A stretch of 64,000 nt of DNA from Roseicitreum antarcticum (GTDB taxonomy: Bacteria > Pseudomonadota > Alphaproteobacteria > Rhodobacterales > Rhodobacteraceae), in NCBI RefSeq assembly GCF_014681765.1, contig NZ_CP061498.1, positions 2,741,501-2,805,500 of the forward strand, read 5' to 3'. Positions 1-64,000 of the stretch are shown here, one piece after another (the stretch's first letter is position 1; each line of letters starts with the position of its first letter). Made by a program: the position numbers and the translations under genes. The notes beneath the pieces were generated by a model. The model searched no databases and had not been told where the DNA came from. It saw nothing but the letters and a program-made list of their open reading frames with translations.

Positions 1-609
1 AACTCGCTGATCTATGTGGTGATGAACACCATTATCAGCCTCGCGGTGGCGCTGCCGGCCGCCTATGCCTTCAGCCGCTACAACTTCATGGGCGACAAGC
101 ATCTGTTCTTCTGGTTGCTGACCAACCGGATGGCGCCGCCCGCAGTTTTCGCGCTGCCGTTCTTTCAGCTTTATTCATCGGTCGGGCTGTTTGACACGCA
201 TATCGCGGTGGCGCTGGCGCATTGCCTGTTCAACGTACCGCTGGCGGTCTGGATCCTGGAAGGTTTCATGCGCGGTGTCCCCAAGGAGATCGACGAGACC
301 GCCTATATCGACGGCTACAGCTTTCCGCGCTTCTTCGTGAAGATCTTCATGCCGCTGATCGCCAGTGGGATCGGGGTCGCGGCGTTCTTTTGCTTCATGT
401 TTTCATGGGTGGAACTGCTGCTGTCGCGCACACTGACCTCGGTCGACGCGAAATCCATCGGCCTGACGATGACCCGAACCGTGTCGGCGTCAGGGCTGGA
501 CTGGGGCGTGCTGGCGGCGGCGGGTGTGCTGACCATCGTGCCGGGCGCGCTGGTGATTTATTTCGTGCGCAACTACATCGCCAAGGGCTTTGCCCTGGGC
601 CGCGTGTAA
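1..609 (+). CDS. glpQ: Glycerol/carbohydrate ABC transporter permease, GlpQ-like (5' end outside window)
   Basis: Inner-membrane permease of a MalG-type ABC importer. The frame is open from base 1, so the N-terminus lies upstream of the window. Several hydrophobic spans are visible, and the cytoplasmic EAA loop (ETAYIDGYSFPRFF, then KIFMPL) that docks on the ATPase is at about residues 99-120 of the visible part. Substrate assignment to glycerol is by context: the next genes encode a DUF2160 protein, a large binding protein and glycerol kinase, the arrangement of the rhizobial/rhodobacterial glpVSTPQ-type systems. The ATPase genes and the other permease are expected upstream. The domain call is firm; the glycerol specificity is inferred. 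Confidence 0.85.
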   Translation, partial: NSLIYVVMNTIISLAVALPAAYAFSRYNFMGDKHLFFWLLTNRMAPPAVFALPFFQLYSSVGLFDTHIAVALAHCLFNVPLAVWILEGFMRGVPKEIDETAYIDGYSFPRFFVKIFMPLIASGIGVAAFFCFMFSWVELLLSRTLTSVDAKSIGLTMTRTVSASGLDWGVLAAAGVLTIVPGALVIYFVRNYIAKGFALGRV

Positions 610-630
610 CAACAGGGAAGGGACCGGATA

Positions 631-906
631 ATGTTGCAATGGATGGCATGGACGACACCCACCGCGATCTTCTTTGTGGTGATTGCGGTGATCCTGATCA
701 CCTTTAGCTTACTTGCGATCAAGTTTCCTGAAACGCCGCGTGTCGGTATCCTCAGGATAGAAACGACCCGTGGTGACCGAGTGTTCATCACGCTGCTGGG
801 TTCGGCCTTCATCAATCTGATCTGGCTGGGCCTTGAGGTCGCGCCGCAGCCCTATGCGCTGTTGGCCTGCCTTGTCTATGCTGCGGCGGTCTTTCGCTGG
901 GTATAG
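631..906 (+). CDS. DUF2160 small membrane protein of the glycerol ABC operon
   Basis: A 91-residue protein with three hydrophobic segments (about residues 10-30, 50-66 and 73-88), starting at an ATG 21 nt after the permease stop and preceded by a GGGAAGGG purine run. Small proteins of the DUF2160 family are typically encoded between the permease and binding-protein genes of glycerol ABC transporters in alphaproteobacteria, as here. The molecular role is unknown; an accessory part of the transporter is a reasonable inference from the conserved position only. Confidence 0.8.
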   Translation: MLQWMAWTTPTAIFFVVIAVILITFSLLAIKFPETPRVGILRIETTRGDRVFITLLGSAFINLIWLGLEVAPQPYALLACLVYAAAVFRWV

Positions 907-920
907 CCGGGGTGAAAAGC

Positions 921-959
921 GGACGACCCGCCTGCATTTGGGAAACCTGCGGGCCGTCC
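921..959 (+). other. Intercistronic hairpin upstream of the binding-protein gene
   Basis: An 11-bp inverted repeat (GGACGACCCGC with GCGGGCCGTCC, one mismatch) encloses a 17-nt loop between the DUF2160 gene and the binding-protein gene. There is no T-run, so it is more likely an mRNA processing or stabilising element than a terminator. Confidence 0.45.
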
Positions 960-996
960 ATGACGCCACCAAAGTGAAACCGTCTGGGAGGACATA

Positions 997-2706
997 ATGA
1001 CTTTGAACTTGAGATCAACAACTGCGATGGGACTTGCCCTGACCTTGCTGTCAGGCCCGGCCTTTGCCGATATGGACGCGGCGCGCGCGTTTCTGGACGA
1101 GCATATCGAACGATCTGCCCTGACGCGGGCCGACCAGGAAGCCGAGATGCAGTGGTTCATCGACGCGGCAGAACCCCTGCGCGGCATGACCATCAACATC
1201 GTTTCCGAGACGATCACCACCCATGAATGGGAATCCAACGTGCTGGCGCCTGCCTTCACCGCGATGACCGGGATCACGGTGAACCACGAGCTGATCGGCG
1301 AAGGCGACGTGGTTGAGCGTCTGCAAACTCAGATGCAGACCGGCGAGCCGGTCTATGACATGTACATCAACGATGCCGACCTTATCGGTACGCACTGGCG
1401 CTATCAGCAGGCGCGCAACATGACCGACTGGATGGCGGGCGAAGGTGCGGACTTCACCAACCCGGGCCTGGATCTGGACGACTTCATCGGGCTGGCCTCG
1501 GCCACCGGGCCGGATGGCAAGCTGTACCAGTTGCCGGTGCAGCAGTTCGCCAACCTCTACTGGTTCCGCTATGACTGGTTCACCGACCCCGAAATCATGG
1601 CCGATTTTGAAGAAGAATACGGCTATCCGCTGGGCGTTCCGGTGAACTGGTCCGCCTATGAGGACATCGCCAAGTTCTTCACCGGCCGTGAGATTGACGG
1701 GCGCACCGTCTATGGCAACATGGATTATGGGCGCAAGGATCCCAGCCTTGGCTGGCGCTTCACCGATGCCTGGCTGTCAATGGCCGGTGCGGGCGATGCG
1801 GGCCTGCCGAACGGCTACCCCGTGGATGAATGGGGCATTCGTGTGAATGAGAACTATCAGCCCGTCGGCTCGTGCATGTCGCGGGGCGGGGCCACGAACT
1901 CGCCTGCCGCAGTCTATGCGATCGAACGCTATACCGATTGGCTGACCAATTACACGCCCCCCGCAGCCGCAGGCATGACATTCGGCGAGGCGGGCCCGGT
2001 CCCTGCGCAAGGCGCCATCGCCCAGCAGATGTTCTGGTACACGACGTTCACCGCCGATATGGTCGGTGAAGGTGCCGAAGCGGTGCTTTATGATGACGGC
2101 ACGCCGCGCTGGCGCATGGCCCCCAGCCCGGCGGGTGCGTATTGGGAAGAAGGCATGAAGGTCGGATATCAAGATGTGGGTGCCGTCACGCTGATGGAAT
2201 CCGTGCCTGTCGACCGCTCGCAGGCGGCATGGCTTTATGGGCAGTTCCTGACGGCGAAAACCGTCGATGTGGAAAAGGCCCATTACGGTCTGACCTTCAT
2301 CCGTGAAAGCACCATCAACCACGACAGCTTCACCGAGCGTTCGCCGCGTCTGGGCGGTTTGGTCGAATTCTATCGCTCGCCCGAGCGTGAGAAATGGACC
2401 GACACCGGCCTGAACGTGCCGGACTATCCGCGTCTGGCGCAACTGTGGTGGCAGAACATCGGGGATGCATCCTCGGGGGCGAAAACCGCGCAGGACGCGT
2501 TGGACACCCTGTGCGAACAGCAAGAGGCCATCATGGACCGTCTGCAACGCTCTGGCGTGCAGGGCGATCTGGGGCCGCTTCTGAACGAGGAAATGGGCGC
2601 CGAACATTGGCTGGCCCAGCCCGGCGCACCCAAGCCCCGGCTGGAAAATGAAAAGCCCGAGCCGGTGACGATCGCCTATGAAGAGCTGATCAAGTCCTGG
2701 CAGTAA
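997..2706 (+). CDS. glpV: Glycerol ABC transporter periplasmic substrate-binding protein
   Basis: A 569-residue extracellular solute-binding protein. The N-terminus is a Sec signal peptide (basic start, hydrophobic core, cleavage near GPAFA-D at about residue 25). The length is well above the 400-450 residues of ordinary sugar-binding proteins but matches the large binding proteins of glycerol ABC systems (GlpV type). The ATG follows a GGGAGGA ribosome-binding site. It lies in one transcription unit with the permease, DUF2160, glpK and the alcohol dehydrogenase. The two internal Cys residues (about 293 and 505) could form a periplasmic disulfide. Family call is strong; ligand is inferred from glpK directly downstream. 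Confidence 0.87.
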   Translation: MTLNLRSTTAMGLALTLLSGPAFADMDAARAFLDEHIERSALTRADQEAEMQWFIDAAEPLRGMTINIVSETITTHEWESNVLAPAFTAMTGITVNHELIGEGDVVERLQTQMQTGEPVYDMYINDADLIGTHWRYQQARNMTDWMAGEGADFTNPGLDLDDFIGLASATGPDGKLYQLPVQQFANLYWFRYDWFTDPEIMADFEEEYGYPLGVPVNWSAYEDIAKFFTGREIDGRTVYGNMDYGRKDPSLGWRFTDAWLSMAGAGDAGLPNGYPVDEWGIRVNENYQPVGSCMSRGGATNSPAAVYAIERYTDWLTNYTPPAAAGMTFGEAGPVPAQGAIAQQMFWYTTFTADMVGEGAEAVLYDDGTPRWRMAPSPAGAYWEEGMKVGYQDVGAVTLMESVPVDRSQAAWLYGQFLTAKTVDVEKAHYGLTFIRESTINHDSFTERSPRLGGLVEFYRSPEREKWTDTGLNVPDYPRLAQLWWQNIGDASSGAKTAQDALDTLCEQQEAIMDRLQRSGVQGDLGPLLNEEMGAEHWLAQPGAPKPRLENEKPEPVTIAYEELIKSWQ

Positions 2707-2715
2707 GCGCGCTTT

Positions 2716-2742
2716 GGGCCGGGGCTGTCATGGCCCCGGCCC
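2716..2742 (+). other. GC-rich hairpin between glpV and glpK
   Basis: A perfect 10-bp stem (GGGCCGGGGC with GCCCCGGCCC) and a 7-nt loop start 9 nt after the glpV stop. No T-tract follows. Such hairpins after binding-protein genes usually protect the upstream message and lower expression of what follows, which would give more binding protein than kinase. Confidence 0.5.
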
Positions 2743-2816
2743 ATCCCCCAGTGTTGCCCCCGCCGCGTCGGGGGGCTAACCTTTGACCATAATCTGAACC
2801 AACCGGGGGCGATTGC

Positions 2817-4304
2817 ATGACCCATATTCTGGCCATAGATCAGGGCACGACCTCCAGCCGGGCGATCATCTTTGACGGCGCGATGCGCGTGGTTGCCAGC
2901 GCGCAGGAGGAATTCCCACAGTATTACCCCGCCAGCGGTTGGGTAGAGCATGACCCCGCCGATCTGTGGTCCACAACCGCAGGCACCGCGATCCAGGCTT
3001 TGGAGCGTGCCGGGTTGCGTGCAGCCGATATCGCCGCCATCGGGATCACCAATCAACGCGAAACCACCGTGGTCTGGGACAAGACCACCGGCCAGCCCAT
3101 CCACAACGCTATCGTCTGGCAGGACCGCCGCACGGCCGATTATTGCAAGACCCTGCGCGATGCAGGCGATGATGCGATGATTACCGCGAAGACCGGGCTG
3201 CTGGCAGACCCGTATTTCTCGGGCACCAAGCTGAAGTGGATCCTCGATAATGTCGAGGGCGCGCGCGCCCGTGCGCAGCGGGGTGAGCTGCTGTTTGGCA
3301 CCGTCGATACCTATCTGATCTGGAAGCTGACCGATGGTGCGGCCCATGTCACCGACGCCACCAATGCCGCACGCACCCTGCTCTACGACATTCACAAGGG
3401 GCGGTGGAGCACGACCATCTGCGACCTCTTTGATATTCCAATGGCCATGCTGCCCGAGGTGAAGGATTGCGCCGCCGATTTCGGCATGACCCGCGCCGAT
3501 CTGTTTGGCCGTCCCATCCCCATTCTGGGTGTGGCGGGCGATCAACAGGCGGCGACTGTCGGACAGGCGTGTTTTCAGCCTGGCATGGTGAAATCCACCT
3601 ATGGAACGGGGTGCTTCGCCCTCTTGAACACCGGCGATGTGCCGGTGACCTCGAAGAACCGTTTGCTTACCACCATCGCCTATCAGTTCGATGGCAAGCC
3701 GACCTATGCCTTGGAAGGCTCGATTTTCGTGGCTGGTGCCGTGGTGCAATGGCTGCGCGACGGGCTGAAGATTATCCGTGATGCGAAGGAAACCCAGCCC
3801 CTTGCCGAAACCGCCGACGCGGGGCAGGAGCTTATTCTGGTGCCCGCCTTCGTTGGCCTTGGCGCGCCCTATTGGAACGCCGAATGTCGGGGCGCGATCT
3901 ATGGGCTGACCCGCAATTCAGGCCCGGCGGAATTTGCCCGGGCGGCGTTGGAAAGCGTCGGCTTCCAGACCCGCGATCTTTTGGAGGCGATGCATGCCGA
4001 CTGGGCCGGGACCGACACCGACCCCACCTTGCGCGTGGATGGCGGGATGAGCGCGTCTGACTGGGCCATGCAGTTCCTGTCCGACATCATCGGCGCCCCG
4101 GTGGACCGTCCGACCGTGCGGGAAACCACCGCACTGGGGGCCGCCTGGCTGGCCGGGATGCGCGCGGGCCTCTACCCTGATCGCGACGGTTTTGCGCAAA
4201 GCTGGGCGTTGGAGCGGACATTCACGCCGCAGATGGACGCCGCCACCCGCGATGTGCGGTATGCGGCATGGCAGCGCGCGGTGAAGGCCACAATCAGTGT
4301 CTGA
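2817..4304 (+). CDS. glpK: Glycerol kinase
   Basis: Converts glycerol to sn-glycerol 3-phosphate with ATP in the cytoplasm; FGGY carbohydrate kinase family. At 495 residues it has the usual family length. Visible signatures: the N-terminal phosphate-binding DQGTTSSR (residues 8-15), the substrate-side RETT and WQDRR segments (about 82-105), GTGCF in the central part and the C-terminal VDGGMSASD. The ATG at 2817 follows a GGGGGCG stretch. The last 8 bases overlap the start of the alcohol dehydrogenase gene, so the two are translationally coupled. Together with the preceding transporter genes this makes a glycerol uptake and phosphorylation operon. Confidence 0.97.
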
Positions 4305-5469
4305 ACGGGTAGTGCAGGCCCCCACCACGCCCTTCACGCTGCTGACGCCGGGCCGCATCGTCTTTGGGCGCGGTGCCGCGGATGGGGCGGCGGCGGCGAT
4401 TGCCGCGATGGGCCTGCGCCCGCTGGTCGTGCGGGGGCAGTCGGTGGCTTGGGTGGATACGCTGATCGCTGATCTGACCCGTGCCAGCATCCCGCCCCTG
4501 GTCATCACCGCGCGGGGTGAGCCTGATTTGCCGGGCCTGATCCAGCATCTGGCGGCTGCCCGCGCGCAAGGCGTGGATGTGGTGGTCGCGGTTGGCGGTG
4601 GGTCGGTCATTGACCTGGGCAAAGCGCTGGCCGCGCTGTTGCCCGCGCCGCAGCCTCCGTTGACCTATCTGGAGGTTGTGGGGAAGGGTGAACCGCTGAC
4701 GGCATCACCGCTGCCCTTCATCGCCATCCCCACCACCGCAGGCACCGGGGCCGAAGCGACAAAGAATGCCGTCATCGCCGTTCCCGAACATGGCCGCAAG
4801 GTCAGCCTGCGCGATGACCGGATGCTGCCAGACCTGGCGCTGATCGACGCTGGCCTGACCGACGGCGCGCCGCGCGAGGTCACGCTGGCCTCGGGTCTCG
4901 ACGCGATCACGCAGGTGATCGAGCCCTATCTGTCGGCCCGCGCCAACACCCTGACCGACGCGCTCTGCGTTGATGCGATCCCGCGCGGGCTCGCAGCTTT
5001 GGTCCGGCTGATGGCGTGTGAAGACCCCGGGGCGCGCGATGCACTGGCATATGTCTCGCATGTCAGCGGCATCGCGCTGGCAAATGCCGGGCTGGGCGCG
5101 GTGCATGGGTTTGCGGGGGTGATCGGCGGGCGCACCGGGGCGGCGCATGGTGCGGTCTGCGGGCGTTTGCTGGTGCCGGTGTTGCAGGCCAACCGTGCCG
5201 CGCTGCTGGCGGCGGGGCGCGATGTGCGGCGCTTCGATGATGTTGCGGGCTGGATCGGTCAGGCACTGGGCGTGCCCACGTCGGCCGCCGTGGCCTGCCT
5301 TGGCGCGCAAGTCAGCGCATGGGGCCTGCCGGGGCTGGGCGCGTTGGGCGTCGATGCGCAAGAGGCAGGCCAGATCGCGCAGGAGGCGCGGGTGTCGTCG
5401 TCGATGAAAGGCAACCCGGTCGCCCTGCCGCATCTGGCGTTGATGGATATTCTGGCCGCTGCGGCCTGA
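4297..5469 (+). CDS. Iron-containing alcohol dehydrogenase family protein
   Basis: A 390-residue group III (iron-type) NAD(P)-dependent dehydrogenase. The N-terminal nucleotide-binding part carries [12 protein letters not shown] (about residues 100-111), followed by [11 protein letters not shown]. The metal-site region contains [17 protein letters not shown] and AAHGAVCG, providing the Asp and His ligands. It starts at a GTG that overlaps the glpK stop by 8 bases. The specific substrate cannot be read from sequence; location in a glycerol operon suggests a C3 alcohol or aldehyde, for example a side-product of glycerol metabolism. Maleylacetate-reductase-like and lactaldehyde-reductase-like relatives are alternative assignments. 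Confidence 0.85.
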
Positions 5470-5532
5470 CACAACGACAGGCCGCGCCTTTCAAAGCGGC
5501 AAGCCGGTTTTCATGCCCGCGCGCAAGTTGCG

Positions 5533-6567
5533 CTAGTCGCAGATACCTTGCAGGCTGACCCATGCGCCATCGGTCATCACCGGGCGGCTGGCGGGGGTTT
5601 GGGCGAAGGGATCGCGTTCGGTCAGCACGCGGGCCAGTTCCGGCCCGCCGCCAAGCGCGCTTGCATAATCCTGCGATGAGATTTCCGCCTGCTCGAACCG
5701 CAACAACAGCGCGTCGGCGTCGATGGCGGTCTTCGGACGCTGAACCAGCGCCGGGCCATAGCCCGCAGCTGCATCCGCCGGCAGATCGCCCGTGGTCAGC
5801 AGCCGGAAGGTAGCCCTCACGCCCGCATGGCGCAGCACCGGCAGCAGCGGGTCATGCTGCGCGGTGCGCAGCCCCTCGGCCAGCAAGAAGCCCGCCAGTG
5901 CCGCGGGGCTGTCAAGTTGCTGGATCAGCGCGGCATTTACCACCACGATCCGCCCCGGCAGATGCGCGGTCTGAAACGCGGCAAACCGTTCGGTCCCGGC
6001 GCCCGAGACGACGACCATGCGCTGCGCAGCAGGCAGCACCCTGGCCTGCAACTGCGTCAATGCAGCCGCGCCCTGCGGATTGCGGCATTGCGTCAGGCCC
6101 GCCCGCCCGAGATCGTCCAGCACCATCTGCCCGATCTGTGCGCGCTTTGCCGAGGGCACAACCGACGCGGTATGCTGATAAAGCTGTCCCGGCAGCAAGA
6201 ACACCACCGCCAGCACCAGTAGCGCCAGGCTGCCGCCCAGCACCAGCCTGCGTGCCCGTGTCTGCCAGCTCTGCGGCGTGGTCAGCGCCGCATGGATGGT
6301 ACTGATCGCCTCGATCAGGGTTTCATCCTCGAGCTCCAGCACCTCACTCGCATCGTCGCCGGGGCTGTAGAGGCCGGGCATCTCGCCGGGGTTCAGGTGA
6401 ATGATGGCGGGCAGCGACCAGTGGCTCAGCACCTTGTCCGCGCGACTGTCGAGGATGATAAGCGTGGCATCGCCGAACTTCACCGTCACATCGCGGCGCT
6501 GATCTTGAATCGAACCGGACCAGAGGCCCGACCCTTCCAGCCGTTCATATTTCGTTATCGCAGTCAT
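5533..6567 (-). CDS. Membrane-anchored degenerate M48-like peptidase domain protein
   Basis: A 344-residue protein. A cytoplasmic N-terminal segment of about 107 residues precedes one transmembrane helix (about 108-126); the C-terminal domain resembles the core of M48 peptidases. The segment DSPAALAGFLLAEGLRTAQHDP (about residues 219-240) lines up with the M48 helix that normally reads LAGVLAHEIGHV.RHP, but the HExxH zinc motif is replaced by AEGLR, so zinc catalysis is not expected. The start is placed at the ATG at 6567 rather than the upstream TTG/GTG positions, because the extension to 6690 is repeat DNA. It sits tail-to-tail with the alcohol dehydrogenase gene. Function unknown; the M48 relationship is my inference from motif spacing. 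Confidence 0.6.
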   Translation of the reverse strand: MTAITKYERLEGSGLWSGSIQDQRRDVTVKFGDATLIILDSRADKVLSHWSLPAIIHLNPGEMPGLYSPGDDASEVLELEDETLIEAISTIHAALTTPQSWQTRARRLVLGGSLALLVLAVVFLLPGQLYQHTASVVPSAKRAQIGQMVLDDLGRAGLTQCRNPQGAAALTQLQARVLPAAQRMVVVSGAGTERFAAFQTAHLPGRIVVVNAALIQQLDSPAALAGFLLAEGLRTAQHDPLLPVLRHAGVRATFRLLTTGDLPADAAAGYGPALVQRPKTAIDADALLLRFEQAEISSQDYASALGGGPELARVLTERDPFAQTPASRPVMTDGAWVSLQGICD

Positions 6568-6579
6568 CCTGCGCTTCCT

Positions 6580-6627
6580 GCCTGTGTCTGGGCCTGTGTC
6601 CGGGCTTGCGTCTGGGCCTGCGCCGCT
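6580..6627. repeat. 12-bp tandem array, about 4 units
   Basis: Imperfect copies of GCCTGTGTCTGG begin at 6580, 6592, 6604 and 6616, starting 13 bases upstream of the start codon of the degenerate M48-like gene, in its leader. Confidence 0.75.
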
Positions 6628-6810
6628 GGCTGCCCGTCGGGTCACTGGTGAAAGGGTACACCAGCGCACGCAGGACCACAATTCGGGCAATGCTGCAAGC
6701 TACAACCCATGCGCGACACGAAGTCGCGAGTTTGCGACCCGCGACCCGGCTTGCCGCTGTGGCGGCCCGTGGCCCGCGACACGTCGCCAGATGACGCCCG
6801 GACCTAAGCG

Positions 6811-7446
6811 TCAGGCGCTGTCGGCGGGGGCGTTTGGCATCAGGTCATAGGGCGCGGCCCAGCCGTCCAGCCCTGACAGGCGCGACATCCAGGCATCGAT
6901 CGCGGGCCAGTCGGACCGGACAAAGCCGAAGGGTTCCGGGTAGTAGAGGTAGCCGCAGCAGGCAGTATCGGCGATCGTCGGCCCGTCGCCCACGATCCAG
7001 GACCGCCCCGTCAGATGGGTTTCGAGGATCTTGTACGACGCCGCCAGCCGCCCCTGCTGGTACGGAATGACGCCTGCGGGGCGCTTTTCTTCGGGCAGGA
7101 AGTTCATCAAGAAACGGGTGGACCCGGCCAGCCCCGACAGTTTGTGGTTGTCCCAGAAGATCCAGCGCAGGATCTCGCGTCGTTCTGCCGCCGAACGCCC
7201 GCCCAATTTCCCGGTTTTGGAGCTGATGTAATCCTGGATCACCCCCGACTGGCTGAGGGTCGTATCCCCGTCCACGAAGACCGGCACCTCGCCCATGGGG
7301 TTCAGTTCGCGGAATTCGGGCGTGCGGGTCGCGCCGTTGAAGAAATCCACATAGACGGGTTCCCATTCGCTTTTGGTCAGGGTCAGCGTCAGGGCGCATT
7401 TATAGGCATTGCCGCTTTCGCCGAAGCAATAAAGCTGTGCTGTCAT
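6811..7446 (-). CDS. Glutathione S-transferase family protein
   Basis: A 211-residue soluble protein with the thioredoxin-fold N-terminal domain (residues 1-80; ELNPMGEVPVF, then the glutathione-binding SQSGVIQDYI) and an all-helical C-terminal domain (about 90-205) containing GDGPTIADTACCGYL, the usual GST C-terminal capping motif. The N-terminal motif position holds CFGESGN, so the catalytic residue is probably Ser rather than Tyr. It may conjugate glutathione or act as a peroxidase; the substrate is unknown. It stands alone between two repeat-bearing spacers. Confidence 0.88.
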   Translation of the reverse strand: MTAQLYCFGESGNAYKCALTLTLTKSEWEPVYVDFFNGATRTPEFRELNPMGEVPVFVDGDTTLSQSGVIQDYISSKTGKLGGRSAAERREILRWIFWDNHKLSGLAGSTRFLMNFLPEEKRPAGVIPYQQGRLAASYKILETHLTGRSWIVGDGPTIADTACCGYLYYPEPFGFVRSDWPAIDAWMSRLSGLDGWAAPYDLMPNAPADSA

Positions 7447-7888
7447 GGGGGAACCTGTCGGTTGGGGGGCGTGCCGTCAGCCCGTGTCTGGCATGGGTAG
7501 GGGCGGGGCGCGCGCGCCCTGCACATTGAATGGCGGGACCATGGCGCAGCGCCGCCCCGACTACAAGGGGCAGTGACTGCGGGGGCAAGTGATGAGGCAG
7601 GTCGTCGGCGTAGGGCAGGCGGCGCTGGGACGAGCGACGGCGGCCGCCTTGGGTGAGGGGGCAGCAGCCCCTTGCCAACCGGGCAGCCTGACGTGCGCAG
7701 GGCGTGAAAGACAACTTTTGTTGGGCGTATTGGTGCAAACGAAGGTTTGCAGGCGAGCGGCACCCAGACCCCGGGACCAGAGGATTGGCGCCAAGATACT
7801 TCCCCAGACGGCCAAGACCAGACGGCCAAGACCAGACGGCCAGGACCGGACAGCCGACACGGGCAGGCCGGTGCCAAAATCGCGCTGC
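7447..7888. other. Gene-free spacer between GST and fmt
   Basis: 442 bp with no supported coding region. Frames open here translate to Arg/Pro/Ala-rich strings typical of non-coding high-GC DNA. It contains the 14-bp tandem array at 7804-7859 and presumably the GST promoter. Confidence 0.7.
7804..7859. repeat. 14-bp tandem array, 4 units
   Basis: CCAGACGGCCAAGA is repeated twice exactly (7804-7831) and twice with changes (7832-7859), 30 bp beyond the fmt stop codon. Confidence 0.85.
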
Positions 7889-8806
7889 TCAGGTCAGCAG
7901 GGTGCCCGGCGGCAGGGGCAGGCCGCGCCGCAGTTCATCCACCTGCATCGGGCGTTTGCCTTCGCGCTGCGCCAGGGTGATTGCCACCGCGCCGGAACCG
8001 CAGGCAATGCGCAACGTGCCTGCGCCGTCCCCGTCCAACACCACACCCGGCGCGCCCGCGCCCTGTGCCACCTGCGCGCGCAACAGCTTCAGCCGCCCGC
8101 CGGGGCTGTCGCACCATGCACCGGGAAAGGGCGACAGGCCACGGATCTGCCGGTCGACGACTTCGGCGGGCTGGGTCCAATCGATCCGCGCCTCGGCCTT
8201 GTCGATCTTGGCGGCATAGGTCACGCCGTCATCGGGCTGGGGCAGGGGTGCCAGGCTGTGCAGCTCTGCCAGCGCCTGCACGATCAGCCCCGCCCCCATC
8301 GCCGACAGCCGGTCATGCAGATCGGCGGTGGTGTCGGTGGGCGAAATCGGCGTGGCCTGACGCAGCAGTACCGGGCCGGTATCCAGCCCGGCCTCCATCT
8401 GCATGATGCAGATGCCGGTTTCATCATCCCCCGCAAGGATCGCCCGGTGGATCGGCGCCGCCCCGCGCCAGCGCGGCAGTAGCGAGGCATGGATGTTCAG
8501 ACACCCCAGCCGTGGCGCGTCCAATATCGGCTGTGGCAAGATCAGCCCGTAGGCCACCACCACCGCCACATCGGCGCCCAGTGCCGCGAATGCCGCCTGG
8601 TCGTCGGCACTGCGCAGCCGGGCGGGGTGGCGCACCGCCAACCCCAGTTCCCGCGCGCGGGCATGGACCGGGGTGGGGCGGTCACGCTTGCCGCGCCCGG
8701 CGGGGCGGGGCGGCTGGCAATAGACCGCCACGATGTCATGCGCGGCATGCACAGCCTCCAGCACCGGGACCGAAAACTCCGGCGTGCCCATGAAGATCAC
8801 CCGCAT
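7889..8806 (-). CDS. fmt: Methionyl-tRNA formyltransferase
   Basis: Formylates Met-tRNA(fMet) using 10-formyl-tetrahydrofolate before initiation. 305 residues. The N-terminal formyltransferase domain starts [14 protein letters not shown]; the catalytic region is [15 protein letters not shown] (Asn and His visible) followed by [15 protein letters not shown] with the essential Asp. The C-terminal domain ends PPGTLLT. The ATG at 8806 is chosen because it matches the family start; the upstream open extension is an artefact. The ATG shares its A with the TGA of the deformylase-like gene, so the two are coupled. Confidence 0.96.
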
Positions 8807-9306
8807 CAGCGCCCCCGCAACTTTGCTGCACGTTTCAACAGCATCTGCCGTTTGACCGGGCGCAAGTGGTCGAAATACATCCGCCCGTTCAGATGGTCGA
8901 TCTGATGCTGTACCGAGGTCGCCCAAAGGCTGACGAAATCCCGTTCCTCTGCCGCGCCTTGATCGTTGAGGAACCGCACCGTCACCGCGCGCGGGCGCTC
9001 AACCTGCGCCCAGACGCCGGGCAGGTTGGGGCTGCCTTCATCATGGCTGCGCATCTGCGCGCTGGCGTGCAGGATCTCGGGGTTGGCCATGCGCACCGCT
9101 TGGCCCCGCCCTTCGGACGCATCAACCACCGCCAGCCGCAGCATCACGCCGATCTGTGGCGCCGCAAGGCCGACGCCGGGCATCGCCTCCATTGTGTCGA
9201 TCATGTCAGCCCAATGCGCGCGGATGGCATCGGTAATGCCATCGACCGGCGCAGCAGTCGCCCGCAGCCGTTTGTCGGGGTAGGGGATGCACAGGCGCGC
9301 GGTCAC
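8806..9306 (-). CDS. Peptide deformylase-like protein lacking catalytic residues
   Basis: A 166-residue paralogue of Def. Motif I is intact ([10 protein letters not shown], residues 44-53). Motif II, normally EGCLS, reads EGSPNLP (90-96), so the metal-binding Cys is lost. Motif III, normally HELDH, reads HQIDH (134-138), so the catalytic Glu is Gln. Two His ligands remain, but hydrolytic deformylation is unlikely. It overlaps def by 4 bases (ATGA) upstream and fmt by 1 base downstream, so it is produced with both enzymes. A scaffold, N-terminus-binding or regulatory role is possible. The sequence observations are direct; the role is inference. Confidence 0.88.
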
Positions 9307-9827
9307 GCGCTGCGCGCCCGGTCGCGTTTCAACTTTTGCATCTTGCGGGTAATGATCTGGCGCTTCAGGGGGCCCAGGTAATCAATGAACAGCTTGCCGT
9401 TCAGATGGTCCAGTTCGTGCTGCGCGCAGGTCGCCCAGAGGTCCGCGAACTCATCCTCGTGCACCTTTCCATCCAGCCCGGTCCAGCGCATGCCGACACG
9501 GGCAGGGCGGGTGACATCGGCAAATTGCTCGGGGATCGACAGGCAGCCTTCCTCGTAGACATTCACGTCATCCGAGGTCCAGAGGATCTCGGGGTTGATC
9601 AGCACCATGGGTTTGGGGGCGGCCCCCTCTTCCTTCACGCAATCCATCACGAACAGGCGCTGCATGACGCCCACCTGCGGCGCGGCAAGGCCCACGCCCG
9701 GCGCATCATACATGGTGCGCAGCATATCCTCGGCCAGCGCGCCAACCTCTGGCGACACCTCGGCCACCGGGGCGCAGGCCTTTTTCAGGCGGGGATCCGG
9801 ATGGATCAGGATGGGTCGAATGCTCAT
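9303..9827 (-). CDS. def: Peptide deformylase
   Basis: Removes the formyl group from nascent peptides. 174 residues, with all three signatures: [10 protein letters not shown] (44-53), EEGCLSIP (92-99, metal Cys95) and HELDH (137-141, two His ligands and catalytic Glu). It is the first gene of the def / def-like / fmt unit and overlaps the next frame by four bases. The 133-bp spacer to the divergent aminotransferase gene must hold both promoters. Confidence 0.97.
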   Translation of the reverse strand: MSIRPILIHPDPRLKKACAPVAEVSPEVGALAEDMLRTMYDAPGVGLAAPQVGVMQRLFVMDCVKEEGAAPKPMVLINPEILWTSDDVNVYEEGCLSIPEQFADVTRPARVGMRWTGLDGKVHEDEFADLWATCAQHELDHLNGKLFIDYLGPLKRQIITRKMQKLKRDRARSA

Positions 9828-9960
9828 GCCCGTGGATTTAAGCGATGCGCGGGGTCAGCGCAATCACCCGCGCGGCAAAGTCGGGGCGTTCTGCGCAATT
9901 TCCCCTTGCGACCCGCGCCCTGATCCGCAACCTTGCGTCCCAAGTCAGCAGGAGAGACGC

Positions 9961-11133
9961 ATGAACTTCGACCAGATCATTGACCGCCGTGGTACCCATT
10001 CGATGAAATGGGACATGATGCAGGCCCGTTATGGCGTGTCGCCCGACACCGGCGTGTCGATGTGGGTGGCTGATATGGATTTCTACCCGCCGCAGGCCGT
10101 GCAAGATGCGGCGCAACGCGCGGTGGATCATGGCGTCTACGGCTATTTCGGCGATGACCGTGCATATCTGGAATCCGTGCAATGGTGGATGCAAACCCGC
10201 CATGGCTGGCAGGTCCCGTCCGAGGCGATCTTCACCACCCATGGGCTGGTCAACGCGGTGGGACTGTGCGTGCACACGTATACCGCCCCGGGCGATGGGA
10301 TTGTGGTGTTCACGCCGGTCTATCACGCCTTTGCCCGCGTCATCTCGGACGCGGGGCGGCGGGTGGTGGAATGCCCGCTGGTCGAGGATGCTGGGCGCTA
10401 TGCCATGGATTTTGACGCCTATGACGCGATGATGACAGGGTCCGAAAAGATGCTGATCCTGTGCTCGCCGCATAACCCCGGCGGCACCGTCTGGACCGAA
10501 GCCGAGTTGCAGGGCATCGCCGATTTCGCCACGCGCCACGACCTGATCGTTGTGTCGGATGAGATCCACCACGATCTGGTGATGCCCGGCCAGCGCCACC
10601 ACGTCATGGCGCGCGCCGTGCCCGAAGTCGCCGACCGGCTGATCATGCTGACCTCGGCCAGCAAGACCTTCAACATCGCGGGCGCGCATGTCGGCAATGT
10701 CATCATCACCGACCCTGCCTTGCGCGCGCGCTTTGCGGCGACGATGGGGGCGATGGGGATTTCGCCCAATTCCTTCGGGCTGCACATGGTCACGGCGGCC
10801 TATTCGGCGGACGGGGCAGAATGGGTCGATGCTCTGTGCGCCTATCTGGAGGGCAACCGCGCCGTGTTCGACGCGGGCGTGAATGCCATCCCCGGCCTGC
10901 GGTCGATGGATTTGCAGGCGACCTATCTGGCCTGGGTGGATTTTTCCGGCACCGGCATGGCGCAGGACGAATTTACCGCCCGGGTCGAGAAGTCGGCGCA
11001 GATCGCCGCGAACCACGGCCCCACCTTTGGCACAGGCGGCGCGGGGCACCTGCGCTTCAACCTTGGTGCGCCGCGTTCGGTGGTCGAGGATGCGGTGGCG
11101 CGGCTACAAGCGGCGTTTGCCGATCTGCAATAG
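9961..11133 (+). CDS. MalY/PatB family PLP-dependent aminotransferase / cystathionine beta-lyase
   Basis: A 390-residue fold-type I PLP enzyme. The N-terminus MNFDQIIDRRGTHSMKWD, with MWVADMDF, is typical of the MalY/PatB group of C-S lyases. The PLP-binding region shows SPHNPGGTVW, VVSDEIHHDLV (Asp contacting the pyridine nitrogen) and the Schiff-base Lys in SASKTFNIAGAHVG (about residue 237). Likely action is beta-cleavage of cystathionine or related S-conjugates, or transamination. ATG at 9961 follows AGGAGAG. It converges on mcl1 across a short G/C hairpin. Confidence 0.9.
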   Translation: MNFDQIIDRRGTHSMKWDMMQARYGVSPDTGVSMWVADMDFYPPQAVQDAAQRAVDHGVYGYFGDDRAYLESVQWWMQTRHGWQVPSEAIFTTHGLVNAVGLCVHTYTAPGDGIVVFTPVYHAFARVISDAGRRVVECPLVEDAGRYAMDFDAYDAMMTGSEKMLILCSPHNPGGTVWTEAELQGIADFATRHDLIVVSDEIHHDLVMPGQRHHVMARAVPEVADRLIMLTSASKTFNIAGAHVGNVIITDPALRARFAATMGAMGISPNSFGLHMVTAAYSADGAEWVDALCAYLEGNRAVFDAGVNAIPGLRSMDLQATYLAWVDFSGTGMAQDEFTARVEKSAQIAANHGPTFGTGGAGHLRFNLGAPRSVVEDAVARLQAAFADLQ

Positions 11134-11149
11134 GGGGGCTTTGCCCCCC
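11133..11149. other. Short hairpin between convergent genes
   Basis: GGGGGGC-TTT-GCCCCCC forms a 7-bp stem at the aminotransferase stop codon; mcl1 ends 23 bp further on the other strand. There is no T-tract, so it is only a possible bidirectional 3' end element. Confidence 0.35.
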
Positions 11150-11171
11150 CCCCGGGCGCGCAAGATTCCCG

Positions 11172-12128
11172 TCAGCCGCCGATCATCTCGGACTGGCGTA
11201 CGATCACTTCGGCCTGTTTGATCGACGCGATGTCGACCAGCCGGCCCTTGTAGACTGTCGCCCCTTCGCCGCGTGTCGATGCTGCTTCCATCGCGGCCAG
11301 AATCTCGCGTGCCTCGGCCACAGCTTCGGCCGAGGGGGTAAAGACCTCATTTGACAGCGCGATCTGTTTGGGGTGGATCGCCCATTTGCCCACCATGCCC
11401 AGCGTCGCCGACCGGCGGGCCTGCGCGCGGAACCCTTCATCATCGCTGAAATCGCCGAAGGGACCATCGACCGGCAGCACGCCATGGGTGCGGCAGGCGG
11501 CGACAATCGCTGCCTGCGCCCAGTGCCAGGGGTCGGACCAATGCTGCACACCGCCTTGAAGCATGTAGTAGTTTTCCTGTGTGCCACCGATGCCTGTGGT
11601 CTGCATCCCCATGCTGGCTGCGAAATCGGCGGCGCCAAGGCTCATGGCTTGCAGGCGCGGGCTGGCAGCGGCGATTTCTTCCACATGGGCGATGCCGGCG
11701 GCGGATTCGATGATGACTTCGAACGTGATGGGTTTCTTGCGGCCCTTGGCCCGCTCCACCGCCGTGACCAGCGCATCCACGGCATAGACATCGGCGGCGC
11801 AGCCCACTTTCGGGATCATGATCTGGTCCAACCGGTCGCTGGCCTGCTCCAACAGTTCCACCACATCGCGATACCAATATGGCGTGTCCAGCCCGTTGAT
11901 GCGCACCGACAGATGCTTGGTGTTCCAGTCGACATCATGTGTCGCCTGGATGATATTCGCCCGCGCCGTATCCTTGTCGCCCGGCGCGACCGAGTCTTCC
12001 AGATCCAGGTTGATCACATCCGCCGCGCTGATCGCCATCTTTTCGAACAAGGCTGTGCGCGATCCGGGGCCGAACAATTGGCAGCGATTCGGGCGTGCGG
12101 GCGGGGTGGGCTGGATGCGAAAGCTCAT
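11172..12128 (-). CDS. mcl1: L-malyl-CoA/beta-methylmalyl-CoA lyase
   Basis: HpcH/HpaI aldolase (CitE-like) family, 318 residues. It reversibly cleaves malyl-CoA to acetyl-CoA and glyoxylate, and methylmalyl-CoA to propionyl-CoA and glyoxylate; in Rhodobacter this serves the ethylmalonyl-CoA pathway and glyoxylate assimilation. Diagnostic segments: the N-terminus with RCQLFGPGSR, VINLDLEDSV (metal-binding acidic residue), FEVIIESAAGI (metal Glu) and VGKWAIHPKQ. Near-continuous similarity to the Rhodobacter sphaeroides enzyme, as I remember it, supports the specific name. The downstream reductase at 15318 could reduce glyoxylate. Divergent from dgcN across 293 bp. Confidence 0.95.
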   Translation of the reverse strand: MSFRIQPTPPARPNRCQLFGPGSRTALFEKMAISAADVINLDLEDSVAPGDKDTARANIIQATHDVDWNTKHLSVRINGLDTPYWYRDVVELLEQASDRLDQIMIPKVGCAADVYAVDALVTAVERAKGRKKPITFEVIIESAAGIAHVEEIAAASPRLQAMSLGAADFAASMGMQTTGIGGTQENYYMLQGGVQHWSDPWHWAQAAIVAACRTHGVLPVDGPFGDFSDDEGFRAQARRSATLGMVGKWAIHPKQIALSNEVFTPSAEAVAEAREILAAMEAASTRGEGATVYKGRLVDIASIKQAEVIVRQSEMIGG

Positions 12129-12421
12129 GGCGGAACCTGCTAGTTATGATATTGCGTTTGGTGCTTCCTGTTTGGTATTATGTTGCGTAACGGCGCGCAA
12201 GGCGAAATTCTGCGCTTGCAGTATGCAGTGCCGCAACGCAGCGCCCTCCGCCGGAAAACGGCGGCGATCCCGGGCCGCGTTGCAAGAATACGGCGCATTT
12301 ATCGGCATTCACCCACTTTTCTTGCATGAAGTGCGCCGGGACGGCTCAACAAACTCAGGACATTCGACGGCAGGTACGGCACACTAGGCCGAAATCAACC
12401 CGCGAATGCAGGAGCTGCGCC
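12129..12421. other. Divergent promoter region of mcl1 and dgcN
   Basis: 293 bp without a supported gene. It must carry promoters for mcl1 (-) and the D-amino-acid cluster (+). Several TTGC/GCAA half-sites are scattered here (for example near 12215, 12280 and 12324), but I could not define a convincing operator. Confidence 0.5.
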
Positions 12422-13423
12422 ATGATCAACACCCCCTATCTGCTGTTTCTGGGCGACGCCCCCGATGGTCTGGCCGCCAAGGTCGCGCAGGGCATCAAGG
12501 ACTGGCGCCCGGAATACGCGCTGGGGCAGTTGCGGCTGGAAGGCTGCAAGGCCGATATGAAATTGCCCGACATGACGCTGGAAGAGGCCCGCGCCGCAGG
12601 CGTGCAGACCGTGGTGATCGGCGTGGCCAACCGGGGCGGTATCATCGCGCCCGCGTGGAAAAAGGTCCTGATTTCGGCGCTGGAGGCAGGTTTCGACCTG
12701 GCATCCGGCCTGCACAACCTGCTGCGCGACGAACCCGAACTGGTGGCTGCGGCCAAGGCCAACGGCCGCACGCTGCATGATGTGCGTGTGCCGGTGGTGC
12801 AATACCCGATCGCCAACGGCGAGAAACGCACGGGCAAGCGCTGTCTGGCCGTCGGCACGGATTGTTCGGTCGGCAAGATGTATACCGCGCTGGCGATGGA
12901 CGCTGAAATGCGGGAACGCGGCCTGAAATGCAGCTTCCGCGCCACGGGCCAGACCGGCATCTTGATCACCGGCGAAGGCGTGCCGCTGGATGCGGTGATC
13001 GCCGATTTCATGGCTGGATCGGTGGAATGGCTGACCCCGGACAACGACGCCGACCATTGGGACCTGATCGAGGGGCAGGGCTCGCTGTTCCACGTTTCCT
13101 ATTCGGGCGTGACGATGGCGCTGATCCATGGCGGCCAGCCCGATGCACTGATCTTGTGCCATGAGCCGACCCGCGCGCACATGCGCGGCCTGCCGGGCTA
13201 CAAGCTGCCCTCGTTGGAGGCCGTGCGCGATCTGGCGCTGCAGCTGGCGCAGGTGGCAAACCCGGCGTGTCAGGTGGTCGGCGTTTCCGTCAACACCCAG
13301 CACCTGAGCGATGATGACGCCAAAGCCTATTGCGCGGATGTTGAGGCGCGGCTGGGCCTGCCCACGGTTGACCCCTATCGCCACGGTGCCGCGCGTCTGG
13401 TCGATGCGCTGGCCGGGATCTGA
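12422..13423 (+). CDS. dgcN: DUF1611 / DgcN-type N-acetyltransferase for D-glutamate catabolism
   Basis: A 333-residue DUF1611-family protein with a P-loop-like GTDCSVGK (residues 145-152) in the middle. DUF1611 members encoded next to a DgcA-type racemase have been described in marine bacteria as DgcN, which acetylates D-glutamate so that DgcA can racemise N-acetyl-D-glutamate. That pairing is exactly what follows here, 6 bp downstream. The ATG at 12422 is preceded by GCAGGAGCT and matches the family start; the longer open frame from 12326 is not supported. Family assignment is firm; the D-glutamate role rests on the neighbours. Confidence 0.85.
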   Translation: MINTPYLLFLGDAPDGLAAKVAQGIKDWRPEYALGQLRLEGCKADMKLPDMTLEEARAAGVQTVVIGVANRGGIIAPAWKKVLISALEAGFDLASGLHNLLRDEPELVAAAKANGRTLHDVRVPVVQYPIANGEKRTGKRCLAVGTDCSVGKMYTALAMDAEMRERGLKCSFRATGQTGILITGEGVPLDAVIADFMAGSVEWLTPDNDADHWDLIEGQGSLFHVSYSGVTMALIHGGQPDALILCHEPTRAHMRGLPGYKLPSLEAVRDLALQLAQVANPACQVVGVSVNTQHLSDDDAKAYCADVEARLGLPTVDPYRHGAARLVDALAGI

Positions 13424-13429
13424 TCGGCA

Positions 13430-14392
13430 ATGATCACGGTTCATCCTGATACGTTCAAACTGGCCGAGGTCTTCACCATCGCCCGTGGATCGCGCACCCA
13501 TGCGAAGGTGCTGACCGTGCGCATCGCCCGCGATGGCATGACCGGCTGGGGCGAATGCGTGCCCTATGCCCGCTATGATGAGACGTTGGAGTCGGTCACC
13601 GCCCAGATCAATGGTCTGCCGGGTGACGTGACGCGCGAAGCGCTGCAGGGCCTTCTGCCCGCCGGGGCCGCGCGCAACGCGGTCGATTGCGCCCTGTGGG
13701 ACTGGGAGGCAAAGCGCGCGGGTCTCCGCGTCTGGGAACTGGCCGGGCTGCCCGCGCCCGGGCCGGAAATTACCGCCTTCACCCTGTCGCTGGACACGCC
13801 CGAAAAGATGCAGGCGGCAGCCCAAAAACACGCCCACCGCCCGCTGCTGAAGATCAAGCTGGGTACGCCCGATGACATGCCAAGGCTGGAGGCCGTGCGC
13901 CGTGGCGCGCCCGACACCCGCATCATCATCGACGCGAATGAGGGCTGGACCGCAGAGGTTTACGCCGACCTCGCGCCGCATCTGCTGCGCCTTGGCGTGG
14001 CGCTGGTCGAACAACCGCTGCCCGCCGGGGCTGACGACATGCTGGGCGAAATCGCCCGCCCTCTGCCGGTCTGCGCCGACGAATCGTGCCATGATCGGGG
14101 CAGTCTGGCCGGTCTGCGCGGCAAGTATGACATGGTGAACATCAAGCTCGACAAGACCGGTGGCCTGACCGAGGCGCTGGCGCTGAAGGCCGAGGCCGAG
14201 GCGCAGGGCTACAGCGTGATGGTGGGCTGCATGGTCGGCTCTTCCCTCGCCATGGCGCCCGCTGTTCTGGTCGCGCAGGGTGTGGCAATCACCGATCTTG
14301 ACGGCCCGCTGCTTCTGGCCCAAGACCGGGAAAACCCGCTGCATTTCGACGCCGCTGGCGTTCATCCCCCTGTCGCCGCCCTTTGGGGCTGA
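13430..14392 (+). CDS. dgcA: Enolase-superfamily N-acetyl-D-glutamate racemase / dipeptide epimerase
   Basis: A 320-residue muconate-lactonising-subgroup enzyme. All catalytic positions of the racemase/epimerase group are present: the KIK pair (Lys141 and Lys143), metal ligands Asp168 (IIIDAN), Glu194 (VEQPLP) and Asp217 (CADES), and the opposite base Lys239 (NIKLDK). Two lysines facing each other on either side of the substrate is the signature of 1,1-proton-transfer racemisation. Annotation as L-Ala-D/L-Glu epimerase is the usual automatic alternative; linkage to the DUF1611 gene favours N-acetyl-D-Glu racemase. Confidence 0.88.
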   Translation: MITVHPDTFKLAEVFTIARGSRTHAKVLTVRIARDGMTGWGECVPYARYDETLESVTAQINGLPGDVTREALQGLLPAGAARNAVDCALWDWEAKRAGLRVWELAGLPAPGPEITAFTLSLDTPEKMQAAAQKHAHRPLLKIKLGTPDDMPRLEAVRRGAPDTRIIIDANEGWTAEVYADLAPHLLRLGVALVEQPLPAGADDMLGEIARPLPVCADESCHDRGSLAGLRGKYDMVNIKLDKTGGLTEALALKAEAEAQGYSVMVGCMVGSSLAMAPAVLVAQGVAITDLDGPLLLAQDRENPLHFDAAGVHPPVAALWG

Positions 14393-14404
14393 AAGGACCG
14401 CATC

Positions 14405-15268
14405 ATGACCCGCACTGTCTATGTGAATGGCAGTTATCTGCCCGAAGATCAGGCCAGCGTTTCGATCTTTGATCGTGGCTTCCTGATGGCCGATGGCGTC
14501 TACGAGGTTACCTCTGTGCTGGACGGCAAGCTTATCGATTTTGCCGGGCACGCCCGTCGCCTGCAACGCTCTCTCTCCGAACTCGATATCGAAAACCCGC
14601 TGAGCGATGATGAATGGCTGACCATTCACCGCGAGCTGGTGCGGCTGAACGATATCGACCAGGGCATGATCTACCTGCAAGTCACCCGTGGTGCGCCCGG
14701 CGACCGGGATTTCGCTTTCCCCGACCCTGCCGTGACCAAACCGACCGTGGTGCTGTTCACGCAGAACAAACCCGGTCTGGCCGACACCCCGATGGCGCAA
14801 AAGGGCCTGAAGGTGATTTCGATCGAAGACATCCGCTGGGGCCGCCGCGACATCAAGACGGTTCAGCTGCTTTACCCCTCCATGGGCAAGATGATGGCGA
14901 AAAAGGCCGGGGCGGATGACGCATGGATGACCGAGGATGGCTTTGTCACCGAGGGCACGTCGAACAACGCCTATATCGTGAAGGGCGGCCGCATCATCAC
15001 CCGGCATCTGGGCAATGAGATCTTGCATGGTATCACCCGCGCCGCCGTCCTGAAATTCGCCGCCGAAGCGCAGATGGAGGTGGAGGAACGCAGCTTCACC
15101 CTGGCCGAGGCTGCGGATGCGGATGAGGCGTTCATTACCTCCGCCTCCATGTTCGTGATGCCGGTGGTGGAACTGGACGGCGCGGCGATCGGCACGGGCA
15201 AGCCGGGGCCGGTGGCAACGCGCCTGCGAGAGATCTACCTGGACGAAAGCCGCAAACAGGCGATCTGA
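14405..15268 (+). CDS. dat: D-amino-acid (D-alanine) aminotransferase
   Basis: Class IV (branched-chain/D-amino-acid) PLP transaminase of 287 residues. The N-terminal FDRGFLMADGVYE and the PLP Lys in DIKTVQLL (about residue 156) are typical, as are TEGTSNNAYIV and GITRAAVL, which bind the cofactor phosphate. It interconverts D-alanine and D-glutamate with the matching 2-oxo acids. It follows dgcA by 12 bp and completes a probable D-amino-acid operon: transfer of amino groups to make D-glutamate, then acetylation and racemisation into the L-series. Confidence 0.92.
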   Translation: MTRTVYVNGSYLPEDQASVSIFDRGFLMADGVYEVTSVLDGKLIDFAGHARRLQRSLSELDIENPLSDDEWLTIHRELVRLNDIDQGMIYLQVTRGAPGDRDFAFPDPAVTKPTVVLFTQNKPGLADTPMAQKGLKVISIEDIRWGRRDIKTVQLLYPSMGKMMAKKAGADDAWMTEDGFVTEGTSNNAYIVKGGRIITRHLGNEILHGITRAAVLKFAAEAQMEVEERSFTLAEAADADEAFITSASMFVMPVVELDGAAIGTGKPGPVATRLREIYLDESRKQAI

Positions 15269-15317
15269 GGCAGGACGATTTAAGGCGGAGCGCGCGTTGG
15301 CGCCCCCGCCGCTGACG

Positions 15318-16304
15318 CTACAGCATTGACGGCACAACCTGATCGGGCGGGCGGTGGCCGTCGGCGAAGGTCTTGATGTTGATGATGACCTTCTCGCCCA
15401 TCTCGACCCTGCCTTCCAGCGTGGCTGAGCCCATGTGCGGCAACAACACCACATTGGCCAATTCGCGCAGGCGCGGATTGATCTGATGGCCGTGTTCAAA
15501 CACATCGAGGCCCGCGCCCGCGATCTCTCCGGCGCGCAGGCCGCGGGTCAGGGCATTTTCGTCGATCACCTCCCCGCGTGAGGTGTTGACGATCACCGCG
15601 GTCGGTTTCAGCAGCTTCAGCCGCCGGGCGTTCAGCAGGTGGAAGGTTGACGGCGTATGCGGGCAGTTGACTGAAATCACATCCATCCGCGCCACCATCT
15701 GGTCAAGGCTTTCCCAATAGGTGGCCTCCAGCCCCTCTTCGATCTCGGGGCGCAGGCGTTTGCGGTTGTGGTAATGGATCTGCATGCCGAAGGCGCGCGC
15801 CCGGCGCGCGACCGCCTGACCGATCCGGCCCATGCCCAGGATGCCCAACCGCTTGCCGCCGATCCGCACGCCAAGGTTGGCCATCGGCGACCAGCCCGCC
15901 CATTCGCCCGCCTGCATCTGCGCCAGGCCCTGCGGGATCTTGCGCGTGACCGCCAGCATCAGCGCCATGGTCATGTCGGCGGTGTCATCGGTCAGCACGC
16001 CGGGCGTGTTTGACACCAGAATGCCGCGCTGCCGGGCGGATGCCACGTCGATATGGTCCACACCTGCGCCGTAATTGGCGATCAGCTTCAGCTTTTCTCC
16101 CGCCTGCGCCAGCATCGCCGCGTCGATCTGGTCGGTTACGGTGGGCACCAGCACGTCCGCGCGGCGCATGGCATCTGCCAGTTCCTCGCGCGTCATCCGT
16201 GTGTCGGGGTCGCGCAATTCGACGTTGAACAATTCCTTCAGCCGGGTCTCCACCGCGTCGGGCAACCGTCGCGTGACAACAACACTCAGGCGTTCAACTG
16301 GCAT
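15318..16304 (-). CDS. D-2-hydroxyacid dehydrogenase, glyoxylate/hydroxypyruvate reductase type
   Basis: A 328-residue NAD(P)-dependent D-isomer-specific 2-hydroxyacid dehydrogenase. Visible features: the Rossmann GMGRIG loop, the substrate-side NYGAGVDHID, the catalytic Arg in NTSRGEVID, Glu in GLDVFEH and His in LLPHMGSAT. Similarity to GyaR-type glyoxylate reductases suggests glyoxylate to glycolate; the presence of mcl1 nearby, whose lyase reaction produces glyoxylate, is consistent. Hydroxypyruvate is an alternative substrate. It converges on the D-amino-acid operon. Confidence 0.9.
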   Translation of the reverse strand: MPVERLSVVVTRRLPDAVETRLKELFNVELRDPDTRMTREELADAMRRADVLVPTVTDQIDAAMLAQAGEKLKLIANYGAGVDHIDVASARQRGILVSNTPGVLTDDTADMTMALMLAVTRKIPQGLAQMQAGEWAGWSPMANLGVRIGGKRLGILGMGRIGQAVARRARAFGMQIHYHNRKRLRPEIEEGLEATYWESLDQMVARMDVISVNCPHTPSTFHLLNARRLKLLKPTAVIVNTSRGEVIDENALTRGLRAGEIAGAGLDVFEHGHQINPRLRELANVVLLPHMGSATLEGRVEMGEKVIINIKTFADGHRPPDQVVPSML

Positions 16305-16412
16305 GGACGGCTCCTATCTGCTTGCAATTGGGTCACACACTGGCAAGGTGGCGCAGAACGGTCGCGTCTACAAGCGCCGCAGGCAATAAATACCAGAGTG
16401 CAGGAAAGCAGA

Positions 16413-16961
16413 ATGATGCGGAAATGTCTTTTACGGGGCATCACTGGCCTATGGGTCGGGGTGGCTGCGGTCGCCGTCGGCGCGTCGGGCACCACGGCAA
16501 CAGAAGCCACCACGGGCGCTGTACCTGAAGGCAAGCGCGGCCCTGTCACCAATCTGCCGCTGCCGCGCTATGTCTCGCTCAAGACATCGGAAGGCAATGC
16601 GCGGCGTGGCCCGGACACTGACCACCGCGTGGACTGGGTGTTCACCCGGCGCGACATGCCCCTGCGCGTCACGGCCGAGTTTGAGCACTGGCGCCGGATC
16701 GAAGATGCCGAGGGCGCAGGCGGCTGGATGCACTACGCCCTGTTGTCGGGCGTGCGCACGGCGACGATCATGGAAGACATGACACCGCTGCATCAGCGTC
16801 CCGAGGCCGCGTCGCTGACACAGGCGTACCTGGAGGTCGGCGTGATTGCGCGCATCCTGTCGTGCGAGGTTGAGTGGTGCGAACTGGGCGTGGATGGCGT
16901 GCAGGGCTGGACCTTGAAGGCCAATCTATGGGGGGTAGAGCCCGACGAGGTGCTGGACTGA
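16413..16961 (+). CDS. Secreted bacterial SH3-domain protein
   Basis: 182 residues. A signal peptide (MMRKCLLRG, then a hydrophobic core to about residue 25) precedes two SH3b-like segments. The first contains LPRYVSLKTSEGNARRGPD and PLRVTAEFEHWRRIED, followed by a W-x-x-x-x-L turn; a second, diverged one is at about 120-180 and includes CEVEWCELG and GWTLKANLWG. This matches the periplasmic SH3-like family common next to 2-hydroxyacid dehydrogenase genes in alphaproteobacteria. It probably binds cell-wall or protein ligands; function is unproven. Its stop codon abuts the convergent stress-protein stop with no spacer. Confidence 0.82.
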   Translation: MMRKCLLRGITGLWVGVAAVAVGASGTTATEATTGAVPEGKRGPVTNLPLPRYVSLKTSEGNARRGPDTDHRVDWVFTRRDMPLRVTAEFEHWRRIEDAEGAGGWMHYALLSGVRTATIMEDMTPLHQRPEAASLTQAYLEVGVIARILSCEVEWCELGVDGVQGWTLKANLWGVEPDEVLD

Positions 16962-17414
16962 TTACATGCTTTCCAGCCGTTCCTTGGACAATTCGCCTGG
17001 AACGATGGTGATGGGGATCGGCAGCGTGCCTGAACTGCGCGACAGTTGCGTGACCAGCGGGCCGGGGCCGCTGTTGTCCACGCCCGCACCAAGCACCAGG
17101 ATGCCGATGTCGGGGTCGTCCTGAATCTGGGCCAGGATCTCATCCACGGCCTGTCCTTCGCGGATGACCAGCTCCGGTTCGATCCCTTGGCGGTCGCGCA
17201 TCCATTTGGCGAAAACGGCGAAATGCGCCTCGATCCGCTCGCGCGCTTCCGCACGCATGATGTCGGCAACGCCCATCCAGTGCTGGAACTCTTCCGGTGG
17301 AATGATCGACAGCATCTGCACACCTGCGCCGGTCTTTGCCGCACGGATCGCGGCAAAGCGGATTGCGTTCAGGCATTCGCGGCTGTCATCCAGCACGACC
17401 ATAAATTTCAGCAT
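16962..17414 (-). CDS. Universal stress protein (UspA family)
   Basis: A 150-residue single-domain UspA protein. Beta-1 KFMVVLDDS with the Asp, and the distal ILVLGAG.D, correspond to the family's nucleotide-binding core, although the final G-x2-G-x9-G(S/T) loop is not cleanly conserved, so ATP binding is uncertain. The ATG at 17414 is preferred to the upstream in-frame starts because the family begins at this strand. Directly abuts the SH3-protein gene tail to tail. Confidence 0.85.
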   Translation of the reverse strand: MLKFMVVLDDSRECLNAIRFAAIRAAKTGAGVQMLSIIPPEEFQHWMGVADIMRAEARERIEAHFAVFAKWMRDRQGIEPELVIREGQAVDEILAQIQDDPDIGILVLGAGVDNSGPGPLVTQLSRSSGTLPIPITIVPGELSKERLESM

Positions 17415-17526
17415 CACCCTATCCCCCGTGTATGCGCCGCGCGCGACGGCGCAGTTTTGCGCAACGGCCCCCCCGATGGCAAGCCCTTGCTTCCACATCG
17501 GGGCGCGTTGGATTATGCGCGGTCGC

Positions 17527-19548
17527 TCAGGCCGCGAGCCCGCGCCCTTTCAGCAATGCCTCCACCCCCGGCATCCGGCCCCTGAAGGCGGTATAGAGTG
17601 CCTCAGCCTCGTCACTGCCGCCGGCCGACAAGATGTGGCGTTGCAGCAGCGCGGCGGTTCCTTGGTCGAACGGATCGCCGGTTTCAAGGAACGCGTCGAA
17701 AGCATCGGCATCCATCACCTCGGACCACATATAGCTGTAATAGCCGCTGGAATAGCCGTCGCCGGAAAACACATGCGCGAAATGCGGCGTTGCATGGCGC
17801 ATACGGATGGCGCGCGGCATGCCCAGATCTTGCAAGATTTCCTCTTGCCGCTGCATGGGGTCTTGCGGCGCGGGGCCTTCATGGAAACCAAGGTCCACCA
17901 AGGCTGAGGCGATGTATTCCACCGTGCTGAACCCCTGATCGTAGGTCTGCGCGGCCAGCAGACGGTCCAGCATGTCACGCGGCATCGCCGCGCCGGTTTC
18001 GACATGGCGGGCGTGGGTTTCCAGCACTTCGGGTACCTCAAGCCAATGTTCAAACAACTGGCTGGGCAGTTCGACGAAGTCGCGCGCGACCGAGGTGCCG
18101 GAAATCAGGCCGTAGGTCACATCCGACAGCATCTGATGCAGCGCATGGCCGAATTCGTGGAACAGCGTGCGCGCATCGTCATAGGCCAGAAGCGCCGGGT
18201 CGCCCTTGGCGAAGTTGCAGATGTTCAAGACAATGGGCCGCGTGTCTCCGCCCAGTTTGCGCTGGCTGCGCATCGCCGAACACCACGCGCCCGACCGTTT
18301 GGAGGACCGGGCGAAGTAATCACCGATGAAGACCGCCAGATGCTGCCCGTCGCGCGTCACCTCCCACGCCCGGGCGTCGGGGTGGTAAAGTGCGGTGTCC
18401 AGCGCGCGGAATTCCAGTCCGAACAACCGCTGCGCGCAATCGAACGCGGCTTCCAGCATGTTGTCGAGCGACAGGTAAGGCTTCAGCGCGGCCTCATCCA
18501 GATCATGCTCGGCCTGTCGCCGTTTCTCGGAATAATGGCGCCAGTCCCAGGGTTCCAGCGGGCCGGGGGTGCCATCGGCGTGCAGCATCGCTTCCAGTAC
18601 ATCGGCATCCGCCATGGCGGCGGCGCGGGCTGGTTGCCAGACCTGCATCAGCAGGTCGCGCACAGCGTCCGGCGTGCCGGCCATCTCGGTTTCCAGCTTG
18701 TACTGCGCGAAACTATCATAACCCAGCAGCCGGGCACGGGTGGCGCGCAGTGCCAGCACCTCGGCCGCAATGGCGCGGTTGTCAGTCTCGCCACCATTCG
18801 CCCCGCGCGATGTCCAGGCATTATAGGCCTTTTCGCGCAGCGCCCGCCGTTTGGAAAACTGCAGGAAGGGCACGATAAGGGAACGGTTCAGCGTGATGAC
18901 ATGGCCCGCCACGTCACGCTCTGCCGCTGCAGCCTTGGCCGCGCGCAACACGAAATCGGGCAGGCCCGCCAGATCCTCCGCGCCCAGTTCCATGAACCAG
19001 GCGCGTTCATCGGCCAGCAGATTCTGGGTGAATTGCGTCCCCAGGGTGGCCAGTCTGGATTTCACCTGCGTCAACTCCGTCGCCGCTGCCCCTTCCAACG
19101 CCGCGCCCGCGCGCACGAAGGACCGGCGGTACAGCATCAGGACACGCGCCTGTTCATCGTTGAGGCCCAGCGTGTCGCGCGCCTGCCACAGCGTATCGAT
19201 CCGGTCGAAGAGCGCGCGGTTGTTGGTGATCTCGGACGAATAGGCCGATAGCTTTGGCGCCAGGTCGCGCTGCAACACCTCGCGCGCAGGGGTCGAATCG
19301 GCGCCTGCAAGGTTGTAGAACACACCCGCCACGCGGCTCAGCGCGTCATCGGCCAGTTCCAACGCCTCGATCGTGTTGGCGAAGGTGGCGGCTTCGGGGT
19401 TCTCCGCGATCACGGCAATAGCCGCGCGGCCCTGTTCCAGCCCGGCCTCGAACGCGGGCGCGAAATCGTTGTCGCGGATCTGGTCAAACGGTGGCAGGTC
19501 GAATTCGGTGTGCCATTCGGCCAGAAGCGGGTTGTCGGTATGCGTCAT
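17527..19548 (-). CDS. M3 family zinc metallopeptidase (oligopeptidase A / dipeptidyl carboxypeptidase type)
   Basis: A 673-residue cytosolic oligopeptidase. The zinc site HEFGHALH is at about residue 462, with the downstream helix carrying the third ligand (FVELPSQLFEHW). The C-terminal GYSSGYYSYMWSEV is typical of Dcp/OpdA enzymes, which trim short peptides, including degraded signal peptides. The ATG at 19548 is chosen because the open frame upstream (to 20649) is antisense to the arginase gene. Dcp and OpdA cannot be separated by inspection. Confidence 0.93.
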   Translation of the reverse strand: MTHTDNPLLAEWHTEFDLPPFDQIRDNDFAPAFEAGLEQGRAAIAVIAENPEAATFANTIEALELADDALSRVAGVFYNLAGADSTPAREVLQRDLAPKLSAYSSEITNNRALFDRIDTLWQARDTLGLNDEQARVLMLYRRSFVRAGAALEGAAATELTQVKSRLATLGTQFTQNLLADERAWFMELGAEDLAGLPDFVLRAAKAAAAERDVAGHVITLNRSLIVPFLQFSKRRALREKAYNAWTSRGANGGETDNRAIAAEVLALRATRARLLGYDSFAQYKLETEMAGTPDAVRDLLMQVWQPARAAAMADADVLEAMLHADGTPGPLEPWDWRHYSEKRRQAEHDLDEAALKPYLSLDNMLEAAFDCAQRLFGLEFRALDTALYHPDARAWEVTRDGQHLAVFIGDYFARSSKRSGAWCSAMRSQRKLGGDTRPIVLNICNFAKGDPALLAYDDARTLFHEFGHALHQMLSDVTYGLISGTSVARDFVELPSQLFEHWLEVPEVLETHARHVETGAAMPRDMLDRLLAAQTYDQGFSTVEYIASALVDLGFHEGPAPQDPMQRQEEILQDLGMPRAIRMRHATPHFAHVFSGDGYSSGYYSYMWSEVMDADAFDAFLETGDPFDQGTAALLQRHILSAGGSDEAEALYTAFRGRMPGVEALLKGRGLAA

Positions 19549-19668
19549 GATGCCCTCGATCCAATGCTTCGACGAACATAAGCTGTTTTGCCGGAAGTAC
19601 GAGGTCAGGGCGTGACTTTCCGTGGCTTTCCGGCGCAAACTGCCGCCAGAAAAGGACCGGAGGACCAC

Positions 19669-20595
19669 ATGAACCGCACCTGTATTCTTATCGGCGCACC
19701 CGTGGACAGCGGCCAGCGCCGCCCCGGCTGCCTGATGGGTCCCGCCGCCTACCGCGTGGCCGGGCTGGCCGCAACGCTGCAAGGGCTGGGCTGCACCGTG
19801 CAGGACCGCGGCGATGTCGCGCCCGCGCCGGTTGGCGATGTAAGCTGTGACAACGCCGCGGTGCACCATCTGTCGGAAACCATCGGCTGGACCCGCGCGC
19901 TGGCAGAGGCTGGGCAGGCCGCGATGGCCGACGGTATGCCCGTCTTCATGGGCGGCGATCACAGCCTGTCGCTGGGGTCGGTCGCGGGGGTTGCGGCCCA
20001 TGCGGCGGCGGTAGGCCGCCCGCTGTTTGTGCTGTGGCTGGACGCGCATTCGGATTTCCACACGCCGCTGACCACATCCAGCGGCAACCTGCACGGCACG
20101 CCAATGGCCTATATCGCCGGGCGCGCGGGCTTCGATGCCTTTCCGCCCTTTCCCGCCACGGTGCCGGAATCGCATATCTGCCTGTTCGGCATCCGCTCGG
20201 TCGATCCGGCCGAAGGGGCGGCGCTTTATGATTCCGAAATCACCGTCTGCGACATGCGGGTGCTCGACGAATTCGGGGTCGTCGTGCCGCTCCGGCGCTT
20301 TCTGGACCGGGTGCGCGCGGCGGACGGGTTGCTGCATGTCTCGCTCGACGTGGATTTCCTCGACCCTGCCATCGCGCCGGCGGTCGGCACCACGGTGCCC
20401 GGCGGCACTACGTTTCGTGAAGCGCATCTGGTGATGGAGCTGTTGCACGATAGCGGGCTTGTCACTTCGCTCGACCTGGTGGAGCTGAACCCGTTTCTGG
20501 ACGAACGCGCCCGCACCGCGCAGCTTATGGTGGATCTGTGCGCAAGTCTGATGGGGCGCAAAGTGTTTGACCGCCCGACGCGCGGTTTTGTCTGA
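19669..20595 (+). CDS. rocF: Arginase
   Basis: Hydrolyses L-arginine to ornithine and urea. 308 residues of the ureohydrolase family. Manganese ligands are visible in GGDHS (95-99), DAHSDFHTP (125-133) and SLDVDFLDP; the arginase-type signatures TSSGNLHG and TTVPGG distinguish it from agmatinases. ATG at 19669 follows GGACCGGAGGACC. Divergent from the M3 peptidase gene, with about 120 bp between them for both promoters. No catabolic partners (ornithine aminotransferase or cyclodeaminase) lie alongside. Confidence 0.93.
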   Translation: MNRTCILIGAPVDSGQRRPGCLMGPAAYRVAGLAATLQGLGCTVQDRGDVAPAPVGDVSCDNAAVHHLSETIGWTRALAEAGQAAMADGMPVFMGGDHSLSLGSVAGVAAHAAAVGRPLFVLWLDAHSDFHTPLTTSSGNLHGTPMAYIAGRAGFDAFPPFPATVPESHICLFGIRSVDPAEGAALYDSEITVCDMRVLDEFGVVVPLRRFLDRVRAADGLLHVSLDVDFLDPAIAPAVGTTVPGGTTFREAHLVMELLHDSGLVTSLDLVELNPFLDERARTAQLMVDLCASLMGRKVFDRPTRGFV

Positions 20596-20642
20596 CCCGG
20601 CCTTGCCTGCGCGAACCGGCCTGATAGGCTGAGGCCTTTGAG

Positions 20643-21653
20643 ATGGCACATAAGGCGGGCATCATGAAACAAGCGGGCTTCGACATGCGTGGACCCTTGC
20701 TGGCGCTGCTGGCATTTGCGATCTTTTCCGGGCATGATGTCGTCGTGAAGTACCTGGGCGGCGGCTATGCGGCGTTCCAGATCGTGTTCTTCAGCGTGCT
20801 GCTGGGCCTGCCGCTGGCAATGCTGATGCTGATGCGCGACCAGACCGATGGCACGCTGCTGCCGCGACACCCCTGGTGGACGGCGCTGCGCACCACGGCG
20901 GCGGTGGCCACAGGGGTTTGTGTTTTCTTTTCGTTTTCAATGCTGCCGATGACGCAGGTCTATGCGATCCTGTTCGCCGCGCCCTTGCTGATTACCGTGT
21001 TGTCGATCCCCATTCTGGGTGAGAAGGTGGGCATCCGGCGTGGTGCTGCGGTCTTGGTGGGGCTGTGCGGCGTGTTGATCGTGCTTCGTCCCGGATCGGG
21101 TGACGCGCTGAGCATCGGTCACGCGGCGGCGCTGGTTGGCGCGGTCGGCTCGGCGGTGTCGTCGATCATCGTGCGCAAGATCGGGCAGGATGAGCGCAAC
21201 GTGGTGCTGCTGCTCTATCCGATGATGGCCAACATGGTGGTGATGGCTTGCGCGCTGCCTTTCGTCTATCAGCCCATGCCGCTGCTGGATTTCGCTGGAT
21301 TCGCGGCGATTGCCGGGCTGGCCTTCGTCGCCAGCCTGTGTCTCATCGCGGCCTACAAGATGTCCGAAGCGGCGATAATCGCGCCCATGCAGTATTCACA
21401 GATCATCTGGGCCGCTATCTTTGGCTTCATCTTTTTTAATGAGACCCCTGACTTGCCGACGATTATCGGCGCGGCGGTCATCATCGGCAGCGGCCTTTAC
21501 ATTCTGTTCCGCGAAGGCAGCGCGAATGTCTCGGAAAACCGCCCCGTGTCGCAGACCAAGGGCCGGGCCGAGACCGGGACCGTCCCGCGCATGAGCGCGA
21601 TCAGCCAGATCGAGGAAGACCGGGTAGAGGACGCCGAACCGCCGGTACGCTAG
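20643..21653 (+). CDS. EamA/DMT-family transporter
   Basis: A 336-residue inner-membrane protein with two EamA repeats of about five helices each (residues 15-150 and 160-290) and a hydrophilic C-terminal tail of about 45 residues. This is the RhaT/YdcZ-like drug/metabolite exporter family; substrate unknown. In-frame Met codons at 20643, 20664 and 20685 are all possible starts; the first is kept. It follows the arginase gene by 47 bp in the same direction and may be cotranscribed. Confidence 0.87.
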   Translation: MAHKAGIMKQAGFDMRGPLLALLAFAIFSGHDVVVKYLGGGYAAFQIVFFSVLLGLPLAMLMLMRDQTDGTLLPRHPWWTALRTTAAVATGVCVFFSFSMLPMTQVYAILFAAPLLITVLSIPILGEKVGIRRGAAVLVGLCGVLIVLRPGSGDALSIGHAAALVGAVGSAVSSIIVRKIGQDERNVVLLLYPMMANMVVMACALPFVYQPMPLLDFAGFAAIAGLAFVASLCLIAAYKMSEAAIIAPMQYSQIIWAAIFGFIFFNETPDLPTIIGAAVIIGSGLYILFREGSANVSENRPVSQTKGRAETGTVPRMSAISQIEEDRVEDAEPPVR

Positions 21654-21761
21654 GGCTGGGCCCGGCCTTGCGCGTCGGCGTAGTTCTTCGCGTGAAAACA
21701 TCGCGACATCGGTGGGCGGGGTGATGATCCCGCCAAGCGGTGGCGCTGTGGCATCGCCATG

Positions 21762-21793
21762 AAAAAGGCCGCGTCCCTTCCGGGCGCGGCCTT
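21762..21793 (-). terminator. Rho-independent terminator after rplT
   Basis: On the minus strand, a 9-bp stem AAGGCCGCG/CGCGGCCTT encloses an 11-nt loop and is followed by three further T residues (stem end included, TTTTT). It begins 22 nt beyond the rplT stop. Confidence 0.85.
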
Positions 21794-21814
21794 CCAATTT
21801 CCGTGTCGACTGGC

Positions 21815-22177
21815 TCAGGCCATTGCGGCTTTCGCCTGGCTGACGATCTGACCGAATGCCTCGGGCTCATGCACGGCCAGGTCGGCCAGAACCTTGCGGT
21901 CCACTTCGATGCCGGCCAGCGACAGCGCGTTGATGAAGCGCGAGTAGGTCAGCGCCGGGTCGATTTCACGCACGGCGGCGTTGATGCGCTGGATCCACAG
22001 GGCGCGGAAGTTGCGCTTGCGCACTTTCCGATCACGGGTCGCATATTGGTTTGCTTTATCAACCGCTTGCGTCGCTGTGCGGAAGTTGCGCGAGCGTGCG
22101 CCATAATAGCCCTTGGCGGCCTTGATGACCTTGCGGTGGCGGGCGTGGGTAACGGTACCTGATTTAACGCGTGACAT
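21815..22177 (-). CDS. rplT: 50S ribosomal protein L20
   Basis: 120 residues, beginning [16 protein letters not shown] and containing the RNA-binding [12 protein letters not shown] segment. L20 is an early 23S rRNA assembly protein. Second gene of the rpmI-rplT unit, 12 bp after rpmI; infC is not adjacent. Ends at a clear terminator. Confidence 0.98.
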
Positions 22178-22189
22178 ATTCCGGCCTCC

Positions 22190-22390
22190 TTAGCGGTCGT
22201 AGGGCATATATTTTTTGACGATGCGCGCATCCGGTGCGGACAGGGTGGTGGTGCCCCGTGCGTCGCGGATGAACTTGGTCGTCCGTTTGATCATGCCGTG
22301 GCGTTTGCCGGCCTGACCTGCCTTGACCTTGCCAGTCGCAGTCATCGAAAAGCGCTTTTTGGCGCCTGATTTGGTCTTCATCTTGGGCAT
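22190..22390 (-). CDS. rpmI: 50S ribosomal protein L35
   Basis: 66 residues, [14 protein letters not shown] then RHGMIKRT and [13 protein letters not shown]-type ending (here [13 protein letters not shown]). A small basic 50S protein cotranscribed with rplT. Start ATG at 22390 is preceded by a GGAGACGG ribosome-binding sequence. Confidence 0.98.
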
Positions 22391-22473
22391 TTCCGTCTCC
22401 TCTGGATCGGTGGGCGGTAAAACGCGCGACTCGGCATGCCACTGTGGCCGGACGCGCGGGCGGTAAAGCGTGG

Positions 22474-22502
22474 TCTATAGACCGGGCGCGAAGGTGCCGC
22501 AA
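22474..22502 (-). promoter_or_regulatory. Candidate sigma-70 promoter for rpmI-rplT
   Basis: On the minus strand TTGCGG (22502-22497) and TATAGA (22479-22474) are separated by 17 bp, about 84 nt ahead of the rpmI start. The -10 sits inside the palindrome GGTCTATAGACC. Confidence 0.5.
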
Positions 22503-22561
22503 GGGGGTGCGCACCGGGCAAAGCGGCTTTGTGCGGGGGGAGCAGCAGCAGAAGTTGGGGC

Positions 22562-22792
22562 TTAGCGGAAGAACGTGGCCGCGATGATCCCCAGCGCCAG
22601 ATCGGGCAGGTCGGCCAGCGCATGCCCACCGTCGGGGTGGAGCAGTTGCACATAGCCGATCAGCCCTGCCGCAAGGATCAGCAGCCCGGCGCCCGTGTAC
22701 GGCAGCCGCCCGTCGATCCATGCCGCGAGCATGCTGACAAGGGCCAGCGGCAGCAAGAGAAAACCCAATACAAACAACGTGCCACTGGCCAT
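22562..22792 (-). CDS. Small hypothetical membrane protein
   Basis: A 76-residue protein with two predicted transmembrane stretches (about residues 4-24 and 31-50) and an amphipathic C-terminal end finishing in ATFFR. The start at 22792 gives a protein that begins directly with a hydrophobic helix; the longer open frame to 22933 has an Arg/Pro-rich, unlikely N-terminus. It lies between pyk and rpmI in the same direction. I do not recognise a family. Confidence 0.55.
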   Translation of the reverse strand: MASGTLFVLGFLLLPLALVSMLAAWIDGRLPYTGAGLLILAAGLIGYVQLLHPDGGHALADLPDLALGIIAATFFR

Positions 22793-22856
22793 GCAGCCCC
22801 CGGGGTCCGGCACCCGCCTCAGCCCATGTGGAAGGCGCGGCAGGAGTGATATGAAA

Positions 22857-22884
22857 TGCCGCCGCCCCCTTGGGGACGGCGGCA
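22857..22884 (-). terminator. Terminator-like hairpin after pyk
   Basis: TGCCGCCGTCCCC and GGGGGCGGCGGCA pair almost perfectly 67 nt beyond the pyk stop. Only a short ATTTC follows, so it may be a weak terminator or an mRNA-stabilising hairpin. Confidence 0.55.
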
Positions 22885-22951
22885 CGATAGATGTCAGTAT
22901 AGCGTGCAGACGCGCCGTTCGTATACGGGGCAACCACCGGTGTGGACGGGG

Positions 22952-24397
22952 TTATTCCGGTTCGGTCTGCTTGATCAGGTATTCGGCGCAGGGCGCGACG
23001 CGCAGGATGTTGGTGGTGCCGGGCTGGTTGAACGGCACCCCTGCGGTCACCACGATCATGTCGGTTTCCACGGCGAAACCGTATTTCAGCGCGGCGCGTA
23101 CGGCGTGGATCACGGCGGATTTGAAGCGGTCGACTTCGGACACCATCACGCAATGTGTGCCCCATGTCAGACACAGGCGGCGCGCGGCGGATTCGATGTT
23201 GGTCAGCGCGATGATCGGCACGTGCGGGCGTTCGCGCGCGACAAGGCTGGCGGTCGTACCGCGCTGCGTGAAGCAACAAATCGCAACGACATCAGTCGTT
23301 TCCGCGATTTCGCGCGCCGCCGACACGATGCCGTCAGCGATGGACGTGTGCTTGATGCGGCGCGAGGAGTCGATGACTTCCTTGTAGGTCGGGTCGCTTT
23401 CAACCTCGATCGCGACGTTGTTCATCGTGGTCACGGCTTCGATGGGGAATTGGCCCGCAGCGGATTCAGCCGACAGCATGATGGCATCGGCGCCTTCATA
23501 GATGGCGGTGGCGACATCTGAGACCTCTGCCCGCGTGGGGACGGGGCTTTCTATCATGGATTCAAGCATTTGCGTGGCCACGATCACAGGTTTCGCGGCG
23601 GCGCGGGTGCGGCGGATCAGGCGCTTCTGGATCGGGGGCACGTTCTGGACGGGCAGTTCCACGCCCAGATCGCCGCGCGCGACCATGATTCCGTCGGACA
23701 CGGCCAGGATTTCATCAAAGGCTTTGACGGCGGCGGGCTTTTCGATTTTCGACAAGATCGCGGCGCGGCCCTTGGCAAGGTCGCGCGCTTCGGTCACGTC
23801 GCTGGCGCGCTGCACGAAGGACAGGGCCAGCCAGTCCACGCCCAGCTCGCAGGCGAATTCCAGATCGCTGCGGTCTTTTTCGGAAAGGGCTGCAACGGGC
23901 AGCACCACGTCGGGGACGTTCACGCCCTTGCGGTTGGAAATGATGCCGCCGACCATCACGGTGCAATCGGCGAAATCGGCGCCGCATGTGTCAACGCGCA
24001 GGCGGATTTTTCCGTCATTTATCAACAGGCTGGCGCCAGGTTCCAGGGCTGCGAAGATCTCGGGGTGGGGCAGGCGCACGCGGGTTTTGTCGCCCTCGGT
24101 GTCATCGAGATCGAGGCGGAAGGGCTGCCCCACGACAAGCTCTTCCTCGCCATTGGCGAAGGTGGCGCAGCGCAGTTTCGGACCCTGAAGATCGGCCAGG
24201 ATGGCGATGGGGCGGCCCAGATCAGCCTCGACCTGGCGGATGATGGTGTGGCGGGCGCGGATGTCGTCCTGCGTGCCATGGCTCATGTTCAGGCGAAACA
24301 CATCGGCACCGGCTTCAAACAGCGCGCGGATCATCGCGTAGTCGTTTGAGGCCGGGCCGAGGGTTGCCACGATTTTAACTTTGCGAAGACGTCTCAT
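22952..24397 (-). CDS. pyk: Pyruvate kinase
   Basis: Final step of glycolysis, phosphoenolpyruvate plus ADP to pyruvate plus ATP. 481 residues in the order barrel A, lid B, C-terminal effector domain. Signatures: RKVKIVATLGPAS (N-terminus), KIEKPAA with the catalytic Lys, GIMVARGDLGVELP binding Mg, and KPVIVATQMLESM. The start at 24397 is set by the family start MRRLRKVKI; upstream in-frame Met codons lie in promoter DNA. Divergent from the DUF1244 gene. Confidence 0.97.
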   Translation of the reverse strand: MRRLRKVKIVATLGPASNDYAMIRALFEAGADVFRLNMSHGTQDDIRARHTIIRQVEADLGRPIAILADLQGPKLRCATFANGEEELVVGQPFRLDLDDTEGDKTRVRLPHPEIFAALEPGASLLINDGKIRLRVDTCGADFADCTVMVGGIISNRKGVNVPDVVLPVAALSEKDRSDLEFACELGVDWLALSFVQRASDVTEARDLAKGRAAILSKIEKPAAVKAFDEILAVSDGIMVARGDLGVELPVQNVPPIQKRLIRRTRAAAKPVIVATQMLESMIESPVPTRAEVSDVATAIYEGADAIMLSAESAAGQFPIEAVTTMNNVAIEVESDPTYKEVIDSSRRIKHTSIADGIVSAAREIAETTDVVAICCFTQRGTTASLVARERPHVPIIALTNIESAARRLCLTWGTHCVMVSEVDRFKSAVIHAVRAALKYGFAVETDMIVVTAGVPFNQPGTTNILRVAPCAEYLIKQTEPE

Positions 24398-24591
24398 GCC
24401 GCTATCCCTTTGAATTTCGGTGCTAATATAGACCATACACCTGAGAGTGAGAAGGCTGTGTGAAAACACGCCCCTGTTAGCGCCAACACATACCCGGATT
24501 TGGCAAAACTACAAGTCCGTTGCCCCTTGACCGGGCGGATTTGCAGCGGCACGGTGCCGATCTGCAAAGCCCGCAGACAGGAGGCGCGCCC

Positions 24592-24918
24592 ATGGATGAC
24601 ATAACCCGAACCAATGTGGAAGCTGCGGCGTTCCGGCGTTTATTGCAGCATTTACAAGAGCGTACTGATGTCCAGAACATCGACATGATGAACCTGACGG
24701 GGTTTTGCCGCAATTGCCTGTCGCGCTGGTACGCCGAGGCTGCGGGCGCGCACGGTGTCGAGATGTCAAAGGATGATGCGCGGGAGGCGGTTTACGGGAT
24801 GCCCTTTGAAGTGTTCAAGGCGCGCTATCAGACCGAGGCATCGGGCGATCAGAAGGCGGCATTTGATGTCGCGTTCCGCGAAAATGTCGCCGATCGCGCC
24901 AAGGACGGCGAATCATAG
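24592..24918 (+). CDS. DUF1244 domain protein
   Basis: 108 residues, matching the proteobacterial DUF1244 family, whose core is present as DVQNIDMMNLTGFCRNCLSRWY and ending with GMPFEVFKARYQ. The two Cys of FCRNC are the most conserved feature and could bind metal or be redox active. Strong ribosome-binding site AGGAGGCG before the ATG. Function unknown. Divergent from pyk and convergent with trxB. Confidence 0.88.
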   Translation: MDDITRTNVEAAAFRRLLQHLQERTDVQNIDMMNLTGFCRNCLSRWYAEAAGAHGVEMSKDDAREAVYGMPFEVFKARYQTEASGDQKAAFDVAFRENVADRAKDGES

Positions 24919-24953
24919 GTTAACGCGCTGATTTCCCCCGATTTCCCGAGTCT

Positions 24954-24997
24954 GGAAACGGTATGGAAACAGTATGGGTTTGGTATGGGTCGGATAA
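24954..24997. repeat. 11-bp tandem array, 4 units (family A, copy 1)
   Basis: GGAAACGGTAT, GGAAACAGTAT, GGGTTTGGTAT and a decayed fourth unit follow each other in the spacer between the convergent DUF1244 and trxB genes. The same unit recurs at 57853. Confidence 0.8.
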
Positions 24998-25047
24998 GGC
25001 CCGTCGCGTGGTTAACGTAGCGTGCGCCGGTTCAGCGGATCATGCGC

Positions 25048-25080
25048 AAAAAGGGGGCAGGCACTGGCGCCCCCCCCCTT
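25048..25080 (-). terminator. Rho-independent terminator after trxB
   Basis: On the minus strand AAGGGGG pairs with CCCCCTT around a GC-rich loop and is followed by TTT, about 20 nt beyond the trxB stop. Confidence 0.65.
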
Positions 25081-25099
25081 GTGTCCCCCGCCTGTGCGG

Positions 25100-26155
<1,056 letters not shown>

Positions 26156-26206
26156 TTACGGGATAACCGCTTGCCTGAAAGGCGTTCAATTCGCAAGCCA
26201 CATAAA

Positions 26207-26238
26207 ATTGTTGCGCGTTTGCGTAATATTGTTGCGCG
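26207..26238. promoter_or_regulatory. Direct repeat between trxB and the Lrp gene (candidate operator)
   Basis: ATTGTTGCGCG occurs at 26207-26217 and again at 26228-26238, a spacing of exactly 21 bp or two helical turns, in the divergent spacer. Repeated half-sites on one face of the helix suit an oligomeric Lrp-type regulator. Confidence 0.5.
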
Positions 26239-26288
26239 GCGTGGGGCAAGGACATACATATCCGCAAACCAAAACAGGAGTTTTCACG

Positions 26289-26789
26289 ATGTCGGCGTCA
26301 AAGCTGGATCCGATCGACCGGATGATTCTGGCCGAGTTGCAGGCAGATGGTCGTATGACCAACGTGGAGCTGGCCCGCCGGGTGGGGATTTCTGCCCCGC
26401 CGTGTCTGCGCCGGGTGCGCACGCTGGAAGAGGCTGGGTTCATCAAGGGATATCACGCTGATGTGAACGTCCGCGAATTGGGGTTCGAGGTGCAGGTCTT
26501 TGCCATGGTCGGGCTGCACAGCCAGGCCGAGGCTGATCTGTCGGCATTCGAGGCGCGCTGCCGCGCCTGGCCGCTGGTGCGCGAGTGCCACATGCTGAAC
26601 GGTGAGATTGATTTCATCCTGAAATGCGTGGCGCCCGATCTGTCGGGGTTCCAGCGGTTTCTGACCGAACAACTGCTGTCGGCACCGAATGTGGCGAGTG
26701 TGAAGACCTCGCTGGTGATCCGCTGTGCCAAGAGCGAGCCCGGCGTGCCGTTCGATGTGCTGGAGGCCCGGCAGGCGCAGATTTCCTGA
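26289..26789 (+). CDS. Lrp/AsnC family transcriptional regulator
   Basis: 166 residues. N-terminal winged helix-turn-helix (residues about 6-55: LDPIDRMILAELQADGRMTNVELARRVGIS) followed by the alpha-beta RAM effector domain (about 70-150). Such proteins sense amino acids or other small ligands and bind as octamers. It is divergent from trxB with a 214-bp spacer carrying the direct repeat at 26207-26238; autoregulation and control of trxB are the natural inference. ATG at 26289 follows CAGGAGTTTT. Confidence 0.92.
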   Translation: MSASKLDPIDRMILAELQADGRMTNVELARRVGISAPPCLRRVRTLEEAGFIKGYHADVNVRELGFEVQVFAMVGLHSQAEADLSAFEARCRAWPLVRECHMLNGEIDFILKCVAPDLSGFQRFLTEQLLSAPNVASVKTSLVIRCAKSEPGVPFDVLEARQAQIS

Positions 26790-26811
26790 GGGCTGAGGGT
26801 TTCAAGGCTTT

Positions 26812-26839
26812 AGGGTTGAGTGCTGAGGGTTGAGTGCTT
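26812..26839. repeat. 14-bp tandem duplication
   Basis: AGGGTTGAGTGCTG is directly repeated once with a single change, 22 bp after the Lrp gene stop. The core GGGTTGAGTGC also occurs in the array ahead of lgt at 30971. Confidence 0.7.
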
Positions 26840-27004
26840 TGGCGCTGCCATGGCTTGGCCGGGCGCCTTTGAACGCCCGGCGGGGTGGCTTGCAGCGCAG
26901 CGCCTGACCCTGGACCATATTCCGGGTTTTAGCGCGCGCGCAAAGCACAGGTGCCTTGGTCCAAGGCCGGAAGATCCGTAAAGACCGTGCTTTTCCCCGC
27001 CCTG

Positions 27005-27820
27005 CTACAGACGGATGGTCGAGATCAGGCGCCCGTAATCGGCCTGTCCTTCGTGGACCGAGCGGCGGTAGGAATAGAAGGAATCGGCGTCCGAATAGGT
27101 GCAATGGCGTGTCCATTCGGCATGCCCGACCCCGGCACTGCGCAGGCGGTACAGACCAAAGCCCGGCAGATCGAATTGGTAGCGATCGCCGATGCCCTGC
27201 GCGAAGAACCGGGAGAGGCCGGGATCCTCGGCGAGGAAAGTCTCCATGAACTCGGGCCCGACTTCGTAGGCAAGCTGGCTGATGCAGGGCCCGATGACGG
27301 CGGTGGTGTCGGCGCGGCGGGCGCCCAGGCGTTCCATCGCGTCCAGCGTCGCTTCCAGCACGCCATCGAGCGCCCCGCGCCAGCCCGCATGGGCCGCGCC
27401 GATCACGCCGGCGGTTGTGTCGGCAAAGAGCACGGGCTGACAATCGGCGGACAGCACCGACAGCGCGAGGCCCGGCGTGGCGGTGACCAGCGCATCCGCC
27501 CGGGGCCGCGCCGCGCCGATGGTCGCTGATGCGCCGTTTGCGGGGGGCTCAGGGGGCAGCAGGCGTGGTGACGTGGCGGGGCCGCTGACGGTGACGACAT
27601 CGGCGGAATGTACCTGATGCACCGAGACCAGCGCGGGGAGGGCCAGGTGCATCGCCTCGGCCACCCGGGCGCGGTTGATGCGCACCACGTCGGATTGATC
27701 GCTGGAACCCGCGCCGCAGTTCAGGCCTGCGAAGATCCCTGACGACGCCCCGCCGCGCCGGGTGAAGAAGCCGTGGCGCAGGGGCGCGAGGGCATCGGCG
27801 GTCAGGATCAGGAGCGTCAT
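27005..27820 (-). CDS. pgeF: Multicopper-polyphenol-oxidase-fold (YfiH/PgeF) protein
   Basis: 271 residues of the YfiH/laccase-domain family. Key positions are present: FFTRRGG near the N-terminus, SVHQVHS, SADCQPVLF with the metal Cys, and AAHAGWRG with the His. Family members act as peptidoglycan-editing factors and as purine nucleoside phosphorylase/adenosine deaminase; the oxidase label is historical. Its start overlaps the midA stop by four bases, so it is coupled to midA. Confidence 0.92.
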   Translation of the reverse strand: MTLLILTADALAPLRHGFFTRRGGASSGIFAGLNCGAGSSDQSDVVRINRARVAEAMHLALPALVSVHQVHSADVVTVSGPATSPRLLPPEPPANGASATIGAARPRADALVTATPGLALSVLSADCQPVLFADTTAGVIGAAHAGWRGALDGVLEATLDAMERLGARRADTTAVIGPCISQLAYEVGPEFMETFLAEDPGLSRFFAQGIGDRYQFDLPGFGLYRLRSAGVGHAEWTRHCTYSDADSFYSYRRSVHEGQADYGRLISTIRL

Positions 27821-29565
27821 GGGGCAAATCCCGGCGGCTGGGGGGCTGAGCGCGGATAGAGCGCGATTGCTTTGAACAGAGTTCCCATTTCTGCGGGGTG
27901 GGTCAAGCGGCGATGTGCGCGGATATGGCTGTCGAGCGCGGCACCGGTCAGGGGCTGGGCCAGCGCGCGGGCGCGGGCGGTGATGCCCAGTCGTTCGAGC
28001 AACATGCCCTGCGGAGTGACGGGGGTGACGCTGACCCCGGGGCGGGTTGGCGGCGCGTCTGCGGCGGATTGTGTCGGGGTGCGTGTGGCGCGTGGTCCAG
28101 AAGTGCTTGAGGCGGCCGGTTCCGTGGTGGCTGCGGCCGGTGGGGTTGGCGCGCCGCGGGGATGAGGCGCGGGGGGCTGGGCGCCGCTGTGCGGCGCCGC
28201 GCCTGCGGCGGGCGGGGGGCGCTTAGCGGCGGTGTCTTGCTGGGTATCTTTGTCGGGGGCGGCTTTGGTTGGGGCGGGCGCGGTTGCCGCGCGGCGGATC
28301 GCGTCGAAATCCACATGCGCGGTCAGATCTGCCTGGCCGGGATGGGCGAGCGGGTCGTCGGCGGCGTGGTGGCGCAGGGCCTGAAGGGTGTCGCCCAGGC
28401 TGACCTCATCGCCATAATCCACGATCAGCGCGACGCCGCCGTGGCGTGCGATGCGGTCGGCGATGGCGGAAACGATCCCGGGCAGGGCGGGGCAGATCTC
28501 GACCAGATCGCCGGGGCGGGTGTTTTGCAAGCGGTGTGCCAGCCCGGCGCGCGGGGCGGCGGGTGTCAGACCGAAGCAGAGCGCGGGCGGGGATGTGGAA
28601 ACAGTCGCGTCGGGCGCTGCCGGTTCGGGTGTTGCTGCGGGATCGGGCATCGCGTGCTGTGCTGCGGACGTCGGGGGGGCCGGTGTCGTGTGCTGCGGTG
28701 CTGTTGTGCCAGTGGATGCGGGGGCGGATGCGGGTGCGGGGGCTTCGTCCTGCGGGCGCAGGCCTATGACGCGTTCGTGCCACAGGTCGGGCGGCAGATT
28801 GGCCCCGCCACGTCCTATCCCATTGTCGGGGATACCTTCGGGGGCAGCCTGCGCGCCATCGGCCTTGGTGGCATATGGCGTGGCGGCGGTGGCATACCGC
28901 GTGGCGGCGCCGTGGCTGTCATCCTTTCCGGCGCGGATGAATTGCCGGACCGGCAGGGCATCGAAGAACTCATTCGCGATCAGGAACAGGGGCGCATCGG
29001 GCAGGGTGTCGATGGTGTCGTGCCAGACCGGCGTGGCGCAGGTGGTGGAGAACGGTGCCAGGGTTTGCGCCTGAAGCGCGCGCAGGGGGGGCGATGCCTC
29101 GACCAGGTGCAGCCGGGCGCCTGCGTGGAAGCCCGGCACCCGGGCCGTGGCGCGCAGGATGTCGGCCATCAGCGTGCCGCGCCCCGGCCCGGGTTCCGCC
29201 AGGGTGAAGGGGGCAGGGGCACCCTGATCGAGCCAGCTTTGCGCCAGCGCAAGGCCCAGAACCTCTCCGTACATCTGGCTGATTTCCGGCGCAGTGGTGA
29301 AATCGCCCGCCTGCCCGAAGGGATCGCGGGTCGAGTAATAGCCGTGCTGCGGGTGCAGGAGACATTCGGCCATATACTCGGCGACGCTGATCGGCCCGGT
29401 CGCGCGGATGCGCCGGACCAAGATGTCGGCCAGCGGCGTAGGGATTTCAGGGGAACGCGGCGGGGCCGATGCGGCGTTGGGGTGGTTGGGGGCGCGCGTA
29501 TCTTGGACCGCAGCGGGCTGGCGGCCCTGCGGGCCTTTGGGATTGGTGGGGTCTGATGGCGTCAC
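27817..29565 (-). CDS. MidA/NDUFAF7-type SAM-dependent methyltransferase with large low-complexity insertions
   Basis: 582 residues from the GTG at 29565, which has a GAAGAAGG ribosome-binding site; a TTG at 29658 is a longer alternative. The usual family length is about 350. Conserved blocks are all there: TPLADILVRRI.ATGPISVAEYM and HGYYSTRDPFG near 43-84, the SAM loop AEPGPGRGTLMAD (123-135), IANEFFDALPVRQF, GVALIVDYGD and TPQGMLLERLGI. Between them are three Ala/Pro/Thr-rich stretches at about 213-255, 273-327 and 429-515. The human homologue methylates an Arg of a complex I subunit; here a role with a respiratory complex is inference. Confidence 0.85.
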   Translation of the reverse strand: MTPSDPTNPKGPQGRQPAAVQDTRAPNHPNAASAPPRSPEIPTPLADILVRRIRATGPISVAEYMAECLLHPQHGYYSTRDPFGQAGDFTTAPEISQMYGEVLGLALAQSWLDQGAPAPFTLAEPGPGRGTLMADILRATARVPGFHAGARLHLVEASPPLRALQAQTLAPFSTTCATPVWHDTIDTLPDAPLFLIANEFFDALPVRQFIRAGKDDSHGAATRYATAATPYATKADGAQAAPEGIPDNGIGRGGANLPPDLWHERVIGLRPQDEAPAPASAPASTGTTAPQHTTPAPPTSAAQHAMPDPAATPEPAAPDATVSTSPPALCFGLTPAAPRAGLAHRLQNTRPGDLVEICPALPGIVSAIADRIARHGGVALIVDYGDEVSLGDTLQALRHHAADDPLAHPGQADLTAHVDFDAIRRAATAPAPTKAAPDKDTQQDTAAKRPPPAAGAAPHSGAQPPAPHPRGAPTPPAAATTEPAASSTSGPRATRTPTQSAADAPPTRPGVSVTPVTPQGMLLERLGITARARALAQPLTGAALDSHIRAHRRLTHPAEMGTLFKAIALYPRSAPQPPGFAP

Positions 29566-30027
29566 GGTTGGCGGGCCTTCTTCGGACGGGGCGTCTGGGT
29601 AAAGGGTCGTCTGGTGTGGCGAGGGGTCAGGGGTAGCGGACCCTTGGGGCGGAGGCAAGGCACAGGGCAGTGAGGGGGCGGGGACGTTGTGGGCGCGGGT
29701 GCTGCGATGCTGCGGGGGGGGTGATGTCCGTGCGTTGCGTGAGGGGTGCTGGGTATTGGGGGATTGCAGCCTTCGGCGCGGCGGGGCGGTCAGGGTCTTT
29801 GATCTTTGTGGTGGGGGCGGGGTGTTGGTTGCTTAGCGAGGGAGGGGGGGTTGTTTTCCGGGGCATGAGACTGTCGCCAGTGTCGTGGGATCCAGCGTAC
29901 TTGGGTCCAGCGTTGTGGGGCCCGGCGTACTTGGGTCCGGCGTACTTGGGTCCGGCGTTCTGGGGGGCTATCGCCCCCGCACCCCCGCGCTGCGCCTGAG
30001 ACCTGCGCCCCCGCCCGCCGCCGTGCC
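29566..30027. other. Gene-free spacer between midA and lgt
   Basis: 462 bp. Open frames exist on both strands but translate to Pro/Arg-rich or repeat peptides and match nothing I know. It holds the 15-bp array at 29891-29965 just beyond the lgt stop, G-runs, and presumably a midA promoter if midA is not read from lgt. Confidence 0.6.
29891..29965. repeat. 15-bp tandem array, 5 units
   Basis: Units of the form TCCGGCGTACTTGGG start at 29891, 29906, 29921, 29936 and 29951, with one to four differences between neighbours. It lies about 60 bp after the lgt stop codon. Confidence 0.9.
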
Positions 30028-30942
30028 TCAGACCTGGGCGGGGGTGCGGCGGCGGGCCTGCCACAGCAGCGCCAGCCCCACCGCGATCATCGGCAGTGAC
30101 AGCACTTGCCCCATGCTGAGGCCCAGCGGCCCGACCTGGACGACATAGCCCATGGGGTTCATCGCGGTGATGAATTGCGCGTCGGCCTGACGCCAGATCT
30201 CGACCGTGAAGCGGGCCGCGCCATAGCCTGCGATGAAAAGGCCGGTGATCTGGCCGGGGCGTTTCAGCCAGCCGCGCCGCCAGACAAGCCAGAAGAGGAC
30301 CGCCCCGAGCAACAGACCTTCAAGCGCGGCCTCGTATAATTGCGTGGGGTGGCGGGCGCACAGGCCGGTTGCGGCATCGTGCAGCGCGGGCGCGCAATCC
30401 TGCGCCGCCGCGCCCGGAAAGATCACACCCCAGGGCGCGGTGGTGGCGCGGCCCCAAAGCTCGGCGTTGATGAAATTCGACAGCCGCCCCAGCCCGATAC
30501 CGATGGGGGCGACCATGGCCATGGCATCCCCCAGACGCATCGGGGGCACCGCGTTGCGGCGGCAGAACAGCAGGCCCGCGACGACAACGCCGAGGAAGCC
30601 GCCATGGAAGGACATGCCGCCCTCCCAGATGCGCAAGATCTCGGCGGGGTAGGTGGCATAATATTGCGGCTGGTAGAACAGCACGAAACCCAGCCGCCCG
30701 CCGAGGATGACACCGAGGATCACGTGGGTCAGGAGTGATTCCACCAAGGCCGGGGCCATGGGCGCGGTGTCGCGCGGCCACAACGTGGGGCGGCGCATCA
30801 GCCGCACGACCGCCCACCAGCCGAGCAGCAGCCCCGCGACATAGGCCAGCGCGTACCAGCGCAGCGCGAAGGTAAAGGCGCCGAGGTCGATCGAGAAAAT
30901 CTCTGGCGCGATGTCGGGGAAGGGAATTGCGGCGAGGGTCAT
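30028..30942 (-). CDS. lgt: Prolipoprotein diacylglyceryl transferase
   Basis: Transfers diacylglycerol from phosphatidylglycerol to the lipobox Cys of prolipoproteins in the inner membrane. 304 residues with about seven transmembrane helices. Catalytic elements visible: the essential His in [11 protein letters not shown] (His113) and the Lgt signature [14 protein letters not shown] (about 149-162). ATG at 30942 is the family start. It precedes midA and pgeF on the same strand and is divergent from the ubiK-like gene. Confidence 0.97.
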
Positions 30943-30956
30943 CGGGATCCTTGCTG

Positions 30957-31012
30957 GGGTTGATGGCCCGGGGTTGAGTGCCGGGGGTTGATTGCCGGGG
31001 CTTGCGGGGCCG
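30957..31012. repeat. 14-bp tandem array ahead of lgt
   Basis: GGGTTGATGGCCCG, GGGTTGAGTGCCGG and GGGTTGATTGCCGG are consecutive, followed by a decayed fourth unit. The array starts 15 bp upstream of the lgt start codon, in its leader. Confidence 0.8.
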
Positions 31013-31162
31013 GTCTTGGGTGCGGGGACCCCTGCCGCACGGGGCGGCGGCGGACGGGAAAGCGGGCGTTGCGCTAGATGCCCGCGCGGGTGCGGCGAAG
31101 TCAACCTTGTGCAGGCGGCGCCGGGTCACATATAAGAGAAAGGGCAATGATGGAGAAACCCG

Positions 31163-31411
31163 ATGCAAAGCCGCAACCGCTTGATGGACGACATGTCGCA
31201 GCTGATGACCAACGCCATGGGCGTGGCGCAGGGCGCGCGGCAAGAGGCCGAGACCGCGATGAAAAGCCTGATGGACCGCTGGCTGGCGGACCGGGATTTC
31301 GTGACGCGTGAGGAATTTGACGCCGTGCGCGGCATGGCGCAGAAGGCCCGTGAAGAGAATGAAGCGCTGAAAGTGCGGATCGCCGCGCTGGAAGCCGGTC
31401 AAGGCAAGTGA
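31163..31411 (+). CDS. UbiK/BMFP accessory factor family protein
   Basis: 82 residues, largely helical with a C-terminal coiled coil (REEFDAVRGMAQKAREENEALKVRIAALE). The DFVTREEFDAVR..A..AREEN..L pattern is that of the membrane-fusogenic BMFP/UbiK family, which in enterobacteria assists ubiquinone biosynthesis as a trimer. Divergent from lgt, a position seen in related genomes. ATG at 31163 is preceded by GGAGAAACC. Confidence 0.85.
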   Translation: MQSRNRLMDDMSQLMTNAMGVAQGARQEAETAMKSLMDRWLADRDFVTREEFDAVRGMAQKAREENEALKVRIAALEAGQGK

Positions 31412-31500
31412 CGGCCCGGGCGGTGTGATGGCAGGCGGCGCGTTGCGGGTAGATGCCGCGCGTGTTTGGCCTGTGGCGTGCCGGAAAACCACGCCGGTTC

Positions 31501-31559
31501 AGGTCTGGCCCAGCCAAGTCTGGCCCAGCCAAGTCTGGCCCAGTAGGTCTGGCCCAGAC
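31501..31559. repeat. 15-bp tandem array, 4 units
   Basis: AAGTCTGGCCCAGCC-type units begin at 31501, 31516, 31531 (14 bp) and 31545. The array ends 3 bp from the stop codon of the P-type ATPase gene. Confidence 0.9.
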
Positions 31560-31562
31560 CGC

Positions 31563-33470
31563 TCAGGCGCTGATGTTCGCCGCGCCAGGCGGGTTATGAT
31601 CTGAGCGAGCCGGCTTTGCCGATGGTGCGGCCTGCCCTGGTGCGATCCGCAGGGCACGCAGGGCGTTCAGGATCACCGCCACGTCGATGACTTCTTGCAG
31701 CAGGGCACCCTGAACCGGCGTCAGGTAGCCAAGCGCTGCCGCGATCATCCCGAGGACCGAAAGCCCGATGCCCGCCGCCACGCTTTCAAGCGCGATGCGG
31801 CGCGCGCGCTGTGCGACCTCTATCCCGGGCAGCAGGCGATCCAGATGATCGACCAGCAGCACCACATCCGCCGCCTCGGCAGAGGCCGCAGCGCCGCGCG
31901 CGCCCATGGCAACCCCGATGTCGGCGGCGGCAAGGGCGGGGGCGTCGTTCACGCCGTCGCCCACCATCATCACCGGCCCGTGCTTGCGTTCGCTGAGCAC
32001 CAGAAGCACCTTCTGATCGGGCGTCAGTTCGGATTGCACCGCGTCCAGCGCCAGCCCTTCGGTCACGGCCTCGGCCACGGCGCGGCGGTCGCCGGTGGCC
32101 AGCACGATGCGCGCAACCCCAAGGCGGCGAAGGCCTGCCAGAAGCTCTGCCGTGCCCGACCGCAGGGTATCCGCCATCACCACATGCCCCATGAGCGTCC
32201 CGTCAACGCCGACCGACACGACAACCGACCCTGCGGCGGCGACCGTGTCGTCCACTTGCGCCGCGCCGACCGTTGCCGCCACAAAGCCAGCGCCGCCGAC
32301 GACCACCTTGCGGCCCTCAATGATGCCGGTGACGCCTTCGCCGGGGGTTTCGACCACGTTTTCGGGCACCGGCAACGCGATGCCACGCTGCCGGGCCGCC
32401 GCCACGATTGCCTGCGCGATGGGGTGTTTCGATGCCTGATCGAGGGCCGCAGCAAAGCGCAGGACATCCCCTTCGGCCAGATCGCCCCGCACGTCGATGG
32501 ACACGATCTGCGGGCGCCCGTCGGTCAGCGTGCCGGTCTTGTCCAAGATCAGCGTCTTGATGCGTGCCAGCCCTTCCAGTGGTTTGGCACCCTTGATCAG
32601 CACGCCGAACTGCGCCGCGCGCGACACGCCCGCCACCAGCGCCACCGGCACGGCAAGGATCAGCGGGCAGGGCGTCGCCACGACCAGCACCGCCACCGCG
32701 CGGATCGGATCGCCGGTGAACCACCAGGCGGCTGTGGCCAACGCAACGGTGACGGCGAGGAACAGCAGCGACCAGCGGTCTGCCAGCCGGGCCATCGGCG
32801 CCTTGGATGCCTGCGCGGCCTGGACCAGCCGCACGATCCCGGCATAGGTGCTGTCCGCCGCCGCGTGCGTCACCCGCAGGTCGAAGGCATCGCCCGCGCT
32901 GGTAGAGCCGCTCATCACGTCGTCGCCATGGGCCAGACGCACGGGCATGGATTCGCCGGTCAGCGCCGATTGGTCGAGGATCGCCCGGGCGCTTTCGACG
33001 GTGCCATCCACGGGGGCCACGTCGCCTTGGCGGATCAGCAGCAGGTCGCCGGGGGCGATGTCATCGAGTGGCACCTCATCCAGCACGCCGTTGTTGTGCC
33101 GCGTCGCGGTGCGCGGCACGCGGGACAAAAGCGCGCTCATCTCGCGGCGGGCGCGGCCCTCGGCGAAGCTTTCAAGGAAGGTGCCGCCCGAATACATCAG
33201 TGCGACCACGGCGGCTGCGAGCGTTTCGCCAAAGAGCAGTGCCGCCGACATCGACAGCGCCGCCACGATGTCGAGCCCGACCTCACCTTTGGCGAGGCTG
33301 CGAATGATCTCGACCACGAGGGCGGCAAGCACCGGCAGGACGCCCGCCGCAAAGGCGACGCGCGCGGGATCGGGCTGGCCCGCCAGCATGAGGGCCAGCC
33401 CCCCCACCAGCCCAAGCGCCGCGATCCCCGGCAGAAGCATTTTGAGACGATCTTGGGAAAACAGCGTCAT
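31563..33470 (-). CDS. P1B-type heavy-metal translocating ATPase
   Basis: 635 residues, no N-terminal metal-binding (HMA/CxxC) domain. Order: transmembrane helices to about 100, actuator domain with TGES (171-174), the ion-site helix with TPCPL (267-270), the phosphorylation motif DKTGT (Asp310), the P-domain GDGVNDAP, and two C-terminal helices. The CPx motif assigns it to metal export, but CPL rather than CPC/CPH/SPC prevents naming the ion. It is flanked by tandem repeats on both sides. A perfect FNR box lies 436 bp upstream, so low-oxygen control is possible. Confidence 0.92.
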   Translation of the reverse strand: MTLFSQDRLKMLLPGIAALGLVGGLALMLAGQPDPARVAFAAGVLPVLAALVVEIIRSLAKGEVGLDIVAALSMSAALLFGETLAAAVVALMYSGGTFLESFAEGRARREMSALLSRVPRTATRHNNGVLDEVPLDDIAPGDLLLIRQGDVAPVDGTVESARAILDQSALTGESMPVRLAHGDDVMSGSTSAGDAFDLRVTHAAADSTYAGIVRLVQAAQASKAPMARLADRWSLLFLAVTVALATAAWWFTGDPIRAVAVLVVATPCPLILAVPVALVAGVSRAAQFGVLIKGAKPLEGLARIKTLILDKTGTLTDGRPQIVSIDVRGDLAEGDVLRFAAALDQASKHPIAQAIVAAARQRGIALPVPENVVETPGEGVTGIIEGRKVVVGGAGFVAATVGAAQVDDTVAAAGSVVVSVGVDGTLMGHVVMADTLRSGTAELLAGLRRLGVARIVLATGDRRAVAEAVTEGLALDAVQSELTPDQKVLLVLSERKHGPVMMVGDGVNDAPALAAADIGVAMGARGAAASAEAADVVLLVDHLDRLLPGIEVAQRARRIALESVAAGIGLSVLGMIAAALGYLTPVQGALLQEVIDVAVILNALRALRIAPGQAAPSAKPARSDHNPPGAANISA

Positions 33471-33489
33471 GGTGGCGGCACCTTCAGGT

Positions 33490-33597
33490 GGAAACGGTTT
33501 GGCGCTTGGAAACGATTTGGCACTTGGAAACGGGCTGGCACTTGGAAACGGTTTGGCACTTGGAAACGGTTTGGGGCGTCGAAACGGAGTGGCATGT
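33490..33597. repeat. 18-bp tandem array, 6 units
   Basis: GGAAACGGTTTGGCACTT-like units start at 33490, 33508, 33526, 33544, 33562 and 33580; units two to five are near-identical. The array begins 20 bp upstream of the ATPase start codon, so it is in its leader. Confidence 0.92.
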
Positions 33598-33634
33598 CAA
33601 ACCAGGCTGAGGTGTCAAAGCGGGCCGGTTGTAC

Positions 33635-33739
33635 GAGACGCCGCCACCTGAGACGCCGCCCCTTGAGACGTCGATCCTTGAGACGCCGATCCTTAGGAAG
33701 CAGGCCCTCAAGACGCCAATCCTCAAGACGCTGGCGGGC
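33635..33739. repeat. 15-bp tandem array, 7 units
   Basis: GAGACGCCGATCCTT-like units start every 15 bp from 33635 to 33725, drifting towards AAGACGCCAATCCTC at the far end. It lies 38 bp beyond the 18-bp array, with an unrelated unit. Confidence 0.9.
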
Positions 33740-33905
33740 AAGGCTTTGGTGGCCATGGCTCTGTCCCGCATGGCGCAGGCCAGCCGCGATTCTGGTGTGC
33801 AGGGGATGCAGAGAGCGAGCGAGGGGCGCATTCGTGGTTCTTTCCGTTCAGCGGCCGAAGAAAGTGCCAGCCTGTTCACGCTGGGCCGAAAGCGGGCGCG
33901 ATGTA

Positions 33906-33919
33906 TTGATCTGGATCAA
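33906..33919. promoter_or_regulatory. FNR/FnrL-type binding site
   Basis: TTGATCTGGATCAA matches the FNR/ANR consensus TTGAT-N4-ATCAA at every fixed position. The nearest gene in a suitable direction is the P-type ATPase (start at 33470, minus strand), 436 bp away across the tandem arrays. No gene follows closely on the plus strand. Confidence 0.65.
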
Positions 33920-34272
33920 TCAGATTGGCGTCGCACACGCGCTTTGCCAGATGGGGGGCGTTTTCGTTCAGCGAATGGTGCGGGGAACGGACGGCTGTGG
34001 CTTCTGCCTGCCCTTGGCTATGGGCGGCGCAGGCATCGAGATATGCGGTGGCTGAAGCGGGCTGCGGTATCTTCGGGGAGCGCGGGGCGCTGCCCGGGGC
34101 GGTGCAGATGGCGCACAGATAACGGCTTTGGTCTTGTCGCGTCAGCCTTGCCAGAGGCGTCGGGGGGCGGTGCCTCCGGCGCTGTTGGGGGGCGCTGATA
34201 TGGTTTTTGCCTGCTGGGGGTGGCAGCAAACCGGGCGGCGCCCGCCGTGGTGCAAAGGTGCGAATTGGCTGG

Positions 34273-37200
34273 CTATTGATCGTTCGGGGTGCCGCTTTTC
34301 GGTGCCTTTGGGGTTGGCCTGGCCTCGGCGTGTTCTTGTGGATGCGTCGGGGTTTCGGGTTTTGCAACCCGCCCTGCCGCTGGCGCTGCCTTTGGCTCTG
34401 CGTCTGCCTTTGGCGGTGTCTCGGCTGTGGATACCGTCAGTTTTGATGCCTGCGCCTGCGCCTGAGCCTTGGTGCTGGTCGCTACGTCGGCGGGTTTTGC
34501 TGATGTCGCGGCGGCCCCGGCTTTTCCCGGGGCCTTCACCGTCGCCCCAGAGGGTGCCGCCGGTTCTGTCGCCTTGGGCTGCGTTTCCATGTGCTGCGTT
34601 TCCATGTGCTGTGTTTCCATGCGCTGCGTTTCCATGTGCTGCGCCGCCTCAGGGGCGGTGCCAGAGGGGCCGGGCAGCGCCTTGCGCGGGCTGAACGGGT
34701 GCGGCGCGGGGGCGGTGCGCGGCTTGGGCGCCCCGGAAATCTTGCGCCACAGCCGTTGCAGCGCCGTGTCGCGCGGGGATGGCGGGCTGAGCATTTCGTC
34801 GGTCAGCGTCACGCCGCGCTGGGCGGCGGCGGCGGTGACTGCCTTGCGCAGGGTCGGGCTGGCCTTCAGCAGCCGCAAGAAACGCGTGTCGTCCAGCGTC
34901 AACAGGGTCGAATGGCTGAGCGCGGTCACATGGGCGTTGCGGCGCTGCCGGGCAAGCACGGCGAGGGAGCCGAACATCTCGCCCCGGCCCAGTTTTTGCT
35001 TCTGGCTTGCGATTTCCATCTCCATCGCGCCAGAGGCGATGAAGAAAATCTTGCGTGCAGCATCGCCCTTGCGCATCACCACGTCGCCCGGGGCGACATA
35101 GACGGCGCGCAGCGCGCGGGCCAACCGCTTTTGCTGGGCGGGCGTCATCTTGGCGAAGAGGTCGAAGCGGCTGACCATTTCGGTTTTTTGCAGCGCGAGG
35201 TCCAGTTTGGGCCGGATCTCGATCCCGGCGCGTTGCTGGGCGAGGCGGGTCTTCAGCGTGGTATAAAGCTCTGGCCCGATCAGGCCGTCGGCGCGCAGGG
35301 TGTCATATTCGCGTTCTTCGAAACGCAGGGCGGTGCGGCGGATGAACCGGCGCTCCAGCTCTTCGGCATAGCCGGGGTATTGCAGGCGCAGGCCTTCAAG
35401 CGCGTTCTCGGTTTCCTCGGTCCGGCGGTCGAGGAGTTCGTGCAGCAGTTCGGCGACGCGGCGGCCATGAATGCGCCGGATCTTGCTGTTGATGTAGCCG
35501 TGCAGCGCGCGCAGGATCAGGCGCTGGTTCAGCAACATCTCGAACCGTTCCGCCGACAGGCGCGCCAGCGAGCGCGACAGGCGCAACCGGTTGTTGAGGA
35601 AGACCGCAAAGCGGTAGGGCCGCCCCTGCCCAAGGCTTTGCCGCCCCGCGCGCCGGTATTCGGTACGCCCGCCGTGGCGCGTCCGCTCGATCAGCCGGTC
35701 CACATCGGACAGCATCTGTTCCACCAGCCGGGTCGAGATGATCTGCTGGCGGAAATGGTCGAGGATCAGATCACGCTCGCGACCGGCGAGGGCGACGAGG
35801 CCCAGGGTGATGCGGTCGCGGTCAAGGATCTCGGCCCCGGTTTCCGCGGCGGTGACGGCAGAGTTCAGGCGGTTGGCGAAGGATTTGGCCTCGACCCGGA
35901 CGATGTCGCGGTTGAGGTTGTTCTTCTGCGCCAGATCGGCCACGTCTTCGCGCACGGTTTGCAGGGCGACGGCGATCACCTGGTTGGACAGCGCGGTGTC
36001 CAGCGGCGACAGGCGGTCCAGCCCCAGCCATGCGATGACCATGCGCAGTGTCGTACCCTGCACAATCAGGGTGAAGAGCGCAAAGCCGGTGGCGAGGATG
36101 CCGACCAGGCGCTTCACCTCGGCGGGCACCAGCGGGTTTTCGGTGACCGCCAGCGCCAGCGCCAGCGTGACCGCGCCGCGCAAGCCCCCCCAAAGGATGG
36201 CAAGGCGGTAAGGCCGGTCCACCCGGGGCGACAGGCTGAGCATGGTCAGAAGCGGCAAGATGAGGAACAGGACCATCAGCCGCGCGGCAAAGGCCGCCCC
36301 CACCACCACGGCCAGCAAGCCAAGGTCGGACCAGCGCACCCCGCCCAGCAGTTGCGGGATCAGCAGGGCCGCAAGGATGAAGATCAGCGCGCCGGACCAA
36401 TGCGCCAGCAGGTTCCACACCTCGCGCAGGTAGGTCCAGGTGGCGGGGGTCAGGCGGCCCGGGCCGGTCAGGTTCAGCGTAAGCCCCGCCGCCACCACGG
36501 CGATGACGCCCGAGGCCCCGAACACCTGTTCCGCACCCAGGTAGGCCAGATAGGGCAGCGCGACCGAGATCGAGACCTGCGCCAGCGGGTGGCGCGGGGT
36601 CAGCGCCATCAGCCAGACCGCCAGCCGCGCGATGAACCAGCCCACCAGCGCGCCGCCGAACACGAGCACCGGCAGTTGCGTCAGCGCCTGCCGCACGCCG
36701 GGCACCGTCTGGCCGGGGATCAGGGCGGCGATGAACAGGCCGAAAAGCGCGATGGCGGCGGCGTCGTTCAGCAGGCTTTCGCCTTCGACAATCCGGGTCA
36801 GGCGTTGCGGGGCGGCGATGTTGCGAAAGATCGACACCACGGCCGAGGGGTCGGTGGTGGACACGATCGCGCCGATCAGCAGGCAGGCGACCAGCGACAC
36901 CTCGGCCACCATGGACAGGGCGTAGCCGATGCTGAAGGTGGCGATGATGACGGCCAGCACCGCCATGACAAGGATGGGCACCCAATCATCCAGCATGCGC
37001 CGGACATTCAGCCCCAGCGCGACCTGAAACAGCAAGGTGGGCAGGAAGACATAGAGGAAGGTATTGGCGCGGATCGGGATATTGGTGATCGCCGCCGCGA
37101 CCGGGTTCAGCGCATCGGTCAGCGTGGTCGCCAGAAAGAACGCCGCCCCCGCCCCCAGCAAGACGCCGATGCCTGCCAGCATGACCGTGAACGGCAGGCG

Positions 37201-37281
37201 CAGCCGGCTGGCCAACGGCTCGGCCAGTCCGATCAGCACGAAGAGTGCGGCAAGGATGCCGATGAAGGTGATAACGGTCAT
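34273..37281 (-). CDS. NhaP-type sodium/proton antiporter with C-terminal cyclic-nucleotide-binding domain
   Basis: 1002 residues. Residues 1-420 form the 12-13-helix CPA1 antiporter core, with the ion-site ESLLNDAAAIALFG and GGLRGAVTLALALA. A helical linker rich in Arg follows (about 440-720), then a cNMP-binding/CRP-like beta-roll (about 745-860: GDVVMRKGDAARKIFFIASG, then LGRGEMFGSLAVLARQRRNAHVTALS). The last 120 residues are Ala/Pro/Lys/Thr-rich and include four HMETQ pentapeptide repeats. The layout resembles sperm-type NHEs without the voltage sensor. Likely pH/Na homeostasis gated by a nucleotide; the canonical phosphate-binding Arg motif is only partly recognisable (LARQRRNAHV). Confidence 0.9.
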   Translation of the reverse strand: MTVITFIGILAALFVLIGLAEPLASRLRLPFTVMLAGIGVLLGAGAAFFLATTLTDALNPVAAAITNIPIRANTFLYVFLPTLLFQVALGLNVRRMLDDWVPILVMAVLAVIIATFSIGYALSMVAEVSLVACLLIGAIVSTTDPSAVVSIFRNIAAPQRLTRIVEGESLLNDAAAIALFGLFIAALIPGQTVPGVRQALTQLPVLVFGGALVGWFIARLAVWLMALTPRHPLAQVSISVALPYLAYLGAEQVFGASGVIAVVAAGLTLNLTGPGRLTPATWTYLREVWNLLAHWSGALIFILAALLIPQLLGGVRWSDLGLLAVVVGAAFAARLMVLFLILPLLTMLSLSPRVDRPYRLAILWGGLRGAVTLALALAVTENPLVPAEVKRLVGILATGFALFTLIVQGTTLRMVIAWLGLDRLSPLDTALSNQVIAVALQTVREDVADLAQKNNLNRDIVRVEAKSFANRLNSAVTAAETGAEILDRDRITLGLVALAGRERDLILDHFRQQIISTRLVEQMLSDVDRLIERTRHGGRTEYRRAGRQSLGQGRPYRFAVFLNNRLRLSRSLARLSAERFEMLLNQRLILRALHGYINSKIRRIHGRRVAELLHELLDRRTEETENALEGLRLQYPGYAEELERRFIRRTALRFEEREYDTLRADGLIGPELYTTLKTRLAQQRAGIEIRPKLDLALQKTEMVSRFDLFAKMTPAQQKRLARALRAVYVAPGDVVMRKGDAARKIFFIASGAMEMEIASQKQKLGRGEMFGSLAVLARQRRNAHVTALSHSTLLTLDDTRFLRLLKASPTLRKAVTAAAAQRGVTLTDEMLSPPSPRDTALQRLWRKISGAPKPRTAPAPHPFSPRKALPGPSGTAPEAAQHMETQRMETQHMETQHMETQPKATEPAAPSGATVKAPGKAGAAATSAKPADVATSTKAQAQAQASKLTVSTAETPPKADAEPKAAPAAGRVAKPETPTHPQEHAEARPTPKAPKSGTPNDQ
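34579..34638. repeat. 15-bp coding tandem array in the antiporter tail
   Basis: CTGCGTTTCCATGTG-type units start at 34579, 34594, 34609 and 34624. On the coding strand each gives the pentapeptide HMETQ or RMETQ in the low-complexity C-terminus. Confidence 0.9.
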
Positions 37282-37624
37282 GACATCCAGCTTATGCCGA
37301 AAAGTGCGGTGGGGGAACGCTGTCGCGCCCGATGCGGGGCAAAATTAATGTTACAATTCGCAGATTTGCGTGATGCGGGCAGGGATGGGCAGGGGCTGCG
37401 CGGGATGGGATGCCCCGCCGCACCGGGTGCCGTGGTTTTGCTGGACCCTGTGCGCGCATCGCTTGGCCCTGGCCGTTGTGCGTATCTGAATGCCAGTTTG
37501 CCGGATGCCGGACCGTACACCTGTGGCGCGAGGGGTCTTCCGGCACCCTTGCCCGAAAGGGATGGGGACCTCGACGTCCTGCGCGGATGGCGGATTTTGG
37601 CGCGCCCCGCGCCCGCGTCTTAGC

Positions 37625-37704
37625 AGATCTGGCGTGCCGCAGAGCCGTCACGCTGCAGACCCGTCACGCCGCAGACCCGTCCCAAGGCAGATCCGCGCGA
37701 CAGC
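37625..37704. repeat. 16-bp tandem array, 5 units
   Basis: AGACCCGTCACGCCGC-like units begin at 37625, 37641, 37657, 37673 and 37689; the middle three are the most alike. Confidence 0.85.
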
Positions 37705-37714
37705 GGACCCCGGC

Positions 37715-37759
37715 GCCCGAGTCAACCCTGCCCGAGCCAACCCTGCCCGAAGCAAGCCG
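37715..37759. repeat. 15-bp tandem array, 3 units
   Basis: GCCCGAGTCAACCCT, GCCCGAGCCAACCCT and GCCCGAAGCAAGCCG are consecutive, 10 bp after the 16-bp array. Confidence 0.8.
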
Positions 37760-37835
37760 GGCCTGCGTCCGGTGGACGGCATCTTTCGGGCCGGACATAA
37801 AGCCCGGCCCGGGTTCGCTTAAAGCCTGCCCTGCA

Positions 37836-39722
37836 TCAGCCGCCGATAAGGGCGCGCAGGTCGCTTTGCCGCGCGGCCTGACGGTCCGTCAGGGTCTTGC
37901 GTTCGGCGGCGAGCGCCATCAGCTCGGCGTCGATGGCATCGACCCGGGCGCGGCGGTCGGTATTCGCGGCGCTGTCATCGCCCAGTGCCACGATCAGGTC
38001 CACCAGCCGCGATTGTTCGGCCTCCAGCGCCTCGGCTTGCGCCGCGTCGCGTTCGAGGGTGACGCCGATCTCGGTCAGTTCGCTGCGCAGGCTGCGGATT
38101 TCGCCCAGCAGCGCCTGTGTCTCGGCGTCGGGCGCCATGTCTTGCCAGCGCGCCAGTGTGGTCGCGTCCATGCCGGTCAGCGCGACTTCGCGCCGTTGCG
38201 GGCGGGTTTCCACCACGTCAAAGCCCATCTGGGCATCGGCGGCGACGCTGAGGGTCCAGCGGGTGTCGTCCAGCGTGGTTTCGCCGCCCTCGGTGGTCAC
38301 GGTCCAGCCGTCGCGCAGCGGATGCGCGAGGGTCAGGTCGCGCGCGCCATCCGCCGCGCCGGTGATATTGTAGGTGGTGGTGGTGCGCAGATCCTCGGTC
38401 AGGGTCAGGATGCCGTTCGCGATGCGCATCTGGGCGATCGTTTCGGTCCGCGCGACCTCTTCGCGCACGGAAATCGCGGTGTCTGTGGCGAAATCCACCG
38501 TCTCGGTCGCCATGGGGGCCAGTTCGGGGATCAGCGCGTCGCCGGCATGGCCGCGCCCATCCTCATAGAGCGTCAGGATGCCCGCAGGCAGGCGCAGTGG
38601 CAGCGGGTTGGTCAGCGTCAGCGCGATCTGCGGATGCTGCGTGCCGGTGCCACCCCGATAGAGGGTGATGCGCGCGTCGGTCAGGGTTTCCTGAAGGAAG
38701 GGCAGGCTGAGCATTTGCCCGGGCGCCAGCGTCACCGGGTCTTCCAGCGTGAAGCGGCTGAAGCTTTGCCCGTCATCGGCCTTCATGGCGGCGGGCGCCG
38801 TATTGGCGAATTGCGGGGCGCTGTCGGCCATGCCGCGCGCCATTTGGGTGCTCATCTCCATCACCGGTGCGGGCATCCCTTCGTCGCGCGCGGGCATGGT
38901 GCGGCCATAGAGGTCAGCCGACAGGGCGCGCACCGATCCGGTGGCGAGGGTCAGGGTGACGTCGTCCCAGTCATGCCCGGTGGCGTTTTCCACCACGGCC
39001 CAGCCGGTCAGTTGCAGCCCCTCAGGCGTGTCGACGGCGCGCCAAGCGGTTTTCCATGTCGGCGCGGCTTGCAGCCATGTCAGATCCAGATCGCGGGTCG
39101 CGGTATCGGCGCTGCCAATCTGCACGGTCAGGCGGCGCGGGTTGGCCTGCCCGCGAAACGCGGCCAGCGCGGTTTCCAGCATGGCGCGGTCCGTGGCCTC
39201 GGCAAAGCGGAAGGTCACGGCATCGGCGAGGTCGAATTGCACCACCGCGCCGGTGTCGGTCTGCACCGCCAGCACCGGGCAGGGGCCATGTTCGCAGGCG
39301 CGGTCGCTCACACCCATGATGGTGCCTGTCGTTTCAGTTCCGCGCCGGTCCACGATCACGGGCGCGCCGGTCATGGCGCGCAGCAATTGGGCGGGGTCGG
39401 TCACCTCGTGCGGGGAAAGGGGCAGGGTGGCGAAAGCGTCCTCAAAGGCGCCCGGGCCGCGCAGCCGCAAGGTGGGTGTGGCCGCTGCCGGGTCGCTGAT
39501 CCAGACGGATTTCAGAAAATCGTCGATATCGTCGCGGCTGAGCGTCAGCGACAGGCCGTCCGGCCCGGTTTCGCCAGTGGCGTCGATCATTGCGATCCCT
39601 GCGGTGGACAGGGTGATGGCCTGCACGCGCGGGTCGGCGGCGGCGGGCAGCGTCAGGGCGGCCAGCGTCAGGGTGGGCAGGGCCAGCGTGGCCGAGAGGA
39701 TAAGCGGGGAGATCAAGCGCAT
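37836..39722 (-). CDS. Secreted DUF4139 domain protein
   Basis: 628 residues with a signal peptide (MRLISPLILSATLALPTLTLAALTLPAAA). The body is beta-rich with an expected DUF4139 domain over about 200-490 (LTWLQAAPTWKTAWRAV, LTGWAVVENATGHDWDDV.L.LATG). The C-terminal 100 residues form a long coiled coil of Glu/Ala/Arg heptads (about 520-620). Members are envelope or periplasmic proteins of unknown role, sometimes called mucoidy-inhibitor-like. The coiled coil is C-terminal here, whereas many relatives carry it near the N-terminus. Confidence 0.85.
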   Translation of the reverse strand: MRLISPLILSATLALPTLTLAALTLPAAADPRVQAITLSTAGIAMIDATGETGPDGLSLTLSRDDIDDFLKSVWISDPAAATPTLRLRGPGAFEDAFATLPLSPHEVTDPAQLLRAMTGAPVIVDRRGTETTGTIMGVSDRACEHGPCPVLAVQTDTGAVVQFDLADAVTFRFAEATDRAMLETALAAFRGQANPRRLTVQIGSADTATRDLDLTWLQAAPTWKTAWRAVDTPEGLQLTGWAVVENATGHDWDDVTLTLATGSVRALSADLYGRTMPARDEGMPAPVMEMSTQMARGMADSAPQFANTAPAAMKADDGQSFSRFTLEDPVTLAPGQMLSLPFLQETLTDARITLYRGGTGTQHPQIALTLTNPLPLRLPAGILTLYEDGRGHAGDALIPELAPMATETVDFATDTAISVREEVARTETIAQMRIANGILTLTEDLRTTTTYNITGAADGARDLTLAHPLRDGWTVTTEGGETTLDDTRWTLSVAADAQMGFDVVETRPQRREVALTGMDATTLARWQDMAPDAETQALLGEIRSLRSELTEIGVTLERDAAQAEALEAEQSRLVDLIVALGDDSAANTDRRARVDAIDAELMALAAERKTLTDRQAARQSDLRALIGG

Positions 39723-39940
39723 TTGGCACCTTTGGACTGAGCAAAGTGGATAATTTGTCGCACCTTATCGCCGCGCCTTGGGCAGGTGCAAGGCACTGGC
39801 GGGGCTGCTGGCGGTAACCCGCCTGCACAGCTGCGTTACCGGGTCGCGGGGCGTGTGGTGTGTCGCTGCGGTGCATCGCCCATAGGCTGGACGAAAAGCC
39901 GGGGCTGGACGCCCCCCGGCACGCCCGCTAATAGGGCAGG

Positions 39941-42256
39941 ATGGCGCAAGATGATGACACCCCCCTCCCCCCGATCGACCCCGTAGCCGCCCCGCTGGCC
40001 GAACCCCTGCGCCGTGCGCTGGGCGAGCGGTATCTGCAGTACGCGCTGTCGACCATCATGCACCGCGCGCTGCCCGATGCGCGCGACGGGCTGAAGCCGG
40101 TCCATCGGCGCATCTTGTTTGCGATGCGCGAATTGCGCCTGTCCTCGACGGGCGGTTTCCGCAAATCCGCCAAGATCAGCGGCGATGTGATGGGCAATTA
40201 TCACCCGCATGGCGACGCGGCGATTTACGACGCGATGGCGCGGCTGGCGCAGGATTTCAACGTGCGCTACCCGCTGGTTGACGGGCAGGGGAACTTTGGC
40301 AATATCGACGGCGACAACCCCGCCGCCGCCCGGTACACCGAGGCGCGCATGACCGCCTGCGCCGAGGCGCTGTTGGAAGGCCTGGCCGAGAATGCCGTGG
40401 ATTACCGCGAGAATTATGACGGCACCCTGACCGAGCCTATCGTGCTGCCCGCCGCCTTTCCGAACCTGCTGGCCAATGGGTCCAGCGGGATTGCGGTGGG
40501 GATGGCCACGAATATCCCGCCGCACAACCTCGATGAATTGATCGACGCCTGTGTCGCGCTGATCGACCGGCCCGATCTGTCGGATGACGAACTGGTGACG
40601 CTGATCCCCGGCCCCGATTTCCCCACGGGCGGTGTGATCGTCGAGCCGCGCGCCAGCATCATGGAGGCCTATCGCACCGGGCGCGGCGCTTTCCGGCTGC
40701 GCGCGAAATGGGAGATCGAGCAACTGCCGCGCGGGCTGTGGCAGATCGTCGTCACGGAAATCCCGTTTCAGGTGCCCAAATCGCGGCTGATCGAAAAACT
40801 GGCCGAGGTGATCCAGACCCGCAAGGTGCCGCTTCTGGCTGATATCCGCGACGAATCCGCCGAGGATGTGCGCATCGTGCTGGAACCGCGCGCCAAGACC
40901 GTGGACCCCGAATTGCTGATGGGGATGCTGTTCAAGAACTCGGACCTTGAGACCCGCTTCAGCCTGAACATGAACGTGCTGATCGACGGGCGCACGCCGC
41001 GCGTGTGCAGCCTGCGCGAAGTGCTGCGCGCCTTCCTCGACCACCGGCGCGAGGTGCTTTTGCGCCGCAGCCAGCACCGGCTGGACAAGATCGACCACCG
41101 GCTGGAAGTGCTGGAAGGTTTCATCACGGCGTTTCTGAACCTCGACCGCGTGATCGACATCATCCGCTATGACGATACGCCGCGCGACGCGCTGATGCGC
41201 GAAGTCTGGGGCCGCAAGGTTGCGCGCGCGATGAATGAGGCCGATTATGTCGCCCCCGCCCCCGGTGAGGGCGAATTGTCCGAGGTGCAGGCCGAGGCCA
41301 TCTTGAACATGCGCTTGCGCTCCTTGCGCCGCCTGGAAGAGATGGAGTTGCGCCGCGAACGTGACGCGCTGATGGCGGAACGCGCCGGGCTGGAGGATCT
41401 GCTGGCATCGGGCAACCTGCAATGGCAGGCGATCACCGGGCAGTTGCGCGAGGTGCAAAAGCAGTTCGGCAAGGGCACCGAGCTTGGCCGCCGCCGCAGC
41501 CAGTTCGCCGAAGCGGGCAGCGTCGAGGATGTGCCGATGGAGGCCATGATCGAGCGTGAGCCGATCACCGTTGTCTGTTCCAAGATGGGCTGGGTCCGGG
41601 CGATGAAGGGACATATCGCCCTCGATTCAGAGCTGAAGTTCAAGGACGGCGACGAAGGCCGGTTTGTGTTCCACGCCGAGACGACCGACAAGATCGTGCT
41701 GTTCGGGTCGAACGGGCGGTTCTACACGCTGCTGGGCGTCAACCTGCCCGGCGGGCGCGGCATGGGCGAACCCGTGCGGCTGATGGTCGACCTGCCGAAT
41801 GAGGCCGGGATCGTCGATCTGTTCGTTCACAAGGCCGGGGGGCGGATGCTGGTGGCCTCGAACGCCGGGGACGGCTTCATCGTCCCCTCCGACGAGGTGA
41901 TCGCCCAGACGCGCGGCGGCAAGCAGGTGCTGAACGTGCGCGACGATGTGCGCGCCGCGATCTGCCGTGATGTGACCGGCGACCATCTGGCGGTGGTGGG
42001 CGACAACCGCAAATTGCTGGTCTTCGCGCTGGATGAACTGCCGGAAATGGCCCGCGGAAAGGGCGTTCGGTTGCAAAAGTACAAGGATGGCGGCCTGTCG
42101 GACGCGATGTGCGTGACCTGGGACATGGGCCTGAGCTGGAAAGACCCCGCTGGCCGCACCCGCCATGAGCCGGACCTGACCGAATGGCTGGGCAAGCGCG
42201 CAACCGCCGGGCGGATGGCGCCGCGTGGCTTCCCGCGTGACAACAGGTTCGGCTGA
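39941..42256 (+). CDS. parC: DNA topoisomerase IV subunit A
   Basis: Decatenates daughter chromosomes with ParE. 771 residues: breakage-reunion domain with the catalytic Tyr132 in [10 protein letters not shown], then a coiled-coil tower and a C-terminal DNA-binding propeller with four to five blades. It lacks a GyrA-box (QRRGGKG), which separates it from GyrA. The quinolone-determining region reads [11 protein letters not shown], with Ala93 where E. coli ParC has Ser80. ATG at 39941 follows AGGGCAGG. parE is not in the window. Confidence 0.95.
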
Positions 42257-42427
42257 GGTTCAGGCATCCGATCCCTGATTGTCGGTCCCTAACCCCGCAA
42301 ACCGACACTGCCGTCGCCGCGCATCGCACGCGCCCGTGATCGCTGGCCGGGGCCGCCTGTGCTGTGATTGTCAGCCCGGCCCATGTGGGCTATGCAGAAG
42401 CTGCCCCAACAGACAGGTGTTTTTCTG

Positions 42428-43267
42428 ATGTCGACTGCCCGTTCCACCACCGCCCGTACCTCTCTGGCCCCTGCCAAAGCTGCTTCTGCCAAAGTTGCTT
42501 CTGCCCGCCCCGGGCTGCGCGCTGCGGGAACATCGCCTTCGCCGGTGCTGGGGCTGTTGCCGGTGCTGGGGCTTTTGGCGGTGATCTTGCTGTCGGCCTG
42601 CACCAGTGGGCGCGAGTTGGGCGTAGAGCGCACGGAACTGGGCGATTTCCGCCTGGGCCACAACATTGTGGTCGAGGAAAACGCCCAGATCGGCCCTTTG
42701 TCGCGCACCGCCGAACCCGGCGCCTGGAAAGAGGCGTTGACCGCCGAGATCGACCGCCGCTTCAGCCGGTATGAGGGGGGCAAGCTTTATCACATCGCGA
42801 TCAACGTGCAGGCCTATGTGCTGGCCGTGCCCGGGGTGCCGCTGGTCCTGTCGCCGAAATCGGCGCTGATTCTGGGTGTGACGGTCTGGGATGACGCGGC
42901 GGGCGGCAAGCTGAACGACACGCCGCACCGCATCACCGTGCTGGAAAGCCTGTCGGCGGAAACGGCCGTCAGCTCGGGCCTGACGCAATCGGCCGCAGAG
43001 CAGATGCAGAACCTGGCCGAAAATGCCGGCGGCGCGATCGAACGCTGGATGTCGACCAAGCCGGAATGGTTCAGTGCCACCGCCGATGCCGCTGCCGCCG
43101 CGGCGGCAGCCGCGCCCATGTCTGTTGGGCCTACCGTGATCACGCCGGGTATGGTGACGCCCGCGCCTGTCACGACAGCGCCCGTCACGACAGCGCCCGT
43201 CACGACCACGCCCGGCACGACCAATCCTGCCGCGCCCCGGGTCATCATCGCCGAAGGCGCGCGCTAG
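42428..43267 (+). CDS. Putative lipoprotein with PVTTA repeats
   Basis: 279 residues. An unusually long N-terminal region (about 45 residues, Ala/Ser/Arg-rich) precedes a hydrophobic segment ending in the lipobox LLSAC, so Cys58 is the likely lipidation site, a substrate of the Lgt encoded at 30028. The mature domain (about 60-215) is a compact alpha/beta unit with a conserved-looking RRFSRYEGGKLYHIAINVQAYVL; the C-terminus has Ala and PVTTA runs. A shorter start nearer the hydrophobic segment is possible. Family not recognised; hypothetical in related genomes as far as I can tell. Confidence 0.72.
   Translation: MSTARSTTARTSLAPAKAASAKVASARPGLRAAGTSPSPVLGLLPVLGLLAVILLSACTSGRELGVERTELGDFRLGHNIVVEENAQIGPLSRTAEPGAWKEALTAEIDRRFSRYEGGKLYHIAINVQAYVLAVPGVPLVLSPKSALILGVTVWDDAAGGKLNDTPHRITVLESLSAETAVSSGLTQSAAEQMQNLAENAGGAIERWMSTKPEWFSATADAAAAAAAAAPMSVGPTVITPGMVTPAPVTTAPVTTAPVTTTPGTTNPAAPRVIIAEGAR
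43166..43225. repeat. 15-bp coding tandem array in the lipoprotein tail
   Basis: CCCGTCACGACAGCG-type units begin at 43166, 43181, 43196 and 43211, encoding PVTTA, PVTTA, PVTTT and PGTTN. Confidence 0.9.
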
Positions 43268-43417
43268 GCGGGGTTTGCGCGGTGGATTGTAAAAGGCGCG
43301 CGCAAAACGGCCTGCCCATGTCAACTGCCGCTTGATTTTTCCGTTCCGGATGGATAGACGGCCCGCGATGAAGATCGGGGCCAGCCCTTGGCCCCATAGA
43401 CACAGGGTGCGAGAGCG

Positions 43418-44556
<1,139 letters not shown>

Positions 44557-44577
<21 letters not shown>

Positions 44578-44668
44578 TGATCCCGAGGCGCGCCCTGAGG
44601 GTGGTGTCGAAGATCATCAAGTAATGATCCCGAGACGCGCCCTGAGGGTGGTGTCGAAGATCATCTGA
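44557..44668. repeat. 47-bp tandem duplication at the tuf 3' end
   Basis: A 47-bp unit starting GTGTCGAAGATCATC, containing the tuf stop codon, begins at 44557, 44604 and (partial) 44651. The first copy is the gene's own end; the others follow in the untranslated region with one or two changes. Confidence 0.88.
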
Positions 44669-44710
44669 TGGTTCCGCCTCATGCAGGGTGGCGCCATTGT
44701 GAAAACGCGG

Positions 44711-44743
44711 AAGGGGCGCGCCGGATCATCGGCGCGCCCTTTT
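44711..44743 (+). terminator. Rho-independent terminator after the first tuf copy
   Basis: GGGCGCGCCG and CGGCGCGCCC form a perfect 10-bp stem with a 6-nt loop, flanked by AAG and followed by TTTT. Confidence 0.85.
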
Positions 44744-44869
44744 CCTTTGCGACGGATGGAACATTCCCGTTGCGCTGTGCAGATTTTTCACCCACGAATG
44801 CCGCAGGGCATGCACATTCGCCGGGCCCTGAGTGCTTCAGGTTCCTGATTTCGCGAAAGGCCCGGCCCG

Positions 44870-45256
44870 GTGAAAACCCCGCACAAGAATTCTGTTTCTG
44901 GCAACATGGCCCCCGGGGTGTTGCTGATCCCATTGGTGTTGGCGGCCTGGGCGGTATCTGGCGCGCAGGCGGCGACCAGGGAGGGCGATTATGCCATGGT
45001 CGGCGCAGGGGCGCTGACCTGCCGCACCTATATGCTCGCCTCGACCGAGGAGCGCACCTTTGCCGAGACCTGGTGGGCGGGCTACATGTCGGCGATGAAC
45101 CGGGTTACCGATGACACCTATGACCTGCTGGGCGACTATGAGGTCGCGGATTTCAACGCCTATCTGGACGATTACTGCCGCGACAATCCGTCGGTCCTGT
45201 TCGGCCTGGCCGTGCATGATGCGATCGAGGCATTCTATCCCGAACGCATACGATAG
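44870..45256 (+). CDS. Small secreted protein, HdeA/Rap1a-like pattern
   Basis: 128 residues from a GTG that has AAAGG upstream; an ATG at 44906 (residue 13) is an alternative start. A signal peptide covers MAPGVLLIPLVLAAWAVSGAQA. The mature 90 residues contain GALTCRTYM, WWAGYMSAMN and LDDYCRDNP, that is, two Cys that could pair and a W-x-GY turn. This pattern is shared by small periplasmic helical proteins of the HdeA and Rap1a types, but I cannot assign it confidently. It lies between tuf and tRNA-Trp. Confidence 0.65.
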   Translation: MKTPHKNSVSGNMAPGVLLIPLVLAAWAVSGAQAATREGDYAMVGAGALTCRTYMLASTEERTFAETWWAGYMSAMNRVTDDTYDLLGDYEVADFNAYLDDYCRDNPSVLFGLAVHDAIEAFYPERIR

Positions 45257-45346
45257 GGGCGGCGATTATCTGACGGCGGAAGGTCCGTGCGCGTGCGATT
45301 CGCCTCTTGATCTTGGCCGGGCTCTGCCGTAACCACCGGGTGCAGT

Positions 45347-45422
45347 AGGGGTATAGCTCAGTTGGTAGAGCGACGGTCTCCAAAACCGTAGGTCGTGGGT
45401 TCGAGTCCCTCTGCCCCTGCCA
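45347..45422 (+). tRNA. trnW: tRNA-Trp (CCA anticodon)
   Basis: 76 nt including the encoded CCA end. Acceptor stem AGGGGTA/TGCCCCT, D-arm GCTC..GAGC, anticodon arm ACGGTCTCCAAAACCGT with anticodon CCA, and T-loop GGTTCGAGTCC. It precedes secE, the common place for tRNA-Trp in proteobacteria. Confidence 0.98.
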
Positions 45423-45546
45423 TTTCCATGACAGCGCGCTGCGGGTTTGGTCGGTTTCGTCTTCAGGCGGGTTGGCCGCAAGCGGGCTTGAATTCTGCGG
45501 GCGCAGCGCGTAACTGCATCCAAGACCGATTTACCAGGTGAGAATG

Positions 45547-45744
45547 ATGGCAAAAACCAATCCCCTTCAGTTCATTCAGCAGGTGCGCGCCGAAACCGCC
45601 AAGGTCGTCTGGCCGACCCGGCGCGAGGTTGTGCTGACCACGGTGATGGTATTCATCATGGCAGCCCTGACATCGGTGTTCTTCTTTGGCGTGGATCTGG
45701 CGATCCGCAGCGGCCTGTCGGGCCTGCTGGGCCTGTTTGGCTGA
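45547..45744 (+). CDS. secE: Preprotein translocase subunit SecE
   Basis: 65 residues with the SecE core: cytoplasmic FIQQVRAETAKVVWPTRREV amphipathic helix followed by one transmembrane helix (about 28-50). A single-spanning form, as usual outside enterobacteria. The third of three nearby start codons (45538 GTG, 45544 ATG, 45547 ATG) is used because it gives the best spacing from AGGTGAGA. Confidence 0.95.
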   Translation: MAKTNPLQFIQQVRAETAKVVWPTRREVVLTTVMVFIMAALTSVFFFGVDLAIRSGLSGLLGLFG

Positions 45745-45966
45745 TCGCGCGCGCGGCTCTGCCTTTACGGGTTTTCGCCGCGCCGGTCTTGAACTGTCCG
45801 CATTGGCGCTGTATGCGGAGCGTTAATATCGCAGCGGCAGGCGCGCACCGATTCGGTGCGCCTTTTGCTTTGCGGATAATGCGTTCGGAAATTCTAATAA
45901 TTCCCCGGACATTTCAGAAGCACAGGCGCCAGATGGTCGGTCTGGTTGGCATGAGGTAGGTAACGC

Positions 45967-46500
45967 ATGGCGAAGCGCTGGTATTCTGTAAGCGTTCTGT
46001 CGAACTTTGAGAAAAAGATCGCCGAGCAGATTCGTACATCCGTCGCTGAGGCCGGTCTGGAAGATCAGATCGAAGAAGTTCTGGTGCCGACCGAAGAAGT
46101 GATCGAAGTGCGGCGCGGCAAGAAGGTGACATCGGAGCGGCGATTCATGCCCGGCTATGTGCTGGTGCGGATGGAAATGTCGCCGCGCGCCTATCACCTG
46201 ATCAACTCGATCAACCGGGTCACCGGCTTTCTGGGTCAGCAGGGCAAGCCGATGCCGATGCGCGATGAAGAGGTCAACGTGATCCTCAACCGCGTCGAGG
46301 AAGGCGAAGTCGCCCCGCGTTCGCTGATCGTGTTCGAGGTTGGCGAAGAAGTTAAAGTCACTGACGGCCCGTTCGAGGGTTTTGCCGGATCGGTCGAGGA
46401 AGTGGATGATGCCCATTCCCGCCTGAAGGTGATGGTGTCGATTTTTGGCCGGGCAACCCCGGTCGAACTGGAATTCACGCAGGTGTCCAAGGGTACCTGA
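45967..46500 (+). CDS. nusG: Transcription termination/antitermination protein NusG
   Basis: 177 residues: NGN domain (AKRWYSVSVLSNFEKKIAEQI, FMPGYVLVRM) and C-terminal KOW domain (VKVTDGPFEGFAGSVEEVD). It binds RNA polymerase and couples it to Rho and the ribosome. It follows secE with about 220 bp between them and precedes rplK. Confidence 0.98.
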   Translation: MAKRWYSVSVLSNFEKKIAEQIRTSVAEAGLEDQIEEVLVPTEEVIEVRRGKKVTSERRFMPGYVLVRMEMSPRAYHLINSINRVTGFLGQQGKPMPMRDEEVNVILNRVEEGEVAPRSLIVFEVGEEVKVTDGPFEGFAGSVEEVDDAHSRLKVMVSIFGRATPVELEFTQVSKGT

Positions 46501-46608
46501 TCGTGATGGCCGTGGGAGGCTGGTGGGGCGCGCCCCGTCATCCGTACCACGAAACCGCAAGACTGTCGGCCTCGCGTGGTTTGGCAGGGTTATATAAGGA
46601 GAGGCCAC

Positions 46609-47037
46609 ATGGCCAAGAAAGTTATCGGGCAGCTGAAGCTGCAAGTTGCGGCGGGCAAGGCGAACCCGTCCCCGCCCGTTGGTCCCGCACTGGGTCAGCG
46701 CGGCATCAACATCATGCAGTTCTGCAAGGATTTCAACGCCAAGACCGCTGATATGGAGCCGGGCGCCCCTTGCCCGACCATCATCACCTATTACCAGGAC
46801 AAATCCTTCACGATGGAAATCAAGACGTCCCCGGCGTCGTATTTCCTGAAGAAGGCCGCCAAGCTGAAGTCGGGCTCCAAGACGCCTGGCCGCGCAACGG
46901 CAGGTACTGTGACGGTGAAGCAGGTCCGTGAGATCGCCGAGGCGAAGATGAAAGACCTCAACGCCAATGATATCGAGGCTGCGATGCAGATCATCCTGGG
47001 TTCCGCCCGGTCGATGGGTATCGAGGTGAAAGGTTAA
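46609..47037 (+). CDS. rplK: 50S ribosomal protein L11
   Basis: 142 residues, [32 protein letters not shown] at the N-terminus, with the rRNA-binding C-terminal domain ([10 protein letters not shown] end). Start ATG at 46609 follows AAGGAGAGG. Stop is four bases from the rplA start. Confidence 0.98.
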
Positions 47038-47041
47038 TCTG

Positions 47042-47740
47042 ATGGCAAAGTATGGAAAACGCACCACCGCCGCACGCGCCGCTGTTGCTGGCACCGCGGA
47101 TCTGACGGTCGAGGCAGCGGTCGAGCTGCTGAAAGCCAACGCCACGGCGAAATTCGATGAAACCATCGAGATCGCACTGAACCTAGGTGTGGACCCCCGC
47201 CACGCGGACCAGATGGTCCGCGGCGTGGTCAGCCTGCCCAACGGCACCGGCAAGACCGTGCGCGTCGCCGTGTTCGCACGCGGCCCGAAAGCCGATGAAG
47301 CGACGGCTGCAGGCGCCGACATCGTGGGCGCTGAGGACCTGATGGAAACCATCCAGTCGGGCAAGATCGAGTTCGACCGTTGCATCGCAACGCCGGACAT
47401 GATGCCGATCGTCGGCCGTCTGGGCAAGATCCTGGGCCCGCGCAACCTGATGCCGAACCCCAAAGTCGGCACCGTGACCATGGACGTGAAAACTGCCGTG
47501 GAAGCTGCCAAGGGTGGCGAAGTCCAGTTCAAGGTCGAAAAAGCCGGTGTGCTGCACGCAGGTGTTGGCAAAGCCTCGTTCCCGGCAGAAGCCCTGGCCC
47601 AGAACATCCGCGCTTTCGTGGAAGCGGTGTCCAAAGCCAAGCCGACGGGATCGAAAGGCGCCTACATGCGCAAGGTCTCGCTGTCGTCCACCATGGGCCC
47701 GGGTGTCACCGTGGCGCTGGATTCGGCGACTGGTAACTAA
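47042..47740 (+). CDS. rplA: 50S ribosomal protein L1
   Basis: 232 residues with L1 signature segments: [23 protein letters not shown] and the L1 motif around [24 protein letters not shown]1 forms the stalk at the E site and usually represses its own operon by binding the rplK leader. Confidence 0.98.
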
Positions 47741-47997
47741 GAATTCACTGGCCTCCGTCACCGGGGGCTGGTCGAATGGCGGGGCGGTCCGCAGTTTGCG
47801 ATCCGCCCTGTCCTGTCCGAGACGGTGGGTGCCCGAAAGGGCTTAATTTCCTGCCTGAGACGGGGAACGAGACGAAAGATCCGGGGTTTTCCTCGGGTGG
47901 TTTTGGCCTCGGGGCCCCGAAACGGACCCGAACGCCCGCGGCATAGGCCGGGGGCAAACATGAGCCGGGGGGCAACCCCCTGAACTGGAGTAAACCT
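47741..47997 (+). promoter_or_regulatory. rplJ leader (probable L10 autoregulatory region and promoter)
   Basis: 257 bp between rplA and rplJ with no gene and high potential for secondary structure, including TCCGGGG/CCTCGG-type stems and a GGGGGGCAACCCCC hairpin just upstream of AACTGGAGTAAACCTGTG, the ribosome-binding site and GTG start. Position and structure fit the L10(L12)4 feedback leader known in this operon across bacteria; I did not fold it. Confidence 0.5.
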
Positions 47998-48513
47998 GTG
48001 GATAGAGCCCAAAAAGAGAAATTGGTCGATGAACTCGGCCAGATCTTCGAAAGCTCTGGCGTGGTTGTGGTTGCACACTACGCTGGTCTGACGGTTGCTG
48101 AAATGCAGGGCCTGCGCGCGCAAATGCGCGAAGCTGGTGGGTCCGTACGCGTTGCCAAGAACAAGCTCGCCAAAATCGCCCTTGAAGGAAAGCCTTGCGC
48201 AAGCATCAGCTCCCTTCTGACGGGCATGACCGTGATGGCCTATTCCGAAGACCCCGTCGCTGCGGCGAAGGTCATGGAAAAATTCGCCAAAGATAACAAG
48301 AAGCTTGTTATCCTTGGTGGTGCAATGGGCAACTCGGAACTGGACGCCGCTGGTGTTACTGCCGTGGCCGCAATGCCGTCCCGCGAGGAGCTTATCGCTT
48401 CCATCGTGGGTTGCATCGGGGCACCGGCCAGCAACATCGCGGGGGCCATTGGCGCGCCTGCTTCCAACATCGCTGGCATCCTCTCCACCCTGGAGGAGCG
48501 GGAAGCCGCATAA
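47998..48513 (+). CDS. rplJ: 50S ribosomal protein L10
   Basis: 171 residues starting at a GTG ([21 protein letters not shown]) with a TGGAG ribosome-binding site. N-terminal rRNA-binding domain followed by the C-terminal helix that carries L7/L12 dimers. A duplicated [15 protein letters not shown] stretch lies near the C-terminus (about 138-160). Confidence 0.98.
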
Positions 48514-48585
48514 GCAATCCTGGACCGGCATGGAATCATACCGATCCGCGCTGGAAACAAACCCTTGTTAGAATGGACCGATAAA

Positions 48586-48963
48586 ATGGCTGATCTGAAA
48601 GCACTTGCTGAGCAAATCGTGAACCTCACGCTGCTGGAAGCACAAGAACTGAAAACCATCCTGAAGGATGAGTATGGCATCGAGCCCGCCGCTGGCGGCG
48701 CTGTGATGATGGCTGGCCCGGCTGCTGGCCCGGCTGAAGCCGCAGAAGAAAAGACCGAATTCGACGTGATCCTGCTGGAAGCCGGCGCCTCGAAAATCAA
48801 CGTGATCAAAGAAGTTCGCGCGATCACGGGTCTGGGTCTGAAAGAAGCAAAAGACCTGGTCGAAGCCGGTGGCAAAGCTGTGAAAGAACAGGCGCCCAAA
48901 GCTGAAGCCGAAGAAATCAAAGCGAAACTGGAAGCCGCTGGCGCCAAGGTTGAGCTGAAGTAA
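48586..48963 (+). CDS. rplL: 50S ribosomal protein L7/L12
   Basis: 125 residues: N-terminal dimerisation helices ([22 protein letters not shown]), Ala/Gly-rich hinge ([20 protein letters not shown]) and C-terminal factor-binding domain ([23 protein letters not shown]). ATG at 48586 is the family start. Confidence 0.98.
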
Positions 48964-49002
48964 TCGGCCCCGTGCGCCACAGCGCGCCAGGCTAACGTAA
49001 AA

Positions 49003-49036
49003 TGGCTGGGTCCGGACGCGTGTCCGGTCCCGGCCA
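49003..49036 (+). other. Intercistronic hairpin between rplL and rpoB
   Basis: GGGTCCGGAC-GCGT-GTCCGGTCCC (one mismatch) is extended by TGGC/GGCCA. In many bacteria a processing or attenuation site separates the ribosomal from the polymerase genes; this is the obvious candidate here in a 251-bp spacer. Confidence 0.6.
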
Positions 49037-49214
49037 AAGCTGTTTCTGGACAGGGTTCCCGCGCGGAGCCTTGTCCAGGGACAGTTGCGGGCTCGGGAGC
49101 AGGCCGGTGGGACGGTTTGCATGAATAGGGCCCAAACCCCGTTTCGCAAAAGGGTGCGACAGCTGACGCCCAACAGTTGTGCCACCCGCGAAAAATTGAA
49201 AGGTGACGACGAGC

Positions 49215-53348
<4,134 letters not shown>

Positions 53349-53427
53349 CCGCCCTTAGCGCGGTCGGGGCAGGGCGCAACACGCCGCCTTGCCCCCCTTT
53401 TTCTGCCCCTCTTTCAAGGATGACGAC

Positions 53428-57669
<4,242 letters not shown>

Positions 57670-57693
57670 TCGACCGACCTTCGCGACAAGATC

Positions 57694-57723
57694 AACCCCC
57701 GCCCATGTGGCGGGGGTTTTTTT
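57694..57723 (+). terminator. Rho-independent terminator after rpoC
   Basis: A perfect 10-bp stem AACCCCCGCC/GGCGGGGGTT with a 5-nt loop and a run of seven T, 25 nt after the rpoC stop. Confidence 0.95.
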
Positions 57724-57852
57724 ATGCCTGAAACACTGCCCGCAGATGCGGTTGGGCAAGTCTTGATGAGAGATTAACGCGGATCAGGCCCGAGTGCGGC
57801 AGGGGCTGTGAGGGGCGTTGTTTTGTTGGGGATTTGCAAAAAAGCGGTGTCT

Positions 57853-57885
57853 GGAAACGGTATGGTTCCGGTATGGGTTTGATAC
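57853..57885. repeat. 11-bp tandem array, 3 units (family A, copy 2)
   Basis: GGAAACGGTAT, GGTTCCGGTAT and GGGTTTGATAC in a row. The flanking GTCTGGAAACGGTATGG is shared with the array at 24954, also in a convergent-gene spacer. Confidence 0.8.
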
Positions 57886-57960
57886 ATACGCCGGGGCCGA
57901 ATGGGGCGGTTTGGTGCCAAGGGTCACAGGCCACGGCGCGCGTGACCGGCACGGCAAACA

Positions 57961-57990
57961 AAAATGCCGCCGCCCGGGTGGGGCGGCGGC
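57961..57990 (-). terminator. Rho-independent terminator after the CNNM-type gene
   Basis: On the minus strand GCCGCCGCCC and GGGCGGCGGC form a 10-bp stem with a 5-nt loop, followed by ATTTTTG. Confidence 0.85.
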
Positions 57991-58068
57991 GTGTGTGGGG
58001 GCTACGGGCAACGGTGGCGCGGGTGTGCTGCCCAGATCGGCGCAGCGTTGGGCGCGCGCGCCACGTCC

Positions 58069-59118
58069 TCAGGATTTGGTGAGGCGGTTCTTGCGCTGTT
58101 GGCGGGCCATGTCTTGCATGTCGACGGTGGTGTCTGTCTCATCCACGATCTCGGCGCCCAGCAGGGTTTCGATCACGTCTTCCATGGTGACGATCCCGGC
58201 GGTGCCGCCGTAGCTGTCGACGACCAATGCGATATGTTCATGTTTGACCATGAAGTCGTTGAACAGCTGGAAGATGTTGTACCCTTCGGGCACCACGATG
58301 ATGTCGCGCACGAAGGTGCTCAGGGGTTTGTCCTGCGCATCGTCGATCAGGTGTTCCAGCACGTCATCTTTCAGCACATAGCCGACGATGGTCTCGGAGT
58401 CGGCATCCTCGCGCAGGGGGATGCGCGAATGCGTCAGCTCTTGCTGGTGGTCATAGAATTCCCGCGCGGTCATGGCCTGTAGGGCCGACACGACCACGGT
58501 GCGGGGGGTCATCACGTCTTCGGCCTTGACGGTCCTGAAGCGCAGCAGGTTTTCGATGAACTTGACCTCGGCGGGATCCAGATGCCCTTCTTGAGAGCCG
58601 ATCTGCGCCATGGCGAGAAAATCGGTGCGGCTGAAGATCTGCTTTTCCTTGTCGGCATTGAAAATGCCGGTGACCTGCTGGCACAGCCAGATGATCGGCG
58701 CGAGGACTTTCAGCACCAGATGAAGCGAGCGGATGGTGAAGGGTGCCAGTGCGCGCCAGTTGGTGGCGCCGATGGTCTTTGGGATGATCTCCGACAGTAT
58801 CAAGATGGCGGCGGTCATGGCAACGGGCACAACCAGCCCCGTGACAATGGGGTAGCTGTCGCCCCAGATCAACGTGGCCTGCGCGCCGACACCGATGGCA
58901 CCCACAGTATGGGCGATGGTGTTGAGCGTCAGGATACCGGCAAGCGGCCTGTCGATGTTATCCTTGAAGTCGCGCAGGATAACGCCGGATTTGCTGCCCT
59001 TCTTCAGCTCAATCTGCATGTAGGACGGCGAAATGCTGAGCAGCACGGCCTCCCACAGGGAACAGATGAAAGAGACAGCGATAGATAAGGCAAGAAAAGC
59101 GATCAGAAGCGAAAACAT
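58069..59118 (-). CDS. CNNM/HlyC-CorC family membrane protein with CBS domains
   Basis: 349 residues. The N-terminal CNNM (DUF21) domain has four hydrophobic segments and LSEIIPKTIGATN (about 108-120), the most conserved stretch of the family; a CBS pair follows (about 200-325: DVMTPRTVVVSALQ, SRIPLREDADSETIVGYVLKDDVLEHL, VVDSYGGTAGIVTMEDVIETLLGAEI). There is no C-terminal CorC/HlyC transporter-associated domain. Relatives move or sense Mg2+/Co2+. ATG at 59118 starts MFSLLIAFLAL. Confidence 0.92.
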   Translation of the reverse strand: MFSLLIAFLALSIAVSFICSLWEAVLLSISPSYMQIELKKGSKSGVILRDFKDNIDRPLAGILTLNTIAHTVGAIGVGAQATLIWGDSYPIVTGLVVPVAMTAAILILSEIIPKTIGATNWRALAPFTIRSLHLVLKVLAPIIWLCQQVTGIFNADKEKQIFSRTDFLAMAQIGSQEGHLDPAEVKFIENLLRFRTVKAEDVMTPRTVVVSALQAMTAREFYDHQQELTHSRIPLREDADSETIVGYVLKDDVLEHLIDDAQDKPLSTFVRDIIVVPEGYNIFQLFNDFMVKHEHIALVVDSYGGTAGIVTMEDVIETLLGAEIVDETDTTVDMQDMARQQRKNRLTKS

Positions 59119-59323
59119 GGAATCCTTCAGTTGGCGCACGGTGTGTCCGACGGGACACGGGCCCAACGACACACCAATATAGGGACGGGATGGGGTGTCG
59201 CAAGGCTGCTGGCGGCGGAAGGCTGCGGGCTGTGGCCGGATTGTCAGCGCAACCTCTGGCGTGTGGCAGGGCGGCAGCGTAGACCTTCACAGGTGAATCG
59301 TTTGCGGGGGAGGCCGGGCGGCA

Positions 59324-60211
59324 ATGGTGAACGGGAATTTGCGCGGCGCGGGGCTGATGCTGCTGGCCATGGCCGGTTTCGGGCTGAACGACGCCTGCAT
59401 GAAATACCTGTCGGCCGAGCTGCCATTGTTTCAGGCGGTGTTCCTGCGCGGACTGGGCACGGCGGTGCTGTTTGCGCTGATCGCCTGGCGGATGGGGCTC
59501 TTGCACCTGCGGCTGTCGCGGCGTGACCGGGTGCTGGTGGTGGCACGGTCGCTGGCCGAGGCGGTGTCGGCCTTCTTTTTCTTCAATGCGCTGTTCAACA
59601 TGCCGCTGGCCAATGTCACGGCGATCATGCAGGCCCTGCCACTGACCGTGACGCTGGCCGCCGTGGTGTTTTTGCGCGAACCCGTGGGCTGGCGGCGGAT
59701 GCTGGCGATCTGTATCGGGTTCGTCGGGGTCTTGATGATCGTGCGTCCGGGGTCGGACGGGTTCACGATCTATTCGGTGTCGGCGCTGGCGGCGGTGGCG
59801 GTGGTCACCGGGCGCGACCTGGTGACGAAGCAGATCAGCGCGCAGGTGCCATCGGTCACAGTGGCTTTTGCCGCAGCCCTGGGGGTGATGCTGTTTGCCG
59901 GGCTGGGATCGCTGGGCGAGGATTGGGTGATGCCTTCGCCTGTGGCCGTTGGCGCCCTGAGTGTGGCCACGTTGTTCATCGTCATGGGGTATCTGTGCGT
60001 TGTGATGGCAATGCGGGTGGGCGAGATGGGATTCGTGTCGCCCTTCCGCTATTCGGGGCTGGTCTGGGCCTTTTTGCTGGGCTATCTGGTCTTTGGCGAA
60101 GTGCCCGACCTCCTGACGGTCGCGGGCAGTGCGCTGATCGTTGCGACGGGGCTGTTTTCGCTCTATCGAGAGCAACGCGCGCGGCGGCGACTGCAACCAA
60201 AGGTGCTGTAA
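59324..60211 (+). CDS. EamA/DMT-family transporter
   Basis: 295 residues, ten predicted helices in two EamA repeats (LMLLAMAGFGLNDACMKYLSAELPLFQAVFLRGLGTAV at the start of the first). A paralogue of the gene at 20643; both share the FFNALFNMP/PMTQVYAI-type fourth-helix pattern and RP.EP..W.R..A..IGF.GV.... region. Substrate unknown. ATG at 59324; upstream GGGGAGGC is a suitable ribosome-binding site. Upstream of the str operon but ends ahead of its promoter. Confidence 0.87.
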   Translation: MVNGNLRGAGLMLLAMAGFGLNDACMKYLSAELPLFQAVFLRGLGTAVLFALIAWRMGLLHLRLSRRDRVLVVARSLAEAVSAFFFFNALFNMPLANVTAIMQALPLTVTLAAVVFLREPVGWRRMLAICIGFVGVLMIVRPGSDGFTIYSVSALAAVAVVTGRDLVTKQISAQVPSVTVAFAAALGVMLFAGLGSLGEDWVMPSPVAVGALSVATLFIVMGYLCVVMAMRVGEMGFVSPFRYSGLVWAFLLGYLVFGEVPDLLTVAGSALIVATGLFSLYREQRARRRLQPKVL

Positions 60212-60233
60212 CGCGCGGCGCGCCTTGTCGGTG

Positions 60234-60262
60234 TTGACACCCCCCCCGATTCCCCCTATACG
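60234..60262 (+). promoter_or_regulatory. Sigma-70 promoter of the str operon
   Basis: Consensus -35 TTGACA at 60234-60239 and -10 TATACG at 60257-60262 with a 17-bp spacer. Transcription would begin near 60270, giving a leader of more than 200 nt before rpsL. Confidence 0.75.
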
Positions 60263-60486
60263 CGCCGGAACTCCACCCGTTCGGGCTGTTGCCCGGGGCT
60301 GAGTGTCAGAGATATGAGTGGTCAAGATCCGGGCCCAGTTGCCCCGATCCTCTGGAATTCCACCGCGGCGTTTCCTTTACAGGGGAACGCAGGCGGTTTT
60401 GTGCGTTGCATCCTACGGCAACGCAGGTCGAGCGCGGCGCAAAAGCGTCGGGTATATGAACGGGTTGCAACACGGGAAGAACCGGA

Positions 60487-60858
60487 ATGCCAACGATTCA
60501 ACAGCTGATCCGCAAACCGCGGCAGCCAAAAGTAAAACGCTCCAAGTCCATGCACCTGGAGCAATGCCCCCAGAAACGTGGGGTCTGTACGCGCGTCTAT
60601 ACGACTACCCCGAAGAAGCCGAACTCGGCCATGCGGAAGGTCGCCAAGGTGCGGCTGACCAACGGATTCGAGGTGATCAGCTATATCCCCGGTGAAAAAC
60701 ACAACCTGCAAGAACACTCGGTTGTGCTGATCCGCGGCGGCCGGGTGAAAGACCTTCCGGGTGTCCGTTACCACGTTCTGCGCGGTGTGCTGGATACGCA
60801 AGGCGTCAAGGATCGCCGCCAGCGTCGTTCGAAATACGGCGCCAAGCGTCCGAAGTAA
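60487..60858 (+). CDS. rpsL: 30S ribosomal protein S12
   Basis: 123 residues, [12 protein letters not shown] start. The decoding-site residues Lys43 (TPKKPNS) and Lys88 (GRVKDLPG) are wild type, so no streptomycin-resistance change is present. First gene of rpsL-rpsG-fusA-tuf. Confidence 0.98.
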
Positions 60859-60867
60859 GGAGATTAA

Positions 60868-61341
<474 letters not shown>

Positions 61342-61364
61342 CCCATTAGCCTGAGGACTGACCA

Positions 61365-63482
61365 ATGGCACGCGACTATCCCCTTGAGCGCTACCGCAAC
61401 TTCGGTATCATGGCGCATATTGACGCCGGTAAAACCACCACGACCGAGCGTATCCTGTTCTACACAGGCAAATCGCACAAGATCGGCGAAGTGCATGATG
61501 GTGCGGCCACCATGGACTGGATGGAGCAGGAGCAGGAACGCGGGATCACCATCACCTCGGCTGCGACCACGACGTTCTGGGAAAAGACCCTGACCGGCAC
61601 CGAGCCGATCAGCGAGAAATTCCGCTTCAACATCATCGACACCCCCGGCCACGTTGACTTCACCATCGAAGTCGAGCGTTCGCTGGCCGTGCTGGATGGC
61701 GCGATCTGTCTGTTGGACGGGAACGCCGGTGTGGAGCCGCAGACCGAAACCGTGTGGCGTCAGGCTGACCGTTACAAGGTGCCGCGGATTGTGTTCGTCA
61801 ACAAGATGGACAAGATCGGTGCCGATTTCTACAATTGCGTCAAGATGATCAAGGACCGCACGGGTGCGATCCCCGTGCCGATTGCGCTGCCGATTGGTTC
61901 CGAAGACCAGCTGGAAGGTCTGATCGACCTGATCACCATGGAAGAATGGACCTGGCGCGGTGAAGACCTCGGCGCGACCTGGACCCGTCAGGAAATCCGC
62001 GAAGATCTTAAGGATCTGGCGGACGAATGGCGCGCGCACATGATCGAAATTGCGGTCGAGCAAGACGACACCGTGATGGAAGCCTACCTTGACGGCATCG
62101 AGCCCGATGAGGCAACGCTGCGCCGCCTGATCCGCAAGGGTACGCTGGCACTGGCCTTCGTGCCGGTCACCACGGGTTCTGCGTTCAAGAACAAGGGCGT
62201 GCAGCCCCTGTTGAACTCGGTCATCGATTTCCTGCCCAGCCCGCTGGACGTGCCCGCCTACATGGGTTTCAGCCCGGACGATGAGACGGAAACCCGTAAC
62301 ATCGCGCGGCACGCCGACGATTCCGAGCCGTTCTCGGGCCTGGCATTCAAAATCATGAACGACCCCTTCGTGGGCTCGCTGACCTTCACACGCCTGTATT
62401 CGGGCATGCTGAAGAAAGGCGACAACATGCTCAACGCCACCAAAGGCAAAAAAGAGCGTGTTGGCCGTATGATGATGATGCACGCGATCAACCGCGAAGA
62501 AATCGACGAAGCGTTTGCAGGCGACATCATCGCGCTGGCCGGTCTGAAGGAAACCACCACCGGGGACACGCTGTGCGCGCCGTCTTCGCCCGTGGTTCTG
62601 GAAACCATGACTTTCCCCGAGCCGGTCATCGAGATCGCGATCGAGCCGAAGTCGAAAGCCGACCAAGAGAAAATGGGTCTGGCCCTGGCGCGTCTGGCGG
62701 CTGAAGACCCCTCGTTCCGCGTGGAAACCGATTTTGAATCGGGTCAGACGATCATGAAAGGCATGGGCGAGCTTCACCTCGACATCCTGGTGGATCGCAT
62801 GAAGCGCGAATTCAAGGTCGAAGCCAACATCGGCGCACCGCAAGTTGCTTACCGTGAGACGATCTCGAAGCTGGCCGAAATTGACTATACCCACAAGAAA
62901 CAGACCGGTGGTACCGGCCAGTTCGCACGGATCAAGCTGATCATCGAACCGACTGCGCCGGGCGAAGGCTATTCCTTCGAATCGAAGATCGTGGGTGGTT
63001 CGGTGCCGAAGGAATACATCCCCGGTGTCGAAAAAGGCATCAAATCGGTGATGGATTCCGGCCCGCTGGCAGGCTTCCCGGTGATCGACTTCAAGGTTGC
63101 GCTGGTCGACGGTGCGTTCCACGACGTGGACTCCAGCGTTCTGGCGTTTGAGATCGCATCGCGGGCTGCCATGCGTGAGGGTCTGAGAAAGGCCGGCGCG
63201 AAGCTGCTGGAACCGATGATGAAGGTCGAAGTTGTGACCCCGGAAGAATACACCGGCGGCATCATCGGCGACTTGACCAGCCGTCGCGGCCAGATCTCGG
63301 GCCAGGAAAACCGTGGCAACGCCGTTGCCATCGACGCCTTCGTCCCGTTGGCCAACATGTTTGGCTACATCAACACGCTGCGTTCGATGTCGTCGGGCCG
63401 GGCCAACTTCTCGATGCAATTCGCGCATTATGAAGCCGTGCCGCAGAACATCTCGGACGAGATCCAGAAGAAATACGCATAA
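61365..63482 (+). CDS. fusA: Elongation factor G
   Basis: 705 residues. GTPase motifs: [15 protein letters not shown] (P-loop), RGITITSA (switch I), DTPGHVDFT (G3) and NKMDK (G4). Domains II-V follow, with the domain IV tip region near [16 protein letters not shown]. It drives translocation and, with RRF, ribosome recycling. 23 bp after rpsG. Confidence 0.98.
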
Positions 63483-63483
63483 C

Positions 63484-63543
63484 GGGATGGCGGGGTGAAC
63501 CCCGCCCTACCCACCATCAGTAGGGCGGGTCACGCACCCGCCG
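63484..63543 (+). repeat. Palindromic spacer element between fusA and tuf
   Basis: GGCGGGGTGAACCCCGCC is a perfect hairpin, and CCCTAC..GTAGGG and ACCCGCC elements extend it. The GTAGGGCGGG-type palindrome is of a kind seen repeatedly between genes in Rhodobacterales. It may act in mRNA processing between fusA and tuf. Confidence 0.55.
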
Positions 63544-63567
63544 CCCGAAAAGATAAAGGAGCCCACC

Positions 63568-64000
<433 letters not shown>

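Follow-up and report, generated by a model that had tools for sequence, protein, structure and literature searches.

A conserved and very probably inactive peptide deformylase paralogue encoded with def and fmt in Rhodobacteraceae

The window, the whole 64,000-nucleotide stretch of Roseicitreum antarcticum DNA analysed here, encodes together with def and fmt a peptide deformylase (PDF)-like protein, P3, that lacks both the metal-ligand cysteine and the catalytic glutamate. P3 sequences form one branch of the PDF tree, the replacements in their active site are fixed, their predicted fold is intact, and their gene is under purifying selection and keeps its order with def and fmt, while the C-terminal helix has remained basic. 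The original prediction was that a dead deformylase is maintained by selection among formylation and deformylation genes, and the fixed replacements, the gene order and Ka/Ks support well a selected, very probably dead paralogue. Metal binding and catalysis very probably disappeared from the P3 lineage in a single event early in Rhodobacteraceae, after which the gene was retained. Our leading interpretation, plausible rather than probable, is that P3 is a conserved Type-1-like PDF pseudoenzyme that would dock at the ribosome exit and pace Def or methionine aminopeptidase.

The P3 gene and its altered motifs

P3 matches the PDF family profile PF01327 with 134.7 bits (cut-off 22.8), and a whole-genome profile search found two genes with this match, both at the locus described here (Table 1). 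Rhodobacteraceae, Salipiger pallidus (83%) among them, supply the nearest named matches. Because P3 also scores above the cut-off of NCBIfam TIGR00079 (128 against 103.95 bits), automatic annotation would name it an active peptide deformylase. NCBIfam NF009484 does not define P3: the five P3 proteins scanned scored 132 to 137 bits, with the cut-off at 190.

Table 1. Features of the def-P3-fmt locus in the window and examples of the middle PDF from other loci
Feature	Position	Strand	Description	Basis
P3	8806..9306	-	166-aa PDF-like protein lacking the Cys metal ligand and the catalytic Glu; starts with GTG	ORF, sequence, Pfam
def	9303..9827	-	Canonical peptide deformylase, EGCLS and HELDH, 174 aa	ORF, sequence, profile matches
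fmt	7889..8806	-	Methionyl-tRNA formyltransferase, ATG at 8806	TIGR00460, 271 bits
P3 altered motif II	approx. 9010..9039	-	Residues 90-99 (10 letters, not shown)	Sequence
P3 altered motif III	approx. 8890..8907	-	Residues 134-139, HQIDHL	Sequence, alignment
P3 C-terminal basic helix region	8809..8859	-	Residues 150-166; helix 150-165 in the model	Charge count, model
Middle PDF, locus L039	2507-2965	+		
Middle PDF, locus L068	2510-2974	+		
Middle PDF, locus L176	2516-2989	-		

The motif changes that had been claimed are borne out by the open reading frame and its translation. Motif I is retained (10 residues, not shown), EGSPNLPG occupies the place of EGCLS and HQIDH that of HELDH. Among the features of an active PDF, motif I with its Gln is therefore present, and both the Cys of motif II (EGCxS) and the Glu of motif III (HExxH) are missing: Ser occupies the place of the metal-ligand Cys90, Gln that of the catalytic Glu and, judged by motif spacing, Ser also that of the second Cys. 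The Glu, Glu133, has a catalytic role in PDF, and Ser is a poor metal ligand. According to the available text of a study of the Salmonella enzyme, Cys90 binds the metal and is needed for activity, C90S is inactive and C130S costs about half of the activity (PMC7683392). Judged from its motifs, P3 is very likely devoid of deformylase activity.

Both overlaps with neighbouring genes that had been reported are present in the sequence, with GTGA common to the def stop and the P3 GTG start (four bases) and one base common to the P3 TGA and the fmt ATG. Of 208 loci, 193 have the genes in the order def-(middle PDF)-P3-fmt and on the same strand, or show part of this order where the locus ends before fmt. 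Seven of the 15 exceptions are without P3, and the rest are mostly fragments or ORFs whose sorting followed a long open frame lying upstream. Among genus representatives, the stop of the upstream PDF overlaps the P3 start by four bases in 62 of 107, and the P3 stop overlaps the fmt start by four bases in 32 of 113 and by one base in 14 of 113. Coupling by translational overlap is common at P3 but not universal, so that 'locked' between def and fmt, as the arrangement had been called, is too strong a word.

Conservation, selection and distribution

Comparison with relatives, proposed earlier as the check on these substitutions, was made on 120 P3 orthologues, one per genus and all distinct in sequence. 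Ser at the place of the metal Cys, Pro in place of the Leu that follows it and the Gln of motif I are each found in 120/120; Gln at the place of the catalytic Glu and Ser at that of the second Cys, beside motif III, are found in all 119 readable representatives. In a larger, partly redundant set of 202 P3 rows, Ser is present in 202 and Gln in 201, the remaining row being cut off by a contig end. By comparison, Cys and HE are kept in 322 of 324 def-type rows, the exceptions being one fragment and one degenerate middle PDF. The alignment of the 120 sequences has 23 invariant columns. In a PDF tree that took in about a third of the family loci, plus additional-genus and out-of-family loci, a single branch with SH-aLRT 100 separates the P3 rows from all others. 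Fixation of the substitutions across the orthologues indicates that P3 is not a case of local decay.

Selection on P3 is close to that on its neighbours. Mean pairwise identity among 108 genus representatives, a one-per-genus set without the 80 loci that had been fetched as best P3 matches, is 0.659 for P3, 0.690 for def and 0.692 for fmt; at the 54 loci with all three PDFs it is 0.674, 0.703 and 0.699, respectively, and 0.507 for the middle PDF. Ka/Ks is 0.302 for P3, 0.268 for def and 0.291 for fmt (3853 pairs, 139 loci), and 0.44 for the middle PDF (1435 pairs); these values serve only to rank the genes, given that Ks approaches saturation between genera and that the pairs have lineages in common. 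Pairs were chosen on fmt, as choice on P3 identity would favour P3. P3 is under purifying selection and is held nearly as tightly as def, whereas the catalytically intact middle PDF is not. Its conservation and Ka/Ks speak strongly against a degenerating gene.

The middle PDF occurs in 63 of 127 genus loci and is absent from the genome of the window. Its motif I contains GRG, and both Cys and HE are preserved. It evolves at a higher rate than def and is without a basic C-terminal helix. It is the reverse of P3, with catalytic residues kept and helix charge lost, and in this respect resembles active PDFs that have no helix. At one locus (L029), the second PDF-like ORF is a middle PDF without Cys and HE (ENALSVPGV, QQVMDH), which may be decaying or frame-shifted.

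The distribution of P3 was assessed in 149 genomes of the family representing 149 genera, the window's own included; at genus level the sample comprises the window's own genome only. P3 is present in 122 genera (120 from loci of other genera, one from the window and one as a fragment, G098, at the end of a contig), 23 have a catalytic PDF only, and four yielded no PDF match, three of these four genomes being less than 90% complete. The loci from 127 other genera comprise the 120 with P3 and seven without; these seven and 16 more make up the 23. In a second sample, 193 of 196 near-complete genomes of the order, all of which fell in this family, have a P3 match with E < 1e-53, the 193 being classed by E-value against a best canonical def match of 5e-48 in the family sample (L133, motifs checked). 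The other three (G579, G621 and G101) gave weaker matches only and on reading have canonical def alone. Outside the family, a DNA signature of P3 that recovers 171 of 201 P3 loci matched none of 169 genomes of the class and two of three from the same family. Similarly, no P3 was present among the best 28 out-of-family loci in a protein search of 115 genomes of the class, two of them from the family; all 28 have EGCLS and HExDH.

On a def + fmt tree of 148 rows, 18 P3-less genera fall into ten groups, one of which (four rows) is basal. This suggests one early gain of P3 followed by several losses, although many nodes are weak. Loci with insufficient fmt or def and four P3-less genera with very long fmt branches (L251, L255, L239 and L202) were dropped from this tree, and a tree of fmt alone is poorly resolved. 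The long branches of these four genera raise the possibility that P3 loss may go with fast-evolving lineages. Random loss among close relatives, named at the outset as an argument against a kept function, is thus partly seen: 23 of 149 genera have a PDF but no P3, and a tree with weak support places such genera in ten groups. The gene is kept in 122 of 149 genera; P3 is useful, but dispensable in some genera. Pseudorhodobacter turbinis has a 77.5% identical copy at NZ_CP039965.1:1086133-1086612, on a replicon of 1.58 Mb that is listed as a plasmid.

Predicted structure and candidate roles

An AlphaFold2 model of P3, built with the 120 sequences, has a mean pLDDT of 96.4 and ends in a C-terminal helix (Table 1). 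Among solved structures, Type-1 PDFs match it best, and do so along the whole of P3 (5j46, TM 0.93, 42% identity); against E. coli 1xen, Z is 27.1 with an rmsd of 1.4 over 164 aligned residues. A fold common to P3 and PDF, here a predicted one, shows no function. Mean net charge at aligned positions 148-165 is +6.25 in P3 (n=120), +7.45 in def (n=126) and -0.87 in the middle PDF (n=63), so P3 has the basic C-terminal helix characteristic of ribosome-docking Type 1 PDFs; some tail columns that are fixed in def, such as Lys at def 167, vary in P3. In the available text of earlier work, interaction of E. coli PDF with the ribosome depends crucially on its alpha3 helix in vivo, phage PDFs without the C-terminal helix region can still work in vivo (PMC5591237), and the PDF helix binds uL22, the PDF and MAP sites overlapping on the ribosome (PMC9099147). 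The seat at the ribosome exit that had been proposed for P3 thus gains indirect support from the conserved basic helix, from which docking itself is inferred.

Under the interpretation that we favour, P3 descends from a Type-1-like PDF in which a single early event in the family very probably abolished both metal binding and catalysis; four swaps surrounding the active site are now fixed, namely Cys to Ser, Leu to Pro, Glu to Gln and second Cys to Ser. Using its basic C-terminal helix, P3 would occupy the site at which PDF docks on the ribosome exit, and would leave formyl groups on; docked without deformylating, it would compete with or pace Def and methionine aminopeptidase on emerging chains. 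Several points weigh against this: a basic tail might have another purpose, and some of its columns that are fixed in def vary in P3; 23 of the 149 genera manage without P3; P3 is slightly less conserved than def; and PDFs with lost motifs are not always inactive (PMC12690207, available text). A broader version, possible but doubtful, is a three-way split of deformylation among the clustered PDFs. Def would combine catalysis and docking; the fast, helix-less PDF would catalyse without docking and perhaps act away from the ribosome; P3 would dock without catalysing, as a ribosome-exit factor gating nascent-chain processing.

Other roles would account for parts of the data. By analogy with inactive subunits elsewhere, P3 might regulate Def (or Fmt) as its partner in a heteromer, with coupled translation fixing the ratio of the two. 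The conserved order, the frequent four-base overlap of the upstream PDF stop with the P3 start (62/107 loci) and a rate close to that of def agree with such a partner, but catalytic def is kept in genera without P3, and we consider it unlikely. The altered residues are invariant rather than drifting, and together with both motif-III His and Gln51 the Ser and Gln could form a new active site for another substrate, whether or not a metal takes part. A rewired enzyme of this kind is nevertheless decidedly unlikely, given that Ser ligates metals poorly, the P3 residues matched no recognised hydrolase set and the predicted fold is that of PDF throughout.

Two readings that keep a role closer to deformylation are both very improbable. 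Weak deformylation, or deformylation in special conditions, would find a precedent in PDFs that stay active with altered motifs, motif loss not always meaning loss of activity (PMC12690207, available text), but in P3 the equivalents of Cys90 and Glu133 are both replaced, and the C90S change is the one reported as inactivating in Salmonella (PMC7683392, available text). Binding and shielding of formyl-Met N-termini without cutting would suit the retention in P3 of Gln51, Glu90, Arg104 and the two His residues along with a large part of motif I. This binding, which the original prediction had listed first, is weakened by the invariant Pro93, which replaces the Leu91 of E. coli PDF, a residue whose backbone NH holds the formyl oxygen. 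Finally, P3 overlaps both neighbours in the window and is gone in some genera, as might be expected of a decaying gene kept merely as a translational spacer between def and fmt; that idea is scarcely credible beside a P3 rate like that of def and fmt, the 23 invariant columns and the presence of fmt in the def locus in 22 of 23 P3-less genera (7/7 and 15/16).

Relation to known deformylases

The clusters that hold P3 are very likely those already reported from Rhodobacterales, where, according to the available text of a 2025 survey, clustered PDFs occur in 98.1% of reference species and three genes in 62.5%, with a rationale called elusive (PMC12690207). In the available main text of that survey, all four mentions of 'Rhodobacter' fall in one passage, which names neither an inactive signature nor a helix contrast. 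Searches by title and abstract for deformylase pseudoenzymes, Rhodobacterales PDFs and Rhodobacter sphaeroides essential genes returned nothing on P3 beyond this survey, and the literature searched, in the form available, yielded no description of a dead deformylase as a co-translational factor. The group in which P3 is widespread is ecologically large, and an automatic model names the protein 'peptide deformylase'. The proposed split of catalysis and docking between neighbouring paralogues, if true, would offer a natural test of the reason for PDF binding to ribosomes and may account for the published, unexplained clusters.

With Type 1 PDFs such as Def of E. coli and Burkholderia, P3 shares the full-length fold including the C-terminal helix, as well as motif I, but differs from them in that the metal Cys, the next Leu and the catalytic Glu are replaced. 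Inactive PDFs are already known as Type 3, so the kind is not new. In the available text of two papers, Type 3 is defined by substitutions in motifs I and II and comprises weakly active or inactive proteins, among them accessory copies of S. aureus and S. pneumoniae and those of archaea and trypanosomatids (PMC12690207, PMC5591237). P3 resembles these as a PDF homologue with substitutions in catalytic motifs. Compared by description, however, P3 keeps motif I and alters motifs II and III, ends in a helix like that of Type 1 and is encoded beside def and fmt. As far as our searches show, what is novel is a conserved inactive PDF that combines motif I and a Type-1 helix inside a def-fmt cluster.
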